Of a stretch of DNA of 64,000 nucleotides, positions 1 through 64,000 are shown piece after piece. The DNA comes from Tabrizicola thermarum (GTDB lineage: Bacteria > Pseudomonadota > Alphaproteobacteria > Rhodobacterales > Rhodobacteraceae). Every line of letters begins with the position of its first letter. The stretch's first letter is position 1. The notes under the pieces are model-generated. The model was not told where the DNA came from. It searched no databases and worked only from the letters and a program-made list of their open reading frames with translations. The stretch covers positions 1-64,000 of the forward strand of contig NZ_QMJY01000076.1 of assembly GCF_003574395.1 (NCBI RefSeq), given 5' to 3'. The position numbers and the translations under genes were made by a program.

Positions 1-258
1 GCCTTCCAGAAGAATCCGACCCTCGACCCGCGCCGAGGCGACGGTGTCGTTCATCCGGTTCAGGCAGCGCAGGAAGGTCGATTTGCCGCAGCCCGACGGC
101 CCGATGAAGGCCGTGACCGCCCGGTCGAGGATCTCGACCGAGACATCCTTCAGCGCGTGGTTCTGACCGTAGTAGACCTGAACCCCCGTGGCCGAGATCT
201 TGGCGGCGGTCGTCCCGGCTTCCAGTCCGGTGCGGGTCATGTCGTTCATGGCATCCAT
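1..258 (-). CDS. pstB: Phosphate ABC transporter ATP-binding protein PstB, N-terminal part
   Basis: ATPase subunit of the high-affinity phosphate importer PstSCAB, on the cytoplasmic face of the inner membrane. Only the first 86 codons lie in the window; the gene runs off the left edge. The translation has a short N-terminal tail, the beta strands typical of PstB ([16 protein letters not shown]) and the Walker A motif GPSGCGKST, followed by [11 protein letters not shown], which is characteristic of PstB among ABC ATPases. The start ATG (256-258) is 5 bases beyond the pstA stop codon, so the two are co-transcribed. A second in-frame ATG nine bases downstream is a possible alternative start. 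phoU and phoB often follow pstB but would lie outside the window. Confidence 0.95.
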
Positions 259-263
259 TTCCT

Positions 264-1568
264 TTACCAGCGGCGTTCGAATTTGCGGCGAAGCCAGATC
301 GCAAGGCCGTTCATCATCACGAGGATCGCCAGAAGCACAAGGATCGCGGCCGAGGTGCGGCTGACGAAGCCGCGTTCGGGGCTGTCGGCCCAGATGAAGA
401 TCTGGGTCGGCAGGGTCGTCGCGCTTTCGAACGGTGTCGAGGGCGCGGAGGTCATGAAGGCGTTCATCCCGATCAGGAGGAGCGGCGCGGTCTCGCCGAT
501 GGCCTGGGCCATCGCGATGATCGTCCCGGTCATGATCCCGGGCATCGCCAGGGGCAGGACATGATGGAAGACCACTTGCTGGCGCGAGGCACCGACGCCA
601 AGCGCTGCTTCACGGATCGACGGCGGCACGGCCTTCAGAGCCGCGCGGGTGGCGATGATGATCGTGGGCAACGACATCAGGGCCAGCGTCATGCCTCCGA
701 CCAGAGGCGAGCCGCGGGTCAGGCCGAACCAGTTCAGGAAGACCGACAGCGCCAAGAGGCCGAAGACGACCGAGGGCACGGCGGCAAGGTTGTTGATGTT
801 GACTTCGATCAGGTCGCTGAAGCGGGTCTTCGGTGCGAATTCCTCAAGGTAGATGGCGGCGCCGATGCCGATGGGCAGGGCGATCGCGAAGCAGACAAGG
901 AGGAGGTAGCCCGAACCGATGAAAGCGCCTTTAAGGCCCGCAAGCTCGGGAAAGCGCGAGTCGGGGCTGGTGAACAGGCCCCAGGAGAAGGGTGTCGAAA
1001 TCCGACCCTCGGCGACGAGTTTGTCGAACGCCGCGATCTGTGCGTCAGTCACCCGGCGGTTGCCTTCAGGCGTATCGCGGTCGACGAGGCCCTTGTTCAG
1101 CTGGTCGAAAGGGTCCGAGGTGGGAACGGTTATGGTCAGCACCCCGCCGATCAGCGAAGGGTCGGCGATGACGGCGTCACGGACCAGGAACTGCGCTCCG
1201 TTCGACAGGATGGCGCCCGCCTCCTTGAGCCCGGCCTGGTCGAGATCGGGGAACATGTTGGCGATCGATGCCTGCATCACGCGCCGCCAGTTGCTGCCGA
1301 AGATGTCCGCAGAGTCGACGTTGTCAGGCGAGATCGGGACCTCGATGGTCACATGCGTCTGCGTGAACGCCTTGTAGCCGGTTGCCGTCAGCGCGACGAG
1401 CATCAGGGCCAGAAACCCCAGCGCGAGGCTGATCGAGACGAGCCCGGCGGTCTTCAGCCAGACCTCGCTTCTGCGGCGCTTGCGGATCAGCGCCTCATAG
1501 GCCGGCGCTTTCCAGTCGAACCTGGGGCGCGCTGTCGTGGGGTTGGTCATGTCCGACATGTCCGGCAC
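264..1568 (-). CDS. pstA: Phosphate ABC transporter permease PstA
   Basis: Inner-membrane permease of the phosphate importer, partner of PstC. The 434-residue protein is longer than E. coli PstA because of an N-terminal extension: a membrane segment near residues 40-65, then a roughly 150-residue periplasmic stretch as found in alphaproteobacterial PstA, then the usual permease core from about residue 215. The cytoplasmic EAA-type loop for contact with PstB is visible ([20 protein letters not shown]) with the PstA signature GETAPLL after it. The frame opens at a GTG directly abutting the pstC stop; ATGs three and six codons further in are alternatives. It ends 5 bases before pstB. Confidence 0.95.
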
Positions 1569-2945
1569 CTAGTCGTACTGCTCGCGGTATTTCCGCACGA
1601 TGCGGAGCGCGAGGATGTTGATGCAAAGCGTGATGAGGAAGAGGAGCGAGCCAAGCGCGAAGGCCGCCAGCGTCTTGGGGTTGTCGAATTCCGTGTCGCC
1701 GATCAACAGCGTCACGATCTGGACGGTCACGGTGGTCACGCTGTCCAGCGGGTTCAGCGTGAGCGAGGCGATGATGCCTGCGGCCATCACCACGATCATC
1801 GTCTCGCCGATGGCGCGGCTGACGGCCAGAAGGATGCCGCCGACGATCCCGGGAACGGCGGCGGGGAAGAGGATCTTCTGCATCGTCTCGCCCCGCGTCG
1901 CGCCAAGGGCGAGCGAGCCGTCCGACAGCGCGCGCGGCACGGCCGACAGGGCGTCGTCCGCGAAGGAGGAGATGAAGGGGATCAGCATGATCGCCATGCA
2001 GATGCCGGCAGCGAGCGCGGTGTTGGGCGAAATCTCCAGCCCCATGCTTGCGCCGGCGCCCCGCAGGAAAGGTGCGACCACAAGGATGGCGAAGAAGCCG
2101 TAGACGATGGTCGGCACCCCGGCCAGGACTTCCAGCGTCGGCTTGATGATGTTTCGGGCACGGGGCGAGGCGAATTCGTTCAGGTAGATCGCCGAGAACA
2201 GCCCGATCGGCACGGCGACCACAAGGGCGATCATCATGATGACGACCGAGCCGAGGATCACCGGGACGACCCCGAAGGCGCCCTGACCGGCAACCTGGTC
2301 GGCGCGGATGGCGATCTGCGGCTCCCACCGGAGGCCGAAGAGAAACTCGTTCAGCGGCACCATGCGGAAGAACTTGATGCTTTCGAACAGCAGCGACAGC
2401 ACGATCCCGACGGTGGTGAAGATCGCGACGGTCGAGCAGAAGATCATCAGGCCCATGACGATCTTTTCGACGCCATGCCGGGCCCGGAAATCGGCAGAGA
2501 CGCGCGACCGTGCGAAGAAGATGATGGCAAGCGACATCACCGCGATCAGGACGACGAGGGCCAGCGAGGCTGCGGCATTGCGCGCCGCCAGCGTCTCGGC
2601 GGCGGCCAGTTTCCAGTCCTCTGGCGTGCCGAAGACCTGCCCTCGCGCAATCGACTTGATTTCGGCCAGCACCAGCGAAGCGGCACCCTTGTCCAGCCCG
2701 TCCAGCACGCCGTCCGGCAGGCCCGCCATGACGCTGCGGTCAACGATCACGGGCTGAAGGATCAGCCAGCCAAGGATGACGACAAAGCCGGGAACGGCGA
2801 CAAGCAGGGCAGAGTAAAGGCCATGAAAGCCAGTCAGCGAATGCATCCGGGCGCCCTGGGACTTGATCTGCAATGCGGCCTTGCGGTTCAGGACATAGCC
2901 CAGGATCACCGCGGCGAAGAGGATAAGGAAAGCAAGCCCGGTCAT
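1569..2945 (-). CDS. pstC: Phosphate ABC transporter permease PstC
   Basis: Second inner-membrane permease of the phosphate importer. The 458-residue protein has N-terminal hydrophobic segments at about 1-20 and 45-70, further segments near 120-140 and 160-185, and a C-terminal permease core with the EAA-type loop (SLALGATRGETMQKILFP) and the conserved SRAIGETMIVVMAAG segment. It is longer than E. coli PstC, as is normal in this bacterial group. It is preceded by a strong hairpin that separates it from pstS, and its stop is immediately followed by the pstA start, giving an operon pstS-pstC-pstA-pstB. Confidence 0.95.
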   Translation of the reverse strand: MTGLAFLILFAAVILGYVLNRKAALQIKSQGARMHSLTGFHGLYSALLVAVPGFVVILGWLILQPVIVDRSVMAGLPDGVLDGLDKGAASLVLAEIKSIARGQVFGTPEDWKLAAAETLAARNAAASLALVVLIAVMSLAIIFFARSRVSADFRARHGVEKIVMGLMIFCSTVAIFTTVGIVLSLLFESIKFFRMVPLNEFLFGLRWEPQIAIRADQVAGQGAFGVVPVILGSVVIMMIALVVAVPIGLFSAIYLNEFASPRARNIIKPTLEVLAGVPTIVYGFFAILVVAPFLRGAGASMGLEISPNTALAAGICMAIMLIPFISSFADDALSAVPRALSDGSLALGATRGETMQKILFPAAVPGIVGGILLAVSRAIGETMIVVMAAGIIASLTLNPLDSVTTVTVQIVTLLIGDTEFDNPKTLAAFALGSLLFLITLCINILALRIVRKYREQYD

Positions 2946-2967
2946 GTCGGCCCCTTTGCGAAAGGCT

Positions 2968-2997
2968 GCTGCCCGGGGCTGTCACGCCCCGGGCAGC
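2968..2997 (-). terminator. Strong hairpin between pstS and pstC
   Basis: A perfect 12-bp inverted repeat, GCTGCCCGGGGC (2968-2979) and its complement (2986-2997), with a 6-base loop, lies just after the pstS stop. On the transcribed strand it is not followed by a run of U, so it looks like a transcript-stabilising or attenuating hairpin rather than a full terminator. Such a structure would keep the pstS message more abundant than pstCAB, as expected for a binding protein needed in excess. The structure is seen directly; the regulatory role is inferred. Confidence 0.7.
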
Positions 2998-3009
2998 GGT
3001 GGTCAGGTC

Positions 3010-4062
3010 TTACTTCTCGGGAGCGGCCATGTTCACGGCGTTGGTCAGCGCGTCCTGCACTTCCTTCAGCTTGGCGTCGTCCAGAGCGACAAGGCCACGC
3101 TCGGCCAGATAGCCACCGGCGCCCATCGCTTCTTCCGAGGCGTATTCCGCGATGAACTCGTTCAGGCCCGGAATCACGCCGCGGTGGGCGTTCTTCACGT
3201 AGAAGTAAAGCGGGCGAGAGATCGGATATTCGAACGAGGCGATCGTTTCCTGCGTGGCCTCGACGCCGTTGATCTTGACATCCTTCAGCTTGTCGAGGTT
3301 CTCGTAGAGGAACGAGTAGCCGAAGATGCCGACGGCGTTCGGGTCAGCTTCCAGGCGCTGGACGATCAGGTTGTCGTTCTCGCCCGCTTCGACGAAGGGA
3401 CCATCCTGACGCATGCGCGAGCAGTCTTCCTCGACGAACTTGGCATAGTCCTCTTTCGTGGCGGTTTCCTTCAGCGACTTGGCATAGTCGGTCGCCTCGC
3501 AGCCCTTGTGCATCGCAAGTTCGACGAAGGCGTCACGGGTGCCCGAGGTGGGCGGCGGGCCGTAGGCGAGGATCGGAGTTGCGGGCAGCGCGGGGTCGAC
3601 GTCCGACCACATCTTGTAGGGGTTGTCCACCAGCTTGCCGTCGACCGGAACCTTGGCGGCCAGCGCCTTGTAGACCTGCTCCAGGGTGAGGTCCCAGTCG
3701 GTGGTGTTGGCACGGCTCACGGCAATGGCCAGCCCGTCATAGCCGATCAGCGCCTCGGTGATGTCGGTCACGCCGTTCTGGACGCACAGCTCGTATTCCG
3801 ACTTCTTCATCGCGCGCGAGGCGCCGGTGATATCGGGGAAGTCTGCGCCGACGCCGCCGCAGAAGATCTGCATCCCGCCGCCGGTGCCGGTCGATTCCAC
3901 GATCGGCGCCGTGCCGCCCTGGTTGGCGAATTCTTCGGCAACAGCCTGGGTGTAGGGGAACACGGTCGAGGACCCGACGATGCGGATCTGGTCGCGGGCT
4001 TCAGCCATCGTGGCCGAGGCGGCAAGCGCCAGGACCGAAGCGGTGATCTTGAAGGATTTCAT
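3010..4062 (-). CDS. pstS: Phosphate-binding periplasmic protein PstS
   Basis: Solute-binding protein that captures phosphate in the periplasm and delivers it to PstC/PstA. The 350-residue precursor begins with a Sec signal peptide (about residues 1-22, cleavage after MAEA). The mature N-terminus has RIVGSSTVFPY, typical of the phosphate-binding fold, and a second ligand-loop motif SGTRDAFVELAM lies mid-protein. A Pho box is placed upstream, indicating control by PhoB, and a 12-bp hairpin follows the gene. It is the first gene of the pst operon. Confidence 0.96.
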   Translation of the reverse strand: MKSFKITASVLALAASATMAEARDQIRIVGSSTVFPYTQAVAEEFANQGGTAPIVESTGTGGGMQIFCGGVGADFPDITGASRAMKKSEYELCVQNGVTDITEALIGYDGLAIAVSRANTTDWDLTLEQVYKALAAKVPVDGKLVDNPYKMWSDVDPALPATPILAYGPPPTSGTRDAFVELAMHKGCEATDYAKSLKETATKEDYAKFVEEDCSRMRQDGPFVEAGENDNLIVQRLEADPNAVGIFGYSFLYENLDKLKDVKINGVEATQETIASFEYPISRPLYFYVKNAHRGVIPGLNEFIAEYASEEAMGAGGYLAERGLVALDDAKLKEVQDALTNAVNMAAPEK

Positions 4063-4148
4063 TGGTGCACTCCTGCATTGCGTGCGGCCATCGTTGGCAG
4101 CGTGCGACAGGCTCTAGCCCTGTGGCGTGACGCTTAGATTGCAAGTTT

Positions 4149-4166
4149 GTAAAAGCTGTATGACAG
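4149..4166 (-). promoter_or_regulatory. Pho box upstream of pstS
   Basis: Read on the minus strand this 18-base site is CTGTCAT, a 4-base AT-containing spacer (ACAG), then CTTTTAC. The first half matches the PhoB consensus CTGTCAT exactly; the second half is a weak match to CTGTCAC. It lies about 87 bases before the pstS ATG, where a PhoB-activated promoter would sit, and its AT content contrasts with the surrounding DNA. It also lies just before the 3' end of the neighbouring oxidoreductase gene. Confidence 0.75.
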
Positions 4167-4185
4167 TTCTTGCCGCGAGCCGATC

Positions 4186-5766
4186 TCAGACCAGCATCAT
4201 CCGCGCGATGTTTTCGGCGATCATCATGGTCGGTGCGTTGGTGTTTCCCGCGATGATCTGCGGCATCAGCGAGGCATCGACCACACGCAGGCCATCGACA
4301 CCACGAACCCGGCCCTGACCATCGGTCACCGCCTGCGGATCCGTTCCCATCCGGCAGGTTCCGACCGGGTGATAGATCGTCTCGGCCCGGGCGCGGATGT
4401 CGGCTTCCAGCTGGGCATCGGTGTCAACGCCTTGTCCCGGAAGGGTTTCCCGCGCGATGTATCGTTGCAGGGCGGGGGCCTTGACGATCCGGCGGGCAAT
4501 CTTGAGGCCGTTCAGCAGGGTCGGCAGGTCGTCGGGATGATCCAGGTAATTGGCGGCGATCCGGGGGGCAGCCGCCGGGTCGGGCGAGGCCAGGCTGATC
4601 CGGCCCCGGCTTTTCGGCAACAGGTCGCAGACATGCAGCGTCAGGCCATAGCCCAGCGACAACCGGCGCCCGTGGTCGTGCAGATAGGCCGGAATGAAGT
4701 GGAACTGCAGGTTCGGCCGGTCGCGGGTCAAGTCCGATGTCACAAACCCCCCGGCTTCGGCGATGTTCGAGGTGAACTCGCCGCTGCCCCTGCGCAGATA
4801 GGCCCAGCTGGCCCGCAAGGCGCGCGGCAGGAAACTGGGGGCGATGCCGATCGCGTCGCGCGTCTTCAGCGCGGCCTGCACGGTGATGTCCAGATGATCG
4901 GCCAGGTTTGCCCCGACCTCCGGCGCGTCGTGGACGACGGGAATCCCCATCGCCTGCAGGTGCGCGCCCGGCCCGATGCCCGACAGCATCAAGAGCTGCG
5001 GCGAGTTGATCGCCCCGCCGGCCAGAAGGATCTCGCCCCCCTCGCGCAGGCGGATCTCGCGGGTGGCCAGGGCGACACCAACGGCGCGCCGGTTCTCGAT
5101 CAGGACGCGGTGCACCTGAGCCCCGGTCAGCAGCGTCAGGTTCGGGCGCGACAGCGCGGGCTCCAGAAAGGCGCGGGCGCTGCTGAAGCGGCGACCGTCG
5201 CGTTGGGTCACCTGATACAGCCCGACACCCGCCTGCGTGGCGCCGTTGAAGTCGGGGTTGACGGGGAACTGGCATTCCGCCCCTGCCTGCACGAAGGCAA
5301 GGCTCAGCGGATTGGGCTGGCGCAGGTTGCTCACGCTGAGCGGGCCGCCCTGTCCGTGATGGTCGTCGGCGATCGCCTGATTGTCCTCCAGGTCCTTGAA
5401 GATTGCGCGGACCCGGGGCCAGTCCCACTCCGGCCCCGCCGCCGCCGCCCAGTCGCGGTAATCCTGCGGATGCCCGCGCATGTAGATCATCGCATTGATC
5501 GAGGAGGACCCGCCCAGCACCCGGCCCCTGGGCCAGAAGAGACGACGGTTCTGCAACTGCGGTTCGGGTTCGGTCTCGTAGCCCCAGTTCAGCCAGCGCA
5601 TATGCGCCAGGGCGGCAAGGCCGAAGGGCATATGGATCATCGGGTTGCGGTCCGGCGGTCCGGCCTCGATCAGGCAGACCCGGACGGCCGGATCGGCCGA
5701 CAGCCTGTTGGCCAGAACGCAGCCCGCCGATCCCGCGCCGACGATGATATGGTCGAAATCGTTCAT
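4186..5766 (-). CDS. GMC-family FAD-dependent alcohol/choline dehydrogenase-like oxidoreductase
   Basis: Member of the glucose-methanol-choline oxidoreductase family, flavoenzymes that oxidise alcohols. The 526-residue protein opens with the FAD Rossmann motif [15 protein letters not shown] (about 9-23), has the family signature [14 protein letters not shown] near 80-95, and ends with the C-terminal substrate domain motifs HPVGTCRMG and [16 protein letters not shown] that carry the catalytic His and Asn. Length is normal. Its ATG overlaps the stop of the upstream aldehyde dehydrogenase gene (ATGA, 5763-5766), so the pair is translationally coupled and probably oxidises an alcohol to its aldehyde and then to the acid. 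Choline dehydrogenase is possible, but no betaine or choline transport gene is nearby, so the substrate is unknown. Confidence 0.9.
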
Positions 5767-7163
5767 CCCAGGAACCGCTTGACCAGGCCGATCAGCCGCA
5801 GCACGCGGGGCGTGTAGGGCGGGAACAGGATCGGCAGGAGAAGGAAGCGGTTGCGCAGCACGGCGCGTTCGTGACTGAAGGCCAGGAACCCCGCGTGGCC
5901 ATGCGCCGCCCCGATGCCCGAGCCGTTGACCCCGCCGAAGGGCAGGTTCAACTGGCTGTAGTGCACCAGCGTGAGGTTCACCCCGACCGCGCCCGAAGTG
6001 GTGCGCCGGGTGATCTCGGCAATACGCGCGGCGTCGCGGTCGAAGACATACAGCGCCAGCGGCTTTTCGCGCGCGTTGATCGCGTCGATCACACTGTCGA
6101 TGCTGTCGAAGGAATGGATCGGCAGGATCGGGCCGAAGATCTCCTCCTGCGCAAGTCGCATGTCGGGGGTGATGCCCTCCATCAGCTGCGGACCGACAGC
6201 CTGGCCATCCTGCCCGCCGGACAGCAGCACCCTTGCCCCCTTGTCCAGCCCGTCGGCGATCAGCGCAGCCAGGCGCGCGGCGTGACCGGGCGAGACGATG
6301 CGGGTCAGATGCGGACTGGCCTCGCCGTTGCCATAGGCGCGGGCGATGCGGTTACGCAGGGCGGCGACCAGGCCCTCCTTCACCGAGACATGGACGTAAA
6401 GGTGGTCGGGCGAGATGCAGTTCTGGCCCGCGTTCAGGAACTTGCCGAAAGTGATCCAGTCGGCCGCCTGTTTCAGGTCGGCGTCCGGCCCGACGATGAC
6501 CGGCGACTTGCCGCCCAGCTCCAGCGTCACCGAGGCCAGCGTTCGCGCCGCCGCCGCCATCACGATCCTGCCGACCGCAGGTGAGCCGGTGAAGAAGATG
6601 TGATCGAAGGGCAGCGCCAGCAGCTCTTCGGCCACAACCTTGTCACCCTCGACCACGGCGACCAGGTCCGGCGGGAAGGTCTCGGCAATCATCCGGGCGA
6701 TCAGCGCGCTGCTGGCGGGGGTCAGTTCCGAAGGCTTGACGATGGCGGCATTGCCCGCCGCAAGGCAGGAGGCCAGCGGCCCCAGCGCCAGATGGAACGG
6801 CAGGTTCCAGGGCGCGATGATGAGACAGGTCCCGCGCGGTTGCACCTCGATCCGGCCGGATGCGCCAAGGGTTGCCAGCGTCGGCCAGACCCGGCGCGGT
6901 TTCATCCAGCGGTGCAGATGCGACCGGGCATGGCGGATTTCCTGCAGGGTGTTGAGGTAATCCATCAGGACTGCCTCTGCCTCGGGGCGTCCCAGATCCG
7001 CCCGCAGCGCCGCGATGATCGCGGTTTCGTTGCGGCGGACCATGTCGGCCAGCCGGTCCAGCGCTGCCCGACGTTCCGCCAGGCCGAAAGAGGTCCGACG
7101 GGCATCATTCCCGGCCTTCATCCGGGCAAAGATCGTCGCGGTGGCCGACTGCGCGCTCGTCAT
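5763..7163 (-). CDS. Aldehyde dehydrogenase, coniferyl-aldehyde/class 3 type
   Basis: NAD(P)-dependent oxidation of an aldehyde to a carboxylic acid. The 466-residue length fits the shorter class 3/coniferyl aldehyde dehydrogenase group. Visible landmarks are PWNLPF (118-123), the cofactor-binding FTGSPAVGR (191-199), the catalytic Glu in LELGGKSP (E215) and the nucleophilic Cys in GQNCISPDHLY (C249). The C-terminal residues are hydrophobic (LLLPILFPPY and later), as in membrane-associated members such as fatty aldehyde dehydrogenases. It is the first gene of a two-gene unit with the GMC oxidoreductase, with which it overlaps by four bases. The natural substrate cannot be read from the sequence. 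Confidence 0.92.
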   Translation of the reverse strand: MTSAQSATATIFARMKAGNDARRTSFGLAERRAALDRLADMVRRNETAIIAALRADLGRPEAEAVLMDYLNTLQEIRHARSHLHRWMKPRRVWPTLATLGASGRIEVQPRGTCLIIAPWNLPFHLALGPLASCLAAGNAAIVKPSELTPASSALIARMIAETFPPDLVAVVEGDKVVAEELLALPFDHIFFTGSPAVGRIVMAAAARTLASVTLELGGKSPVIVGPDADLKQAADWITFGKFLNAGQNCISPDHLYVHVSVKEGLVAALRNRIARAYGNGEASPHLTRIVSPGHAARLAALIADGLDKGARVLLSGGQDGQAVGPQLMEGITPDMRLAQEEIFGPILPIHSFDSIDSVIDAINAREKPLALYVFDRDAARIAEITRRTTSGAVGVNLTLVHYSQLNLPFGGVNGSGIGAAHGHAGFLAFSHERAVLRNRFLLLPILFPPYTPRVLRLIGLVKRFLG

Positions 7164-7220
7164 GCGGCGACATTAACTGTCCTGCCGCCAATTCCCAGAG
7201 CGACGCAACGTCAGTTCCGG

Positions 7221-7760
7221 TCAGGCCAGTTCGGGCAGGAAGGCAAGGCAGGCCAGCTCCAGCCCCTCGGCGTAGATCACCTCGTCCTCGTCGAAGCGGA
7301 GGGTGAACAGCCGGGCGTTGCGGTGCGGCTCGACGCAGACGAATTCGCCATCGGCCAAGCGGGCCGCCGGTATCGCGGCCACCGGGACGCCATAAAGCGC
7401 CCTGGCCCGCCAGTCGCGGATCAGAACCGGCTGGCCGGGGGACAGAAGAAGGTCCTGATCCGGCCGGTCATGGCCCATGGTCGAGGCCTTGACCCGCACG
7501 AGGTCAACCTGCTTGCGCACAACGACCGACACCGAGGTCAGCCTGCGGGCACCCGCACGGGTGACGATGCGGTCGCCGGGCGTCAGGAATTCGACCGGGA
7601 TCAGCCCGTCCAGCGTGCGCACCATGGTTCCGGCCAGCATGCCCGGGGCCTGAGCTGTCCCGGCGCCGTCAGCAGAGCGAGAAAAGGGTGCGTTGGCGTC
7701 CACGGATCGTGCCTTTCCCAGTCGGTCGAACGAGTCTTGGACCCGGTTTGTGGTCGACAT
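7221..7760 (-). CDS. Hint-domain protein lacking the usual catalytic residues
   Basis: The 179-residue protein matches the bacterial Hedgehog/intein-like (Hint) domain common in Rhodobacteraceae: the beta-turn TLDGLIPVEFLTPGDRIVTR starts the domain at about residue 49, and the C-terminal part has the typical SPGQPVLIRDW and FDEDEVIYAEGLELA segments. In active Hint domains a Cys stands at the splice/cleavage junction and a His in the SPQHR motif. Here the equivalents read LAGT (A43) and SPGQP, so self-processing looks lost. About 40 polar residues precede the domain. It is monocistronic between the aldehyde dehydrogenase gene and tRNA-Leu. Function unknown. Confidence 0.75.
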   Translation of the reverse strand: MSTTNRVQDSFDRLGKARSVDANAPFSRSADGAGTAQAPGMLAGTMVRTLDGLIPVEFLTPGDRIVTRAGARRLTSVSVVVRKQVDLVRVKASTMGHDRPDQDLLLSPGQPVLIRDWRARALYGVPVAAIPAARLADGEFVCVEPHRNARLFTLRFDEDEVIYAEGLELACLAFLPELA

Positions 7761-7861
7761 TCGATGCCAGTCAGGTCATTTCTGGGCAGTTGTGGCCCGA
7801 TCTCGCTGTGGTTGTGGCGGGAATGGGGCGGCGGTTTTGCCTCTCGCCCCCGGATGAGGGG

Positions 7862-7872
7862 TTTGCTAGAAG
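7862..7872 (+). promoter_or_regulatory. Possible -10 region of tRNA-Leu
   Basis: TTTGCTAGAAG ends 9 bases before the first base of tRNA-Leu and recurs exactly at 8017-8027 upstream of tig. The position suits an extended -10 element, but no convincing -35 is seen at standard spacing, so this is tentative. Confidence 0.3.
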
Positions 7873-7881
7873 GAACGCCGT

Positions 7882-7966
7882 GCGGGTGTGGCGAAATTGG
7901 CAGACGCACCAGATTTAGGTTCTGGCGCCGCAAGGCGTGGGGGTTCAAGTCCCTTCACCCGCACCA
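7882..7966 (+). tRNA. tRNA-Leu (anticodon TAG)
   Basis: The sequence folds as an 85-base class II tRNA. The acceptor stem is GCGGGTG paired with CACCCGC, followed by an encoded ACCA end (7963-7966). The anticodon stem CCAGA/TCTGG encloses the loop TTTAGGT, giving anticodon TAG at 7916-7918, which reads CUA and probably other CUN leucine codons. The long variable arm (GCGCCGCAAGGCGT) and the T-loop GGTTCAAGTCC are typical of leucine tRNA. Confidence 0.96.
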
Positions 7967-8054
7967 GTCGATCCCGCACCGCGGCGGGCGATTCCCCCTT
8001 ACATCGGACCGAAGGCTTTGCTAGAAGCCCGCCCAACGCGCGCAAGGTCCTGCC

Positions 8055-8083
8055 TTGTGCCGGTGGAGTATTGCGCGAATAGC
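8055..8083 (+). promoter_or_regulatory. Candidate promoter of tig
   Basis: TTGTGC (8055-8060) and AATAGC (8078-8083) are separated by 17 bases and lie about 30 bases before the tig start codon. The match to the housekeeping consensus is moderate. Confidence 0.4.
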
Positions 8084-8114
8084 GCCCGAGACAGCTTAGG
8101 AAGGACGTCCCCCC

Positions 8115-9449
8115 ATGCAGGTCACCGAGACCCTGAACGAAGGCCTCAAGCGCGGCTACACCATCACGGTGACGGCGGCCGAACTGGACGCGAAGGTCCA
8201 GGAAAAGCTGCTCGAGGCGCAGCCCGAGGTCGAGATCAAGGGCTTCCGCAAGGGCAAGGTCCCGCTGGCGATCCTGAAAAAGCAGTTCGGCACCCGCATC
8301 CTGGGCGATGCCATGCAGGAAGCCATCGACACCGCCATGAAGGACCATTTCGACAAGACCGGCGACCGCCCGGCGCTCCAGCCCGAGGTCAGGATGGTCG
8401 GCGGCGAGACCTGGAAAGAGGGCCAGGATGTCGTGGTCGAGATGACCTATGACGCGCTGCCTCCGATCCCGGATGTCGATGCCTCGAAGATCAAGCTGGA
8501 ACGCCTGATCGTGAAGGCCGACGACAAGGCCATCGAAGAGGCGCTGGAGAACCTGGCCAAGTCGGCCAAGTCCTTCGAGGACCGCAAGAAGGGCTCGAAG
8601 GCCAAGTCGGGCGACCAGGTCGTGATCGACTTCAAGGGCTCGGTCGATGGTGAGCTGTTCGAGGGCGGCTCGGCCGAGGATTACCCGCTGGAACTGGGTT
8701 CGGGGTCCTTCATCCCCGGCTTCGAGGACCAGCTGATCGGCGCCAAGGTCGGCGACGAGGTGTCGGTGAACGTCTCCTTCCCGGACAATTACGGTGCCGC
8801 GCATCTGGCCGGGAAGTCCGCGGTCTTTGCCTGCACGGTGAAGGCGGTCAAGGAACCGAAGCCGGCCGAGATCGACGACGAGCTGGCCAAGAAGTTCGGC
8901 GTCGAGGATCTTGCCACGCTGAAGGCCCAGATCGCCGAGCGGCTTGAGGCAGAGTACAAGGGTGCCGCGCGTGCGGTCCTGAAGCGCTCGCTCCTGGATC
9001 AGCTGGACGGCATGGTCAAGTTCGACCTGCCCGCCAACCTGGTCGAGGCCGAGGCCAACCAGATCGCGCACCAGCTCTGGCACGAAGAAAATCCGCACGA
9101 GCATGGCCACAACCACGGCGACATCGAAACCACGGACGAGCACAAGAAACTGGCCGAACGCCGCGTGCGTCTGGGCCTGCTTCTCGCCGAGATCGGCCGC
9201 AAGGCCGAAGTCACCGTGACCGATGCCGAGATGACGCAGGCCGTGCTGTCCGCTGCCCGCCAGTATCCGGGGCAGGAACGCCAGTTCTTCGAATTCGTGC
9301 AGAAGAACCCGCAGATGCAGCAGCAGCTGCGTGCTCCGGTGTTCGAGAACAAGGTGGTCGATCACCTGGTGAGCCTGGCCGATGTGACCGAGAAGGAGGT
9401 CTCGAAAGAGGCCCTTCAGAAGGCCGTCGAGGCGCTGGACGAGATGTAA
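8115..9449 (+). CDS. tig: Trigger factor (ribosome-associated chaperone and prolyl isomerase)
   Basis: Binds the ribosome near the exit tunnel and shields nascent chains; it also has peptidyl-prolyl isomerase activity. The 444-residue protein has the three family regions: the N-terminal ribosome-binding domain with the signature [17 protein letters not shown] (about residues 43-59), a central FKBP-like domain from about 150 ([20 protein letters not shown]), and the C-terminal substrate domain. The C-terminal part contains a His-rich stretch ([13 protein letters not shown], near 320-332) that could bind metal; this is common in alphaproteobacterial trigger factors. The ATG follows a strong AGGAAGGA site. 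It faces the EamA gene, with a terminator between them. Confidence 0.97.
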
Positions 9450-9476
9450 GGACCGGCCAAAGTCCGGCAGGGAGTA

Positions 9477-10421
9477 TCAGGCCGCGCCTTCGGGGGCGGC
9501 CTTTTCCCTTTGCGCCTCGGCGCGGATCACCAGAAGGCCTGCGCCGATCAGCAGGGCGATGCCGCCCCAGGCGAGAAGGGTGGGAAGCTGCGCCCAGAAC
9601 AGCCAGCCCCAGAGCACACCCCAGATGATGAAGCTGTATTCGAAGGGCGCCACCGAGGACGAGGGCGCAACCCGGTAGGCATAGGTCAGCAGCGACAGTC
9701 CGACCGAGGCGATGAGCCCGCAGGCCATGAACAGCAACAGGTCGCGCAGCGGCATCTCCTGCCAGCCCCGAGTCAGGAAGGCGAGCGACGGATGCGTCGC
9801 GCCCTCATGGGCCCCCGAACCGAAGACCGCCGCCAGGGCCAGGGCGCTGGCAAGGAAGGTCAGGTTCCCCCAGAAGGTCATCGCCCCCGCCGTCTCCGTC
9901 CGGCCCAGGACCCGGGTGGCAAGCTGGGTCAACGCATAGCCGAAGGCACCCAGCACCGGCAGCAGCGCGGCAGGGTCGAAGACGCGGGCGCTGGGGTTGA
10001 AGATCATCAGCATCCCCGCAAAGCCCGCCAGCAGCGCCAGCAGGTTCATCGGCCCGATGCGTTCCTTGAAGATCAGGGCGGCTGCAAGGGTGATGAACAG
10101 GGGGGCGGTGAAGAACAGGGCCACCGTGTCCGCCATCGGCATGGCGGCAAGGCCCAGGTAATAGGCCGTGTAGGCGGTGAAGTTCAGGAACCCGCGCGCC
10201 AGCATCCAGCCCCAGTTCGGCGAGGTGATCGTGGTCAGCCGCCCATCCAGCACCCGCACGATGACAAGAAGGAGGGGCACGGCGGTCAGGCTGCGGATGA
10301 TCATCGCCTGATACAGCGGATAGTCCCCCGACAGCCGTTTCAGGATCACGTCCTGCAACGAAAAGACCGCGATCCCCACGACAAGGGCAAGGATACCGCG
10401 CTGGGTGGCTGACAGGTGCAT
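9477..10421 (-). CDS. DMT-superfamily (EamA) transporter
   Basis: Inner-membrane permease of the drug/metabolite transporter superfamily. The 314-residue protein consists of two EamA repeats of about five helices each, with the typical N-terminal LALVVGIAVFSLQDVILKRLSG and mid-protein motifs TAYYLGLAAMPMADTVALFF and TYAYRVAPSSSVAPFEYSFI. These resemble the RhaT/RarD/S-adenosylmethionine-uptake branch, but the substrate cannot be decided from sequence. It stands alone, convergent with tig and separated from rplI by a terminator. Confidence 0.88.
   Translation of the reverse strand: MHLSATQRGILALVVGIAVFSLQDVILKRLSGDYPLYQAMIIRSLTAVPLLLVIVRVLDGRLTTITSPNWGWMLARGFLNFTAYTAYYLGLAAMPMADTVALFFTAPLFITLAAALIFKERIGPMNLLALLAGFAGMLMIFNPSARVFDPAALLPVLGAFGYALTQLATRVLGRTETAGAMTFWGNLTFLASALALAAVFGSGAHEGATHPSLAFLTRGWQEMPLRDLLLFMACGLIASVGLSLLTYAYRVAPSSSVAPFEYSFIIWGVLWGWLFWAQLPTLLAWGGIALLIGAGLLVIRAEAQREKAAPEGAA
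9479..9505 (+). terminator. Intrinsic terminator of tig
   Basis: AGGCCGC (9479-9485) pairs with GCGGCCT (9496-9502), followed by TTTT (9502-9505), starting 30 bases after the tig stop. The hairpin lies within the last codons of the convergent EamA gene, so that gene's C-terminal AAPEGAA sequence doubles as the terminator. Confidence 0.65.
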
Positions 10422-10548
10422 GGGTGCGACGCTAGCCGGGGCAAGGGCCGTGGCTATCCCGCCCCCGACACGCGCGCGTCAAAGCGCGTCAAGCCTTGCA
10501 CTGGCCGACGCAGCGGCCTTGCCCGCGACAGGGCACACCCCGTCCTGC

Positions 10549-10581
10549 AAAGACAAACCGCGCCCGGTTGCCCGGACGCGG
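10549..10581 (-). terminator. Intrinsic terminator of the rpsF-rpsR-rplI operon
   Basis: On the minus strand, CCGCGTCCGG, loop GCAA, CCGGGCGCGG forms a 10-bp stem (with one G-U pair), followed by TTTGTCTTT. It lies 26 bases after the rplI stop and is a textbook rho-independent terminator. Confidence 0.88.
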
Positions 10582-10606
10582 CTGCCAGTTCCCCGCAGGG
10601 GACTGC

Positions 10607-11176
10607 TTATTCTTCGCTGGCTGCTGCGCCCATTTCGTCGAACAGCTCGGCGATCTCGAATTCGGCCTGGGCCTCCGCTTCGGCCGCCAGTTCGGCAACC
10701 GACTTGCCCGAGGCTTGCAGCTCTGCCTCTTCGACCGACCGGGCGACGTTCAGCTTGATCTTCACCGCGACGTCCGGGTGCAGACGCACTGTCACCGTGT
10801 GCAGCCCAAGGTCCTTGATCGGCTTGTCCAGCACGATCTGCGTGCGGTTGACGGTAAAGCCCGCCTGCGTCGCAGCCTCGGCCGCGTCGCGCGGCGTGAC
10901 CGAGCCATAAAGCGCACCCGCGTCCGACGCCGACCGGATCACGATGAAGGTCTGGCCGTCGAGCTTGGCGCCCACGGCTTCGGCCTCTTTCCTCGTTTCC
11001 AGGTTCTGCGCTTCCAGCTGGGCCTTCTTCGCCTCGAACGACTTGATGTTGGCCTCGTTCGCGCGCAGCGCCTTGCCCTGCGGCAGCAGGAAGTTGCGGG
11101 CGTAACCGTCCTTGACGTTCACGACCTCGCCCATCTGGCCAAGTTTGGCCACGCGTTCCAGAAGGATCACTTGCAT
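10607..11176 (-). CDS. rplI: 50S ribosomal protein L9
   Basis: Large-subunit protein with two globular domains joined by a long helix. The 189-residue protein opens with the L9 signature [21 protein letters not shown] and [13 protein letters not shown]. The connecting helix runs from about residue 40 to 75, and the C-terminal rRNA-binding domain follows ([34 protein letters not shown]). An acidic 40-residue tail extends past the E. coli length, as in other alphaproteobacteria. It is the third gene of the rpsF-rpsR-rplI operon and is followed by a terminator. Confidence 0.97.
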
Positions 11177-11188
11177 GTCCTGTGCTCC

Positions 11189-11416
11189 TTATTTCACGGC
11201 ATAGGGCAGCAGGGCCAGGAAGCGGGCGCGCTTGATGGCCTGGGCCAGTTCACGCTGCTTCTTCGCCGAGACTGCGGTGATGCGGCTGGGCACGATCTTG
11301 CCGCGCTCGGAGATGTAGCGCTGGAGAAGACGGGTGTCCTTGTAGTCGATTGCCGGTGCGTTGTCGCCCGAGAAGGGGCAAACCTTGCGGCGGCGGAAAA
11401 ACGGCTTGTTCGCCAT
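11189..11416 (-). CDS. rpsR: 30S ribosomal protein S18
   Basis: Small-subunit protein that binds 16S rRNA together with S6. The 75-residue protein has the family pattern: a basic N-terminus with [12 protein letters not shown], then [19 protein letters not shown] and the basic helix [14 protein letters not shown] type ending (here [17 protein letters not shown]). Length is normal. It lies between rpsF (19-base gap) and rplI (12-base gap). The Cys in RKVCPF belongs to the zinc-independent C-containing variant common in proteobacteria. Confidence 0.97.
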
Positions 11417-11435
11417 GGTCTATTCCTTTCTCGGA

Positions 11436-11891
11436 TCAACGACGCGGAGCGCCGAACGACGGACGCTCGCCACGATCGGCGCCACGGTCCGGGCGGTCGC
11501 CGAACGACGGGCGCTCACGGCGTTCGCCGCCGCCAAAGCCACCACGGTCGCCCCGCTCTTCGCGGTCGTCACGCTTCTGCATCTGGACCGACGGGCCTTC
11601 GGAATGCTTGTCCACCTTGATGGTCAGCACGCGCATCACGTCGTCATGCAGGCGCATCAGGCGTTCCATCTCCTGCACGGCCGCGGCGGGCGCGTCCGAT
11701 TTCAGGAAGGCATAATGGCCCTTGCGGTTCTTGTTGATCTTGTAGGCCATCGTCTTGACGCCCCAGTACTCGTTCTCGACGACCTTGCCGCCGTTGTCTG
11801 CGAGGACTGTGGAGAAATGTTCGATAAGGCCTTCGGCTTGCGCGTTGGACAGGTCCTGGCGCGCAATAAAGACATGCTCGTAAAGAGGCAT
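11436..11891 (-). CDS. rpsF: 30S ribosomal protein S6
   Basis: Binds S18 and the central domain of 16S rRNA. The 151-residue protein has the S6 ferredoxin-like core (MPLYEHVFIARQDLSNAQAE, YWGVKTMAYKINKNRKGHY). It carries a C-terminal tail from about residue 105 that is rich in Arg, Gly, Asp and Glu with repeated RPSFG units, longer than the E. coli glutamate tail. It is the first gene of the operon. A good promoter and a leader hairpin lie upstream. Confidence 0.97.
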   Translation of the reverse strand: MPLYEHVFIARQDLSNAQAEGLIEHFSTVLADNGGKVVENEYWGVKTMAYKINKNRKGHYAFLKSDAPAAAVQEMERLMRLHDDVMRVLTIKVDKHSEGPSVQMQKRDDREERGDRGGFGGGERRERPSFGDRPDRGADRGERPSFGAPRR

Positions 11892-11923
11892 GCGGGCTTC
11901 CTTCGTTTCGGGGCGGCTTCATA

Positions 11924-11954
11924 GGACGGGCGAAACCTTTTCCGCAGCCCGTCC
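11924..11954 (-). promoter_or_regulatory. Hairpin in the rpsF mRNA leader
   Basis: On the minus strand GGACGGGC and GCCCGTCC form a perfect 8-bp stem around a 15-base loop, 33 bases before the rpsF ATG. rpsF leaders in many bacteria carry an S6:S18-binding motif for autogenous control. The diagnostic unpaired CCG was not identified here, so this is only a candidate. Confidence 0.4.
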
Positions 11955-11998
11955 ACGAGAGGCATCGCCGGTTCATGGATAAGCGGAAAGGATGCGGC

Positions 11999-12026
11999 CT
12001 TATACAGGCAATCCCCCGGGATGCAA
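11999..12026 (-). promoter_or_regulatory. Promoter of the rpsF operon
   Basis: On the minus strand TTGCAT (12021-12026), a 16-base spacer and TATAAG (11999-12004) match the housekeeping sigma consensus well. Start of transcription is predicted near 11992, giving a leader of about 100 bases. Confidence 0.65.
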
Positions 12027-12276
12027 GCACCGGCAATCCCGATCATCTCAGGGGTCCCGCACCCCGCCGATCCCGTTCGTCGCCGGCGCGGATTGCGCGT
12101 CCAACGGCAGAAGAGCGAAAGCCCCGACCGCGACACCCCACCCGTCCGGCGGGACGGCGGGTGCCCGGACGACCCTTTCACAAATTGATCGTGACCCGAC
12201 GCCATGTTACGGCCCGGTGCCAGCAGAATCCGGCCAGCGGATTCGCGTCAGGGGACCAGGGTGGGAAATCGGCGGC

Positions 12277-12762
12277 GTGTACCGGCTTGAAGAAGAGACC
12301 GAGGATGACTGGTGGGAGGTGGAGGCCCTCCTTGACCTCTGTTTCGCCCCCGGCCGCACGGCGCTTTCGTCCTATCGCCTGCGCGAAGGCGTGCCGACGG
12401 TTGCCCCGCTTTGCCTGACGCTCCGCGACGAAGAGGGCGCGCTCGCCGCCGTGATCCGCTATTGGCCCGCGCTGATCGGCGAACATGACGTGCTGCTTCT
12501 CGGCCCGGTGGCCGTGCACCCGACGCATCAGGGCGAAGGCCTGGGGGCGCTTCTCATCAACGAAAGTCTGGCCGAGGCGCGGCGCCTGGGTTGGGAAAGG
12601 GTGATGCTGGTCGGCGACGCGCCCTATTACTCCCGGTTCGGGTTCAGAAAACTCGAGGGCGTCGAGATGCCCCCGCCCACCAACCCTGACCGGGTTCTCG
12701 GGCTGGAGCTGAAGGCCGGGGCCTGGGAGGGCGTGACCGGAAAGGTCACCAAGGCGACCTGA
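12277..12762 (+). CDS. GNAT-family N-acetyltransferase
   Basis: Transfers an acetyl group from acetyl-CoA; the acceptor is unknown. The GNAT fold is clear from the acetyl-CoA loop motif VAVHPTHQGEGLGALLINESL, the beta-bulge before it (HDVLLLGPV) and the YYSRFGFRKLEGVEMP segment typical of the YhbS-like subgroup. I place the start at GTG 12277, giving 161 residues beginning VYRLEEETEDDWWEVEALL, because the fold begins there. An open frame continues to 11992, but those 95 codons have no domain similarity. Its stop is 50 bases before the EcsC gene. The start codon remains uncertain. Confidence 0.82.
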   Translation: MYRLEEETEDDWWEVEALLDLCFAPGRTALSSYRLREGVPTVAPLCLTLRDEEGALAAVIRYWPALIGEHDVLLLGPVAVHPTHQGEGLGALLINESLAEARRLGWERVMLVGDAPYYSRFGFRKLEGVEMPPPTNPDRVLGLELKAGAWEGVTGKVTKAT

Positions 12763-12812
12763 TTGCCCCGACGGGCCTTTGCAGGGGCGGCAGACCGTCC
12801 CATATCGGTGGC

Positions 12813-13559
12813 ATGGACCAGATCATTCCTGCCACGTCCGACCTCGCGGCCCAGGTCGCCGAACTTGCCCGCCGCTACAAGCGTGCCAACGGGCCGGTGA
12901 TCCGGCTGGTCAACCGGCTTGGTTCGACGCTGGAGCACCAGCTGACCGCCTTGCCCGATCCGCTGCGCCTCCAGATCGAGCGGTTGGCCGCCCAGGCGCT
13001 TGCGGCCTCCTACGGGATCGCCGCCCGGGCCCCGGACCTGGGTGCGCGCGGGCCGATGGCGGCCGTGATTGCCAGCGGCGCTGCCGGTGGGGCAGGGGGG
13101 GTGCCGACTGCCCTGGCCGAACTGCCGGTGACGGTCACCCTGTTCCTGAACGCGATCCGGGCCGAGGCGCGCGCTGCGGGCCTTGATCCTGACGAGGACT
13201 GGGTCCGCGCCGAATGTTTGCAGGTCTTTTCGGCGGGCAGTCCGCTGGCGCAGGACGACGGGGTGAACACCTCGTTCATCGGCTCGCGCCTCGCGCTGAC
13301 GGGCTCGACGGTGCAGAACCTGATCGCCTCCATCGCGCCAAGACTTGCGGCCGTGTTGGGCCAGAAGCTCGCGGCCCAGGCCGTGCCCGTCATCGGCGCA
13401 GTCTCGGGTGCTGCGCTGAATGCGGCCTTCCTGTCCTACTACCGCGAAATCGCGCGTGTCCGCTTCGGGCTGGCGCTCTTGGCCAGGGTCCACGGAACCG
13501 AAGCCGTCGAGGCCGAATTCCGCATCGCCACCACTCCGCCCAAGGTGATCCAGGCCTGA
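12813..13559 (+). CDS. EcsC-family protein
   Basis: The 248-residue protein resembles the EcsC family, named after a protein encoded with a Bacillus ABC transporter. Recognisable parts are the hydrophobic Gly/Ala-rich helices (SGAAGGAGGVPTALAELPVTVTLFL, split here as a membrane-interacting segment) and the C-terminal VIGAVSGAALNAAFLSYYREIARVRFGL. Biochemical function is unknown; membrane association is likely because of the amphipathic and glycine-rich helices. It lies between the GNAT and matB genes on the same strand, with short gaps, so the three may be co-transcribed, though no functional link is apparent. Confidence 0.75.
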   Translation: MDQIIPATSDLAAQVAELARRYKRANGPVIRLVNRLGSTLEHQLTALPDPLRLQIERLAAQALAASYGIAARAPDLGARGPMAAVIASGAAGGAGGVPTALAELPVTVTLFLNAIRAEARAAGLDPDEDWVRAECLQVFSAGSPLAQDDGVNTSFIGSRLALTGSTVQNLIASIAPRLAAVLGQKLAAQAVPVIGAVSGAALNAAFLSYYREIARVRFGLALLARVHGTEAVEAEFRIATTPPKVIQA

Positions 13560-13619
13560 CCCGGTTGCACTCTGCCCCGCCGCCTGGGTAGATGCTTCTG
13601 TCCAGGATTGGGGGGCGGC

Positions 13620-15092
13620 ATGAGCACCGATGTCATCACACGGCTAAAGCAGATGGCGGTCGATCCGGGCCGGGTCTGGATTCAGGACGGGACCAGCTAT
13701 GCTGCCCTTCTGGACGAAACCGGGCGGCTTGCCCACACGCTGCTGTCGCTTGGGCTGGGGAAGGGCGACCGGCTGTTGATGCAGGTCGAGAAGTCCGAAA
13801 CGGTCCTGTCGCTCTACCTCGCCTGCCTGCGGACCGGAGTGATCTTCCTGCCGGTGAACCCGGGCTACACCGTGACCGAGACCGAACATTTCCTTAGCGA
13901 TGCCGAGCCTGCGCTGGCCGTGACCGACCCGGATCGGGTCACGGGCCTTTCCGCCCTGGGCGCGCGGGTGCTGGACCTTCCGGCGCTGATCGCCCTGTCG
14001 GCCGACCAGCCCGCCGCATTTGTCGATCCCGTCCACGCGCCGGACGACCTTGCGGCGATCCTCTACACTTCGGGCACCACGGGTCGGTCGAAAGGCGTGA
14101 TGCTGACGCGGGAAAACCTTGCTTCGAATGCCGAGGCGCTGGTCGGCCTGTGGCGGTTCACCGAAGCCGACGTTCTTCTGCATGCGCTGCCGGTCTTCCA
14201 TACGCACGGGCTTTTCGTGGCGACGAACTGTGTCCTTTACTCCGGTGCCTCGATGATCTTCCAGCGCACATTCCAGCCCGCCTCGGTGCTGGCCGCCTTG
14301 CCGCGAGCGACGGTGATGATGGGCGTGCCGACCTTCTACACCCGCCTTCTGTCCGACCCCGGCCTGACCCGGGAGGCGACCGCGCATATGCGGCTCTTCA
14401 TCTCCGGCTCCGCCCCCCTGTCGCCCGCGACCCATGCCGCGTGGCGCGAGAGGACGGGTCACGCGATCCTGGAACGCTACGGGATGACCGAGACCAACAT
14501 GATCGCCTCGAACCCCTACGACGGCGCCCGTCGCGCGGGGACCGTGGGGATGCCCTTGCCGGGGGTCGAGGTGCGGATCACCGGGCCGGACGGCGCGGTG
14601 CTGCCGCAAGGCGAGGCGGGGGCGATCGAGGTGCGGGGGCCGAATGTGTTCAAGGGCTACTGGCGGCTGCCCGAGAAGACGGCCGAGGAGTTCCGGGATG
14701 GCTGGTTCGTCACCGGCGACGTCGGGGCCTTCGATGCGGAGGGCTACCTGTCGATCCTTGGCCGGGCGAAGGACCTGGTCATCACCGGGGGGCTGAATGT
14801 CTATCCCGCCGAGGTCGAGGCGGCGCTGGATGACCTTCCGGGCGTCGCAGCCAGCGCGGTGATCGGGGTGCCGCATCCCGATTTCGGCGAGGCGGTGGTG
14901 GCCTGTCTGGTGGCTGCGAAGGGGGCGGCTCTGGACGAGGGCTCGGTGCGGGCGGCGCTGCGGGACCGGCTGGCGGCCTTCAAGCTGCCGAAGCGGGTGC
15001 TAGTGCTGCCGGACCTGCCGAGGAACGCGATGGGGAAGGTCCAGAAGGCCGAGCTGCGGCGGGTGTATGCGGGACTTTTTGCCGGGACGTGA
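13620..15092 (+). CDS. matB: Malonyl-CoA synthetase-like acyl-CoA ligase
   Basis: ATP-dependent ligase of the ANL (adenylate-forming) superfamily that joins a carboxylic acid to CoA. The 490-residue protein has the AMP-binding P-loop ILYTSGTTGRSKG, LPVFHTHGLFVATN, the adenylate motif ERYGMTETNM, the hinge GWFVTGDVGAF and the C-terminal catalytic Lys in NAMGKVQKAEL. The stretches WRERTGHAILERYGMTE and SNPYDGARRAGTVGMPLPG match MatB-type malonyl/methylmalonyl-CoA synthetases better than long-chain fatty acyl ligases. I chose ATG 13620 (MSTDV) four codons inside a longer frame because it follows the GGGGGGCGGC purine stretch. No malonyl-CoA decarboxylase or dicarboxylate transporter gene is adjacent. 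Confidence 0.85.
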   Translation: MSTDVITRLKQMAVDPGRVWIQDGTSYAALLDETGRLAHTLLSLGLGKGDRLLMQVEKSETVLSLYLACLRTGVIFLPVNPGYTVTETEHFLSDAEPALAVTDPDRVTGLSALGARVLDLPALIALSADQPAAFVDPVHAPDDLAAILYTSGTTGRSKGVMLTRENLASNAEALVGLWRFTEADVLLHALPVFHTHGLFVATNCVLYSGASMIFQRTFQPASVLAALPRATVMMGVPTFYTRLLSDPGLTREATAHMRLFISGSAPLSPATHAAWRERTGHAILERYGMTETNMIASNPYDGARRAGTVGMPLPGVEVRITGPDGAVLPQGEAGAIEVRGPNVFKGYWRLPEKTAEEFRDGWFVTGDVGAFDAEGYLSILGRAKDLVITGGLNVYPAEVEAALDDLPGVAASAVIGVPHPDFGEAVVACLVAAKGAALDEGSVRAALRDRLAAFKLPKRVLVLPDLPRNAMGKVQKAELRRVYAGLFAGT

Positions 15093-15474
15093 GCGGACCT
15101 GTCCGCGCGCGGTCACTTTTTGAGTCACAATGAAATCAATGGCTTGTCTGTGGGCGTTAGGGTTTCGTTAGGAATTTCCGGGCCCGGCCGCAGGCCTGAC
15201 GGCAGAGCGGCGACGGTGGGGCCGGGGTATCGGGGGCGGGCACTCCTGGGCTCGTCGCGGCCTTGCAGCTGTCGCGCGCAAGCCTGGCGGCAAGCCCCTG
15301 GCCCTCGGCTCGGGACCGGATGGGCAGGGCGCCGCACCCCGAGGGGCAGGCAGACGAACGATGCGCTGGCACGGACCCGGTTCGAGGCCCGTGCCGATCG
15401 ACGCCGGGCCGCACCGGACAGCCGATCCGCGTTTCGCCCGCGAACGGACAGCCCCGCGCCGGGAGCCTTCGCGT
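15093..15474. other. Gene-free region between matB and ptsP
   Basis: This 382-base stretch lies between the convergent matB and ptsP genes. Its first 60 bases include an AT-rich patch (around 15115-15140). An inverted repeat GGCACGG (15368-15374) / CCGTGCC (15389-15395) sits near the ptsP end, without a following U-run. Frames crossing it lack start signals and similarity. No gene recognised. Confidence 0.6.
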
Positions 15475-17721
15475 CTAGACGGTCTCTTGCGTCGCCAGCC
15501 ACTCCATCAGCATCGGACGCGCGCTTTCCTCGCCCGCAGCGCGCGCGCGGTCGATTGCGGCGCGGGCCTCGGCCAGGTTCACGCGGCGCAACAGCGCCTT
15601 GACCGGGCCGATCGAGGCGGGGCGCATCGACAGGGACCGGAAGCCGATGGCGGCAAGGGCCAAAGCCTCGATCGGGCGGCCGGCATCCTCGCCGCAGAAG
15701 GACAGGGGCGTCGATGTCTCGGCGCAGCGGGCGATGATGAGCTCGAGGAAGGACAGGAACGACAGGTTCAGCGTGTCATAGCGGCGGCGGACCAGTTCGT
15801 TCTCGCGGTCGGCGGCGAAGAAGAACTGTTTCAGGTCATTGCCGCCGACGCTGACGAAATCGGTCAGCTCGAAGAAGGCCTTCGGCGCATAGGCGAGGGA
15901 GGGGGTCTCCAGCATCGCGCCGATCTCGATCCGTTCGGGGACAGGATGTCCCAGCGACTTTTCGCGGTGCAATTCGCGCAAGGTATGGCTGCGGGCCTGC
16001 TGGAACTCGCTCAGCTCGGTGATGAGCGGGAACATGATCGTCAGGGGCCGCCCCTTTGCGGCGCGGATCAGGGCCTGAAGCTGCATCCGCAGCACGCCCG
16101 GCTTGTCGAGGCCCACGCGGACCGCGCGCCAGCCCATCGCCGGGTTCGGCTCTTCGGGCGGCTTCATGTAGGGCAGAACCTTGTCCGACCCGATGTCCAG
16201 CGTGCGGAAGGCGACGCGCTTGCCCTTGGCGGCATCCATCACCCGGGCATAAAGTGCGGCAAGCTCTGCCCGTTGCGGCATCTTGGAGCGGACGAGGAAC
16301 TGAAGCTCGGTGCGGAACAGCCCCACGCCTTCGGCGCCCGACCCTTCGAGACTGGGCAGATCGGCCATCAGCCCCGCGTTCATGTGCAAGGCAATGGTGG
16401 TGCCGCACAGGGTGGTCGCTGGCAGGTTGCGCAAGCTGGCGTAGCGTTTCTGCGCCTCGGCCTGCATGGCGATCTTGTCACGGAAGGCGCGGGCGACGGT
16501 TTCCTCGGGGCGCAGATGGACGATGCCCTGGTCGCCGTCGACAAGGATGTGGTCGCCGTTCAGGGCCTCGGTCACCACGCGGCTGGCGTTGATGACAAGG
16601 GGAATGGCCAGCGCCCGGGCGACGATGGCGGCGTGGCTGCCGACCGAGCCTTCCTCGAGCACGACGCCCTTCAGCTTGCGACCATAGTCCAGAAGTTCCG
16701 CCGGGCCGATGTTGCGGGCGACGAGGACCGGGTTGTCGGGCATTTCCGCCCCGGTGTCCCTGCCCTGGCCGGTCAGGATGCGCAAGAGCCGGTTCGACAG
16801 GTCGTCGAGGTCTTGCAGACGTTCGCGCAGATACTGGTCGGGGACCTGCTCCATCCGGGCGCGGGCGGCGGATTGTTCCTTTTCCACCGCCGCCTCGGCC
16901 GAGAGGCCGCGCATGATGTCTTCCTCCATCCGCCGCAGCCAGCCGCGGGAATGGGCGAACATCCGATAGGCTTCGAGAACCTGCTTCTGGTCCTTGTCAA
17001 GCTGCTGCGCCTCAAGCAGATCGTCGATGGACACGCGCAACTCGCCCACGGCGGCGCGGATGCGGTCGATCTCGGTCAGGGGGTCGTCGGCGACCGGATT
17101 GGTCACGACGACGCGCGGTTCATGCAGCCAGACCCGACCCTCGGCGGCGCCCTCCTGGCCCGAGGTGCCGCGGATCATCACCGGCTGCTTGTGCAGGGCC
17201 CGCATTGCCCCGTCGCCCGAGGTGAAGGCGCCGAGTTCGGTCATCTCGGCCAGCACCATCGCCACGACGTCCAGCGCATAGATCTCGTCATCGGAAAACT
17301 GCCGGGCGGTCCTGGACTGGACCACGAGCACGCCCAGCTTTTCGCCGACCCGCTGGATCGGCACGCCGAGGAACGAGGAATACAGCTCCTCTCCGGTCTC
17401 GGGCATGTAGCGGAAGCCCTTTTCGCTGGGGGCATCCGCGGTGTTGACCGGCTGGCCGGTGCGGGCGACGCGGCCGACCAGGCCCTCGCCCAGTTTCATG
17501 CGCGTCTGGTGGACGGCTTCCTTCTTGAGGCCCTCGGTGGCGCAAAGCTCCAGCGTCTCGGGGTCGCGGAAGAGGTAGATCGAGCAGACCTCGGTCCCCA
17601 TGCTGTCGGCGATCAGATGCGTGATGCGGTCCAGCCGGTCCTGCCCCCCGCCCGAGACCGACAGCACGTCGCGCAGGCGGCGCAGAAGTTTCCGGCTGTC
17701 GCTTTCGCTGCGTTCGGGCAT
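15475..17721 (-). CDS. ptsP: Phosphoenolpyruvate-protein phosphotransferase PtsP (EI-Ntr)
   Basis: First enzyme of the nitrogen-type phosphotransferase system; it takes phosphate from PEP onto a histidine and passes it to NPr. The 748-residue protein has an N-terminal GAF sensor domain (about 20-165) typical of EI-Ntr, then the EI phosphohistidine domain with the active His in VGSHAAIVAR (H363), and the C-terminal PEP-binding barrel including RTLDIGSDK, VGGNDLKQF and the Cys motif FCGEDAGRP. Glutamine or 2-oxoglutarate sensing by GAF is known in enterobacteria and is only inferred here. The gene follows lysC on the minus strand, an arrangement conserved in alphaproteobacteria. Confidence 0.95.
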   Translation of the reverse strand: MPERSESDSRKLLRRLRDVLSVSGGGQDRLDRITHLIADSMGTEVCSIYLFRDPETLELCATEGLKKEAVHQTRMKLGEGLVGRVARTGQPVNTADAPSEKGFRYMPETGEELYSSFLGVPIQRVGEKLGVLVVQSRTARQFSDDEIYALDVVAMVLAEMTELGAFTSGDGAMRALHKQPVMIRGTSGQEGAAEGRVWLHEPRVVVTNPVADDPLTEIDRIRAAVGELRVSIDDLLEAQQLDKDQKQVLEAYRMFAHSRGWLRRMEEDIMRGLSAEAAVEKEQSAARARMEQVPDQYLRERLQDLDDLSNRLLRILTGQGRDTGAEMPDNPVLVARNIGPAELLDYGRKLKGVVLEEGSVGSHAAIVARALAIPLVINASRVVTEALNGDHILVDGDQGIVHLRPEETVARAFRDKIAMQAEAQKRYASLRNLPATTLCGTTIALHMNAGLMADLPSLEGSGAEGVGLFRTELQFLVRSKMPQRAELAALYARVMDAAKGKRVAFRTLDIGSDKVLPYMKPPEEPNPAMGWRAVRVGLDKPGVLRMQLQALIRAAKGRPLTIMFPLITELSEFQQARSHTLRELHREKSLGHPVPERIEIGAMLETPSLAYAPKAFFELTDFVSVGGNDLKQFFFAADRENELVRRRYDTLNLSFLSFLELIIARCAETSTPLSFCGEDAGRPIEALALAAIGFRSLSMRPASIGPVKALLRRVNLAEARAAIDRARAAGEESARPMLMEWLATQETV

Positions 17722-17856
17722 CAGGGCGTTCCTTCGGTCATGCCCCCTCTATAGGCGATGCAACCTTGGGTGGGGAAGGGGAATGCCGCGTCGCCCGGCA
17801 AACCCCGCTGCGGGCTGCCCGCGATCTGTGCAGATCCGCCGGTGGGGCGTCGAGGC

Positions 17857-19113
17857 TCAGGCCTTTTCCAGCTCGAACGTGTCGTGGAGCGCCTGGACGG
17901 CGAGTTCCATGTACTTGCGGTCGATCAGGACGCTGATCTTGATCTCGGAGGTGGTGATGACCTTGATGTTCACGTTTTCCGCCGCCAGCGCCGCGAACAT
18001 CCTGGCGGCGACGCCGACCTGGGACCGCATCCCGATGCCCACGACCGAGACCTTGGCGACGTCGCTGTCGGTGACAAGCTCCGAAAAGACGAACTTGCCC
18101 GCAGCCGTGGCATCGTCGATGGCCTTCTTCGCGCGGTCCACCTGGTTGGTGGGCAGGCTGAAGGTCATGTCGGTGTAGGCGCGCTTGTCCGCGGGGTCGT
18201 CGCGTTCCGAGATGTTCTGGACGATCATGTCCACGTTGACGCCCGCATCGGCCAGCGCGCCGAAGATCGCGGCGGCGACGCCGGGGCGGTCTTCGACCTT
18301 CAGAAGCGTCATCTTCGCCTCGTCGCGGCTGTAGGCGACGCCGGACACTACTTTCGATTCCATGATTTCATCCTCGTCGCAGACCAGGGTTCCGGAGGTC
18401 TCGTCGACCTCCTCGAAGGAAGACACGACCCGCAGGCGCACCTTGTAGCGCATGGCCAGTTCGACCGACCGGGTCTGGAGGACCTTGGCGCCCAGGCTGG
18501 CCAGTTCCAGCATCTCCTCGAAGGCGATCCTGTCGAGCTTGCGCGCCTTGGCGCAGATGCGGGGGTCGGTGGTGTAGACGCCGTCGACATCGGTGTAGAT
18601 GTCGCAGCGTTCGGCGCCGAAGGCGGCGGCGAAGGCGACTGCGGTGGTGTCGGACCCGCCCCGGCCGAGCGTGGTGATCCGGCCTTCGGGCGACAGGCCC
18701 TGGAAGCCCGCGACGACCGCGACCTTGAAGCCCTCGGCGAATTTCTGGTCGATGTTGTCGCGCGGGATCGAGACGAACCGTGCCTGACCGTGCGCCGAGG
18801 TGGTGTTGATCGGCACCTGCCAGCCCTGCCAGCTGCGCGCGGGGATGCCCATTTCCTGCAGGCGCAGGGCCATGAGGCCAGCCGTCACGTTCTCGCCCGA
18901 CGACACCACGGCGTCATATTCGCGGGCGTCGTAGAGTTTCGAGGTCTGCTCGACCCAGCCGACAAGCTCGTTCGTCTTGCCGGACATGGCGCTGACGATG
19001 ACGATGACGTCATAGCCGCGTTCGACCTCTGCGCGCACCTTCCGGGCGGCGTTCTCGATCCGCGCCAGATCGGCGACCGAGGTCCCGCCGAATTTCATCA
19101 CCAGAAGCGGCAT
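17857..19113 (-). CDS. lysC: Aspartate kinase
   Basis: Phosphorylates aspartate with ATP, the first step toward lysine, threonine, methionine and diaminopimelate. The 418-residue protein starts with the kinase signature VMKFGGTSVAD (residues 5-15), has the aspartate-binding segments (GRGGSDTTAVAFAAA, TDVDGVYTTDPRI), and ends with two ACT domains (about 265-415; VEDRPGVAAAIFGALADAGV and VGIGMRSQVGVAARMF) that normally bind inhibitory lysine or threonine. Length is typical of the monofunctional LysC alpha-type. The ATG is preceded by GGAGAGGGTGG. It lies upstream of ptsP with a gap of 135 bases. Confidence 0.96.
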   Translation of the reverse strand: MPLLVMKFGGTSVADLARIENAARKVRAEVERGYDVIVIVSAMSGKTNELVGWVEQTSKLYDAREYDAVVSSGENVTAGLMALRLQEMGIPARSWQGWQVPINTTSAHGQARFVSIPRDNIDQKFAEGFKVAVVAGFQGLSPEGRITTLGRGGSDTTAVAFAAAFGAERCDIYTDVDGVYTTDPRICAKARKLDRIAFEEMLELASLGAKVLQTRSVELAMRYKVRLRVVSSFEEVDETSGTLVCDEDEIMESKVVSGVAYSRDEAKMTLLKVEDRPGVAAAIFGALADAGVNVDMIVQNISERDDPADKRAYTDMTFSLPTNQVDRAKKAIDDATAAGKFVFSELVTDSDVAKVSVVGIGMRSQVGVAARMFAALAAENVNIKVITTSEIKISVLIDRKYMELAVQALHDTFELEKA

Positions 19114-19182
19114 CCACCCTCTCCGCGCACTGAAGTCGCGCGGTGTTTAGGCGGGAGGCGCGGCTGGCGCAAGGGGGTGGGT

Positions 19183-19206
19183 AGGGTGGGCAATACTGCC
19201 CACCCT
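19183..19206 (-). repeat. Perfect hairpin downstream of phoX
   Basis: AGGGTGGGCA, loop ATAC, TGCCCACCCT: a perfect 10-bp inverted repeat 9 bases after the phoX stop. There is no U-run, so it may be a transcript-end stabiliser or a dispersed palindromic unit of this bacterial group; only one copy was noticed in the window. Confidence 0.6.
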
Positions 19207-19215
19207 GCGTTTCGG

Positions 19216-21255
19216 TCACGCGCCGATCACACCGCCGTCTTCGCGGGTGATGACCAGCGTGGCCGAACGCGGCGGGGTGCCGTTGTAGTCCGGGAAGCCC
19301 GAGCCGTAATCCTTGGCAGCGAACTGTTCGGCCGAGGCATGGCCGCCCGGGTGCTGGACGTTGACGAACATCGTGGTGCCGTCCGGCGTGGTGATGACGC
19401 CGGTGATCTCCTGCCCCCAGGGACCGGTGAGGAAGCGGCGGATCTCGCCCGTCGCCGGATCGGCGGCCAGCATCATGTTCACCCCGAACGGCTCCAGCGG
19501 GCCCTTCTGGTCGGGGCCGATGTCGCCCATGTCGGTCTGGATCCAGAGCCGCGAATTCTGGTCGCACCAGATCCCGTCCGGGCAGGCGAAGGTGCTGTCA
19601 TCCCCCAGCGTCTCGCCCTTGAAGGTCAGCGACTGTCGCGGCGTCCCGGCGATGACGAACAGGTCCCAGGCAAAGCCGGTCGCCGCGTGATCGTTGCCTT
19701 CGTAGCGCCAGCGCACGATCTGGCCGAAGTTGTTCTCGGCGCGGGGGTTGACCGCGTCGATCTGGGTCATGTCGCGGCGGTTGTTGTTGGTCAGCGTGAA
19801 GTAGACCTCGCCGGTCTTCGGGTCGATGGTGCCCCATTCCGGACGGTCCATCTTGGTTGCACCCGCCTTGTCCGCCGCAGCACGGGTGTTGACCAGGATG
19901 TCGGCGAGATCGGCAAAGCCGTTTTCCGGCGTCAGGCCGTTCTGGCCCGGCGCCAGCGCCAGCCATTCGCCGGTGCCGTCCTCGTTGAACCTGGCAACGT
20001 AGAGCGTGCCCTCGTCCAGCAGCGCGCCCGAGGCCGTGGCCGGGTCGTAAGGCGCCGCCGAGACGAACTTGTAGATGTATTCGAAGCGGCTGTCGTCGCC
20101 CGAGTAGCAGACGACCGGCTTGCCCGGGACGGCAGGCGCAAAGACCACGCCTTCATGGGCAAAGCGGCCGAGATGCGTGCGCTTGACCGGCACCGAGGCC
20201 GGGTCGAAGGGGTCGAACTCGACCATCCAGCCGAAGGTGTTCGGCTCATTGCGGTAGTCCTCGGCGGCGCTGGCGCCGGTCGCGGCGGCGTTGAAGCGGA
20301 TGTATTCGTCCGCGCCGGATGCGGCCTTTTCCCAGCCGTAGCGCGAGGCCTTGTCCGAGACGCCGTACCGTTTGTGCTCGCGCGGCATCTCGGCGTCGGC
20401 GTTCACGAAATAGCCCGCCCAGTTCTCTTCGGCGGTCAGGTAGGTGTTCCAGGGCGTGACGCCATGGGCGCAGTTGTTCAGCGTGCCGCGGGTCCTGGTC
20501 CCATCGGGGCTGAACTTGGTCACGAGATGCGCCGAACCGGCGGCGGGGCCGGAGATCGTCATCTCGGTCAGGCCGGTGATGCGACGGTTCATCGGGTCGC
20601 CCTTGACCACCGACCACTGGCCATCGGCGCCACGGGTGATCCGGGCGACCGTGCAGCCATGGGCGTTGATCTCGGCCAGCACCTCGTCATCGTCGCGCAT
20701 GCCGTTGGCGTCGAAGACCACGGTGTCGCCGTCGATCGCCTGACCGGCCCATTTCACCGCATGCATGAAGCGCGGCTCGATGTATTCGTGGTTCATGACC
20801 AGAAGGCCATCGGTCGAGGAGCCGTCGATCGGGAAGAAATGCATCCCGTCATGGTGGCTGCCGACCTGCACGGCCTGTGCGGCCCCGGTCATCGCGCCCG
20901 GCGTGTAGTCAGGGGCATCGGCGGTCAGCGGGGTGCCCCAGGGGGCAAGGATCTGCACCTTGTAGCCTTCGGGAACGACGACGGTATCCTCCTTGGACAG
21001 CGGCACGGGCTTGAAGCCCAGAAGCCCGGACGCAGCCGTGGTCTGCGCCAGCGCCGCGCGCGGGGTCAGGCCCGATCCGAACAGGCCGGTCGCCAGCGCG
21101 GCCAGCCCGCCGACCAGAAAGCCCCGGCGCGAGGTGCGGGCGTCGATCACGTCATACATCGTGGGGTTGGCGGAATGATTCGAGGGAATCTCGTCGCCGT
21201 GTTCATGGAACGGAGTGCTGCGGTAATCGGGATAGTCGTGTTCGTATCTGGACAT
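19216..21255 (-). CDS. phoX: PhoX-family (DUF839) alkaline phosphatase, Tat-exported
   Basis: Calcium/iron-dependent phosphatase family that releases phosphate from organic phosphoesters in the periplasm or outside the cell. The 679-residue protein carries a twin-arginine signal SRRGFLVGG (42-50) followed by a hydrophobic stretch and an ALA cleavage site near residue 70. Conserved PhoX segments include MNHEYIEPRF, AHGVTPWNTYLTAEENW and the C-terminal STDGT-like FVNVQHPGG. I chose ATG 21255 (MSRYEHDY) with GGAG upstream; the frame extends 17 codons further. A Pho box about 105 bases upstream links it to phosphate starvation, as for pstS. Confidence 0.92.
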   Translation of the reverse strand: MSRYEHDYPDYRSTPFHEHGDEIPSNHSANPTMYDVIDARTSRRGFLVGGLAALATGLFGSGLTPRAALAQTTAASGLLGFKPVPLSKEDTVVVPEGYKVQILAPWGTPLTADAPDYTPGAMTGAAQAVQVGSHHDGMHFFPIDGSSTDGLLVMNHEYIEPRFMHAVKWAGQAIDGDTVVFDANGMRDDDEVLAEINAHGCTVARITRGADGQWSVVKGDPMNRRITGLTEMTISGPAAGSAHLVTKFSPDGTRTRGTLNNCAHGVTPWNTYLTAEENWAGYFVNADAEMPREHKRYGVSDKASRYGWEKAASGADEYIRFNAAATGASAAEDYRNEPNTFGWMVEFDPFDPASVPVKRTHLGRFAHEGVVFAPAVPGKPVVCYSGDDSRFEYIYKFVSAAPYDPATASGALLDEGTLYVARFNEDGTGEWLALAPGQNGLTPENGFADLADILVNTRAAADKAGATKMDRPEWGTIDPKTGEVYFTLTNNNRRDMTQIDAVNPRAENNFGQIVRWRYEGNDHAATGFAWDLFVIAGTPRQSLTFKGETLGDDSTFACPDGIWCDQNSRLWIQTDMGDIGPDQKGPLEPFGVNMMLAADPATGEIRRFLTGPWGQEITGVITTPDGTTMFVNVQHPGGHASAEQFAAKDYGSGFPDYNGTPPRSATLVITREDGGVIGA

Positions 21256-21359
21256 GCCTTGCTCCATCGCGAGGAAGTGGTGGGACAAGGGGCAGCCGCC
21301 CGGCAACAGGCGCCTGTTGAAACCCCTGCCGAACGATGCAGGCGGCGGGATTCAGAGAA

Positions 21360-21377
21360 ATTGCAGTTTGCTGACAG
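21360..21377 (-). promoter_or_regulatory. Pho box upstream of phoX
   Basis: On the minus strand the site reads CTGTCAG, spacer CAAA, CTGCAAT, close to the PhoB consensus of two CTGTCAT-like repeats at 11-base pitch. It lies between the purD stop and the phoX start, about 105 bases before the phoX ATG. The repeat units and pitch are the same as at pstS. Confidence 0.72.
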
Positions 21378-21395
21378 ATTTGCGAAGGCGAGATG

Positions 21396-22658
21396 TCAGA
21401 GCGCCCGCCAGCCGATGTCGCGGCGGCAGAAGCCACCCGGCCAGTCGATGCGGTCCACCATGGCATAGGCGGCGTCGCGGGCCTCGCGCAGCGTCTTGCC
21501 GCGGGCGGTCACGTTCAGGACCCGCCCGCCCGAGGCGATGATCCCGGCGTCGCGGCTGGCGGTTCCGGCATGAAAGACCATGTGGCGGCTGTCCTCGGGC
21601 AATTCCTCCAGCCCGCGGATCTGGCTGCCTTTGGCGTAGGCGCCGGGATAGCCCTTCGCGGCCATCACCACGGTCAGGGCGTGATCGTCCGCCCAGTTGA
21701 CCTGGGCCTCGTTCAGGCGGCCCTCGGCGGTCGCCAGCATCAGGTCCAGCGCCTGCGCGCCAAGGCGCATCATCAGGACCTGCGCCTCGGGGTCGCCGAA
21801 GCGGCAGTTGTATTCCACAAGGCGCGCCTGGCCGTCCCTTATCATCAGGCCCGCGTAGAGCACCCCCTGATAGGGCGTGCCGCGACGGGCCATCTCGCGG
21901 ATCGTGGGCAGGACGATCCGATCCATCGCCTGTTGTTGCAGGCTGTCGGTCAGGACCGGGGCCGGGGAATAGGCGCCCATGCCGCCCGTATTGGGGCCGG
22001 TATCGCCATCCCCCACGCGCTTGTGGTCCTGCGCCGTACCGATGGGAAGCGCGTTCGTCCCGTCGGTGAGGATGAAGAAGCTGGCTTCCTCTCCGTCCAT
22101 GAAGTCCTCGATGACCACCTCGGCCCCGGCCGCGCCGAACTCGCCGCCGAACATGTCGTCGATGGCGGCCAGGGCCTCGGCCTCGGTCATCGCGACGATG
22201 ACGCCCTTGCCGGCGGCGAGGCCGTCAGCCTTGACGACGATGGGGGCGCCTTGCGCGCGGATGTAGTCGCGGGCGGCGACAGGTTCGGTGAAGCGGGCGT
22301 AAGCCGCGGTCGGCGCCCCGCAGGCGTCGCAGATCTCCTTGGTGAAGGCTTTCGATGCCTCCAGTCTGGCGGCGGCTGCCGAGGGGCCGAAGGCCAGAAG
22401 GCCCGCAGCGCGGCAGGCGTCGGCGACACCGGCGGCGAGGGGGGCCTCGGGGCCGACGATCACGAAGTCGATGGCGTTCTCCTCGCAGAACGTCACCACC
22501 GCCGCGCCGTCGAGGATGTCGATGTCGGCGTTCTCGGCCAGCATCGCGGTGCCCGCGTTGCCGGGGGCGACGATCAGCCGGTCGGTCTTGGGGTTCTGCT
22601 TCACCGCCCAGGCCAGCGCATGTTCGCGCCCGCCGGAGCCCAGGATCAGGATGTTCAT
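21396..22658 (-). CDS. purD: Phosphoribosylamine-glycine ligase
   Basis: Second step of purine synthesis: joins glycine to phosphoribosylamine using ATP. The 420-residue protein begins with MNILILGSGGREHALAW, has the ATP-grasp segments PIVVKADGLAAGKGVIVA and EASFFILTDG, and the signature RFGDPEAQVLMMRL. Length is normal. I chose ATG 22658 because the family N-terminus starts exactly there; the open frame extends 35 codons further without similarity. It is divergent from xseA across 67 bases. Confidence 0.96.
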   Translation of the reverse strand: MNILILGSGGREHALAWAVKQNPKTDRLIVAPGNAGTAMLAENADIDILDGAAVVTFCEENAIDFVIVGPEAPLAAGVADACRAAGLLAFGPSAAAARLEASKAFTKEICDACGAPTAAYARFTEPVAARDYIRAQGAPIVVKADGLAAGKGVIVAMTEAEALAAIDDMFGGEFGAAGAEVVIEDFMDGEEASFFILTDGTNALPIGTAQDHKRVGDGDTGPNTGGMGAYSPAPVLTDSLQQQAMDRIVLPTIREMARRGTPYQGVLYAGLMIRDGQARLVEYNCRFGDPEAQVLMMRLGAQALDLMLATAEGRLNEAQVNWADDHALTVVMAAKGYPGAYAKGSQIRGLEELPEDSRHMVFHAGTASRDAGIIASGGRVLNVTARGKTLREARDAAYAMVDRIDWPGGFCRRDIGWRAL

Positions 22659-22725
22659 CGCCGCGCCCCCGCTTGGACTTTCCTTCCGCGCGTCATAGGG
22701 TCGGGGGCGACGGAGGGCAAGCGCC

Positions 22726-24288
22726 ATGGACCTGATCGACGACGGCCCCGCGCCGCAGGGCAATCAGCCGGAATATACCGTGTCGGAGCTTTCCGGGGCG
22801 GTGAAGCGGGTGATCGAGGGGGAGTTCGGCCTTGTCCGCGTGCGCGGAGAGGTGGGGCGGGTGTCGCGGCCCTCGTCGGGGCATCTCTACTTCGACCTGA
22901 AGGATGATCGTGCGGTGATCGCGGCGGTCAGCTGGAAGGGGCAGGTCGCGCGGATGCAGGTGCGCCCCGAGGAGGGGATGGAGGTCGTGGCCACGGGGCG
23001 GATGACCACCTTTCCGGGGCAGTCGAAGTATCAGCTGATCGTCGAGGATGTGGCCCCAGCGGGGGCGGGTGCGCTGATGGCGATGCTGGAGAAGCGGAAG
23101 GCGGCGCTTCAGGCCGAAGGGCTGTTCGATCCCGCGCGGAAGAAGCCGATTCCCTATCTGCCGCGCGTGATCGGGGTGGTGACATCCCCGAGTGGGGCGG
23201 TGATCCGGGACATCCTGCATCGTCTGCGCGACCGGTTTCCCCGGCATGTGCTGATCTGGCCGGTGGCGGTGCAGGGGCAGGACTGTGCGGCGCAGGTGGC
23301 GGCGGCGATCCGGGGGTTCAACGCGATCGAGCCCGGCGGGCCGATCCCGCGGCCCGATGTGCTGATCGTCGCGCGCGGCGGCGGGAGTCTGGAGGACCTG
23401 TGGGGGTTCAACGAGGAGGTCGTGGTGCGCGCGGCGGCGGAGTCGCGCATCCCGCTGATCTCGGCCGTGGGGCATGAGACCGACGCCACGCTGATCGACC
23501 ATGCCGCCGACCTGCGGGCGCCCACGCCCACGGCGGCGGCGGAGCTGGCGGTGCCGGTGCGGCTGGAGCTTCTGGCGGCGCTGGACGCTCTGGGGGCGCG
23601 GCTGACGCGCGGGATCGGGCAGGGGCTGATCCTGCGGCGGCAGCGGCTGCGGGACCTGTCGCGCGCGCTGCCGAGGGTGGAGACGCTGGTCTCGACACCC
23701 CGGCAACGGCTGGACGCGGCGGGGCTGCGGCTGGGGGCGGGGCTGGGGCTGGCGGTGGCGCGGAAGCACCGCGACTACGACCGGGTGGCAGGGCGGCTGC
23801 AGCCGGCGGCGCTTCGGGGCCTGGTCGCGCGGCAGGCGGACCAGGTGGCGGTGAAGGGCGAGCGGTTGCGCCGGGCGATCCTGCTGCGGCTGGAGCGGCG
23901 GGGAGAGCGTCTGGAGGCGCTGGCGGCGCGGCTGGCCCCGGCCCTTGCGCGGATGCTGGGCGATGCGGGGCGGAAGGTGGCGGACGGGCGGCGGGACCTT
24001 GCGCGGCTTGCCGAGCGTCTGGAGGCAGCGCCCCGGCAGCAGCTTGCCCGGCTGGCGGACCGGCTGGAGGCGCTGGACCGGACCCGGGTGACGCTGGGCT
24101 ACCACGAGACCCTGAAGCGGGGCTATGCGGTGGTGCGGGGGGATGGGGCGGTCGTCACCTCGAAGGCGGGGGCGGAGAAGGCGGCGGCGCTGGAGATCGA
24201 GTTCCGGGATGGGCGGCTTTTGGTCGGGGGACGGGCCGGGAAGCGGACGAAGGGCGAAGGCGAGAGCGGGCAAGGCAGCCTGTTCTGA
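22726..24288 (+). CDS. xseA: Exodeoxyribonuclease VII large subunit
   Basis: Catalytic subunit of exonuclease VII, which degrades single-stranded DNA to oligonucleotides. The 520-residue protein has an N-terminal OB-fold (YTVSELSGAVKRVIEGEFG, then VRVRGEVGRVSRPSSGHLYF), the catalytic core with GVVTSPSGAVIRDI, IVARGGGSLEDLW and AVGHETDATLIDHAADLRAPTP split by short linkers, and a long Arg/Leu-rich helical region (about 280-460) that in this family forms the arm binding XseB. The tail contains the usual GYAVVRGDGAVV element. xseB is not adjacent. It is preceded by CGGAGGG and divergent from purD. Confidence 0.95.
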   Translation: MDLIDDGPAPQGNQPEYTVSELSGAVKRVIEGEFGLVRVRGEVGRVSRPSSGHLYFDLKDDRAVIAAVSWKGQVARMQVRPEEGMEVVATGRMTTFPGQSKYQLIVEDVAPAGAGALMAMLEKRKAALQAEGLFDPARKKPIPYLPRVIGVVTSPSGAVIRDILHRLRDRFPRHVLIWPVAVQGQDCAAQVAAAIRGFNAIEPGGPIPRPDVLIVARGGGSLEDLWGFNEEVVVRAAAESRIPLISAVGHETDATLIDHAADLRAPTPTAAAELAVPVRLELLAALDALGARLTRGIGQGLILRRQRLRDLSRALPRVETLVSTPRQRLDAAGLRLGAGLGLAVARKHRDYDRVAGRLQPAALRGLVARQADQVAVKGERLRRAILLRLERRGERLEALAARLAPALARMLGDAGRKVADGRRDLARLAERLEAAPRQQLARLADRLEALDRTRVTLGYHETLKRGYAVVRGDGAVVTSKAGAEKAAALEIEFRDGRLLVGGRAGKRTKGEGESGQGSLF

Positions 24289-24764
24289 CGGGGGCGCCCT
24301 GCGCGCGGTGCGGGGCCGTGCGCAGGTTTCTGGCTTGAGAACTCCGGGCAGCGCGCTTCGATACCGGCGGCGCGCGGGATGGATGTGTCTGCCTCCGGCG
24401 GGAGTATTTGGAAAAAGAGCAAGCCGGAGCGGTGTCTGTCGCCGTCGCAAGACCAGCGCAGTCGCGTGCCGAAGCAGCCGTCGCAGGTGACGTCTGGCGA
24501 GGGGCAAGGCAGGATCGGGGCAGCAGCCGGCTGCCGCGGTCGTGGCAGCTATGGCGCCAAGGGGACGGTTCGCCCTGGTCGTCGAAGCTGATCCGGTCGG
24601 CTTCGGCGCGCGAGGCACCCTTGCGGCATTGCGCGGCGTCGCGTCAGATCGCGCCGCCTTTGACGAAGGGTTCGACCTCTTGCTGGGTCATCGGGGGGCC
24701 GGACTGCGCCCCCGCGGGCCGCGCGAGGCACGGGATGTCAGAGCGGTCTGGAGCAGGCCCCGCA
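24289..24764. other. Gene-free region between xseA and the small secreted paralogues
   Basis: This 476-base stretch lies between convergent units. It contains the repeat-like element at 24391-24423. The rest is GC-rich and crossed by open frames on both strands, but none has a start signal or recognisable family, and the minus-strand frames are extensions or shadows. No terminator with a U-run was found. Confidence 0.55.
24391..24423 (+). repeat. Element resembling a dispersed Rhodobacteraceae intergenic sequence
   Basis: The stretch reads GCCTCCGGCGGGAGTATTTG and continues with an A-rich GAAAAAGAGCAAG tail. I recall similar sequences at gene ends in many genomes of this family. No second copy was noticed in this window, so the repeat status rests on memory and needs a genome search. 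Confidence 0.35.
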
Positions 24765-25154
24765 TCAGGTGCCGACCTCGGGGCCGGGGCAGGCGGGCGG
24801 ATCGGGCGTCTCGGCGACCGCCACGGGCTCGGTCCCGGGCGGGCTGGTGGTGTAGCTTGCGCTGAAGCCCCGTGCGCTGCGCGTGATGATCCAGCAGTCG
24901 GGATCCCTGTCGGTTTCGTATTTGAAGCAGATCGCCGGGCCGTCCTCGTACCAGTGGCCAGGCGTGCAGTCCCGGCCCGTGGCGGCCCAGCGGACCTTGC
25001 GGTTCGGCAGGTAGTGTTCGACGCCGTAGACCATCCCGAATTCGGACCAGGTCATGCTGCGGCCAAGGGTCAGGGCGTCGAACTCGGCGCCGGTAAGCGG
25101 GGGGTCGGCGAGGGCGGGGCCGGTGGCCGACAGAAGGGCGGCGAGCGCGCGCAT
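24765..25154 (-). CDS. Small secreted four-cysteine protein, paralogue 3 of 3
   Basis: Unrecognised family. The 129-residue precursor has a short Sec signal peptide (MRALAALLSATGPALADPP). The mature part shares a core with the next two genes: YGVEHYLPNRKVRWA, then Cys, GHWYE, ICFKYETD, CW, and the tail PPACPGPEVGT. The four cysteines occur at the same places in all three proteins, suggesting two disulfides in the periplasm. Identity is lowest of the three in the region after CW. It starts two bases after the stop of paralogue 2, so the three form one transcript, apparently with alkB. I chose ATG 25154 because the signal peptide begins there. Confidence 0.8.
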   Translation of the reverse strand: MRALAALLSATGPALADPPLTGAEFDALTLGRSMTWSEFGMVYGVEHYLPNRKVRWAATGRDCTPGHWYEDGPAICFKYETDRDPDCWIITRSARGFSASYTTSPPGTEPVAVAETPDPPACPGPEVGT

Positions 25155-25156
25155 GG

Positions 25157-25549
25157 TCAGACCCCCAGGACGGGGCCGGGGCAGGGCAGGGGCCTGTCGT
25201 CGGCCGAGACCTCGTGCAGTTCCTCGCCGGGCTGGGCATGGACCGACAGCGCCACCAGCGCGCCGTCCTTCAGCCAGAAGGTCCAGCAGGCCGGGGTGGG
25301 GTCGTATTCGTAGACAAAGCAGATGTGGGTGTCCTGCGGATACCAGCTGCCGTATTGGCATTCGTTGGGTGCGGTGCTCCAGCGGACCTTTCGGCCGGGC
25401 AGGTATTCCTCGATCCCGAAGACATGGTCGAACTGTCGGTAGGTGAGGGTCTTGCCGGTGACATGGGCCTCGAACGCCTCGGCGGTGATCGGGGGTTCGG
25501 CGGCGGCGAGCGCCGGCCAGAGCGCGCAGAGGAGTGCAAGGCGGCGCAT
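25157..25549 (-). CDS. Small secreted four-cysteine protein, paralogue 2 of 3
   Basis: Unrecognised family. The 130-residue precursor has a signal peptide (MRRLALLCALWPALAAAEPP). The mature core reads VFGIEEYLPGRKVRWS, Cys, YGSWYPQD, ICFVYEYDPTPACW, and ends with PLPCPGPVLGV. The central segment DPTPACW is identical to paralogue 1. The gene begins 4 bases after paralogue 1 ends and stops 2 bases before paralogue 3 begins. An ATG six codons upstream is possible but would precede the signal peptide with polar residues and overlap paralogue 1. Confidence 0.8.
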   Translation of the reverse strand: MRRLALLCALWPALAAAEPPITAEAFEAHVTGKTLTYRQFDHVFGIEEYLPGRKVRWSTAPNECQYGSWYPQDTHICFVYEYDPTPACWTFWLKDGALVALSVHAQPGEELHEVSADDRPLPCPGPVLGV

Positions 25550-25553
25550 CGGG

Positions 25554-25946
25554 TCAGGCGCCGACATCCGGCCCTGCGCAGGGCAGCGGGCCGCCGTCGC
25601 GGGAAGATTCCAGGATCTCCCACCCGCCGCCCTCGCCCATGAAGCGGCCCCGGATCTTGCCGTTGTCCAGGAAGTAGAGCCAGCAGGCGGGCGTCGGGTC
25701 GGTTTCGTATTCGAAGCAGATCTGGTCGTTCTTCTGGTACCAGACGCCGTAGATGCAGAGATCGCCCTCGAAGGCCCAGCGGACGCGGCGGTTGGGCAGA
25801 TATTCCTCGGTGCCGAAGAGGCCGCCGCCGTAGTCGTAGGTAATGGTCTGGTTCACTGTGGCGGCGTCGAATTCCTCGGCGTTCAGCGGGGTTTCGGCCA
25901 GGGCCGGGGTGGCAGCAAGGATCAGGGGCAGAAGGAAGGCACGCAT
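25554..25946 (-). CDS. Small secreted four-cysteine protein, paralogue 1 of 3
   Basis: Unrecognised family. The 130-residue precursor has a clear signal peptide (MRAFLLPLILAATPALA, cleavage about residue 17). The mature core reads LFGTEEYLPNRRVRWAFEG, Cys, YGVWYQKND, ICFEYETDPTPACW and ends PLPCAGPDVGA. It is the first of three near-equal-length tandem paralogues and lies 56 bases downstream of the AlkB-type hydroxylase gene on the same strand. Proteins of this pattern occur as uncharacterised genes in related bacteria to my recollection. No catalytic motif is seen; a small disulfide-stabilised periplasmic binding or protective protein is only a guess. Confidence 0.82.
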   Translation of the reverse strand: MRAFLLPLILAATPALAETPLNAEEFDAATVNQTITYDYGGGLFGTEEYLPNRRVRWAFEGDLCIYGVWYQKNDQICFEYETDPTPACWLYFLDNGKIRGRFMGEGGGWEILESSRDGGPLPCAGPDVGA

Positions 25947-26002
25947 CGGGGGCTCCGTTCGGTCTGGGTGCGAGAGTGCCAGAGGCCGGGCAGGTTGACC
26001 AG

Positions 26003-27130
26003 TCACGCGGGCGTGTCCGGCGGGGCGTCGGCGGGTCGGGTATTCCGCCATTGGGCGAGATGGGGGCCGATGGCGCGGCGCCAGGTGCGGGGGGCAAGGG
26101 CCAGGGCGCAGGCGAGGGGCAGGGGCCAGGGCAGGCGGGGGGCCTCGGTCGCGGGCGGCAGGTCCAGCGCGGGGAAGGCGCGCGCGGGGTGGACGTGGTG
26201 GTCGGAATGGCGCGGGGCGTTCAGCATCATGGCGGAGGTGAACCAATGCGCGGTGTTCCAGCTGTGGGCGGGGCCGACGGGCTCCAGCTTGCCGTCGGCG
26301 CGTCGGGCGCGGGTGAGGCCGTAGTGCTGGACGTAGTCGGACAGGAGGATCTGGCTTTGGGCGTGGAGTGCGAGGGCAGTCCAGGTCAGAAGGCCGGGAA
26401 GCCCCGCGATCAGGGCGGCGAGGGTCAGGGCCAGCGCGCTGATCCCGAGGTAGAGCGCGTAGGGATGCGGGCCGGAGTGGCCCTTGCGCCGCGCGGTTTC
26501 GGCCAGAAGGCCCTCGCGGAAGCTGCCGATCCAGGCACGGGGGGCAAAGCGGTAGAAGCTTTCGCCCGGTCGCGCGGTATTGGGATCGTCGCGGCTGGCG
26601 ACGCGGGCGTGGTGGACCAGCCGGTGGGCGCTGGCGTGCTGGCCGAAGAGGAGCCAGGCGTAGACAGCCGCACCAAGGCGGAACAGCCAGCGGTTGGGGC
26701 GGTGGATCAGCTCATGCGCCGCGGGGTGGGCGACCTGGCCCAGCCAGAAGCCGGTGGCGAGGAAGAGAAGGACCCGTTCCAGGCTAGTGAGTGCCGAGGG
26801 ACCGGCGATGGCCCAGGTGGCCAGGGGCAGGAGGACAAGCGCCCCGAGGCCCGCAGCCACCAGCAGGGCATTGGCGGCGGGAAACTCGGCATCCTCGGTC
26901 CGGCCCGGGGTGAGCGGGATCAGCTGGTCGAGGAGGAGGGTCAGCACTGCCATGTAAAGGAAGGCAGACCAGAGCCAGAGCCCGCCGAAGCCCGCGCCAA
27001 GCCCGATCAGCGCCACGGGGCCGAGGGCGGCGGTGGCGAAGGCGGCAAGGGGCAGGGGGCGGGCTTGCAACGGGGCCTGGTCCGGTTGAGGCTGGGGGAC
27101 GGAGACTGCGGAGGTGGCTATGCCGGACAA
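26003..27130 (-). CDS. alkB: Alkane 1-monooxygenase/AlkB-type membrane di-iron hydroxylase
   Basis: Integral-membrane non-haem di-iron enzyme that hydroxylates terminal methyl groups of alkanes or related chains. The His boxes are all present: HELIH (139-143), HxxxHH in AHRLVHHARV (H169, H173, H174), the YVQHYGL motif near 266-272 and RHSDHHVHP (307-315). Six or so hydrophobic segments surround them. Length (375) is near the usual 380-410. No rubredoxin or rubredoxin reductase gene is adjacent, so electrons must come from elsewhere. The frame opens at TTG 27130, overlapping the divergent neighbour's start; no ATG exists before residue 60, so the start is uncertain (another TTG at codon 21). 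Desaturase-like relatives cannot be excluded. Confidence 0.82.
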   Translation of the reverse strand: MSGIATSAVSVPQPQPDQAPLQARPLPLAAFATAALGPVALIGLGAGFGGLWLWSAFLYMAVLTLLLDQLIPLTPGRTEDAEFPAANALLVAAGLGALVLLPLATWAIAGPSALTSLERVLLFLATGFWLGQVAHPAAHELIHRPNRWLFRLGAAVYAWLLFGQHASAHRLVHHARVASRDDPNTARPGESFYRFAPRAWIGSFREGLLAETARRKGHSGPHPYALYLGISALALTLAALIAGLPGLLTWTALALHAQSQILLSDYVQHYGLTRARRADGKLEPVGPAHSWNTAHWFTSAMMLNAPRHSDHHVHPARAFPALDLPPATEAPRLPWPLPLACALALAPRTWRRAIGPHLAQWRNTRPADAPPDTPA

Positions 27131-27824
27131 GTTGGTCGAAACGCTGGCGCTTGCAACTGCCTTCTTGTCGCTGGCGTCGGCGCTGGCCTACTGGCTGGCC
27201 TTTGCCACGCGGGAGGTCAAGGGGATGGCGGGGGCGGTGGTCAAGACCGCCTCGACGGCGCTTATGGCCGGGCTGGCGCTGGCGATGTCGCCGGGCGGCT
27301 GGTTCTGGCTGATCCCCCTTGGCCTCGCGCTGGGGGCGCTGGGCGATCTGTTCCTGGCGCTGGGCGGGGTGCGGCGGTTCCTGGCCGGCGTCGCGGCCTT
27401 CGGGCTGGGGCATCTGGCCTATGCGGGGGGCTTTCTGTGGCGGTCGGGAGAGATCGGCCCTGACGGGGTGTCGTTGCCCGAGGGGATGGTGCTGGCGGGG
27501 CTTCTGGCGCTGCTTGGCTCGACCGAGGTCTGGCTGGCCCCGCGCACGGGCGCCTTGCGCCAGCCGGTGCGCGGCTATGTCGGGCTGATCGGCCTGATGG
27601 GGGTGTCGGCCCTTTTCCTGCCGGCGCATCCGGGGCAGGGGGTGCTGCGGCTGGGGGCGGGGCTGTTCATCCTGTCGGATCTGATGCTGGCGTTGCAGCT
27701 TTTCGTGGTGACGGCGCCCGCGACGCGGCGGGCTTTGGCCCTGGCGCTCTGGCCCGCCTACTGGGCCGGTCAGGCGCTGATCCTGCGGGGTGCGCTGGAC
27801 TACGCGGGCCTCGGTCCGGGCTGA
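27120..27824 (+). CDS. YhhN/TMEM86-family lysoplasmalogenase-like membrane protein
   Basis: The family hydrolyses the vinyl-ether bond of lysoplasmalogens in animals; bacterial members have little biochemical characterisation. The 234-residue protein has about eight hydrophobic segments and the family motifs ALGDLFLALGGVRRF and FGLGHLAYAGGF near residues 75-105, then LILSDLMLAL-like FILSDLMLALQLF near 186. I prefer ATG 27120, five bases after GGAGG, over the GTG at 27114. The start overlaps that of the divergent alkB frame by about 11 bases, so the two share a control region or one start is misplaced. Confidence 0.78.
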   Translation: MPDKLVETLALATAFLSLASALAYWLAFATREVKGMAGAVVKTASTALMAGLALAMSPGGWFWLIPLGLALGALGDLFLALGGVRRFLAGVAAFGLGHLAYAGGFLWRSGEIGPDGVSLPEGMVLAGLLALLGSTEVWLAPRTGALRQPVRGYVGLIGLMGVSALFLPAHPGQGVLRLGAGLFILSDLMLALQLFVVTAPATRRALALALWPAYWAGQALILRGALDYAGLGPG

Positions 27825-27885
27825 TGGCCTTCCAAAGACCGGGCAAAGCGACTAGGTGAAGGGAAACAGCCGGGAGAGCCTGCCC

Positions 27886-29070
27886 ATGTCGTTCTTCAAG
27901 AAGCTCAAGGAGCGGATGTTCCGGTCTTCGGACAAGATCGGTGAGGGGCTGGAGGCGCTGGTCGCCGAGGGCGCGGACGACCCGAAAGAGCCGCCGCGCG
28001 AGGTGCCCGACGCGGTGCCGGAACTGCCCGAGCCCCCGGCCCCCGAACTGCCCGAACCCGATCTGCCGGAAGTGCCGGTGCCGGAGCTGCCCGAGCCCGA
28101 TCTGCCCGGACCGGAGGAGCCGATGCCTTTCGCACGCGCGGCAACGGTCTCGGTTCCTTCCCCCGACCGCGACCCCGAACCGGCCAGGCCCGGCCTGCTG
28201 GGGCGGCTGTTCGGGCGGACGGTGGCGGATGAGCCCCGGCGCGTGCTGGACGACGCGATGCTGGAAAGCCTGGAGGAGCTTCTGATCCGGGCCGACATGG
28301 GCGTGGATACCGCCGTTCGGGTCACGGCAAACATCGCCGAGGGACGCTTTGGGCGGAAGGTCTCGACCCGCGAGTTGCGCGCGGCGCTGGCCTCGGAAGT
28401 GGCGCGGATCATGGAGCCGGTGGCGCGGCCGATGCCCTTGTATCCGCAGAAGCCGCAGGTCGTGCTGGTGGTGGGGGTGAACGGGTCGGGCAAGACGACC
28501 ACGATCGGCAAGCTGGCCAGCCAGTTCAAGGCCGCCGGCAAGAAGGTGGTGATCGCGGCGGGCGACACCTTCCGTGCGGCGGCGGTGGAACAGTTGCAGA
28601 TCTGGGGACAGCGCGCCGGGGTGCCGGTGCTGACCGCGCCGGAAGGGTCGGATCCGGCGAGCCTTGCCTTCGATGCGCTGACCAGGGCGCGGGCCGAGGG
28701 GGCGGACCTTCTGCTGATCGACACGGCGGGCAGGCTGCAGAACCGGCAGGACCTGATGGAGGAACTGGCCAAGATCGTGCGCGTCATCCGCAAGGTCGAT
28801 CCGACCGCGCCGCACAACACGCTGCTGGTGCTGGACGCGACCACGGGCCAGAACGCCGTGACGCAGGTCGAGATCTTCCGCAAGATCGCGGATGTCTCGG
28901 GTCTGGTGATGACCAAGCTGGACGGGACGGCCAAGGGCGGTGTGCTGGTGGCGCTGGCCGACAGGTTCGGTCTGCCGATCCATGCCATCGGCGTGGGCGA
29001 GCAGATCGACGATCTTGCACCCTTCGACCCCGACGACTTCGCCAGGGCGCTGGTCGGAGCCGAGGGATGA
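27886..29070 (+). CDS. ftsY: Signal recognition particle receptor FtsY
   Basis: Membrane-associated GTPase that docks the signal recognition particle for co-translational insertion of membrane proteins. The 394-residue protein begins MSFFKKLKERMFRSSDKI, a basic amphipathic membrane-binding start. An acidic, proline-rich stretch with repeated PELPEP/PDLPE units covers residues 43-80. The NG domain follows: helical N domain (about 105-180), P-loop GVNGSGKTT (197-205), the DTFRAAAVEQL motif, DTAGRLQNRQDLMEEL and TKLDGTAKGG. I chose ATG 27886 (after CGGGAGAG) over an upstream frame start. The stop overlaps the start of a 45-codon ORF. Confidence 0.96.
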   Translation: MSFFKKLKERMFRSSDKIGEGLEALVAEGADDPKEPPREVPDAVPELPEPPAPELPEPDLPEVPVPELPEPDLPGPEEPMPFARAATVSVPSPDRDPEPARPGLLGRLFGRTVADEPRRVLDDAMLESLEELLIRADMGVDTAVRVTANIAEGRFGRKVSTRELRAALASEVARIMEPVARPMPLYPQKPQVVLVVGVNGSGKTTTIGKLASQFKAAGKKVVIAAGDTFRAAAVEQLQIWGQRAGVPVLTAPEGSDPASLAFDALTRARAEGADLLLIDTAGRLQNRQDLMEELAKIVRVIRKVDPTAPHNTLLVLDATTGQNAVTQVEIFRKIADVSGLVMTKLDGTAKGGVLVALADRFGLPIHAIGVGEQIDDLAPFDPDDFARALVGAEG

Positions 29071-29204
29071 TCCGCGCGGGTCTTCTGACTTTGGCGCTGG
29101 CCGGTCGGGCGCCGAGCGGGGGGGCGGACAATCTGGCAGAGGCTGCCCCCCTGTTGCAGGGCGTCGTGCTGGATGTGGACTGGACACATTCCGATGCGCC
29201 GTGA
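29067..29204 (+). CDS. 45-codon ORF between ftsY and a secreted protein gene, remnant-like
   Basis: An ATG overlaps the ftsY stop (ATGA, 29067-29070) and opens a 45-residue frame ending at 29204, overlapping the start of the next gene by 11 bases. The N-terminus is signal-peptide-like (MIRAGLLTLALAGRAP) and the last residues, LLQGVVLDVDW, match LFSGAVLAVDW from the C-terminus of the following protein at 7 of 11 positions. It looks like a shortened paralogue with signal and tail kept and middle lost, or a genuine small protein coupled to ftsY. Too short for confident calling. Confidence 0.45.
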   Translation: MIRAGLLTLALAGRAPSGGADNLAEAAPLLQGVVLDVDWTHSDAP

Positions 29205-30066
29205 ACTGGGCCTTGTCCTTGCGCTTTTGTGCGGGCCGGTCATGGCCGAACCGGCCGCTTGCCCGCAGCTTCTGGCCGCGCTGGAAAGCGCGACCGGCAC
29301 CCGCATCACGGCACCGCCATCGGGGACGGAAGACGGCTGGTGCGTCTTCGACCGGGCGGTGCTGAAGGCTGACGGGGCGCCCGATCTGGTGGCCGAACGG
29401 CTGAGACTGCGCGGCGACCTGGACGAGGGTGCGCTGGTGAGCCTTGCGGTCAGGGCGGGTGGCGTCCGCGTCTCGCCCGGCCTCGGGCAGCGCGACCTGG
29501 ACCCGGTGCTGCGCGAGGCTCTGCGCTTGCAGACGGCCGAGGTGGCCCTTGACGCGACGGTCGGGCCGGAGGGAATCGCGCTGCGCGATGGGGTGGTGCG
29601 GCTGTCGGGCGGCTCGGAGCTGGCGGTCGCGGCGGATATCGCCGGGGTGGGGATCTCGGCGGGGTCGCTGATGCTGGGGCGGCTGACCTGGGCGAGGCTG
29701 GACTGGCGCAACGACGGCAAGCTGCTGCGTCCGGTGCTGCAAGCCTGGGGCGAGGGTCTGGCCGACGGCGCGGCGCGCGGGGCGGCGGCGATCGACGCAA
29801 GCCGGGCGACGCTGCGGCAGATCGTCGGCAACCTGCCCGAGGCCCTTGTGCCCGAGGACGGGGCGGGGCAGCTGAAGCGGCTGATCGACGCGCTGCCGCA
29901 GGGTCGGGGGCGGCTTGTGCTGGAGCTGTCGCGGCCCGGAGGGATCGGCGCGGCAGAGCTGGGGGTTGCGGCGCTGTCCCGGGACCCGCTTGGCCCCGAA
30001 GCGCTGGCGCGGCTGTTCTCTGGCGCGGTGCTGGCGGTGGACTGGCAGCCGGGACTGGCCCCTTGA
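29194..30066 (+). CDS. Secreted protein of unknown function
   Basis: Not recognised. The 290-residue precursor starts MRRELGLVLALLCGPVMAEP, a Sec signal peptide with cleavage near residue 18. The mature protein has two Cys close to the N-terminus (ACPQLL and DGWCVFD), is dominated by alternating hydrophobic and polar residues suggestive of a beta-rich fold with lipid-transfer-like repeats (LRLQTAEVALDATVGPEGI), and ends ARLFSGAVLAVDWQPGLAP. It is flanked by ftsY and an EamA transporter with overlapping codons, so it belongs to the ftsY transcription unit. An envelope role is inferred only from the signal peptide. Confidence 0.75.
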   Translation: MRRELGLVLALLCGPVMAEPAACPQLLAALESATGTRITAPPSGTEDGWCVFDRAVLKADGAPDLVAERLRLRGDLDEGALVSLAVRAGGVRVSPGLGQRDLDPVLREALRLQTAEVALDATVGPEGIALRDGVVRLSGGSELAVAADIAGVGISAGSLMLGRLTWARLDWRNDGKLLRPVLQAWGEGLADGAARGAAAIDASRATLRQIVGNLPEALVPEDGAGQLKRLIDALPQGRGRLVLELSRPGGIGAAELGVAALSRDPLGPEALARLFSGAVLAVDWQPGLAP

Positions 30067-30962
30067 GCGAGATCCTGCGGTCGGTCCAGGGGACCGCAGC
30101 GGGGCATGACCTTGCGCTGGCGCTGGCGCTGCTGGCGGCGGTGCTGCACGCGCTCTTCGGAGCCTTGCAGAAGGGGCGGCACGATCCCTGGCTGAGCCGT
30201 GCGGCGATCGACGTGAGCTACGGGGTGATCGCCGCGCCTTTCGCGCTGTTCGTGGTGCCCTGGCCGGAGCCGCACATGTGGCCGATCTTCGCGGGCGCCT
30301 TCGCGATCCATGCGGTCTACAAGGTCTTGCAGGCGATGACCTACACGCGGGGGGCCTTCACCGTGGTCTATCCGGTGGTGCGCGGCACGGGGCCGTTCTT
30401 TACCGTGATCGGGGCGGGGATCGTCTTCGGCGAGAGTTTCGCCCCCGGCCAGTGGGCGGGGCTGGCGCTGCTGGTCGGCGGCATCCTTGGGCTGGCGGCC
30501 TGGAACCTGCGCCATGTCACGGTGGATCGGGCGACGATGGTGCCCGCGCTGGGTCTGGCGGTGGCGACAGGGGCGATGGTGGCGGCCTATACCACCTGTG
30601 ACGCCTATGGCATCCGCGCGACGGCGGACCCGTTCACCTTTCTCGCCTGGTTCTTCATGCTGGACGGGATATTCATCCCGATCGTCACTCACCGGCGCTG
30701 GCGGCAGCTTCCGGCCGCCGAGATCGTTCCCTTGCTCAAGCGGGGTGTATCTGGCGCCTTCGTCGCCTATTTCAGCTTTGGCGCGATCATGCTGGCCACA
30801 CGGCTGGACAAGGTCGGCGAGGCGGCGGTCTTGCGCGAGACTTCGACCGTCTTTGCCGCCTTGATCGGCTGGCTGGTTCTGGGCGAGAAGGTGGGGCCGG
30901 TGCGGACCGGACTGATGGCAGTGATCGCGGCGGGCGCGGTCGTGATGGAATGGGCGGGATAG
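30063..30962 (+). CDS. EamA-type (DMT superfamily) transporter
   Basis: Inner-membrane permease with ten predicted helices in two EamA repeats; 299 residues. Landmarks are LLAAVLHALFGALQKGRHDP, QAMTYTRGAFTVVYPVVRGTGP and, in the second half, RETSTVFAALIGWLVLGEKVG, which is the signature end of EamA repeats. The pattern with VYPVVRG resembles transporters labelled as phosphonate- or amino-acid-related, but substrate is undetermined. The start is a TTG overlapping the preceding stop (TTGA at 30063-30066), implying translational coupling. ispZ follows after 3 bases. Confidence 0.85.
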   Translation: MSEILRSVQGTAAGHDLALALALLAAVLHALFGALQKGRHDPWLSRAAIDVSYGVIAAPFALFVVPWPEPHMWPIFAGAFAIHAVYKVLQAMTYTRGAFTVVYPVVRGTGPFFTVIGAGIVFGESFAPGQWAGLALLVGGILGLAAWNLRHVTVDRATMVPALGLAVATGAMVAAYTTCDAYGIRATADPFTFLAWFFMLDGIFIPIVTHRRWRQLPAAEIVPLLKRGVSGAFVAYFSFGAIMLATRLDKVGEAAVLRETSTVFAALIGWLVLGEKVGPVRTGLMAVIAAGAVVMEWAG

Positions 30963-30965
30963 GCA

Positions 30966-31574
30966 ATGGCGGAACGCAGGATCAACCCGATTCTCAAGCA
31001 GGTGCTGGAACTGGGGCCGACCGTGGTCTTCTTCCTGATCTACATGCGGATCAAGGACGAGACCTACACTCTGGGCGGGACCGACTATTCCGGCTTCATT
31101 GTGGCAGCCCTGATCCTGATCCCGCTGCTTCTTGCCGCAATTTTCACGCTCTGGTTGTTGACGGGCACGATCAGCCGGATGCAGATATTCGTCGGCGTGA
31201 TGGTGGTGGTCTTCGGCGGGCTGACGGCCTGGTTCAACGACGAGCGCTTTTTCAAGATGAAGACGACCATTGTCTACGGCGTCTTCGCGCTGATCCTGGG
31301 TGCGGGGCTGTTGCGCGGGAAAAGCCTGCTGCAATGGGTGATGGCCGAGGCTTTGCCCATGAAACCAGAGGGTTGGATGATCCTGACCCGCAGGCTGGCG
31401 CTGATGTTCGCGGGCCTTGCCATCGCCAACGAGATCATCTGGCGCACGCAGTCGACCGAATTGTGGGTCAAGCTGGAAACCTTTGCCATGCCCGCGGCAT
31501 TGTTTCTGTTCCTGATGCTGAACCTCATGGCGCTGCAACGCTACATCATGGAAGAGCCCGAGGACAAAACCTGA
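30966..31574 (+). CDS. ispZ: Intracellular septation protein A homologue (IspZ/YciB)
   Basis: Inner-membrane protein of the YciB/IspZ family, linked to septum formation and envelope synthesis; molecular activity is unknown. The 202-residue protein has five hydrophobic segments and the family signatures NPILKQVLELGPTVVFFLIY at the N-terminus, the KMKTTIVYGVFALIL segment, the second-half GWMILTRRLALMFAGLAIANE, and the WVKLETFAMPAALFLF region. Length is normal. Gene order ftsY - (secreted protein) - EamA - ispZ is conserved in relatives as far as I recall. The ATG is three bases after the EamA stop. Confidence 0.92.
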   Translation: MAERRINPILKQVLELGPTVVFFLIYMRIKDETYTLGGTDYSGFIVAALILIPLLLAAIFTLWLLTGTISRMQIFVGVMVVVFGGLTAWFNDERFFKMKTTIVYGVFALILGAGLLRGKSLLQWVMAEALPMKPEGWMILTRRLALMFAGLAIANEIIWRTQSTELWVKLETFAMPAALFLFLMLNLMALQRYIMEEPEDKT

Positions 31575-31671
31575 CGCCTTCCACAGGAATGCCCCGTAAC
31601 GGGCAGGGTTCTGCCCCAGACCTGCCTTGAAGCATCGCTAAACCCAAGGCTGAGCCTGAGGGAGAAGACCG

Positions 31672-32307
31672 ATGCACCGCACCCCGTTCGATCTGGTCCG
31701 CCTGTTCCTGAGCCTGTTCCAGGACCTGCCGCCGCTGTCGCGGTCGCTTTACCTGCCGGGTGCGGTTCTTCTGCTGGGTTATCCGCTGCTGTCGGTGGCC
31801 TTCGGATCCGATCATTCGGCCAACGCCTTCGCCACGGCCTTTCTGGCCGCGCTGGCCGTGCGGATCGCGATGGGCTTCGAAGGCATGGTGCGGCGGCTGC
31901 TGACCCGCTATTCGGTCGGCCGGACCATCGTCTTCGCGCTGGCCTTCGCGGGTGTGCCGCTGGTGGTGCTGGCGCTGGCCAATGATCCGCTGTGGTGCCA
32001 GCGGATGCAGAGCCTGTTCTATGTGGTGATCGGCGGCATCTTCCTGCAGGACGTGCTGAACGGCCGCACCGCCACTGCCGCAAGTTTCTGGCCGGACGCA
32101 GAGATGCGCGACCACCTGCCGAACCTGACCCGGATCATGGTGGTCTACAACTTCACCTTCCTGCTTCTGAACGAGACCATGATCCGCATCACCGAGCCGT
32201 CGCATTGGCTGCTGTTCTGGGCCGTGCTGCCGGTCATCGGGCACATGGTGCTGCGGGCGATGGTGCTGACGGTGATCAACCTGGACGACAATGGTCACAG
32301 GGCCTGA
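31672..32307 (+). CDS. Membrane protein of unknown function
   Basis: Not recognised. The 211-residue protein has six likely membrane segments (about 30-48, 52-70, 84-103, 112-130, 155-170, 178-200). A conserved-looking cytoplasmic stretch GFEGMVRRLLTRYSVGRT lies between the second and third. No catalytic motif is visible. The ATG has a usable AGGGAG upstream (GAGGGAGAAGACC). It lies about 100 bases after ispZ in the same direction and ends before a bidirectional terminator, so it closes the ftsY-ispZ group. Confidence 0.7.
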   Translation: MHRTPFDLVRLFLSLFQDLPPLSRSLYLPGAVLLLGYPLLSVAFGSDHSANAFATAFLAALAVRIAMGFEGMVRRLLTRYSVGRTIVFALAFAGVPLVVLALANDPLWCQRMQSLFYVVIGGIFLQDVLNGRTATAASFWPDAEMRDHLPNLTRIMVVYNFTFLLLNETMIRITEPSHWLLFWAVLPVIGHMVLRAMVLTVINLDDNGHRA

Positions 32308-32361
32308 GCCGCTCGGCCCCCGGAATTCAGCCGAAGGACTTTAACCCCAAAGACCTTTGCC

Positions 32362-32388
32362 AAGGGCGCCGCAGGGCGCCCTTTCTTA
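32362..32388. terminator. Bidirectional intrinsic terminator
   Basis: AAGGGCGCC, loop GCAG, GGCGCCCTT: a 9-bp stem with TTTCTT on the plus strand. On the minus strand the AAGGG arm is followed by a purine/pyrimidine mixed tract, so it is stronger for the plus-strand membrane protein gene. It lies between convergent genes (ends at 32307 and 32386). Confidence 0.8.
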
Positions 32389-33504
32389 TTGCGGCAGCAC
32401 GCAGGCGGTCCTTTTCACATCCATGCACCGCCGCAGCGCGGTCAGGACGGCGGCCGGAGTGTTCGACAGGGGCAGGAAGCCCAGTTCGGACAGCTTTCGG
32501 GCATAGGTCTTCGACAAGGCCGGATCGAGCCCGAGTGCCGCGTCATAGTTCGCATAGGCATCGTCCATCCGCCCCAGCGCAGCGTCGATCCGGGCAAGGG
32601 TGTCGTGGTAGGCCGCCTCCATCCGCCGGCCGTTCGGGTTCCGGCGCAGGCTCTGACTGACCTGATCCGCCTCGGCCGCCTTGCCGTCGGCAAGCAGCGC
32701 GCGGGCCTGCACATTGGCTGCGGCAAGGCTGTCGGGATAGCGCTGCAACAGGGCGGCGGCTTCGGCGGCAAGCTGGGCAGGGGGGGCATATTCGCCAAGC
32801 GCGAGCAGTCGGCGCGACAGGATGTCTTCCTCGATGGCGGGATTGCTGGCGGTGACCACGCCGGGGCGCAGCGCCTCGTCCGCGACGGCGACCAGGTCCT
32901 GCGGGCGCCCCAGGGCCGCCAGCGCCGCAAGCTTGTTGCGATAGGCGTTCTGGTAGCCGGGTGCCAGCGCGATGGCGGTGTCGAAATAGGACAGCGCCTC
33001 TTCCGCGCGACCAAGGTCGATCAGGCAGCGGCCCTTGATCTCGTTGGCATAGGCATATTGCGGGTCCAGCCGCAGCGCGTTGTCGGCGTCATCCGAACAG
33101 CGCTGCCCCTCGCGCAACTGCCACCAGGCCTCGGCCCGGTTGGCCCAGGCGGAAATGTAGTCCTCGGTCGCCAGCGCGGCCGAGTAATGTGCCAGCGCCC
33201 CCGCCACGTCGCCCTGGTCATAGCGGACATTGCCCAGTTCCACCCAGATCCAGGCATTGGCCGCCGAGAGCGCGATGGCCTGTTGCAGCGTGGCCGCGGC
33301 CTCGTCCAGCTGGCCGAGCATCCGCTGCGCCTCGCCCTTCAGCGCAAGGGCCATGGCGGCGCTGTCGGAGCTGTCGGCGGCCTGAAAGGCCTGGTCGCAC
33401 AGCGTGATCTGGGTCTCAAAGTCGGCGCTGCGGTCTTCGCAGGTCTGCGCGACGGCGGGAAGGGTGGGGGACACTGTCGCAAGGACAAGGAGAAGGCGGC
33501 GCAT
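32386..33504 (-). CDS. Secreted tetratricopeptide-repeat protein
   Basis: The 372-residue precursor has a signal peptide (MRRLLLVLATVSPTLPAVAQ). From about residue 45 it consists of TPR units: AMALALKGEAQRMLGQLDEAAATLQQAIAL, then WIWVELGNVRYDQGDVAGALAHYSAAL, YANEIKGRCLIDLGRAEEALSYFDTAIAL and further degenerate copies to about 330 (each unit written here is a fragment of the repeat). The N-terminus has a Cys pair (TCED and LCDQ) and the C-terminus another (RCMD and ACVL), possible disulfides. TPR proteins bind partner peptides; the partner is unknown. Faces a terminator shared with the preceding convergent gene. Confidence 0.82.
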   Translation of the reverse strand: MRRLLLVLATVSPTLPAVAQTCEDRSADFETQITLCDQAFQAADSSDSAAMALALKGEAQRMLGQLDEAAATLQQAIALSAANAWIWVELGNVRYDQGDVAGALAHYSAALATEDYISAWANRAEAWWQLREGQRCSDDADNALRLDPQYAYANEIKGRCLIDLGRAEEALSYFDTAIALAPGYQNAYRNKLAALAALGRPQDLVAVADEALRPGVVTASNPAIEEDILSRRLLALGEYAPPAQLAAEAAALLQRYPDSLAAANVQARALLADGKAAEADQVSQSLRRNPNGRRMEAAYHDTLARIDAALGRMDDAYANYDAALGLDPALSKTYARKLSELGFLPLSNTPAAVLTALRRCMDVKRTACVLPQ

Positions 33505-33585
33505 GGGGGCTTTCGCGGCTGGGTCCGGGACGGTGGGGCGAGCGTCCTTCAGCCGGTGGGGAAAATCAAGTGCGGCCAGGCGGCG

Positions 33586-34494
33586 TCAGGCGGCGGGCAG
33601 GCCCGGGCCGACACCCATCCCGCGCGCGCCGAGGATCAGCCGCGACCATCGGCGGCCGGGGCGATGGCGCGGCAGGTCCGCCGCCGCCAGCCGCCCCTCG
33701 ATCAGCGCGCGATAGAGCGCGATGGTGCCGGGGCGCAGGTAGGGCGACCAGTGGCAGATGCGCCGGGGCGGGTCGGCCAGCGGATGGCCAAGGGCCGCCA
33801 GCCCGGCCAGCGTGCGGGGCTGGTCGATCCAGAGGTCATGCCAGCGCGCAAGGCCGCGCCCAAGCCCCTGACCGATCGAGGTGCGCAGCCCCAGGTGGAT
33901 GCCCCATTCGAAACAGGCGTCGAACAGGTCGTTCTCGCGGGTGGTGACGTTGACCACCTCGACCGCGCGACCTGCCGGAGAGGCGAGCGCCGCCAGAGTG
34001 CGCCCCCGGGTCTCGGCGGCGGCCAGCAGGATCATCCGGTCGATCTGGCCTGGGTCCACCAGGGGCAGGGCGGCCAAGGCGACGCGGGCACCCATGGAAT
34101 GGGCGATGATCTGGACCCCGCGGCCCGAGAGGCCGTGGACAGTGCGCGCGATCTCGGCCAGGGCGGCGCCGGTGCGCCAGGCCCGCAGATGCGCGCGCCA
34201 GGGGTCGCATTTCGCGTTCCAGCCAAGCGCGATCCCCAGCCCCTGCCGCCCGTCCAGCCCCAGGTGACGCGGCCAGCTCACGGCGCGGCGGTCGGCGGGG
34301 GCAGGGTCCAGCGACAGGATCGAGCCATGCGGGCAATCGCGGGCGAAACCGGGGGCATAGCGCCAGCCGTGGATCATGACGACGACCGGGGCTTCCGGGG
34401 GCAGGGCCGCGAGCTTCCTCGCCAGCCGGTCCCGGTCAAGGACCAGGCCGCAGTCTGTTGCATCGGCGCGGATCGGACGGGGATCGTCGGTCAT
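33586..34494 (-). CDS. Alpha/beta-hydrolase family protein
   Basis: The 302-residue protein has an alpha/beta-hydrolase core: the oxyanion-side VVVMIHGWRYAPG (about 38-50), the nucleophile elbow IIAHSMGARVAL with Ser in the AHSMG context, and a possible catalytic His in the C-terminal third (RICHWSPY). The nucleophile and HG motifs are seen; the acid residue is not assigned. An esterase or lipase role is possible but substrate unknown. I chose ATG 34494 (MTDDPRPIRA); the frame extends 12 codons further upstream. Located between the TPR gene and the metZ regulatory region, transcribed away from metZ. Confidence 0.78.
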   Translation of the reverse strand: MTDDPRPIRADATDCGLVLDRDRLARKLAALPPEAPVVVMIHGWRYAPGFARDCPHGSILSLDPAPADRRAVSWPRHLGLDGRQGLGIALGWNAKCDPWRAHLRAWRTGAALAEIARTVHGLSGRGVQIIAHSMGARVALAALPLVDPGQIDRMILLAAAETRGRTLAALASPAGRAVEVVNVTTRENDLFDACFEWGIHLGLRTSIGQGLGRGLARWHDLWIDQPRTLAGLAALGHPLADPPRRICHWSPYLRPGTIALYRALIEGRLAAADLPRHRPGRRWSRLILGARGMGVGPGLPAA

Positions 34495-34598
34495 GGCCTG
34501 TTTCGCCTGTTGCCTGTTTTCCCCGTGCATGCCGCAGCGCGGAAACGGCGGGATGACGGGCGGGTGACGGCTGCATGACAGTCCGGCCCTGTGGCTGC

Positions 34599-34627
34599 TT
34601 GACCACGCCCGGCGGCGGGCGTATGCA
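34599..34627 (+). promoter_or_regulatory. Promoter of the metZ riboswitch transcript
   Basis: TTGACC (34599-34604), a 17-base spacer and TATGCA (34622-34627) match the housekeeping sigma consensus well. Transcription would begin near 34633, which is exactly where the SAM-II riboswitch stem starts. Confidence 0.75.
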
Positions 34628-34633
34628 GACGTC

Positions 34634-34686
34634 CGTGGCGCTTTGTTACCGGATTGCGGGCCACGTTAAACAAGCCGCTAAAGAGG
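34634..34686 (+). ncRNA. SAM-II riboswitch (metZ leader)
   Basis: Binds S-adenosylmethionine to control methionine synthesis genes in alphaproteobacteria. P1 is CGTGGC (34634-34639) with GCCACG (34660-34665). The loop contains TTTGTTACCGGATTGCGG, matching the conserved U/A-rich and ACCG...UUGC features. After P1 come TTAAACAAG, which can form the H-type pseudoknot with the loop, and the conserved GCTAAAGAGG at the 3' end (34677-34686). Layout and spacing agree with the known SAM-II structure, and the gene that follows is metZ, an expected target. Confidence 0.92.
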
Positions 34687-34698
34687 TGAAGGGCATGG

Positions 34699-34729
34699 CC
34701 CCGGCACCTTTGGTATGCCGGGGTTTTTT
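34699..34729 (+). terminator. Intrinsic terminator between riboswitch and metZ
   Basis: CCCCGGCA (34699-34706), a 9-base loop, TGCCGGGG (34716-34723), then six T (34724-34729). It lies 12 bases after the riboswitch and 21 bases before the metZ ATG, so it can stop transcription before the gene. AGGTG (34684-34688), at the riboswitch 3' end, is complementary to CACCT (34705-34709) in the terminator arm and loop, a possible but short antiterminator. Confidence 0.8.
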
Positions 34730-34750
34730 ATTGGCCGGAGGGCCGGAACG

Positions 34751-35932
34751 ATGACCAGGGACTGGAAGACACGCACGCGATCGGTGCACGAGGGCAGCCG
34801 CCGCAGCCAGTATGGCGAGATGGCCGAGGCGATCTTCCTGACCCAGGGCTTCGTCTATCCCACCGCCGAGGCCGCCGAGGCGCGGTTCGTCAAGGCGGGC
34901 GAGGACGAGTTCATCTATGCCCGCTACGGCAACCCCACGACGCGGATGTTCGAGGACCGCATCGCCGCTCTGGAGGGGACCGAGGACGCCTTTGCCACCG
35001 CAAGCGGCATGGCGGCGGTCAGTGGCGCGCTGATGTCGCTGGTGCGGGCGGGGGACCATGTTGTCAGCTCTCGTGCGCTGTTCGGGTCCTGCCTTTATGT
35101 GCTGGAGGAGGTGCTGCAGAAGTTCGGGGTGCGCGTGACCTTTGTCGATGGTGCCGACCTGGACCAGTGGCGCGCGGCGGTGACACCGGGGACGAAGGCG
35201 GTCTTCTTCGAATCCATGTCGAACCCGACGCTGGAGCTGGTGGACATCCGCGCGGTCTCCGAGATCGCCCACAGGGCCGGGGCGCTGGTGATCTGCGACA
35301 ATGTCTTTGCCACGCCGATCTTTTCCCGCGCGGTCGAGCAGGGTGCGGATGTGGTGGTCTATTCCACGACCAAGCACATCGACGGCCAGGGCCGGGCGCT
35401 GGGGGGGGTCGTCTGCGGCACGCGCGATTACGTGCGCAAGGTGCTGGAACCCTACATGAAGCACACCGGCGGCTCGATGAGCCCGTTCACCGCCTGGATG
35501 CATCTGAATGGCCTGGCGACGCTGGACCTGCGCTGCCGGGCGATGGCGGCTTCGGCGCTGAAGATCGCCGAGGCGCTGTCGAGCTGGTCGCAGGTGGGCC
35601 GGGTGATCTATCCCGGGCTTGCCACGCATCCGCAGCACGCTCTGGCCATGGCGCAGATGGGCAACGGCGGGACGCTGGTGGCCTTCGAGGTGGCGGGCGG
35701 CAAGGAGGCGGCGTTCCGCTTCATGAACGCGCTGGAGATCGTCAAGATTTCCAACAACCTGGGCGATGCCAGGACGATCGCGACCCATTCCGCGACGACG
35801 ACGCACCAGCGGCTGCCGCAAGAGCAGAAGGATGCCCTGGGGATCACTCCGGGGCTGATCCGGCTGTCGGTGGGGCTGGAGGACACGGACGACCTGATCG
35901 CCGACCTTGCACAGGCGCTGGGACGCCCCTGA
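34751..35932 (+). CDS. metZ: O-succinylhomoserine sulfhydrylase
   Basis: PLP-dependent enzyme of the Cys/Met metabolism family that forms homocysteine from O-succinylhomoserine and sulfide in methionine synthesis. The 393-residue protein begins MTRDWKTRTRSVHEGSRRSQ and has the family segments IYARYGNPTTRMFEDRIA, the PLP Lys in VVYSTTKHIDGQGRALGG, and the C-terminal IRLSVGLEDTDDLIADL. The N-terminal EGSRRSQYGEMAEAIFLTQGF fits MetZ rather than MetY or MetB. Length is normal. It is controlled by the SAM-II riboswitch and terminator just upstream; the ATG follows a GGAGGGCCGG stretch. Confidence 0.95.
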   Translation: MTRDWKTRTRSVHEGSRRSQYGEMAEAIFLTQGFVYPTAEAAEARFVKAGEDEFIYARYGNPTTRMFEDRIAALEGTEDAFATASGMAAVSGALMSLVRAGDHVVSSRALFGSCLYVLEEVLQKFGVRVTFVDGADLDQWRAAVTPGTKAVFFESMSNPTLELVDIRAVSEIAHRAGALVICDNVFATPIFSRAVEQGADVVVYSTTKHIDGQGRALGGVVCGTRDYVRKVLEPYMKHTGGSMSPFTAWMHLNGLATLDLRCRAMAASALKIAEALSSWSQVGRVIYPGLATHPQHALAMAQMGNGGTLVAFEVAGGKEAAFRFMNALEIVKISNNLGDARTIATHSATTTHQRLPQEQKDALGITPGLIRLSVGLEDTDDLIADLAQALGRP

Positions 35933-36085
35933 CGCAGAAAGTGCCCTTGCGGCAGGGTGAAAAACGGCTCATCATCTGCTTCTGCCCCGGACCAGGGTGA
36001 TCCGGCGGCGGCTTTCCTGCGTAGAACTCTCCGGAAATTGACGGCCCGGCCACATGGCCCGCCCGAACCGAAAGGACCTGCCCCC

Positions 36086-37171
<1,086 letters not shown>

Positions 37172-37217
37172 CTGGTGGATTGACCAAAGGCGCGGGGCCG
37201 CGTAGCCATGCCCGACC

Positions 37218-38666
37218 ATGGTTGACTTCCGCCCCGTCGCCTATGTCATCGGCCGCATCCTGATCGTGCTTGCGATCCTGATGCTGGCCCCCGCCATCGT
37301 TGACTGGCGCGCGGGGCTGGCCAATGGCTTTGCCTTCCTTGCCTCGGCCGCGCTGACCGGGGTGACAGGGGTGGCTCTGGCGCTGTCCACCGGCAATGCC
37401 CTGGGCCGGGCGCTGGATACTCGGCAGGCTTATCTTCTGACGGCGGGCATCTGGTTTGCCGTGCCCTTCTTCGGCGCGCTGCCGTTCTGGATCGGCGCGC
37501 CGGGGCTGAGCCTGCAACTGGCCTATTTCGAAGCCGTGTCCGGCATCACGACGACCGGGTCCTCGGTGATCTCGGGGCTGGCCGATCTGCCGCGGGGCAT
37601 GATCCTGTGGCGGGGGATGCTGAACTGGCTGGGGGGCCTTGGGATCGCTTTCATCGCGATGATCTTCCTGCCGCTGATGCGGATCGGCGGGATGCAGTTC
37701 TTCCGCACCGAGGGCTTCGACACCTTCGGCAAGGTCCTGCCAAGGGCTACCGACATCGCCCAGCAGCTTTTGATCGTGTACCTGGTGCTCTCCGTGGCCA
37801 CGATGACGGTCTATGCGATCCTGGGGATGCCCGCCTTCGATGCCGTGGTGCATGGCATGGCGACGGTGGCCACGGGAGGCTTTTCCAGCAAGGACGATTC
37901 CTTCACCGGCTACAGCGCCGCGATCCAGTATGCCTCGGCCCTGTTCATGTTCCTGGCCAGCCTGCCCTACATCCGCTTTGTTCAGCTTCTGAACGGATCC
38001 GTCCTGCCGCTGTGGCAGGATTCGCAGATCCGCGCCTACGCCCGCTGGTTGGCCATGGCGGTCGTCTCTGTCGCGCTTTGGCGCATCTGGACCACCAATA
38101 CCGGGATGGAAGAGGCATTCCGGCAAAGCCTGTTCAACCTGACCTCGATCATGTCCTCGACCGGCTTCGGCACCGCCAGTTTCACGGGCTGGGGCGGGTT
38201 CATGCTGGTTGTGGCCTTCGTGATCGGGGTCATCGGGGCCTGTTCGGGGTCATCGGCGGCGGGGCTTTCGGTGTTCCGCGTGCAGCTTGTCATTGCCGTG
38301 CTGAAGCGTGAGGTGCGGCGGATCGGCAATCCCTCGACCATCGACCCGATCCGCTATCAGGGCCGCGTCGTGGAAGAGGACGTGCTGAACGCGCTGATCC
38401 TTTTCGTGTCCAGCTTCATCCTGATCCTGGGCGTGATGAGCGTGGCGATGACGCTGATGGGAGTCGATACCGTATCGGCTGTGTTCGCGGTCTGGACGTC
38501 GCTGGGAAATATCGGCTTCGGCTTCGGCCCCCTCGTCGAACGGACGGGCACCTTCATCGACTTTCCCCCCGGCGCCATCGCCATCATGACGCTGTGCATG
38601 ATCCTGGGTCGCCTTGGGCTGCTTGCGATCCTCGTCATGGTGCTGCCCAGCTTCTGGCGGCGCTAG
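37218..38666 (+). CDS. trkH: TrkH-family potassium uptake protein
   Basis: Membrane channel subunit of the Trk potassium transporter. The 482-residue protein has the four pore-loop repeats of the family: ESVSGITTTGSSVISGL-type (here EAVSGITTTGSSVISGL), TVATGGFSSKDDS, MSSTGFGTASF and WTSLGNIGFGFGP, each holding a selectivity-filter Gly. About 8-10 helices surround them. Length is typical. The cytoplasmic regulator TrkA is not adjacent. The ATG is 46 bases after folE2. It converges on the gene for an inactive trypsin-like protein. Confidence 0.93.
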   Translation: MVDFRPVAYVIGRILIVLAILMLAPAIVDWRAGLANGFAFLASAALTGVTGVALALSTGNALGRALDTRQAYLLTAGIWFAVPFFGALPFWIGAPGLSLQLAYFEAVSGITTTGSSVISGLADLPRGMILWRGMLNWLGGLGIAFIAMIFLPLMRIGGMQFFRTEGFDTFGKVLPRATDIAQQLLIVYLVLSVATMTVYAILGMPAFDAVVHGMATVATGGFSSKDDSFTGYSAAIQYASALFMFLASLPYIRFVQLLNGSVLPLWQDSQIRAYARWLAMAVVSVALWRIWTTNTGMEEAFRQSLFNLTSIMSSTGFGTASFTGWGGFMLVVAFVIGVIGACSGSSAAGLSVFRVQLVIAVLKREVRRIGNPSTIDPIRYQGRVVEEDVLNALILFVSSFILILGVMSVAMTLMGVDTVSAVFAVWTSLGNIGFGFGPLVERTGTFIDFPPGAIAIMTLCMILGRLGLLAILVMVLPSFWRR

Positions 38667-38690
38667 GGCCGGGCAGCGGGCGCGAGGCGG

Positions 38691-40460
38691 TCACTCCCAG
38701 CAGGAGACCAGCGCGGTCATGCCGGTGGCCCGATCCGACAGCGCGGCGGGGTCCAGCGGCGCCGTTTCGGTCGTCGGCGTGGTTGCAAGACCCGTCGGTG
38801 TCAGCAGCCGGGCGATCTCGGCCGCAGGCAGCGCAAAGGTCACGCCTGCGGGCAGCTGTCTGCCGCCTTGCGGCCGGGTGGCGGACAGAAGCATCCCCAG
38901 AACGCTGCCCGAGGCGTCCAGCACCGGGCCGCCGGCATCGCCGGGGAGCGACTGGAGCGCGAGGCGGTTGAGGGTAGTCTCGCCGTTCAGGCCGGTCAGG
39001 TCCTCCAGCGTGCCGAAGGTGATGACCGGGGCGGGCAGGCGGTCTTCGTAGGAATAGCCGGGCACGGCGACTTCGCTGCCCGGGCGCGAGGGGGCGGTGG
39101 CGAACCCTGCGACCGCGCGCGGGGCAAGCGCGGTCTTCGGGCGCAGGACAGCCAGCCCGCTGGCCCTGTCGGCCAAGGTGACGGTCGCTTCGGTCGCGCG
39201 GTCGATGGTGACGCGGGCGCATCCCTCGACCGCCTCGACCGTGGTCAGGACCGCGCCGTCGGGCGTTATGAAGAACCCGGTCCGGCTGAGACGGGGCTTG
39301 CGCAGCTCAAGCCCCGCCAGCAGTCCGGCGCGCGTTTCGGCGCCCATCGCCGCCATTCCGGGGTCCAGCACCCCATCGCCATCGGGACGGAAGCTGTCGC
39401 CGATCACCTTGAGGATGCGGGCATCGCGGGTCTCGTTGCCGGGGGTCGAGATCAGCATCCAGCCCTTGATCCGGTTGCCCTTGAGTTCGGCAAAGACCGT
39501 GGTGTCGACCTTGCCCGAGGTGCCGCGGATGCGGAACGAGCGGTCGCCCCGGTCGCGCGGGCCGTCCAGCGGCACCGAGTCGAGCGTCTGGAGCACGTCG
39601 TACAGTCCGTAAAGCGCCGCCTGGTCGCCGGGCTGCGAGATGAGGACGATGCGCGGCGCCGTTTCCGTCCGGGGGCGATAATGGACGAAGGGCGGTTCGT
39701 AGTGGTCGAACTCGACCAGGCCCAGCGGCAGGGTGACGGTGATGCCGGACTCCCGATCGGTGATCTCGGTGAAGCCGAAGGCGGAGATCTCGCCCTGCCA
39801 GGCGTCCAGAAGCGCGCGGCGCTGGCGGGACGTCAGGATTCCGGTCGGCTCCAGCCCCTGCGCCTCTTGCCAGGCGGCCATCGAATTGCGGGTGCCGGGG
39901 CCGAAGGCGCCGTCGATGGCGCTGTTGTAGAAGCCGAACCATTGCAGCGCGGTTTGCAGGTCGCGCCTCTCTTCCGGGGTCAGAAGCGCCTCGCTGTCGC
40001 GGGCCTGCTGGCGGTCCTCGTCGGGCGCAGCGACGGGGGCGGGCTCGGGCGTTTCGACCGCGGCGGCGATCTCGGCGGCAAGGTCGGTCGCCGGGGCGGG
40101 CCTGGGTGCAAGGGCCGCAGCACCGTCCTCGGGGAAGACCTGCTCGCCATAGCGCGAGCCGTCGTCGATGAAGCTGTCCGGGGGGATCTGCCGGTCGCGC
40201 CTCAGGGCGCCAAGGCGCTGGCGCGCCTCATCGGCCGGGTAGGGGCCAAGCGTGATGCCATACCAGCCCGAGCGGAGCCGGAACGCCGCCGTCTCGGGAA
40301 ACCGCGCGGCATAGGCGCGGGCCCGGTCCAGGGCGGTGGCCATGTCGGGATGCGCCTCGACCTGCAACCAGACCCGGCCCTCCTGCGCGGCCGCCTGTTG
40401 CCCGGGGGCAAGGATCACGGCGGCGAACAGAAGGACAATCAACGCAAGCGGTCTGAACAT
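38691..40460 (-). CDS. Secreted SPOR/peptidoglycan-binding/trypsin-like protein, catalytic triad lost
   Basis: The 589-residue precursor has a signal peptide (MFRPLALIVLLFAAVILAPG, cleavage near 26), a SPOR-like fold (about 28-95, with WLQVEAH and WYGITLGPYP), a low-complexity linker, a peptidoglycan-binding module (about 162-222, LQTALQWFGFYNSAIDGAFG), and a trypsin-like domain (about 390-555). The serine-protease triad is replaced: the TNxHVV position reads TTVEAV (E409 for His), the DLAVL position reads SGLAVL (G435 for Asp) and GNSGGP reads GDAGGP (A509 for Ser). A wall-binding scaffold or decoy is inferred. ATG 40460 follows AGGACC; the frame extends 65 codons further without similarity. 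Confidence 0.85.
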   Translation of the reverse strand: MFRPLALIVLLFAAVILAPGQQAAAQEGRVWLQVEAHPDMATALDRARAYAARFPETAAFRLRSGWYGITLGPYPADEARQRLGALRRDRQIPPDSFIDDGSRYGEQVFPEDGAAALAPRPAPATDLAAEIAAAVETPEPAPVAAPDEDRQQARDSEALLTPEERRDLQTALQWFGFYNSAIDGAFGPGTRNSMAAWQEAQGLEPTGILTSRQRRALLDAWQGEISAFGFTEITDRESGITVTLPLGLVEFDHYEPPFVHYRPRTETAPRIVLISQPGDQAALYGLYDVLQTLDSVPLDGPRDRGDRSFRIRGTSGKVDTTVFAELKGNRIKGWMLISTPGNETRDARILKVIGDSFRPDGDGVLDPGMAAMGAETRAGLLAGLELRKPRLSRTGFFITPDGAVLTTVEAVEGCARVTIDRATEATVTLADRASGLAVLRPKTALAPRAVAGFATAPSRPGSEVAVPGYSYEDRLPAPVITFGTLEDLTGLNGETTLNRLALQSLPGDAGGPVLDASGSVLGMLLSATRPQGGRQLPAGVTFALPAAEIARLLTPTGLATTPTTETAPLDPAALSDRATGMTALVSCWE

Positions 40461-40635
40461 GAACAGGTCCTGAAGGCGGTTTCCGGCTGGCGCCGACATT
40501 AGCCATGACGCGCGCGGCGACAAGGGCGAAACTCCCGGCCATCCGGTCACGATTGCGCCGGTCCTTATCGGAATTGACCCTGTGCGCCCCAGTGGATAGG
40601 GAAGGCGCGACTTTGCCTTTGTCCGGGTCCCCCCC

Positions 40636-41562
40636 ATGTCCGACGCCACCACCACGCCGAAAAGCTTTCAGGAAATCATCCTGCGGTTGCAGACCTACTG
40701 GGCCGCGCAGGGCTGTGCCGTGCTGCAACCCTATGACATGGAAGTGGGCGCGGGCACCTTCCACCCCGCGACCACGCTGCGCAGCCTTGGCACGAAGCCC
40801 TGGGCCGCGGCCTATGTGCAGCCCTCGCGCCGCCCCACGGACGGCCGCTATGGCGAGAACCCCAACCGTCTGCAGCACTATTACCAGTATCAGGTCATCA
40901 TCAAACCCTCGCCGCCGAACCTGCAGGACCTGTATCTGGGGTCGCTGGCGGCCATCGGGATCGACCTGGGCCTGCACGACATCCGCTTTGTCGAGGACGA
41001 CTGGGAAAGCCCGACGCTGGGCGCCTGGGGCCTGGGCTGGGAGGTCTGGTGCGACGGGATGGAAGTCAGCCAGTTCACCTATTTCCAGCAGGTCGGCGGG
41101 CATGACTGCAAGCCGGTCTCTGGCGAGCTGACCTATGGCCTCGAACGGCTGGCGATGTACGTGATGGGCATCGATCATGTGATGGAGATGCCCTTCAACG
41201 ACCCCGACAGCCCGATCCCGTTGAAATACGGCGACATCTTCCGCCAGACGGAAGAGGAATACAGCCGTCACAACTTCGACGGCGCCTCGACCGGGATGCT
41301 TTTGCAGCACTTCAAGGACGCCGAGGCAGAATGCGAACGACTGCTCGCTTTTGAACCGGAGGACCCGAAGTCCGGCAAGCGGATCATCATGGCGCATCCG
41401 GCCTATGACCAGACGATCAAGGCCAGCCACCTGTTCAACCTGCTGGACGCGCGGGGGGTGATCTCGGTCACCGAACGGCAGGCCTATATCGGACGGGTGC
41501 GGGCGCTGGCGAAGAAATGCGCCGATGCCTTCCGGCTGACCGAAGCGGGGGCGGACCTGTGA
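40636..41562 (+). CDS. glyQ: Glycyl-tRNA synthetase alpha subunit
   Basis: Catalytic alpha subunit of the alpha2beta2 class IIc enzyme that charges tRNA-Gly. The 308-residue protein has the conserved [20 protein letters not shown] start, [39 protein letters not shown] fragments and the [18 protein letters not shown]-like helix (here [16 protein letters not shown]). Length is normal (300-310). The stop TGA overlaps the GTG start of the next small gene. glyS is separated by two small genes rather than immediately adjacent. Confidence 0.97.
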
Positions 41563-42035
41563 ATGCGGGCAAGGTCATCGTGGGGGCCATCGTGATTGTC
41601 GCCGCCGTCGCGGGTGGTTTGCTGTGGTACACGGCCGAACGCGCCTTCTACCGGGACGTGGCCTTCACGCCGGGGCAGGAAATCCGTCTGGTGCCGCTGA
41701 CCTCGGACCAGCCCGAGCCGATCGTGGTCGACACCATCCAGGGGATCGACGCGGACAGCTCTCCCATCAAGTTCCGCGCCTGTTTCACCACGCCCCTGTC
41801 GCTGGCCATGCTGACCGAGACCTATCGTCCCTATGAGGGCGCCGAGCCGCTGGTTGCGCCGCGCGGGTTCGACTGCTTTGACGCCGCTGCCATCGGCCGC
41901 GCGCTGGAAACCGGCGAGGCGCTGGCCTTTCTCTCGGAACGCAACATCCACCCCGGCGTCGACCGGGTGGTTGCCGTTTTCGGCGACGGGCGGGCCTATG
42001 CCTGGCAGCAGCTGAACGGGAGCCTTGCGGAATAG
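41559..42035 (+). CDS. Membrane-anchored small protein between glyQ and glyS
   Basis: Not confidently recognised; I recall Rhodobacteraceae families in this place with no assigned function. The 158-residue protein begins [20 protein letters not shown], a single N-terminal membrane anchor, followed by a periplasmic domain with two Cys in RACFTT and FDCFDA and a C-terminal [16 protein letters not shown] segment. The GTG at 41559 overlaps the glyQ stop (GTGA), so it is co-translated with glyQ. The gene after it begins directly at its stop. The conserved place within the gly operon suggests co-expression rather than a role in tRNA charging. Confidence 0.72.
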
Positions 42036-42701
42036 ATGGCCGAGACCGAGGATCCTCTGCGGAAGCTCAGGCGCCGTCACAAGCGCGACCTGCGCCATGC
42101 GCGGGCCGCGGGGATGCTGGCGGGTGTCGCCTCGATGTTGCGGCCTGGGGATGTGGCGGTGGATTGCGGGGCGAACCGGGGGGATGTGACGGCGGTCCTT
42201 GCTGTCAGCGGGGCCGAGGTCCATGCCTTCGAGCCGGACCCCTACAACATCGAAAAGCCGACCGACCGCTTTGCCGGAGTGGCGAACGTGCATCTGCATG
42301 CCGCTGCCGTGGGGACCGAGGCGGGGACCCTCCGCCTGATGCGGGCCGCGAACTGGGAGGCGAACCCCGAGCTCGCTTCGGTCAAAAGCACCGTTGTCGC
42401 TGGCGGGCAGAACATCGCGGAAGGGCAGGGGATCGAGGTGGCGGTCGTCGATTTCCCGGCCTTCCTGCATGGGCTTGTGGCGGCGCATGGCCGGGTGGCC
42501 TTCGTCAAGATGGACATCGAGGGGGCCGAGCTGGACCTTCTGGCTGCAATGCTGGACCGGCGGGCATTCGACGACATCCAGCTGACGGTCGCCGAAACGC
42601 ATGAACGCAAGTTCAAGGACCTGCGCCCCCGCTTTGCCGCGCTGCGCGAGGCCATCGCCGCCGCCTATCCGCCGTCCCGTGTGAACCTCGACTGGATCTA
42701 G
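42036..42701 (+). CDS. FkbM-family methyltransferase
   Basis: SAM-dependent methyltransferase family with varied small-molecule and glycan substrates. The 221-residue protein has the SAM-binding motif VAVDCGANRGDVTAVLA (about 39-55), the acidic VHAFEPDPYN, the AAVGTEAGTLRLMR segment and the FkbM tail VKMDIEGAELDLLAAM. No transmembrane part. It lies between the small membrane protein gene and glyS with nearly no spacing; why it sits inside the glyQ-glyS operon is unknown. Its acceptor cannot be predicted. Confidence 0.85.
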   Translation: MAETEDPLRKLRRRHKRDLRHARAAGMLAGVASMLRPGDVAVDCGANRGDVTAVLAVSGAEVHAFEPDPYNIEKPTDRFAGVANVHLHAAAVGTEAGTLRLMRAANWEANPELASVKSTVVAGGQNIAEGQGIEVAVVDFPAFLHGLVAAHGRVAFVKMDIEGAELDLLAAMLDRRAFDDIQLTVAETHERKFKDLRPRFAALREAIAAAYPPSRVNLDWI

Positions 42702-42710
42702 GACCCCAAC

Positions 42711-45053
42711 ATGCCCGACTTGCTGATCGAACTCTTTTCCGAGGAAATCCCGGCCCGGATGCAGGGAAAGGCCCGCGAGGACCTGCGGAAGCTGGTGACC
42801 GACGGTCTGGTCGAGGCGGGCCTCACCTATGCCTCGGCGGGGGCCTTTTCCACGCCGCGCCGTCTGGTGCTGTCGGTCGAGGGGCTGACGGCGGAAAGCC
42901 GCCCGGTGCGGGAAGAGCGGAAGGGGCCCTCGGTGTCGGCCCCGGCGCAGGCGATCGAGGGGTTCCTGCGGTCGACGGGCCTGACGCTGGACCAGCTGGA
43001 ACGCCGGGCCGACAGGAAGGGCGAGACCTTCTATGCCGTGGTGGAGCGCCCCGGTCGGGCGGCCTCGGAGATCGTGGCCGAGGTGCTGGAGACCACGATC
43101 CGCACTTTCCCCTGGCCGAAGTCGATGCGCTGGGGCTCGGGCAGCTTGCGCTGGGTGCGGCCGTTGCAGTCGATCCTGTGCATCCTGTCCGATGAGGGCG
43201 GCGCGCATGTGGTGCCCTTGTCGGTGGACGGGATCGAGGCGGGCAACACGACCGAGGGCCACCGTTTCATGGGGATCGGGCGGTTCACCGTGACGGGCTT
43301 CGACGATTATGTGGTGAAGCTGAAGCGCGCGAAAGTGGTGCTGGACAGCGCGGAACGCGAGGCCGCGATCTGGCAGGGCGCGCAGAACCTGGCCTTTGCC
43401 GCCGGGATGGAGGTCGTGCCCGACCCGGGCCTTCTGACCGAGGTCGCGGGGCTGGTGGAATGGCCGGTCCCCCTGATGGGCCGGATTTCCGACGATTTCC
43501 TCGGCCTGCCGCCGGAGGTGTTGCAGACCTCGATGAAGGAGCATCAGAAGTTCTTTTCCGTGAAGAACCCCCGGACGGGCCGGATCGAGGGCTTCGTGAC
43601 CGTCGCAAACATCGAGGCGGCGGATGGTGGCGAGGTGATCCTGAAGGGCAACCAGAAGGTGCTGGCCGCCCGGCTGTCGGATGCGAAATTCTTCTGGGAG
43701 AACGACTTGCGCGTGGCGAAGGCCGGGATGGGTGAGTGGGCCGAGGGGCTGAAGGCCGTGACCTTCCATGCGAAGCTTGGTAGCCAGGCGGAGCGGGTGG
43801 AGCGGATCGCGACGCTCGCGCGCGAGATTGCGCCGCTGGTCGGGGCGGATGCCGATGACGCCGAACGTGCGGCGCGGCTGGCGAAGCTGGACCTGCGGTC
43901 GGCGATGGTGGGCGAGTTCCCGGAATTGCAGGGGGTCATGGGGCGGTATTACGCGCTGGAGGCGTTGCAGGCAAACCCCGCCCCGGACTTGATCCGGGGC
44001 CTCGGGGAGGCAAGCGGAGGCCCCGGGTCAAGCCCGGGGCGGGTATCCGCGATTGCCGACGCCGCGCGCGACCACTGGCGCCCGAAGGGCGAGAGCGACG
44101 CGGTGCCCACTGAGCCGGTCTCGGTTGCCGTGGCGCTGGCCGACAAGATCGACACGCTGACCGGGTTCTGGGCGATCGACGAGAAGCCGACGGGGTCGAA
44201 GGACCCGTTTGCGCTGCGGCGGGCGGCGTTGGGGGTGATCCGGTTGGTGCTGGGGAATGGGGTGCGGATGCACCTTGTGCCAGTTGCTTCGGATCAAATG
44301 GACCTAGCGATTTTCGACGCAATCCAAGGCAAGTTTGCTGTTGGAGAACAACGAGACGCGCTTAAGAGAGCAAGGATGGCACTTGCTCACGCGCACTCAA
44401 CTACAAACCTGAATCGAAACGCGATTGCCACGCTGCAAGCCGAAATCAAGAAGTTGGAAGATGCAGCTGCGAAGGCTGAGCTTGAGAGAGAAGTGGCTAC
44501 AAGGTTTGGGCATCGAGACGACCAAACTTCAGACCTCCTCTCCTTCTTCCACGACCGCCTCAAGGTCTACCTCAGGGACCAGGGCATCCGGCACGACATC
44601 ATCGATGCCTGCCTCGCCATGCCGGGGAATGACGACCTGACGCTGCTGGTGAAGCGAGCCGAGGCGCTGGCGGCGGTGATGAAGACCGAGGACGGGGCGA
44701 ACCTGATCCAGGGCTACAAGCGCGCCGCCAATATCCTGGCGCAGGCCGAGGCGAAGGACGGCGTCGAATACTCCTTTGGTGCGGACCCGAAATTCGCCGA
44801 GACCGACGAGGAACGCGCGTTGTTCGCCGCCCTCGACCGGGCCGAGGCCGAGATCGCCCCCGCAATGCAGGCCGAGGATTTCCCGCGCGCCATGGCCGCG
44901 ATGGCCACCCTCCGCGCGCCCATCGACGCCTTCTTCACCGCCGTCCAGGTGAACAGCGACAACGAGATCATCCGCCGCAACCGGCTGAACCTTCTGCACC
45001 GCATCCGCAAGGTCTGTTCCGGTGTGGCGGACCTCAGCCGGATCGAGGGCTGA
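42711..45053 (+). CDS. glyS: Glycyl-tRNA synthetase beta subunit with two in-frame insertions
   Basis: Beta subunit of the tetrameric glycyl-tRNA synthetase. Core landmarks are LLIELFSEEIPARMQ at the start, FMGIGRFTVTG, VPTEPVSVAVALADKIDTLTGFW, DPFALRRAALGVIRLVL and the C-terminal tRNA-binding part. At 780 residues it exceeds the usual ~690. The excess has two sources: a palindromic repeat encoding about 25 residues (residues 422-445) and a low-GC block (about residues 522-606) placed where E. coli has about 20 linker residues. Both keep the reading frame. The ATG is 9 bases after the methyltransferase stop. Confidence 0.95.
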   Translation: MPDLLIELFSEEIPARMQGKAREDLRKLVTDGLVEAGLTYASAGAFSTPRRLVLSVEGLTAESRPVREERKGPSVSAPAQAIEGFLRSTGLTLDQLERRADRKGETFYAVVERPGRAASEIVAEVLETTIRTFPWPKSMRWGSGSLRWVRPLQSILCILSDEGGAHVVPLSVDGIEAGNTTEGHRFMGIGRFTVTGFDDYVVKLKRAKVVLDSAEREAAIWQGAQNLAFAAGMEVVPDPGLLTEVAGLVEWPVPLMGRISDDFLGLPPEVLQTSMKEHQKFFSVKNPRTGRIEGFVTVANIEAADGGEVILKGNQKVLAARLSDAKFFWENDLRVAKAGMGEWAEGLKAVTFHAKLGSQAERVERIATLAREIAPLVGADADDAERAARLAKLDLRSAMVGEFPELQGVMGRYYALEALQANPAPDLIRGLGEASGGPGSSPGRVSAIADAARDHWRPKGESDAVPTEPVSVAVALADKIDTLTGFWAIDEKPTGSKDPFALRRAALGVIRLVLGNGVRMHLVPVASDQMDLAIFDAIQGKFAVGEQRDALKRARMALAHAHSTTNLNRNAIATLQAEIKKLEDAAAKAELEREVATRFGHRDDQTSDLLSFFHDRLKVYLRDQGIRHDIIDACLAMPGNDDLTLLVKRAEALAAVMKTEDGANLIQGYKRAANILAQAEAKDGVEYSFGADPKFAETDEERALFAALDRAEAEIAPAMQAEDFPRAMAAMATLRAPIDAFFTAVQVNSDNEIIRRNRLNLLHRIRKVCSGVADLSRIEG
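43977..44043. repeat. Nested palindromic element inside glyS
   Basis: Two 27-base arms (43977-44003 and 44017-44043) are inverted copies with two mismatches, around a 13-base loop. Each arm also contains its own hairpin: CCCCGGA/TCCGGGG around CTTGA and CCCCGGG/CCCGGGG around TCAAG. The unit encodes PAPDLIRGLGEASGGPGSSP in frame within GlyS. Palindromes of the CCCCGG-CTTGA-CCGGGG type are known from memory to be dispersed in alphaproteobacteria. Similar in-frame palindromic insertions are documented in Rickettsia. Confidence 0.8.
44276..44530 (+). other. Low-GC in-frame segment of glyS
   Basis: Hand counting bases 44281-44520 gives 123 G+C of 240 (about 51%), against 68% for the line at 44101-44160. 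Codon choice also differs (AGA, TTG, CTT, CAA, GCT frequent). The encoded part is charged and helical (ALKRARMALAHAHSTT, TLQAEIKKLEDAAAKAEL) and could form a short coiled coil. Boundaries are approximate. It looks like a horizontally acquired or recent insertion within glyS. Confidence 0.7.
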
Positions 45054-45092
45054 TACCGCCCAAAGATTCGTCACAGTGCTGACATGTCACGC

Positions 45093-45120
45093 TTGCGCGA
45101 CAGGTCATTCGGGGTATGCT
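45093..45120 (+). promoter_or_regulatory. Candidate promoter of the PPDK-like gene
   Basis: TTGCGC (45093-45098) and TATGCT (45115-45120) with a 16-base spacer. If used, transcription starts near 45127, which would place the ATG at 45084 upstream of the transcript and support the GTG start at 45144. Confidence 0.45.
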
Positions 45121-45143
45121 GCGGCCGAACATCAGGTGCTGCA

Positions 45144-47690
45144 GTGCAGAAACACGACCCCATCGCCGACTTCACGCAGATCTCGCCCTCGGCGCAGATC
45201 GCGGCGGCGTCGCATGGGTGGCGGGCAAAATGCCTGCAACGGCTGGTGCGGCTGGACCTGCCGGTGCCGAAATCCGTGGCGCTGCCCGCCTCGACAGTCC
45301 GGGCCATCGCCGCAGGCCATGCCGTGGACGCGCGCGGCATCCTGGACCATTTCGGCGACGGCCCCCTCATCAGCGTGCGCCCAAGCCCCGCCAACCCGGA
45401 CTGGGGTGGCCCGGCGACGATCCTCAACATCGGGCTGAACGCCAAGCGTCACGCCCGCCTGGCCGAAACCCACGGCGAAGCGGCGGCGGATGCGCTGTAT
45501 CTGCGCTTTGTGCAGGCCTATGCGATCCATGTGGCGCGGCTTGACCCCGAAGTCTTCGACGGGCTGAAGCCGGGGCCGGGCGCGTTGAAGGAGGCGCTGC
45601 GCCAATACGAGGTCGAGACCGACGAGCCCTTCCCGCAGGACGCTGCAAGGCAGCTGTCCGAAGTCCTCCGCAGCATGGCGCGGGCCTGGGAGGGGACATC
45701 GGCCCGCCTGCTCCGCCAGGCCAAGGGTGCGCCCGAAGAGGCGGCGCTGGGGCTGGTCGTGCAGGAGATGGCGCAAGGCATCGGGCAGGGGATTTCAGGC
45801 TCGGGCGTGATCCAGTTCGTCGATCCGGTCACCGGCCAGCCGCAGATCACCGGGCGCTATCTGGGCCAGAGCCAGGGCCGCGATGCGCTGAAGACGACCG
45901 AGGCGCTGTATCTGACACGCGACCCGCGCGGCCCGTCGCTGGAGGACGTGGCGCCCGACGTCTTTGCGACCCTGGTCGAATACGGGGCAATCTGCCGCGC
46001 CCGCCTGCGCGAGGAGATGCAGATCGAATTCACCGTGGAGGACGGCCGCCTGGCCGTGCTGGATGCGGTCAAGGTGCAACGCTCGGCCCGGGCAGGCCTG
46101 CGGATCGCGGTGGCGCTGGCCGAGGACGGGATCATCCGACGCGACGAGGCAGTGCTGCGGGTCGAACCGCGGGCCCTGTCGGAGCTTCTTCACCATCAGG
46201 TGGACCCTCGCGGGGACCGCGACGTGATCGCCCGGGGCATCGCGGCCTCGCCCGGGGCGGCGACGGGGATTCTGGTGTTCTCCTCCTCCGAGGCGCAGGC
46301 CGCAGCGGCGCGGGGCGAGGCCTGCATCCTGGTGCGCCGCGAGACCGCGCCCGAGGACATTCGCGGGATGCATTCGGCCGCAGCGGTGCTGACCGAACGC
46401 GGCGGCATGACCAGCCACGCGGCGGTGATCGCGCGCGGGCTTGGGCTGCCCTGTGTGGTGGGCGCGTCCGAAGTGCGGCTGGATGCCCGCGAAGGAAAGC
46501 TGACCACCGCCGATGGCCGCGTCTTCCGCGCGGGCGATGTGGTGACTCTGGACGGGACCAAGGGCGAGGCGCTGGCAGGTGCGGCGGAAATGCTGCCCCC
46601 TGCGCTGGACGACAGTTTCCGCCGGCTTCTGTCCTGGGCCGACGAGGTGCGCGACATCGGCGTTCGGGCCAATGCCGACACGCCCGCCGACGCCGAAACC
46701 GCGCGGAAGTTCGAGGCCGAGGGGATCGGGCTCTGCCGGACCGAACACATGTTCTTCGACGAGGACCGCCTTGTCGTCATGCGCGAGATGATCTTTGCCG
46801 ACACGCCCGGCGACCGCGCGGCGGCGCTGGCGCGGCTGTTGCCGATGCAGCGGGCGGATTTCGTGCAGCTTTTTGAAATCATGCAGGGATTGCCGGTCTG
46901 CATCCGCCTGTTCGATCCGCCCCTGCACGAATTCCTGCCGTCCGACCGCGAGGGCCTGCGCGGGCTGGCCGAGGCGCTGGACCGGCCCCTGTCCGAAGTC
47001 ACCCGCCGGGCCGAGGCGCTGACCGAGGTGAACCCGATGCTGGGCATGCGCGGGGTGCGGCTGGGCGTCGTGCTGCCGGAAATCTACGACATGCAGGCCC
47101 AGGCGATCTTCGAGGCGACGCTGGAATCCGCCCGCCGCGGTGCCCCCGTGGTGCCCGAGATCATGATCCCCCTCGTCAGCGCCCGGCGCGAGGTGGAGCT
47201 GGTCAAGACCCGCATCGACGCCGTGGCCGCGATGGTCCGCACCAAGGCCGGGGCCGGGTTCGACTACAAGCTGGGCGTGATGGTGGAAACCCCGCGCGCG
47301 GCGCTGCGGGCCGGAGAGATCGCCCAGCACGCGGCCTTCCTGTCCTTCGGCACCAACGACCTGACCCAGATGACCTACGGCCTGTCGCGCGACGACGCGG
47401 GGCGGTTCATGAACACCTATGTCCGGCTGGGTGTCTTCCCCGAGGACCCGTTCCACATCCTGGACATCGACGGGGTGGGCGAACTGCTTCACATCGGGGC
47501 GGAACGCGGCCGCAAGACTCGCAGCGACCTCACGCTTTCGATCTGCGGAGAGCATGGCGGCAACCCGGAATCCATCGACTTCTGCCGCCGCGCCGGGTTC
47601 GACTATGTCTCGTGTTCGCCCTACCGAGTGCCCATGGCCCGGCTTGCGGCGGCGCACCTGGCCCTGGCGGATCGTGGTAAAAACATTTAA
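45144..47690 (+). CDS. Pyruvate, phosphate dikinase-like protein with eroded ATP-binding motifs
   Basis: The 848-residue protein has the phosphohistidine domain (TERGGMTSHAAVIARG, H425), and an intact PEP/pyruvate barrel (RLFDPPLHEFLP, EVNPMLGMRGVRLG, GTNDLTQMTYGLSRDD, ICGEHGG). The N-terminal ATP-grasp part is recognisable (DLPVPKSVALP, LISVRPS, ATILNIGLN) but the first-loop GGKGANL is HGWRAKC and the QTRNGKRT motif is DAVKVQRSA. Thus PEP-histidine chemistry looks kept, while ATP phosphorylation is doubtful. It may be a divergent PPDK, or a PEP-dependent phosphotransfer protein. GTG 45144 is preferred; an ATG at 45084 would add 20 residues. It follows glyS by about 90 bases. Confidence 0.8.
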   Translation: MQKHDPIADFTQISPSAQIAAASHGWRAKCLQRLVRLDLPVPKSVALPASTVRAIAAGHAVDARGILDHFGDGPLISVRPSPANPDWGGPATILNIGLNAKRHARLAETHGEAAADALYLRFVQAYAIHVARLDPEVFDGLKPGPGALKEALRQYEVETDEPFPQDAARQLSEVLRSMARAWEGTSARLLRQAKGAPEEAALGLVVQEMAQGIGQGISGSGVIQFVDPVTGQPQITGRYLGQSQGRDALKTTEALYLTRDPRGPSLEDVAPDVFATLVEYGAICRARLREEMQIEFTVEDGRLAVLDAVKVQRSARAGLRIAVALAEDGIIRRDEAVLRVEPRALSELLHHQVDPRGDRDVIARGIAASPGAATGILVFSSSEAQAAAARGEACILVRRETAPEDIRGMHSAAAVLTERGGMTSHAAVIARGLGLPCVVGASEVRLDAREGKLTTADGRVFRAGDVVTLDGTKGEALAGAAEMLPPALDDSFRRLLSWADEVRDIGVRANADTPADAETARKFEAEGIGLCRTEHMFFDEDRLVVMREMIFADTPGDRAAALARLLPMQRADFVQLFEIMQGLPVCIRLFDPPLHEFLPSDREGLRGLAEALDRPLSEVTRRAEALTEVNPMLGMRGVRLGVVLPEIYDMQAQAIFEATLESARRGAPVVPEIMIPLVSARREVELVKTRIDAVAAMVRTKAGAGFDYKLGVMVETPRAALRAGEIAQHAAFLSFGTNDLTQMTYGLSRDDAGRFMNTYVRLGVFPEDPFHILDIDGVGELLHIGAERGRKTRSDLTLSICGEHGGNPESIDFCRRAGFDYVSCSPYRVPMARLAAAHLALADRGKNI

Positions 47691-47700
47691 AATCAGTTAA
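47687..47700 (+). promoter_or_regulatory. Paired TTAA half-sites before the cell-wall hydrolase gene
   Basis: TTAA (47687-47690) and TTAA (47697-47700) are separated by six bases; CtrA sites have seven (TTAA-N7-TTAAC). The spacing is off by one, so this is weak. The area to 47710 is AT-rich and probably contains the promoter for the hydrolase gene. Confidence 0.25.
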
Positions 47701-47877
47701 TTGCAAGGCTTTCTTCGCGAATTTCCGCCTGTTTTTCGGCGGCATTTCGCTCATGCAGCATTGATTTTCGTTGCAATTCTGCAACAGTGCTGGACCCCCC
47801 GGATCGCTTCGCCTACCCCCCCGGCTGCTTGCCAAGGCGGGGAAACTTCCGCCGGGAAACAATGACGGAAGAGCAGA

Positions 47878-48501
47878 ATGAAACGCAACCTGGCGACTCT
47901 TGCGCTGGTGACGGTCCTTGCGGCCGGCACCGCGACGGCGGATTCCAGCTGGAATACGGGCATGTTCGGGCTGATGGCCAGCCCGGCCTCCTTTGCCCTG
48001 AACCTTCGGCTGCTGCCTGCGCCGGACCTTGACGCGCCGGTGCCCGCCTCGGGGATGACCGAGGGGCTGACCGAGGATTGGCTGATGGCCCAGCCCAAGC
48101 CTACAGGCGACGCCGAATGGCAATGCCTGACCGAGGCGCTGTATTTCGAAGCGCGGGGCGAAAGCCTGGAGGGCCAGATTGCCGTGGCCGAAGTGATCCT
48201 GAACCGGGTCGACAGCCCGCTTTACCCCCGCACGGTCTGCGGCGTGGTCAGGCAGCGCGTGGGCGGTGACTGCCAGTTCTCCTATGTCTGCGCCGGTCGC
48301 AAGAAGATGCGCGAGGCCGACGCCGCCGATCTTGCCGGCCGCATCGCCCGGGCCATGCTGGACGGTGCCCCGCGTGTCCTGACCGCGGGCGCCACGCATT
48401 TCCACACTCGGGGCGTCAAGCCCAGCTGGTCCAGGCGCTTTGCCCGCACGGCGCGGATCGGCGACCATCTGTTCTACCGCCAGCCCGGCGCAAGCGGCTG
48501 A
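47878..48501 (+). CDS. SleB-like cell-wall hydrolase (Hydrolase_2 family)
   Basis: Predicted peptidoglycan-cleaving enzyme exported to the periplasm. The 207-residue precursor has a signal peptide (MKRNLATLALVTVLAAGTATA, about 1-21). The hydrolase domain, about residues 78-205, has the signature CLTEALYFEARGESLEGQIA, VILNRVDSPLYPRTVCGVV, and QFSYVCAGRKK, with the catalytic Glu expected in EARGE. The C-terminal part has GATHFHTRGVKPSWS. The ATG follows GGAAGAGCAGA. It stands alone with its own AT-rich upstream region. Confidence 0.9.
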   Translation: MKRNLATLALVTVLAAGTATADSSWNTGMFGLMASPASFALNLRLLPAPDLDAPVPASGMTEGLTEDWLMAQPKPTGDAEWQCLTEALYFEARGESLEGQIAVAEVILNRVDSPLYPRTVCGVVRQRVGGDCQFSYVCAGRKKMREADAADLAGRIARAMLDGAPRVLTAGATHFHTRGVKPSWSRRFARTARIGDHLFYRQPGASG

Positions 48502-48588
48502 TGTCGCCAATGGCGGCTTCCGTGACGCCTTCTCGCTTGGCCGCCGCGCGCCGCGTGCTATGAGGGGCCGAACGGCGGAGGACCCCAG

Positions 48589-49491
48589 ATGAGCGATATC
48601 GACCTGGCATTCGCCCATCCGGAAGCCCGGGCCGAGGCCTCTGCCGGCGCGGCCATGCGGGACCGGATTTCCTTGCGCGACCATGTGGTCGAAGCCGACA
48701 TCGGCGCCTTCCAGCAAGAGCGCGGCCACAAGCAGCGCCTGCGCTTCAACGTCGTCGTCGAAGTCCGCCCGGTGACCGAGCCGCTGGAGGATGACGTCGA
48801 CCGCATCCTGTCCTACGACCGGATCACCGAAGCCATCGCGGCGGAACTGGCGGCGGAACGGCTGAACCTGCTTGAAACGCTGGCCGAAAGGGTGGCCGAG
48901 CGGATCCTGGCCGAGCCCGCCGCCATGCGGGTCTTCATCCGGATTGAAAAGCTGGATATCGGCCCCTATGCCCTGGGGGTGGAGATCGTGCGGTCCCGCG
49001 CCGAACGCCCGGTGCAGAGGACGGGGGAGGAGGGGCTGGAGGCGGTGCACCCGCTGGTCGTCTTCCTTGACAACGCGACGGTCCGGGCTGCCGATCTGTC
49101 CGCGCGGCTGGATGCGTTGCAGGCCGAGGGGCTGCCGCTGATCCTGACCGTGGGGCCGCCCGACCTGCCGCGTCCGGTGACCGGCCACAAGCCGACCCAG
49201 CGCCGCATCGACCTTCTGGCGATGGAGCAGAACGCCTGGGCGCTCGCCGCGCGGGATGCCCGCTGCGTGGTGGTGGCGACGCGGACCGAGATCGACTGGG
49301 CGATCAAGCGCGGCCAGTCGGTGGTCTGGGCGCCGTCGAAGCTGGTGCTGGATGCGGTGGACGGGCCGAAGGGCAGCGACCCGGTCGGCCTTGCGCTGTG
49401 GCTTGCGGAAACCATGTCGGCCGCGGCGCTGGTCGTTCACGGCGAGGTTGCAGTCCCGGCAGGAAGCCGCGTTCCGGTGCGGCGGGCCTGA
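48589..49491 (+). CDS. folB: Dihydroneopterin aldolase (FolB) with C-terminal extension
   Basis: Folate pathway enzyme that cleaves dihydroneopterin to hydroxymethyl-dihydropterin. The FolB domain spans about residues 25-130 (DRISLRDHVVEADIGAFQQE, LRFNVVVEV, the LSYDRITEAIAAEL segment, LLETLAERVAERIL with the catalytic-type helix, FIRIEKLDI). Usual FolB is about 120 residues; here a 160-residue C-terminal region follows (HPLVVFLDNATVRAADLSARL, KPTQRRIDLLAMEQNAW), not recognised as FolK. Similar extended FolB proteins occur in relatives to my recollection. It leads the folB-folP-glmM cluster. Confidence 0.85.
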   Translation: MSDIDLAFAHPEARAEASAGAAMRDRISLRDHVVEADIGAFQQERGHKQRLRFNVVVEVRPVTEPLEDDVDRILSYDRITEAIAAELAAERLNLLETLAERVAERILAEPAAMRVFIRIEKLDIGPYALGVEIVRSRAERPVQRTGEEGLEAVHPLVVFLDNATVRAADLSARLDALQAEGLPLILTVGPPDLPRPVTGHKPTQRRIDLLAMEQNAWALAARDARCVVVATRTEIDWAIKRGQSVVWAPSKLVLDAVDGPKGSDPVGLALWLAETMSAAALVVHGEVAVPAGSRVPVRRA

Positions 49492-49537
49492 CGCTTCCCC
49501 CTTGAAAACCGGAGGGCGTTCGGCCACTCCGAACCCC

Positions 49538-50557
49538 ATGGACTATTTCCGACCGATTGCGATGACCGATCCGGCGCGGCCACGGGACGCGTTGCCGCTG
49601 GCCGGTGGCTGGTGCTGGTTCGACCGGGTGGAGGTTCTGTCGCGCGCAGCCCCGGCCCGGATCATCGCGGCACATGAAGTGCCCGCGCCGGTCCTGCATA
49701 GGCTGACCGCCGCGCGGCCCGCCTTTGCCGGGCTGACCATGGACCGGCCAAGGCTGATGGGCATCCTGAACGTGACCCCGGACAGCTTTTCCGACGGCGG
49801 CCGCTTCCTTGGCGCCGAAGCCGCCGTGGCGCAGGCAACGGCCATGGCCATGGGCGCCGAGATCATCGACATCGGCGGCGAAAGCACCCGCCCCGGCGCG
49901 GTCGAGGTGCCCGTGGACGAGGAAATCGCCCGCACCGTCCCGGTGATCCGGGCGCTGCGCTCGGGCAGGCTTGCGGCGCCGCTCAGCATCGACACCCGCA
50001 AGGCCCCGGTGGCCCAGGCGGCGCTGGAGGCGGGGGCGACCATCGTCAATGACGTCTCGGCCTTCGACTTCGACCCCGCGCTCGGGCCTCTGGTTGCCCG
50101 CATGGCGGCGCCTGTCATCCTGATGCATGCCCAGGGCGTCCCGGCCACGATGCAGGACAACCCGCTCTATTCCGACGTGCTTCTGGACGTCTACGATGCG
50201 CTGGCCGCGCGGCTGGCCCGGGCCGAGGCCCTGGGCATCGACCGCGCCCGCATCGTGCTTGACCCCGGCATCGGCTTTGGCAAGACGCTGGAGCACAACC
50301 TGTCGCTGATCCGTGGCCTGTCGCTGTTCCACGGTCTCGGCTGTCCGATCCTGCTGGGAACCTCGCGCAAGCGGTTCATCGGCAGCATCGGACAGGCCCC
50401 CGATCCGCAGGACCGCGCGCCCGGCTCGATCGCCACCGCGCTGGCCGGCATCGCGCAGGGGGTGCAGATTGTCCGGGTGCACGACGTGCCCGAAACCCGC
50501 CAGGCCTTGTGGCTGTGGCAGGCGTTGAACACCGATCATCTGGAGACTGACACATGA
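49538..50557 (+). CDS. folP: Dihydropteroate synthase
   Basis: Joins hydroxymethyl-dihydropterin diphosphate and p-aminobenzoate; target of sulfonamides. The 339-residue protein has the two DHPS signatures, [16 protein letters not shown] (about residue 72) and [13 protein letters not shown] (about 110), plus [24 protein letters not shown] and [10 protein letters not shown] 60-residue N-terminal extension precedes the barrel, as often seen in this group. Its ATG is at 49538; an in-frame ATG eight codons later is an alternative. Stop overlaps the glmM start (ATGA). Confidence 0.95.
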
Positions 50558-51897
50558 CGCGCAAGCTCTTTGGCACCGACGGCGTCCGGGGACGGGCGAA
50601 CAGCTGGCCGATGACGGCGGAACTGGCGCTGAAGCTGGGGGCGGCGGCGGGGCGCTATTTCCGCCGCGACGGGTCGGCGGCGCACCGGGTGGTGATCGGC
50701 AAGGACACGCGGCTGTCGGGCTACATGCTGGAAAACGCGCTGACGGCGGGGTTCTGTTCGACGGGGATGAACGTGCTGCTGCTGGGCCCCGTGCCGACCC
50801 CGGCGGTGGGGTTCCTGACCAAGTCGATGCGGGCGGATGTCGGCGTGATGATCTCGGCCAGCCACAACCCGCATCAGGACAACGGGATCAAGTTCTTCGG
50901 GCCGGACGGGTTCAAGCTGTCGGATGCGGCCGAGGCCGAGATCGAGGCGATGATCGAGGGCGAGATCGCGCCCGCCAAACCGGAAACCATCGGTCGCGCC
51001 AAGCGGATCGACGACGGGCGCGGGCGGTATGAGGAGTTCGTGAAGACGAGCTTCCCCACGGGTCTGCGGCTGGACGGGCTGAAGGTCGTGGTCGATTGCG
51101 CGAACGGCGCGGCCTACCGGACGGCGCCCGAGGTGCTGTGGGAGCTGGGGGCCGAGGTGATCCCGATCGGGACCGCTCCGAACGGGACCAACATCAACGA
51201 CCGCTGCGGGTCGACCCATACCGAAACGGCGGCGGCGGCGGTGGTGACCCATGGCGCGCATGTCGGGATCGCGCTGGATGGTGACGCTGACCGGATCATG
51301 ATCATCGACGAGACCGGGCAGGTCGCCGACGGCGATCAGATCATGGCGCTGCTTGCCGCCCGCTGGGCCGAGGAGGGGCGGTTGCAGGGCGGGGCGCTGG
51401 TGGCCACGGTGATGTCGAACCTGGGGCTGGAGCGGTTCCTGCAAGAGCGCGGCCTGCGGCTGGAACGGACGGCGGTGGGCGACCGCTATGTGGTGGAACG
51501 GATGCGGGAGGGAGGCTTCAATCTGGGAGGCGAGCAGTCGGGGCACATCGTGATGACCGACTATGCGACCACGGGCGACGGGCTGGTGGCCGGCTTGCAG
51601 TTCCTGGCCGAGATGGTCCGCACCGGGCGGCCCGCGTCCGAGCTGACCCGCAGCTTCGAGACGGTCCCGCAGATGCTGAAGAACGTCCGCTTCACCGCTG
51701 GGGCGCAGCCTTTGGACGTGCCCGCGGTGCAGGCGGTGATCCGGGCCTCGGAGGCGCGGATCGAGGGGCTGGGGCGCATCCTGATCCGGAAATCGGGGAC
51801 CGAACCGCTGATCCGGGTCATGGCGGAATGCGAGGACGAGGCGCTGCTGGCCGCCGTGGTGGACGAGATCGTGGGGGCGGTGGAAGCCGCGGTCTGA
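50554..51897 (+). CDS. glmM: Phosphoglucosamine mutase
   Basis: Interconverts glucosamine-6- and glucosamine-1-phosphate for UDP-GlcNAc and cell-wall synthesis. The 447-residue protein starts [13 protein letters not shown], carries the phosphoserine loop [13 protein letters not shown] (S103), the metal-binding [12 protein letters not shown] (about 245-256), the sugar-binding GGEQSGHIV and the C-terminal [14 protein letters not shown]. Length is normal. Its ATG overlaps the folP stop by four bases. The folP-glmM order is widespread in bacteria. Confidence 0.97.
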
Positions 51898-52029
51898 TCG
51901 CGGCTGTCCACGCGTGGCCAGTTTTTCCATCGTTTGATTTCAAGCACTTGGCCGTGGGCATTTACCGAACGGTAACTTTGCCCCGGCGCAGCCTTCAGCG
52001 CGTGTCGGTCCGACTTTGCAAAGGAAAGG

Positions 52030-52106
52030 TGGTCGGGGCGGAGGGATTCGAACTCTCGACCTACGGTACCCAAAACCGTCGCGCTACCAGGCTGCGCTAC
52101 GCCCCG
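52030..52106 (-). tRNA. tRNA-Pro (anticodon TGG)
   Basis: On the minus strand 77 bases including encoded CCA fold as a tRNA. The acceptor stem is CGGGGCG with CGCCCCG followed by ACCA; the anticodon stem ACGGT/ACCGT encloses TTTGGGT, giving anticodon TGG at 52070-52072. The T-arm reads GAGTTCGAATC. It reads CCA and other proline codons by wobble. Flanking DNA is noncoding, 132 bases after glmM. Confidence 0.95.
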
Positions 52107-52285
52107 ACTGCGGACCGTTTAGCGGGATCGGTCGGGAATGAAAAGCCTTCCTGTTCGCCGCCGCATGGCGCCTTCGGGTGGAAAACGGAAGACCAGCGGT
52201 CGCGGCGGCAGGCAGGGCCGGACGGGTCGGGCAGGGCCTGGCCATCCCGGCGACCTTGGCCCGCAAGACTGCGCAGGGCCGACGG

Positions 52286-52765
52286 CTAGGGGTCGCAGGG
52301 CCAGGCGGCGGTTGCGGCCGGGATCGCCGGATGGCGCAGGACGGCGCCGGGAGCGATCCCCAGCTTTCCCGCGAGGCCGCCATTGATTTCCAGCACGAAC
52401 ATCACGCCGTCGCCGCCGTCGATCGGGGTCAGGTCGCCGGGGATCGCATTGGCATGGACCCGCGTCACGGTTCCGGTCGCATCGGCAAAGATCATGTCGA
52501 GCGGGATCAGCGTGTTCTTCATCCAGAAGCTGGCCTGACGTGGCGACTCGTAGACGAACAGCATCCCCTGCGACAACGGCATCGTCTTGCGGAACATCAG
52601 CCCCCGGGCCCGTTCGGCGGTGTCGTCGGCCACTTCGACGACAAAGTTCTCGCGCCCCTCTGGCCAGCGGATGTCGATCCGGCCGGGCGAGCAGGCGGCG
52701 TCGGCCCAGGCGCTGCCCGGGACAAGCAGCAGGACCAGCGCAAGGGCACGGCGCAGTCCGGTCAC
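52286..52765 (-). CDS. DUF192-family secreted protein
   Basis: The 159-residue precursor has a signal peptide (VTGLRRALALVLLLVPGSAWA). The mature protein is the DUF192 fold: VEVADDTAERARGLMFRKTMP, GMLFVYESPRQASFWMKNTL, IPLDMIFADATGTVTRV and VLEINGGLAGKLGIAPG. The family is small and often secreted; molecular activity is unknown. I chose GTG 52765, which overlaps the stop of the cold-shock gene (GTGA) and gives a clean signal peptide; an ATG at 52792 would add nine polar residues. Confidence 0.87.
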   Translation of the reverse strand: MTGLRRALALVLLLVPGSAWADAACSPGRIDIRWPEGRENFVVEVADDTAERARGLMFRKTMPLSQGMLFVYESPRQASFWMKNTLIPLDMIFADATGTVTRVHANAIPGDLTPIDGGDGVMFVLEINGGLAGKLGIAPGAVLRHPAIPAATAAWPCDP

Positions 52766-53295
52766 GATTTCGTCCGGTTGGCGGCTTCCCATGACACGAC
52801 CTGCACCGCCATCCGCCCGCGACGACCTTCGATGATCCGCAGGGCCACGGCCTCGCCCGCGGTCAGGTCGGCAAAGCCCGACACCCGCAGCACCTCGGCA
52901 TGGACGAAGACATCCTCGGCGCGGCCGAAGACATTGGCAAAGCCGAAGCCCTTGCCCTTGTCGTACCATTTGACCCGGGCAGGCTCGAGCGGCAAGAGAA
53001 GGATGTCTTCGCCGACCATCTGGGCCGCATCCTCGCCGAACGCGAGGGCGGTGCCTTCGGGCGGTTCAATGCCAAGCACCTCCACAGCCTGGACACCCCT
53101 TTGGGTGCGCTGGATACGCACGTCGATCCCGGCGCCATCGGCGACCGAGCCCTGGCCGAAGTTCCGAAGAACATTGGCGTGCAACAATATGTCCGCATCC
53201 GTCTGATCGGAAACGATGAAACCGAAACCCTTGGATGGATCAAACCACTTAACCCGACCATGCACGATCTGCATGACCTCTTCTTTATCCGTCAT
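52762..53295 (-). CDS. Double cold-shock-domain protein
   Basis: Nucleic-acid-binding protein with two cold-shock domains in 177 residues. The first CSD is at about 11-75 (VKWFDPSKGFGFIV with the RNP1 KGFGFI, then ILLHANVL), and the second at about 108-170 (VKWYDKGKGFGFAN, DVFVHAEVL). Most cold-shock proteins are single-domain with about 70 residues; the duplicated form is typical of alphaproteobacteria. I chose ATG 53295 (MTDKEEVMQIVHG); an ATG seven codons later is possible. It overlaps the downstream DUF192 gene by GTGA. Confidence 0.92.
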   Translation of the reverse strand: MTDKEEVMQIVHGRVKWFDPSKGFGFIVSDQTDADILLHANVLRNFGQGSVADGAGIDVRIQRTQRGVQAVEVLGIEPPEGTALAFGEDAAQMVGEDILLLPLEPARVKWYDKGKGFGFANVFGRAEDVFVHAEVLRVSGFADLTAGEAVALRIIEGRRGRMAVQVVSWEAANRTKS

Positions 53296-53410
53296 CGACA
53301 GAGCCTTCTCCCCAGAATGAGCCCCCAGCCGCACAGATGGCGGAAATCGTCGGCCGGGATCAAGGGCAATTCAACAACCGGTTAGTAAAAACTGACCCAA
53401 AGGTTTGAAC

Positions 53411-54013
53411 TCACGGGTTCAGACGCGTGATCTCCCAGGGTTTCGTCGGGTCAGTTCTGCGCCACCTGAAACGGTCATGCAACCGGAATGCTCCGTCGGC
53501 CCAGAACTCGATCTCGACCGGATGGATGCGGAAGCCGCCCCAGTAGGGCGGGCGGGGCGGATTCGGGCCTTTGGCGATGGCCATCTTTGCCGCCTCGGCC
53601 AACAGCGCCTCGCGCGAGCTGAGCGGCTGCGACTGCTGGCTGGCCCAGGCGCCAAGGCGCGATTTCAGGCTGCGGCTGGCGAAATAGGCATCCGCCTTTG
53701 GGCCATCCTCGCGCGTCACGCTGCCCCGCACCCGGATCTGGCGGCGCAGCGACTTCCAGTGCAGCACGAAAGCCGCCTTGCCCGAGGCTGCGATCTCCTG
53801 CCCCTTGGCCGAGCCGTAATTGGTGTAGAAGACGAAGGCGTCCGCCTCGATTTCCTTGAGCAGGACCATGCGGACGTTGGGCATGCCTTCGGGATCGACC
53901 GTGGCCAGAGCGATGGCATTGGGGTCGTTCGGCTCTGACGCCTCGGCCTCGGTCAGCCAGGCGCGCGCGATCGCGAACGGGTCGCTGCCTGCGAAAATGC
54001 CGGTCCGGTCCAT
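53411..54013 (-). CDS. pdxH: Pyridoxamine 5'-phosphate oxidase
   Basis: FMN enzyme that produces pyridoxal 5'-phosphate, the vitamin B6 cofactor. The 200-residue protein has [19 protein letters not shown] (about 37-55), the FMN-binding [28 protein letters not shown]-like (here [15 protein letters not shown]), the [15 protein letters not shown] segment and the C-terminal signature [17 protein letters not shown] near residue 170. Length is slightly under the E. coli 218. ATG 54013 follows GAAGGAG. It is divergent from fabI across 119 bases. Confidence 0.95.
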
Positions 54014-54069
54014 GGATACTCCTTCAGGTGTGCAGTCGGGGGACGCTTGCCGCAGGCGGAGGACCTGCC

Positions 54070-54098
54070 TTGAAGGAAGGCCGCGCTTCGCCTACACG
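54070..54098 (+). promoter_or_regulatory. Candidate promoter of fabI
   Basis: TTGAAG (54070-54075) and TACACG (54093-54098) with a 17-base spacer, in the pdxH-fabI divergent gap, about 34 bases before the fabI ATG. Confidence 0.45.
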
Positions 54099-54132
54099 TC
54101 GGTGTCAACGAAAAGTGGGCGAGGGGCCGGGA

Positions 54133-54963
54133 ATGTCAACTGGACTGATGCAGGGCAAACGCGGGCTGATCATGGGCCTTGCCAACGACAAGTCGATTGC
54201 CTGGGGCATCGCGCAGGCGGTGGCGGCGCAGGGGGCGGAGCTGGCGTTTTCCTATCAGGGCGAGCAGCTGAAAAAGCGGGTGGAGCCCCTGGCGGAAAGC
54301 CTGGGCGTGCCGAAGCTGTTCGAGTGCGACGTGGCCAGCGACGCCAGCATCGACGCGCTGTTTGCGGCGCTGAAGGCCGAGTGGGGGCAGCTGGACTTTC
54401 TGGTCCACGCCATCGGGTTCGCCGACAAGAACGAGCTGCGCGGCCGCTATGTGGACACCAGCCGCGCGGGGTTCGCGCTGGCGATGGACATCTCGGTCTA
54501 TTCCTTCACGGCCGTCTGTCAGCGCGCGGCGGCGATGATGCCCGCCGGGGGCAGCCTGCTGACGCTGACCTATTACGGGGCCGAGAAGGTCATGCCGCAT
54601 TACAACGTGATGGGCGTGGCGAAGGCGGGGCTGGAGGCCTCGGTCAAGTATCTGGCCGAGGATCTGGGCAAGGATGGTATCCGCGTCAATGCGATCAGCG
54701 CCGGGCCGATCAAGACGCTGGCGGCCAGCGGGATCGGCGATTTCCGCTATATCATGAAGTGGAACGAACTGAACTCGCCCCTGCGGCGCAACGTGACGCA
54801 GGAAGAGGTCGGCAAGGCGGCGCTGTATCTGTTGTCCGATCTGGGCAGCGGGACCACGGGCGAGAACCTGCATGTCGATGCGGGCTATCATGTGGTCGGC
54901 ATGAAGGCGATAGAGGCGCCGGACATCGACCTGGTGACGGGCCGGAAGGACGGCGGGCCATGA
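54133..54963 (+). CDS. fabI: Enoyl-[acyl-carrier-protein] reductase (NADH)
   Basis: Last reductive step of fatty-acid chain elongation; target of triclosan-like inhibitors. The 276-residue protein has the Rossmann variant [20 protein letters not shown] (about 15-34), [13 protein letters not shown], the catalytic Tyr/Lys in [15 protein letters not shown], and [13 protein letters not shown]. This is the FabI signature rather than FabG. I chose ATG 54133, after GGGCCGGGA; the frame extends 35 codons further. Its stop overlaps the start of the LysE-type gene (ATGA). Confidence 0.96.
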
Positions 54964-55574
54964 CGCTTGCGGGCTTTTCGGTCTTTGTCGGGCTGGTGCT
55001 GTTCGCCGTGATCTCTCCCGGACCGGCGGTGCTGATGTCGGCGCGCACTGGCCTTGGCGAAGGGTTCCGCACCGGGGTGATGCTGGCGCTTGGCATTGCC
55101 TGCGGGGCGGTGATCTGGGCCCTGGCGGCGATGTTCGGGCTGCACCTGATCTTCGACGCGGTGCCCTCGCTGCTCTGGGCGCTGAAGATCGGCGGGGCGG
55201 CCTATCTGATGTGGATGGCCTGGCACCTGTGGCGCGACGCGAAAGCGCCGTTCATCGCCGAGGACACCCGGCCCGTGCCGCGCTCCTCCCTTGGCGCGTT
55301 CCGGCTGGGGCTGTGGACCAACCTGTCGAATCCGAAGGCCGTGGTGATGTATTCCTCGATCTTCCTGGGCACGATCGGCCCCGGCACCCCGGTCTGGGTG
55401 CTGGCCTGCCTGATCGCGGTCATCCTGGTCGCCGAGACCGCCTGGAACAGCCTTGTCGCCCGCATCTTCTCGATGGACCGCACGCGGGCGGCCTATATCA
55501 GTCTGAAAACCGTGATCGACCGCTGCTTCGGGGCCGCGCTGGCCCTGCTGGGCGTGAAGATCGTCGCCACCTGA
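54960..55574 (+). CDS. LysE/RhtB-family exporter
   Basis: Inner-membrane exporter of amino acids or related metabolites. The 204-residue protein has six hydrophobic segments and the family start [37 protein letters not shown]-like helix ([16 protein letters not shown]), and the conserved [20 protein letters not shown] segment. Substrate not determinable. Its ATG overlaps the fabI stop and gpt follows after 13 bases, so it is in the fabI operon. Confidence 0.9.
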
Positions 55575-55587
55575 GAGGTAAAGTCCG

Positions 55588-56112
55588 ATGCCCGCCGAAC
55601 GCCTGCCGCACGAAAAGGGGTTTCACGTCAGTTGGGACCAGATCCATCGCGATGCCCGGGCGCTGGCCTGGCGGCTGGACGGCAAGGGACCGGGCGAGGG
55701 GGGGACCTGGAAGGCCGTGGTCGGGATCACGCGCGGCGGGCTGGTGCCTGCGATGATCGTCAGCCGCGAGCTGGACATCCGGGTCGTCGATTCCATCAGC
55801 GTGAAGTCCTATCATTCCGGCGGCGGCAAGGCCGACCAGCGCCGCGAGGCGCAGGTCATCAAGGCGCCGAACCCGGACGTGATGGGCGATGGCTCGGGCG
55901 TGCTGATCGTCGATGACCTGGTCGACAGCGGCAAGACGCTGGAGCTGATCCGCAAGATGTATCCGCGCGCGCATTTCGCCTGCGTCTACGCCAAGCCCGA
56001 GGGCGAAAAGCAGGCCGACACCTATATTACCAGCGTCAGCCAGGACACCTGGATCTTCTTCCCCTGGGACATGGCGCTGCAATATGTCCAGCCGATGCGC
56101 GGGGCGGACTGA
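55588..56112 (+). CDS. gpt: Xanthine (guanine) phosphoribosyltransferase
   Basis: Purine salvage enzyme adding ribose-5-phosphate from PRPP to xanthine or guanine. The 174-residue protein has [19 protein letters not shown] at the start, [20 protein letters not shown], and the PRPP loop [17 protein letters not shown] (about 107-124). The tail [15 protein letters not shown] matches Gpt-type enzymes. Length is near the usual 150-170. It follows the LysE-type gene by 13 bases and precedes the DUF2127 gene by 6. Confidence 0.93.
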
Positions 56113-56118
56113 CGCCCG

Positions 56119-56607
56119 ATGTTGCGCCAGAGCCGTGACCGGCTGCTGCATTGGCTGTTCGAGATCAGCCTTGCGATCAAGGGGCTGCTGACCTTTTCCG
56201 AGGCGCTGGCTGGGCTTGGGCTTTTGCTGACCCCGAACCGGCTGGTTGCCCGTTTCGTCTATTGGGTCACGCATTTCGAGATTGCCGAGGACCCGACCGA
56301 CACGCTGGCGACCTGGACCCTGCGGGCCATGCAGCAGTTCCCGGTGCCGACGCAGCATTTCTACGCGCTGTACCTTCTGGCGCATGGCGGCTTGAAGCTG
56401 ACCATGGTGCTTTTGCTGTGGCGCAAGGTGGTCTGGGCCTATCCGGCGTCGATGGGGGTTCTGGCTGGGTTCGTGGCCTACCAGCTTTACGAGTTCGTCC
56501 ATGCCGGATCGCCCTTCCTTCTTGTGCTGGCAGTATTCGATCTGGTGATGATCGGTCTTGTCTGGCAGGAATGGCGGGCGCTGCGCGTGCGGAGTGCCGC
56601 CGCCTGA
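56119..56607 (+). CDS. DUF2127-family membrane protein
   Basis: The 162-residue protein has four hydrophobic segments: about 14-35, 90-110, 112-130 and 133-150. Family landmarks are LFEISLAIKGLLTFSEALAG and the LYLLAHGGLKLTMVLLLWR segment, with the later FVAYQLYEFVHAGS. Function unknown. It is 6 bases after gpt and 22 before the aminotransferase gene, so within the fabI-led transcription unit. Confidence 0.85.
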   Translation: MLRQSRDRLLHWLFEISLAIKGLLTFSEALAGLGLLLTPNRLVARFVYWVTHFEIAEDPTDTLATWTLRAMQQFPVPTQHFYALYLLAHGGLKLTMVLLLWRKVVWAYPASMGVLAGFVAYQLYEFVHAGSPFLLVLAVFDLVMIGLVWQEWRALRVRSAAA

Positions 56608-56629
56608 GATCACCGGAAGGACGCCTGCA

Positions 56630-57808
56630 ATGACCCTGCCCCTGAACCCCGCCTTTGCCGCGACCGAACCCCCCCCGGTGATGGAGGCGCGGCGCTGGAT
56701 CGCGGGGGTCAGCTTTCCCGCCGACCAGCCGCTCATCAATGTCAGCCAGGCGGCGCCGGTGGACAGCCCGCCTTTGAGCCTGCGTCAGGCGCTGGCCGAG
56801 GCGGCGCTGAACGATCCGCAGGCGCATCTTTACGGCCCGGTCCTGGGCCTGACCGCCCTGCGCGAGGAGATCGCTGCCCAATGGTCGGCCAGCTATGGCG
56901 GGTCCGTATCGCCGTCTCAGGTGGCGATCACCCAGGGCTGCAACCAGGCCTTCTGCACGGTGATGGCGACGCTGGCAGGCGCGGGCGACGAGGTGATCCT
57001 GCCGACGCCGTGGTATTTCAATCACAAGATGTGGCTTGACATGGCCGCGGTCAGGACGGTGCCGCTGGACACCGGGCCGACGCTGATCCCTTCGGCCGAG
57101 GCGGCGGCGCGGCTTGTCACCGACCGGACGCGCGCCATCGTGCTGGTCAGCCCGAACAACCCCGGCGGCGTGGAATATCCGGCCGAGACGCTGGCCGCTT
57201 TCCGCGACCTCTGCCGCGCGCGGGGCCTTGCGCTGATCGTGGACGAGACCTACCGCGATTTCGACAGCCGGTCGGGGGCGCCGCATGACCTGTTCGCCGA
57301 CCCGGACTGGGCCGATACGCTGATCCAGCTTTACAGCTTTTCCAAGGCCTACCGGCTGACCGGGCACCGGGTGGGTGCCATCGTCGCCAGCGAGGCACGG
57401 CTGGCCGAGGTGGAGAAGTTCCTCGACACCGTGGCGATCTGCCCCAGCCAGCTGGGCCAGATCGGGGCCTTGTGGGGGATGCGCAACCTGGGCCAGTGGG
57501 TCGCGGGCGAACGCGACGAAATCCTCGCCCGCCGCGCCGCGATGGTGGAAGGGTTCAAGTCGCTGCCGGATTGGACGCTTCTGGGCTGTGGCGCATACTT
57601 CGCCTATGTCGAGCATCCCTTCGCCATGGCCTCGGACGTGCTGTGCAAGCGGCTGGTGACCGAGGCCTCGCTTTTGATGCTGCCGGGGACGATGTTCCAG
57701 CCCGAAGGGTCAGAGGCCGGCAAGCGCCAGATCCGCATCGCCTTTGCCAATGTGGACACCAAGGGCATTGCCGAGGTGATCCGCAGGCTGGCGGCGTTCC
57801 GGCCCTGA
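56630..57808 (+). CDS. Class I/II pyridoxal-phosphate aminotransferase
   Basis: PLP enzyme transferring amino groups; substrate not determined. The 392-residue protein has the fold-type I landmarks: ITQGCNQAFCTVMATLAGAG (about 100), PTPWYFNHKMWLDM, SPNNPGGVEYPAETL, DETYRDF and the PLP-binding Lys in LYSFSKAYRLTGHRVGAI. The C-terminus has QIRIAFANVDTKG. The ATG follows GGAAGGA. Its closest assignments would be aspartate or aromatic-like aminotransferases; no pathway partner is near. Confidence 0.9.
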   Translation: MTLPLNPAFAATEPPPVMEARRWIAGVSFPADQPLINVSQAAPVDSPPLSLRQALAEAALNDPQAHLYGPVLGLTALREEIAAQWSASYGGSVSPSQVAITQGCNQAFCTVMATLAGAGDEVILPTPWYFNHKMWLDMAAVRTVPLDTGPTLIPSAEAAARLVTDRTRAIVLVSPNNPGGVEYPAETLAAFRDLCRARGLALIVDETYRDFDSRSGAPHDLFADPDWADTLIQLYSFSKAYRLTGHRVGAIVASEARLAEVEKFLDTVAICPSQLGQIGALWGMRNLGQWVAGERDEILARRAAMVEGFKSLPDWTLLGCGAYFAYVEHPFAMASDVLCKRLVTEASLLMLPGTMFQPEGSEAGKRQIRIAFANVDTKGIAEVIRRLAAFRP

Positions 57809-57905
57809 CAGAGCCGTGACCCGCCTGCGGGCCGCATGATCTTGACCTTGCCCCCCACGGGCCTTCCCACTATTCACCTGATCGAACCATCCCGAAGGCA
57901 GAGCC

Positions 57906-59777
57906 ATGGCCAAGACCCCGACCGAAGAAGGCAAACGTCCCCGCGGCAAGGCGCAGGAAGCGGCGGTCTGGGTGCTGCTGGGCATGCTGGTCCTGGGCCT
58001 TGGCGGCTTTGGCGTGACCAGCTTTTCGGGCGGGGTGAAGAAAGTCGGCAGCGTCGGCGAGATCGACATCGGCACGGACGACTATGCCCGGGCCCTGCAA
58101 CAGCAGATCGCCGCCCTGTCGCAGCAGTTCGGCAAGCAGCTGACGCTGCAAGAGGCGCGCGCGCTGGGGATCGACCAGCAGGTGCTGCAATCGGTCATCG
58201 CCCGCGCCGCGCTTGACAACGAAGCGCGCCGGATCGGCATTTCCGTGGGCGACGCGGTCGTGGCGACCGAGTTGATGGGGATGGACAGCTTCAAGGGCGC
58301 CTCGGGCAGCTTTGACCGCGAGGCCTACCGCTATACGCTGAACCGCAACAATCTGACCGAGGCCCAGTTCGAGGCCGACCTGCGCCGCGACATGAGCCGC
58401 GAGCTGTTGCAGGGCGCGGTGGCCGGTGGCTTTGTCGCGCCGAAGGCGATGATCGACACGATCTATGCCTGGGCCGGCGAACGACGCGGGTTTTCCATGT
58501 TGCGGCTGACCGAGGCCGATCTGCCCGCACCGCTGGCCACGCCGACCGAGGCCGAGCTGAAGGCGCATTACGATGCGCATATCGACCGTTTCACCAGGCC
58601 CGAAGCCAAGCGGATCAGCTATGCGGCGCTCTTGCCCGAGGCGATTGCCAAGGATCAGCCGGTGGACGAGGCGATGCTGAAGGATCTCTATCAGAAGCGG
58701 ATCGCCGAATTCGTGATCCCCGAACGCCGGATCGTCGAACGGCTGGTCTATCCCGATCAGGCGGCGGCAGATGCGGCGCGGGCCGAACTGGACGGCGGCA
58801 AGGCCTTTGACGCTCTGGTGGCCGAGCGGGGCCTGACGCTGGACGACATCGACCAGGGCGATGTCACCAAGGCCGAACTGGGCAGCGCGGGCGAGGCGGT
58901 CTTTGCCGCAGCCGAGGGCGATGTGGTCGGCCCGCTGGCAACCGATCTTGGCCCGGCGCTGTTCCGGGTGGTGTCGGTTCTGGCCGCCGAGGAAACCACC
59001 TTCGAGGAAGCCCGCGACACGCTGGCCATCGAGTTCCAGACCGATGCCGCCCGGCGCCTGATCGCGGCCAAGGTCGAAGAGATCGACGATCTTCTGGCCG
59101 GTGGGGCGACGCTGGAAGACCTGGCCAAGGAGACCGGGATGCAGCTTGCGACGCTGGACTTCGTCCCCGGTCGGCAGGGCGACGCGGCGATCGAGGGCTA
59201 CCCCGCCTTCCGCAAGGCGGCCGAGGAGGTGAAGGCCGGGGATTTCTCCGAGGCGATCGTGCTGGAGGACGGCGGGGTCGTCGCGCTGCGGCTGGACGAG
59301 ATCGTGCCCGCAGCGCCGATCCCGTTCGATGAGGCGCGGGATCAGGTGGCCGAGGACTGGCGCAAGGAGGCGCTGGCCAAGGCGCTGTCGGCCCGCGCGA
59401 TCGAGGTCAAGGCAGCGGTCGAAGGCGGCGCCTCGCTGGGCAGCTTCGGCATCGTCGATGTGACGCCCGAGATCGCGCGCAACGGCTTTGTCGAGAATGT
59501 GCCCGATACGCTTTTGCCGGAGGTCTTCCGGATGGCCGAAGGCGCGGTCCAGGTGGTCGAGGGCCCGGATTTCATTGCGGTCGTGCAGCTTGACCGGATC
59601 CTGCCCGCCCCGACCGAGGGCGAGGATGCCCAGGCGATGCAGGAGGCTCTGGCCGAACAGGCGCGGAAGGCCATCGCCAGCGACGCCTTTGCCGCCTTCA
59701 CGACTGCGCTGACCGCCGAGGCCGGGATCACGCTGGATCAGGCCGCGATCAACGCCGTCCACGCGAGCCTGCCCTGA
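57906..59777 (+). CDS. ppiD: PpiD-like periplasmic folding factor (SurA-N and PPIase domains)
   Basis: Membrane-anchored periplasmic chaperone that helps fold exported proteins. The 623-residue protein has a cytoplasmic tail, one membrane segment (about 20-42, VWVLLGMLVLGLGGFGVTSF), a SurA-N-like helical domain (about 50-190), and a parvulin-type region (about 245-370) that is poorly conserved, so isomerase activity is uncertain. Length matches E. coli PpiD (623). It lies 97 bases after the aminotransferase gene and its stop overlaps the trpE start (TGATG). Confidence 0.9.
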   Translation: MAKTPTEEGKRPRGKAQEAAVWVLLGMLVLGLGGFGVTSFSGGVKKVGSVGEIDIGTDDYARALQQQIAALSQQFGKQLTLQEARALGIDQQVLQSVIARAALDNEARRIGISVGDAVVATELMGMDSFKGASGSFDREAYRYTLNRNNLTEAQFEADLRRDMSRELLQGAVAGGFVAPKAMIDTIYAWAGERRGFSMLRLTEADLPAPLATPTEAELKAHYDAHIDRFTRPEAKRISYAALLPEAIAKDQPVDEAMLKDLYQKRIAEFVIPERRIVERLVYPDQAAADAARAELDGGKAFDALVAERGLTLDDIDQGDVTKAELGSAGEAVFAAAEGDVVGPLATDLGPALFRVVSVLAAEETTFEEARDTLAIEFQTDAARRLIAAKVEEIDDLLAGGATLEDLAKETGMQLATLDFVPGRQGDAAIEGYPAFRKAAEEVKAGDFSEAIVLEDGGVVALRLDEIVPAAPIPFDEARDQVAEDWRKEALAKALSARAIEVKAAVEGGASLGSFGIVDVTPEIARNGFVENVPDTLLPEVFRMAEGAVQVVEGPDFIAVVQLDRILPAPTEGEDAQAMQEALAEQARKAIASDAFAAFTTALTAEAGITLDQAAINAVHASLP

Positions 59778-61285
59778 TGCAGCTGTCGCCGGGTTTTGCC
59801 GAATTCGAGGCGGGCTGGACCGCCGGGAAGAACCAGATCGTCTGGGCGCGGCTGGCGGCCGATCTGGACACGCCGGTCAGCCTGATGCTGAAGCTGGGCG
59901 ATGCGCGCGCCGACACGTTCATGCTGGAATCGGTGACCGGCGGCGAGGTGCGCGGGCGCTATTCCATCGTCGGCATGAAGCCCGACCTTGTCTGGCAATG
60001 CCGCGGCACGCGGGCCTTCATCAACCGCGAGGCGCGGTTCGACCGGCAGGCCTTCACCGATCTGCCCGACCACCCCTTGCAGACCCTGCGCGACCTTCTG
60101 GCCGAATGCCGGATCGAGATGCCCGAAGGCCTGCCCGCCGTCGCGGCGGGGCTGTTCGGCTATCTCGGCTATGACATGATCCGGCTGGTCGAACATCTGC
60201 CGGACGTGAACCCCGACCCCCTGGGCCTGCCCGATGCCGAACTGATCCGGCCCTCGGTGGTGGCGGTGCTGGATGGCGTGAAGGGCGAGGTGACGGTGGT
60301 CGCGCCTGCCTGGGTCGCCTCGGGCCTCTCTGCCCGCGCGGCCTATGCGCAGGCCGCCGAACGGGTGATGGATGCGCTGCGCGATCTGGACCGCGCCCCT
60401 TCGGCCGCGCGCGACCTGGGCGAGAGCGCGCCGGTGGGTCCCGCGACCTCGAACTTCACGCACGAGGGCTACAAGGCCGCGGTCGAGAAGGCCAAGGAGT
60501 ATATCCGCGCGGGTGATATCTTCCAGGTCGTACCCTCGCAACGCTGGGCGCAGAAGTTCACCCTGCCGCCCTTCGCCCTTTATCGCTCGCTGCGGCGCAC
60601 CAATCCGTCGCCCTTCATGTTCTTCTTCAACTTCGGCGGCTTTCAGGTGATCGGCGCGAGCCCCGAAATCCTGGTCCGTCTGCGCGACGGCGAAGTCACC
60701 GTCCGCCCCATCGCCGGCACCCGCAAGCGCGGCGCCACGCCCGAGGAGGACCGCGCGCTGGAGGCGGACCTTCTGGCCGATCCCAAGGAACGGGCCGAGC
60801 ATCTGATGCTTCTCGACCTCGGCCGCAACGACGTGGGCCGGGTGGCAAAGGTCGGCACCGTGCGCCCGACCGAAACCTTCGTCATCGAACGCTACAGCCA
60901 TGTCATGCACATCGTGTCGAATGTGGTGGGCGAGATCGCGGAGGGCGAGGATGCCCTGTCGGCCCTTCTTGCGGGCCTGCCCGCAGGCACCGTCTCGGGC
61001 GCGCCGAAGGTCCGCGCGATGGAGATCATCGACGAGCTGGAGCCCGAAAAGCGCGGGGTCTATGGTGGCGGGGTCGGATATTTCGCCGCCAATGGCGAGA
61101 TGGACTTCTGCATCGCCTTGCGCACGGCGGTGCTGAAGGACGAGACGCTGTATATCCAGGCCGGGGGTGGGGTGGTCTTCGACAGCGACCCCGAGGCCGA
61201 GTATCAGGAAACCGTCAACAAATCCAACGCCTTGCGCCGCGCGGCCGAGGATGCGGGACGCTTTGCCGGACGTGGGAACGGCTGA
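59777..61285 (+). CDS. trpE: Anthranilate synthase component I
   Basis: Converts chorismate to anthranilate, the first step of tryptophan synthesis. The 502-residue protein has the N-terminal feedback part with LESVTGGEVRGRYSIVG, and the chorismate-binding core with IFQVVPSQRWAQKF, GASPEILVRLRDGEVTVRP, IAGTRKRGATPEEDRALEAD, LDLGRNDVGRV and AGGGVVFDSDPEAEYQET. Length is normal. The stop/start TGATG overlap with ppiD implies coupling, a common order in Rhodobacter relatives. trpG is not in the window; trpE has no leader peptide visible because of the overlap. Confidence 0.95.
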   Translation: MQLSPGFAEFEAGWTAGKNQIVWARLAADLDTPVSLMLKLGDARADTFMLESVTGGEVRGRYSIVGMKPDLVWQCRGTRAFINREARFDRQAFTDLPDHPLQTLRDLLAECRIEMPEGLPAVAAGLFGYLGYDMIRLVEHLPDVNPDPLGLPDAELIRPSVVAVLDGVKGEVTVVAPAWVASGLSARAAYAQAAERVMDALRDLDRAPSAARDLGESAPVGPATSNFTHEGYKAAVEKAKEYIRAGDIFQVVPSQRWAQKFTLPPFALYRSLRRTNPSPFMFFFNFGGFQVIGASPEILVRLRDGEVTVRPIAGTRKRGATPEEDRALEADLLADPKERAEHLMLLDLGRNDVGRVAKVGTVRPTETFVIERYSHVMHIVSNVVGEIAEGEDALSALLAGLPAGTVSGAPKVRAMEIIDELEPEKRGVYGGGVGYFAANGEMDFCIALRTAVLKDETLYIQAGGGVVFDSDPEAEYQETVNKSNALRRAAEDAGRFAGRGNG

Positions 61286-61290
61286 CGGGA

Positions 61291-61337
61291 CTCCTCGTCC
61301 GCCTTCGGCTCCGCCTCGGCAGGCGGTCAGCGAGGAG
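61291..61337. other. Inverted repeat between trpE and the deacetylase gene
   Basis: CTCCTCG (61291-61297) and CGAGGAG (61331-61337) flank a GC-rich 33-base interval that holds a smaller GCCTCGGCAGGC-type stem. It lies between convergent genes and lacks U-runs. A termination or transcript-end role is possible. Confidence 0.35.
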
Positions 61338-61363
61338 GCACGAAGTCCGGCGACGCGCGGGTC

Positions 61364-63034
61364 TCAGTCGACTTTCATCACCGCCGTCACCGGCGCCAGG
61401 GCCACCGTCGCGGCCTTGCCCTCGACCGTCCATTCCAGCAGCGCCGCCACCGTTTCCGGCGTGGCGGTGCCGACGACGCTGACCCGGCCGTCCTGCCCCG
61501 CCTTGAACACCGCGCGGTCCAGGAGCCGGCGAAGCGCCACCTTGTCGCCCCCGGCGACGTCCAGATCGCGGAACACCGTGGCGGCCTCCAGATCCTCGCG
61601 CCGGGCGATCTGGTCGGCGGCATTCAGCCCTTCGTCGCGGGTCAGCAGCCCCCGACCCTGCGCCTTGAGGATCGGCACCACGGCACTTGCAAGACCGCGG
61701 TTGTTCTGGAAGGCGGGATCGGCCAGATCCATCACGGCCACGGCTTCGGGCAGGCCCTGTTCCATCGACTGGAAGGCGACCTCGACATCGGCAGGCTGGG
61801 CGCCATCGGCGATGCCGGTGACAAGCATCACCACCTCGTGCCCCGCCGCCCGGTAGATCGCCGCGCGCTCGGGCGTGGCGGGGTCCAGCGGGTCGAGCGC
61901 AAAGCTGACCGGGAAGGGCAGGGCGGCAAGCCCGGCGCGGTCAAGGTCGGGAGTGCCCGGGTCGATCAGGACGATGGCCATGGGAGGCTTGGCCTCGGTG
62001 TTCTCGAAACTGGCGGCGAACTGGGCAATCGGGCGCGGATCGAGCGGCGCCCGGGCAGGGTCTGCCTCGGGCACGGGGGCCGGTTCTGCGGTGTTGCCAC
62101 GGCGGATGACCACGCCCTGATCCTTGCCGATCAGGCCCGGCGCAGGCGCGAGGGTAGATCCCTTGCCCGTTTCGATCCTCGCGGCAGGGCTGGTCCCGTC
62201 GGCGGTTCCCGGCATCCCCTCGGCCACGGAGCCCGGCAGGTCTGCGCCGTTGCCCATGGCCTCGGGCTCGGGTGTCGCAGGGGCGGGCGTCGCGTCAGCG
62301 ACGGGCGGCGCGGGTTCGGGGGCCGTTTCGGGGGCCGGTTCGGGCGCGGGTGCAGGTTCTGCGGGGGCCTCGAGGGCGGGCGGAGCCGGCTCTGAACCCG
62401 GCGCGGGCGTCGGGTCCGGCGTCACGACCGGAGCAGGTTCGGCTGGCCCGTCTGCCGCCGGTTCGGGAGCCGCGTCCGCCATCGCTTCGGGCGCGACGGG
62501 ATCGGCCATCGGTTCGGCGGCTGGCTCGGGCGCTGCGGCCGCAGCGGGGGCGGCGGCCGGTGCATCGGCGGCGGTGTCGGCAAGGGGGGCCGGAGCCGCT
62601 GCCGCCTCGGGGGCCGGGACTTCGTCCGGGGCGGGGGCCGCGGCTTCGCCGACCTCGGCTGCGGGAGGTTCGGGGACCGGCGGGGCGGTTTCGGCGGCGG
62701 CAAGGTCCGGCTGGGGGACGCTGGCCGCTTCGGCAACGGGTTCGGGCCGGGCCTCGGTGAGGGGCGCGGAGGCTTGCGGTTCGGGGTCCGGCTGCGGCGC
62801 GGTCCCGGCGGCCGGTTCGACGGCCGGCGTGCCGGTCGTCGTCGCCTCGGCCGGGACGGGTGCCCCGGCATCCGCCGTGGTCGGCTTGGGTGCGGTGATC
62901 TGGCCATCGGCCGCGACCCTGACCGGCGCAGGGTCATTGGCGGGCGTCAGCGGGGCGACTGCCGATCCGATCACAAGACCGCCCGCGACCAGAAGGCCGC
63001 CTGACGCCATGCCGAGTAGGAACTTGCCGACCAC
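61364..63034 (-). CDS. Divergent polysaccharide deacetylase-family protein with a long Pro/Ala-rich region
   Basis: The 556-residue protein has an N-terminal membrane anchor or signal segment (KFLLGMASGGLLVAGGLVIG), a 300-residue region rich in Pro, Ala and Glu with degenerate EPAP units (about 35-330), and a C-terminal divergent polysaccharide deacetylase domain (about 345-556): MAIVLIDPGTPD, FALDPLDPATPERAAIYRAA, EVVMLVT, and FQNNRGLASAVVPILK. The family includes E. coli YibQ; the usual metal-binding residues are partly present and enzyme activity is unclear. I chose GTG 63034, five bases after GGAGG. It converges on trpE. Confidence 0.83.
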   Translation of the reverse strand: MVGKFLLGMASGGLLVAGGLVIGSAVAPLTPANDPAPVRVAADGQITAPKPTTADAGAPVPAEATTTGTPAVEPAAGTAPQPDPEPQASAPLTEARPEPVAEAASVPQPDLAAAETAPPVPEPPAAEVGEAAAPAPDEVPAPEAAAAPAPLADTAADAPAAAPAAAAAPEPAAEPMADPVAPEAMADAAPEPAADGPAEPAPVVTPDPTPAPGSEPAPPALEAPAEPAPAPEPAPETAPEPAPPVADATPAPATPEPEAMGNGADLPGSVAEGMPGTADGTSPAARIETGKGSTLAPAPGLIGKDQGVVIRRGNTAEPAPVPEADPARAPLDPRPIAQFAASFENTEAKPPMAIVLIDPGTPDLDRAGLAALPFPVSFALDPLDPATPERAAIYRAAGHEVVMLVTGIADGAQPADVEVAFQSMEQGLPEAVAVMDLADPAFQNNRGLASAVVPILKAQGRGLLTRDEGLNAADQIARREDLEAATVFRDLDVAGGDKVALRRLLDRAVFKAGQDGRVSVVGTATPETVAALLEWTVEGKAATVALAPVTAVMKVD

Positions 63035-63815
63035 CTGTGCCTCCTGCTCTTGCCCCGATGCGATCCGGACAGTGCCGTCTTGCAGGCGCCTTCCCGGACC
63101 GGCCCGCCGGTTCGTCCGGCGTCCTGCTTTCTGATCTGCGGACAGTATAGCCTGCGGTTGCGCAGCCTTCACCCCTTTTCGCACCGCCGTCAACATCTTG
63201 CGCGGCCCCTGCGGCAGAGCTGCGCCGGTGACGGGACGGGGCGGGGAAGTGGAGGCGGGTACCGCTCTGGTAGACCTTTGAAATCAAACGGAAACGCTGC
63301 GCGTCTACCCCCGAGTATACCCACGATTCAGATGGACTGTGCGCTATTTTCGTGCCCTGTTGCCCTGCCGACACAGGTTCGGCCCGCCACAAGATAGACC
63401 ACAGCCGATCTTCTGTCACGCCGCGCGCGCTGGGCTGGGGGCGATCATGGGTCCCTGTCCATCTGCCACCCCTGCGGGTGCCCTGATCCGATACTGGTCA
63501 GCCTGTGCAAAATTTTCGCATTGCTGGGGCCAATCTTGCTGCCCGAAAATTGAAATCGCGCGATCTTCGCGGGTCGGCGTCCCCGCCCAGCGCACCCCCA
63601 CCCCCGGAAGGACCCGAAGCCAGGATGGGGCACAGGCGAAGATGCGTCCTGTTCTATCTTCCTTTGTAGCCCATCAGAGCGGCAGGGCGTCCGATTTGAG
63701 TATACTCGGGCGGGACGCTCGAAAGTTGCCCGAAAGTGTCCGAATAGACTTGTGGAATCAATTTTCGGACGATAGCCATTAATCGGACAGTCTAACGGGA
63801 CACAAGGAGGCGGAT
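63035..63815. other. AT-richer gene-free region before the serine recombinase
   Basis: This 781-base gap contains, from left to right, the deacetylase upstream region, GGTAGAC/GTCTACC inverted arms (63269-63275 and 63303-63309), GAGTATAC (63313-63320), recurring as the palindrome GAGTATACTC (63698-63707), three copies of AATTTTCG (63511-63518 and 63760-63767 direct, 63544-63551 inverted), and the GTCCGA repeats below. Open frames of over 100 codons cross it but have no ribosome-binding site or family. No gene is called. Confidence 0.65.
63689..63788. repeat. Four-copy GTCCGA inverted-repeat region before the serine recombinase
   Basis: GTCCGAT (63689-63695) and GTCCGAA (63738-63744) face TTCGGAC (63764-63770) and ATCGGAC (63782-63788). 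The outer and inner pairs are inverted but not concentric. The arrangement, AT-rich interior and place directly before a serine recombinase gene suit a recombination site (res or crossover) or the recombinase operator. Only the repeat pattern is directly seen. Confidence 0.5.
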
Positions 63816-64000
63816 GTGGGCGAGTTGATCGGGTATGCGCGGGTTTCGTCGGTCGGGCAGAAGCTGGACGTGCAGCTTGCCGCGTTGAAGGCGGCAGGTG
63901 TCAGCGACGAACACCTTTATAGCGAGAAGGCCAGCGGGACGAAGCGCGAAGGCAGGCAGGCGCTGGACGATCTTCTGACGCGCGGCATTCGCAAGGGAGA
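63816..64000 (+). CDS. Serine recombinase (resolvase/invertase family), N-terminal part
   Basis: Site-specific recombinase that cuts DNA through a serine nucleophile. Sixty-one codons are in the window and the gene runs off the right edge. The start is IGYARVSSVGQKLDVQLAA, with the catalytic Ser after ARV (S11), then the family segments LYSEKASGTKREGRQALDDLL. The GTG at 63816 lies five bases after AAGGAGG. The catalytic domain matches Tn3-type resolvases or invertases, probably part of a transposon, integrated element or invertible segment that continues outside. Compared with the preceding genes it has an AT-richer upstream region. Confidence 0.88.
   Translation, partial: MGELIGYARVSSVGQKLDVQLAALKAAGVSDEHLYSEKASGTKREGRQALDDLLTRGIRKG

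Follow-up and report, generated by a model that had tools for sequence, protein, structure and literature searches.

Gene organization of the locus

The window, i.e. the whole stretch of 64,000 nucleotides of Tabrizicola thermarum DNA analysed here, contains on its minus strand a gene for an AlkB-like membrane hydroxylase of the FA_desaturase superfamily (26003..27130; Pfam PF00487, 4.4e-26), the start codon of which is uncertain. The same strand carries three paralogous genes encoding small secreted proteins: paralogue A (25554..25946, 130 aa, four cysteines), which is the first and most conserved copy, paralogue B (25157..25549, 130 aa) and paralogue C (24765..25154, 129 aa). The tandem array 3' of the AlkB-like gene described in the earlier note was thus borne out, its coordinates and protein lengths included, with gaps of 56, 4 and 2 bp. 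A signal-like N-terminal stretch can be recognized by eye in A, B and C (...TPALA-E, ...ALAAA-E and ...GPALA-D, respectively), which supports the proposed signal-peptide and periplasmic nature of the three products. The tight packing on one strand was confirmed as well. As to the motifs that the proteins had been said to share, ICFxYE, CW, PxxCxGPxxG and the four cysteines at fixed places stood, but EEYLP is absent from C, which has EHYLP, and the consensus across the three copies is E[EH]YLPxRxVRW.

A pattern scan of the 56-bp intergenic stretch between alkB and A (25947..26002, minus strand) detected no σ70-like promoter or terminator pattern, a result which is uninformative in itself. The packing and the absence of such patterns between the genes are compatible with co-transcription of alkB with A, B and C.

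The array is flanked by xseA, encoding the exonuclease VII large subunit (22726..24288, plus strand; assigned by Pfam PF02601, 2.3e-100, and by synteny), which is the convergent flank of a conserved locus. On the other side, a YhhN-family gene (27114..27824, plus strand; PF07947, 2.8e-31), which is divergently oriented to alkB and often missing in relatives, is followed by ftsY (27856..29070, plus strand; Pfam SRP54, 7.8e-74), the other flank of the conserved locus. The gene order in the loci of named genomes is purD - xseA (convergent) - array - alkB-like - (yhhN) - ftsY. The gene after ftsY (29173-30066, plus strand) is represented by two tandem paralogues in several relatives (e.g. L007, L009 and L024).

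Between C and xseA we found the remnant of a fourth copy that is absent from the earlier note (about 24465..24736, minus strand; tblastn down to 4e-16, blastn 1e-21). Its pieces, PPMTQQEVEPFVKG, AI*RDAAQCRKGASRAEADRISFDDQGEPSPW..HDRGS and CPSPDVTCDGCFGT, lie in two frames and match paralogue type D, which in relatives is the last copy before xseA. The remnant has an in-frame TGA (24644-24646), a deletion of ~21 residues, a frameshift before the CxGxFG tail and lost cysteine codons, and it is therefore a pseudogene.

The AlkB-like protein

The AlkB-like protein showed significant similarity to the alkane 1-monooxygenase AlkB of known structure (FtAlkB; PDB 8f6t, 1.5e-30; 8sbb, 1.2e-27), and all nine iron-ligand histidines are present by motif (HELIHR, AHRLVHH, DYVQHYG and RHSDHH). 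In contrast to FtAlkB, the protein has Gln at the position of Glu271 (by alignment; the chain numbering is offset by three) and Asp in place of Asn three residues earlier, so that SDYVQHYG replaces NYxEHYG and the Fe2-ligand glutamate of the latter motif is missing. Both replacements occur in 60/60 relatives at the locus (DY[VIL]QHYG). Glu271 of FtAlkB is a ligand of Fe2 at a distance of 3.2 Å from the methyl group of the substrate (PMC10113152), and a conserved glutamate close to an iron was also described in a second AlkB structure paper (PMC10110569). The change of E to Q is not unique to this subfamily, since it is also found in a divergent Rhodococcus homologue (NYLQHYG). Plasmid matches with the look of a xylene monooxygenase (Hydrocarboniclastica, Polaromonas) keep NYMEHYG and do not have Gln; a xylene-monooxygenase-like identity was rejected.

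The missing rubredoxin genes, pointed out previously for the cluster, are missing from the whole assembly (99.98% complete), in which the PF00301 search gave no match while the control genomes were positive; rubredoxin was not found in 89/100 family genomes either. Judged by its motifs, the AlkB-like gene is a member of a divergent subfamily and not a canonical alkB, and sequence alone does not justify the label 'alkane hydroxylase'. Such genes, which lack the iron-ligand Glu and usually reside in genomes without rubredoxin, should not be taken as a sign of alkane degradation, and this is relevant to surveys that use alkB as a marker of oil degradation. In total, five FA_desaturase proteins are encoded in the genome of T. 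thermarum. Contig C73 of this genome carries a second AlkB-like gene (L102, about 25676-26353), which is canonical (NYIEHYG), shares 33% identity with the window protein and adjoins a mutY-like ORF.

Distribution of the X family

The Rhodobacteraceae proteins homologous to A, B and C are referred to here as family X. In the 3.65-Mb assembly of T. thermarum itself, the three proteins were retrieved with E-values of 1.4e-92, 1e-32 and 4e-27 and no further homologue rose above noise. When 296 Rhodobacteraceae genomes, nearly all of different genera, were searched with an A-B-C profile, at least one copy of X was present in 241/296 genomes (216/261 among those of good quality). X is usually single-copy, and the copy number ranges from 1 to 8. 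Given its absence from the 55/296 genomes that had no match, X is not essential family-wide. In an order-level sample, X was found in 82/101 genomes, all 101 of the same family, and in a class-level sample in 9/289 genomes, four of which belong to the same family while the matches in the other five were weak (best 3.6e-8). A single match was obtained with A among 72,556 plasmids, on a 1.58-Mb replicon of Pseudorhodobacter turbinis, where it adjoins an alkB-like gene. Because of this distribution in the family, order, class and plasmid samples, X is essentially a chromosomal trait of Rhodobacteraceae.

Searches of A, B and C against Pfam, NCBIfam and PHROG, as well as a Pfam search with 98 X homologues, gave chance-level matches only, with no lipocalin profile at E 0.1 for the homologues, and a search of PDB sequences with the 98-sequence profile returned nothing below E 0.6. 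The distant alphaproteobacterial homologues (CFxYxGxxxxCW proteins) matched no named family either; one of them gave a sub-threshold match to Lipocalin_4 (E 0.043). No literature on the family was found in a limited search. X is a real, undescribed protein family: ~80% of the genera in a large and well studied family carry at one fixed site a small secreted protein for which the searched libraries gave no named family. The strains with a single copy would allow a direct test of its function.

Age and divergence of the paralogues

In a tree of 166 X sequences, A, B, C and D formed separate clades, each of them found again from genome to genome with the order of the copies unchanged. Clade A comprised 20 loci (support 83), clade B 20 loci (support 70) and clade C 11 loci (support 86; the nearest five relatives of the window C, support 96), and the D type was represented by 18 of the 19 sequences in a single clade (support 100). 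The array is thus older than these genera, and a reduced set of it is present in the window. Rough NG86 estimates of dN/dS against relatives were 0.09-0.28 for A, 0.16-0.72 for B and 0.22-0.68 for C, where the more distant pairs used for B and C may include some that are not truly orthologous; A is 92% identical to the copy in locus L007, with dN/dS of 0.09. The three copies are mostly under purifying selection.

The suggestion that the array arose by 'simply local gene amplification' did not hold in the face of these old, well separated orthologous groups, and recent tandem amplification was rejected on account of the ancient, separate clades in the tree. A neutral or dosage-type amplification, with one function for all copies and no special meaning of copy number, would be in agreement with the wide range of copy numbers and with the decay of D in the window. 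However, the position-specific clades are common to many genomes, A, B and C share no more than 38-46% identity (A/B 46%, A/C 40%), and dN/dS stays below 1 in all cases, with low values for A, and we therefore consider this explanation very unlikely. The largest array seen, with eight copies of X, occurs in genome G022 (L099, 3432-6807); the alkB-like gene beside it matches in two overlapping pieces, possibly owing to a frameshift.

Association of X with the AlkB-like gene

The recurrence of alkB with at least one paralogue in other genomes, which the earlier note had proposed to check, was confirmed across the family, both in the Rhodobacteraceae loci and in the counts from 296 genomes: both genes were found in 135 genomes, X only in 106, alkB of the same type only in 17 and neither in 38. 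The alkB class was set here by an E-value cut of 1e-60, by which a few fragmented genes were misfiled (e.g. in G216). The naive odds ratio of co-occurrence, not corrected for kinship, was 2.8 (p 9e-4). Co-occurrence of the two genes is not obligatory. In all of 20 regions read from genomes that were selected because they contain X and lack a strong match to this alkB, X was located at the xseA and/or ftsY locus without the alkB gene, although one region (L065) has an alkB-like stretch of 39% identity. In nearly all of 15 regions from genomes with alkB and no X, alkB adjoins ftsY and/or xseA. The presence or absence of alkB changed state at least 11 times on the X tree (a quick tree with a sample enriched for alkB-lacking genomes).

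These data bear on the proposal that the X proteins act in the periplasm as accessories dedicated to the AlkB-like hydroxylase, serving in substrate capture, delivery or protection. The same-strand gene pair with its short gap is conserved in many genera, nearly every multi-copy array that was read adjoins an alkB of the window type, and the odds ratio points in the same direction. Nevertheless, 106 of the 241 X-positive genomes have no alkB of this type, X being intact at its old locus in those that were read, and the 17 genomes with the reverse combination and the repeated changes of the alkB state argue against a dedicated function as well. The pairing is explained by the long residence of both genes at one locus. 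The alkB-accessory idea is thus weakened, and we regard it as distinctly unlikely. X and alkB are old co-residents that were lost separately, and their pair is real and conserved but not obligatory. Where both genes survive, they are probably co-transcribed, and where alkB has been lost, X would have to be expressed alone.

Predicted structure and possible function of X

An AlphaFold2 model of the mature part of B (25160-25492) was obtained with a mean pLDDT of 92 and pTM of 0.84. It consists of an N-terminal helix and eight successive strands forming a meander, with low confidence only at the last residues. No match of the model in the PDB reached E 0.001 in Foldseek. The best matches, all with E > 0.001 and TM ~0.5-0.6, were potempin E and TP0435, followed by lipocalins and FABPs, and they support a loose resemblance of the modelled fold to the lipocalin-like class by shape, not membership of it. 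TP0435 (Tp17) of Treponema pallidum (PDB 4u3q) is a bacterial protein of similarly small size, and its strand meander is comparable to that modelled for X (TMq 0.56-0.59 across 96-101 columns). An identity of 10-11% and E of 0.09-0.13 do not establish homology, however, and X differs in its four invariant cysteines and N-terminal helix. The meander of eight strands predicted for X loosely resembles the up-and-down fold of the lipocalins and FABPs (calycins). In contrast to the lipocalins, X is shorter, its G-x-W lies in strand 4 and not at the N-terminus, and neither A, B and C nor their homologues gave a Pfam lipocalin match.

The alignment of 98 mature X sequences showed that all four cysteines are invariant, as is the glycine three residues after Cys1. 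The cysteines probably form two disulfides. Since it is mainly Cys2 and Cys3 that are retained in distant homologues from outside the family, this co-loss makes the pairs Cys2-Cys3 and Cys1-Cys4 the most likely arrangement. At the C-terminus, 159/166 proteins end in G[VA], most commonly in GPDVGV (e.g. window 24768-24785, minus strand). The tail is nearly invariant and yet modelled as disordered, which suggests that CxGP[DE]VGV may be a contact site.

The similarity to potempin E of Tannerella forsythia (PDB 8ehc/8ehd), a small barrel, as X may be, raises the alternative that the X proteins are compact barrels which are secreted to inhibit proteases or cell-wall hydrolases, the array being diversified to match different enzymes. 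Potempin E was the best Foldseek match by E-value (0.019-0.058), the proteins are small, four-cysteine and tandemly duplicated, B and C evolve faster, and the conserved tail modelled as disordered could be the contact segment. However, the fold match between X and potempin E is weak (TM 0.48, 9-11% identity) and does not reach significance, no protease or hydrolase adjoins the locus, and the tail shows hardly any variation. Inhibition is therefore an unlikely function of X. A more speculative proposal starts from the AlkB-like enzyme, which, with Gln for the iron-binding Glu and no rubredoxin, might be a new hydroxylase or desaturase of envelope lipids. The X proteins would serve it in the periplasm as carriers or as binders of its product and would dock via CxGP[DE]VGV, and in strains without alkB they would serve another enzyme with the same ligand. 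We consider this highly improbable.

As a whole, the data are best read, with a probability of roughly 0.5, as indicating that X is a periplasmic lipocalin-like binding protein which is not dedicated to the AlkB-like hydroxylase. X would be exported, as its signal-like N-terminus implies, to yield a mature protein of ~110 residues, predicted to fold into the N-terminal helix and eight-strand lipocalin-like meander. In the periplasm it may bind an envelope ligand, be it a protein or a small amphipathic compound, probably with the near-invariant tail as a site of contact. Counted against binding are the conserved core aromatics (W, F, Y), which could fill the barrel. In the clade to which the window genome belongs, the ancestor would have had an array of about five copies that diverged and were each kept, presumably widening the specificity, and in the window this array would have been reduced to A, B and C by the decay of D and the loss of any further copy. 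X would probably be co-transcribed with the divergent AlkB-like gene where that gene is present, yet act independently of it. In genome G055, a diverged X homologue is located across purD (L130, 1486-2007, minus strand), and a second paralogous site thus exists in some genomes.
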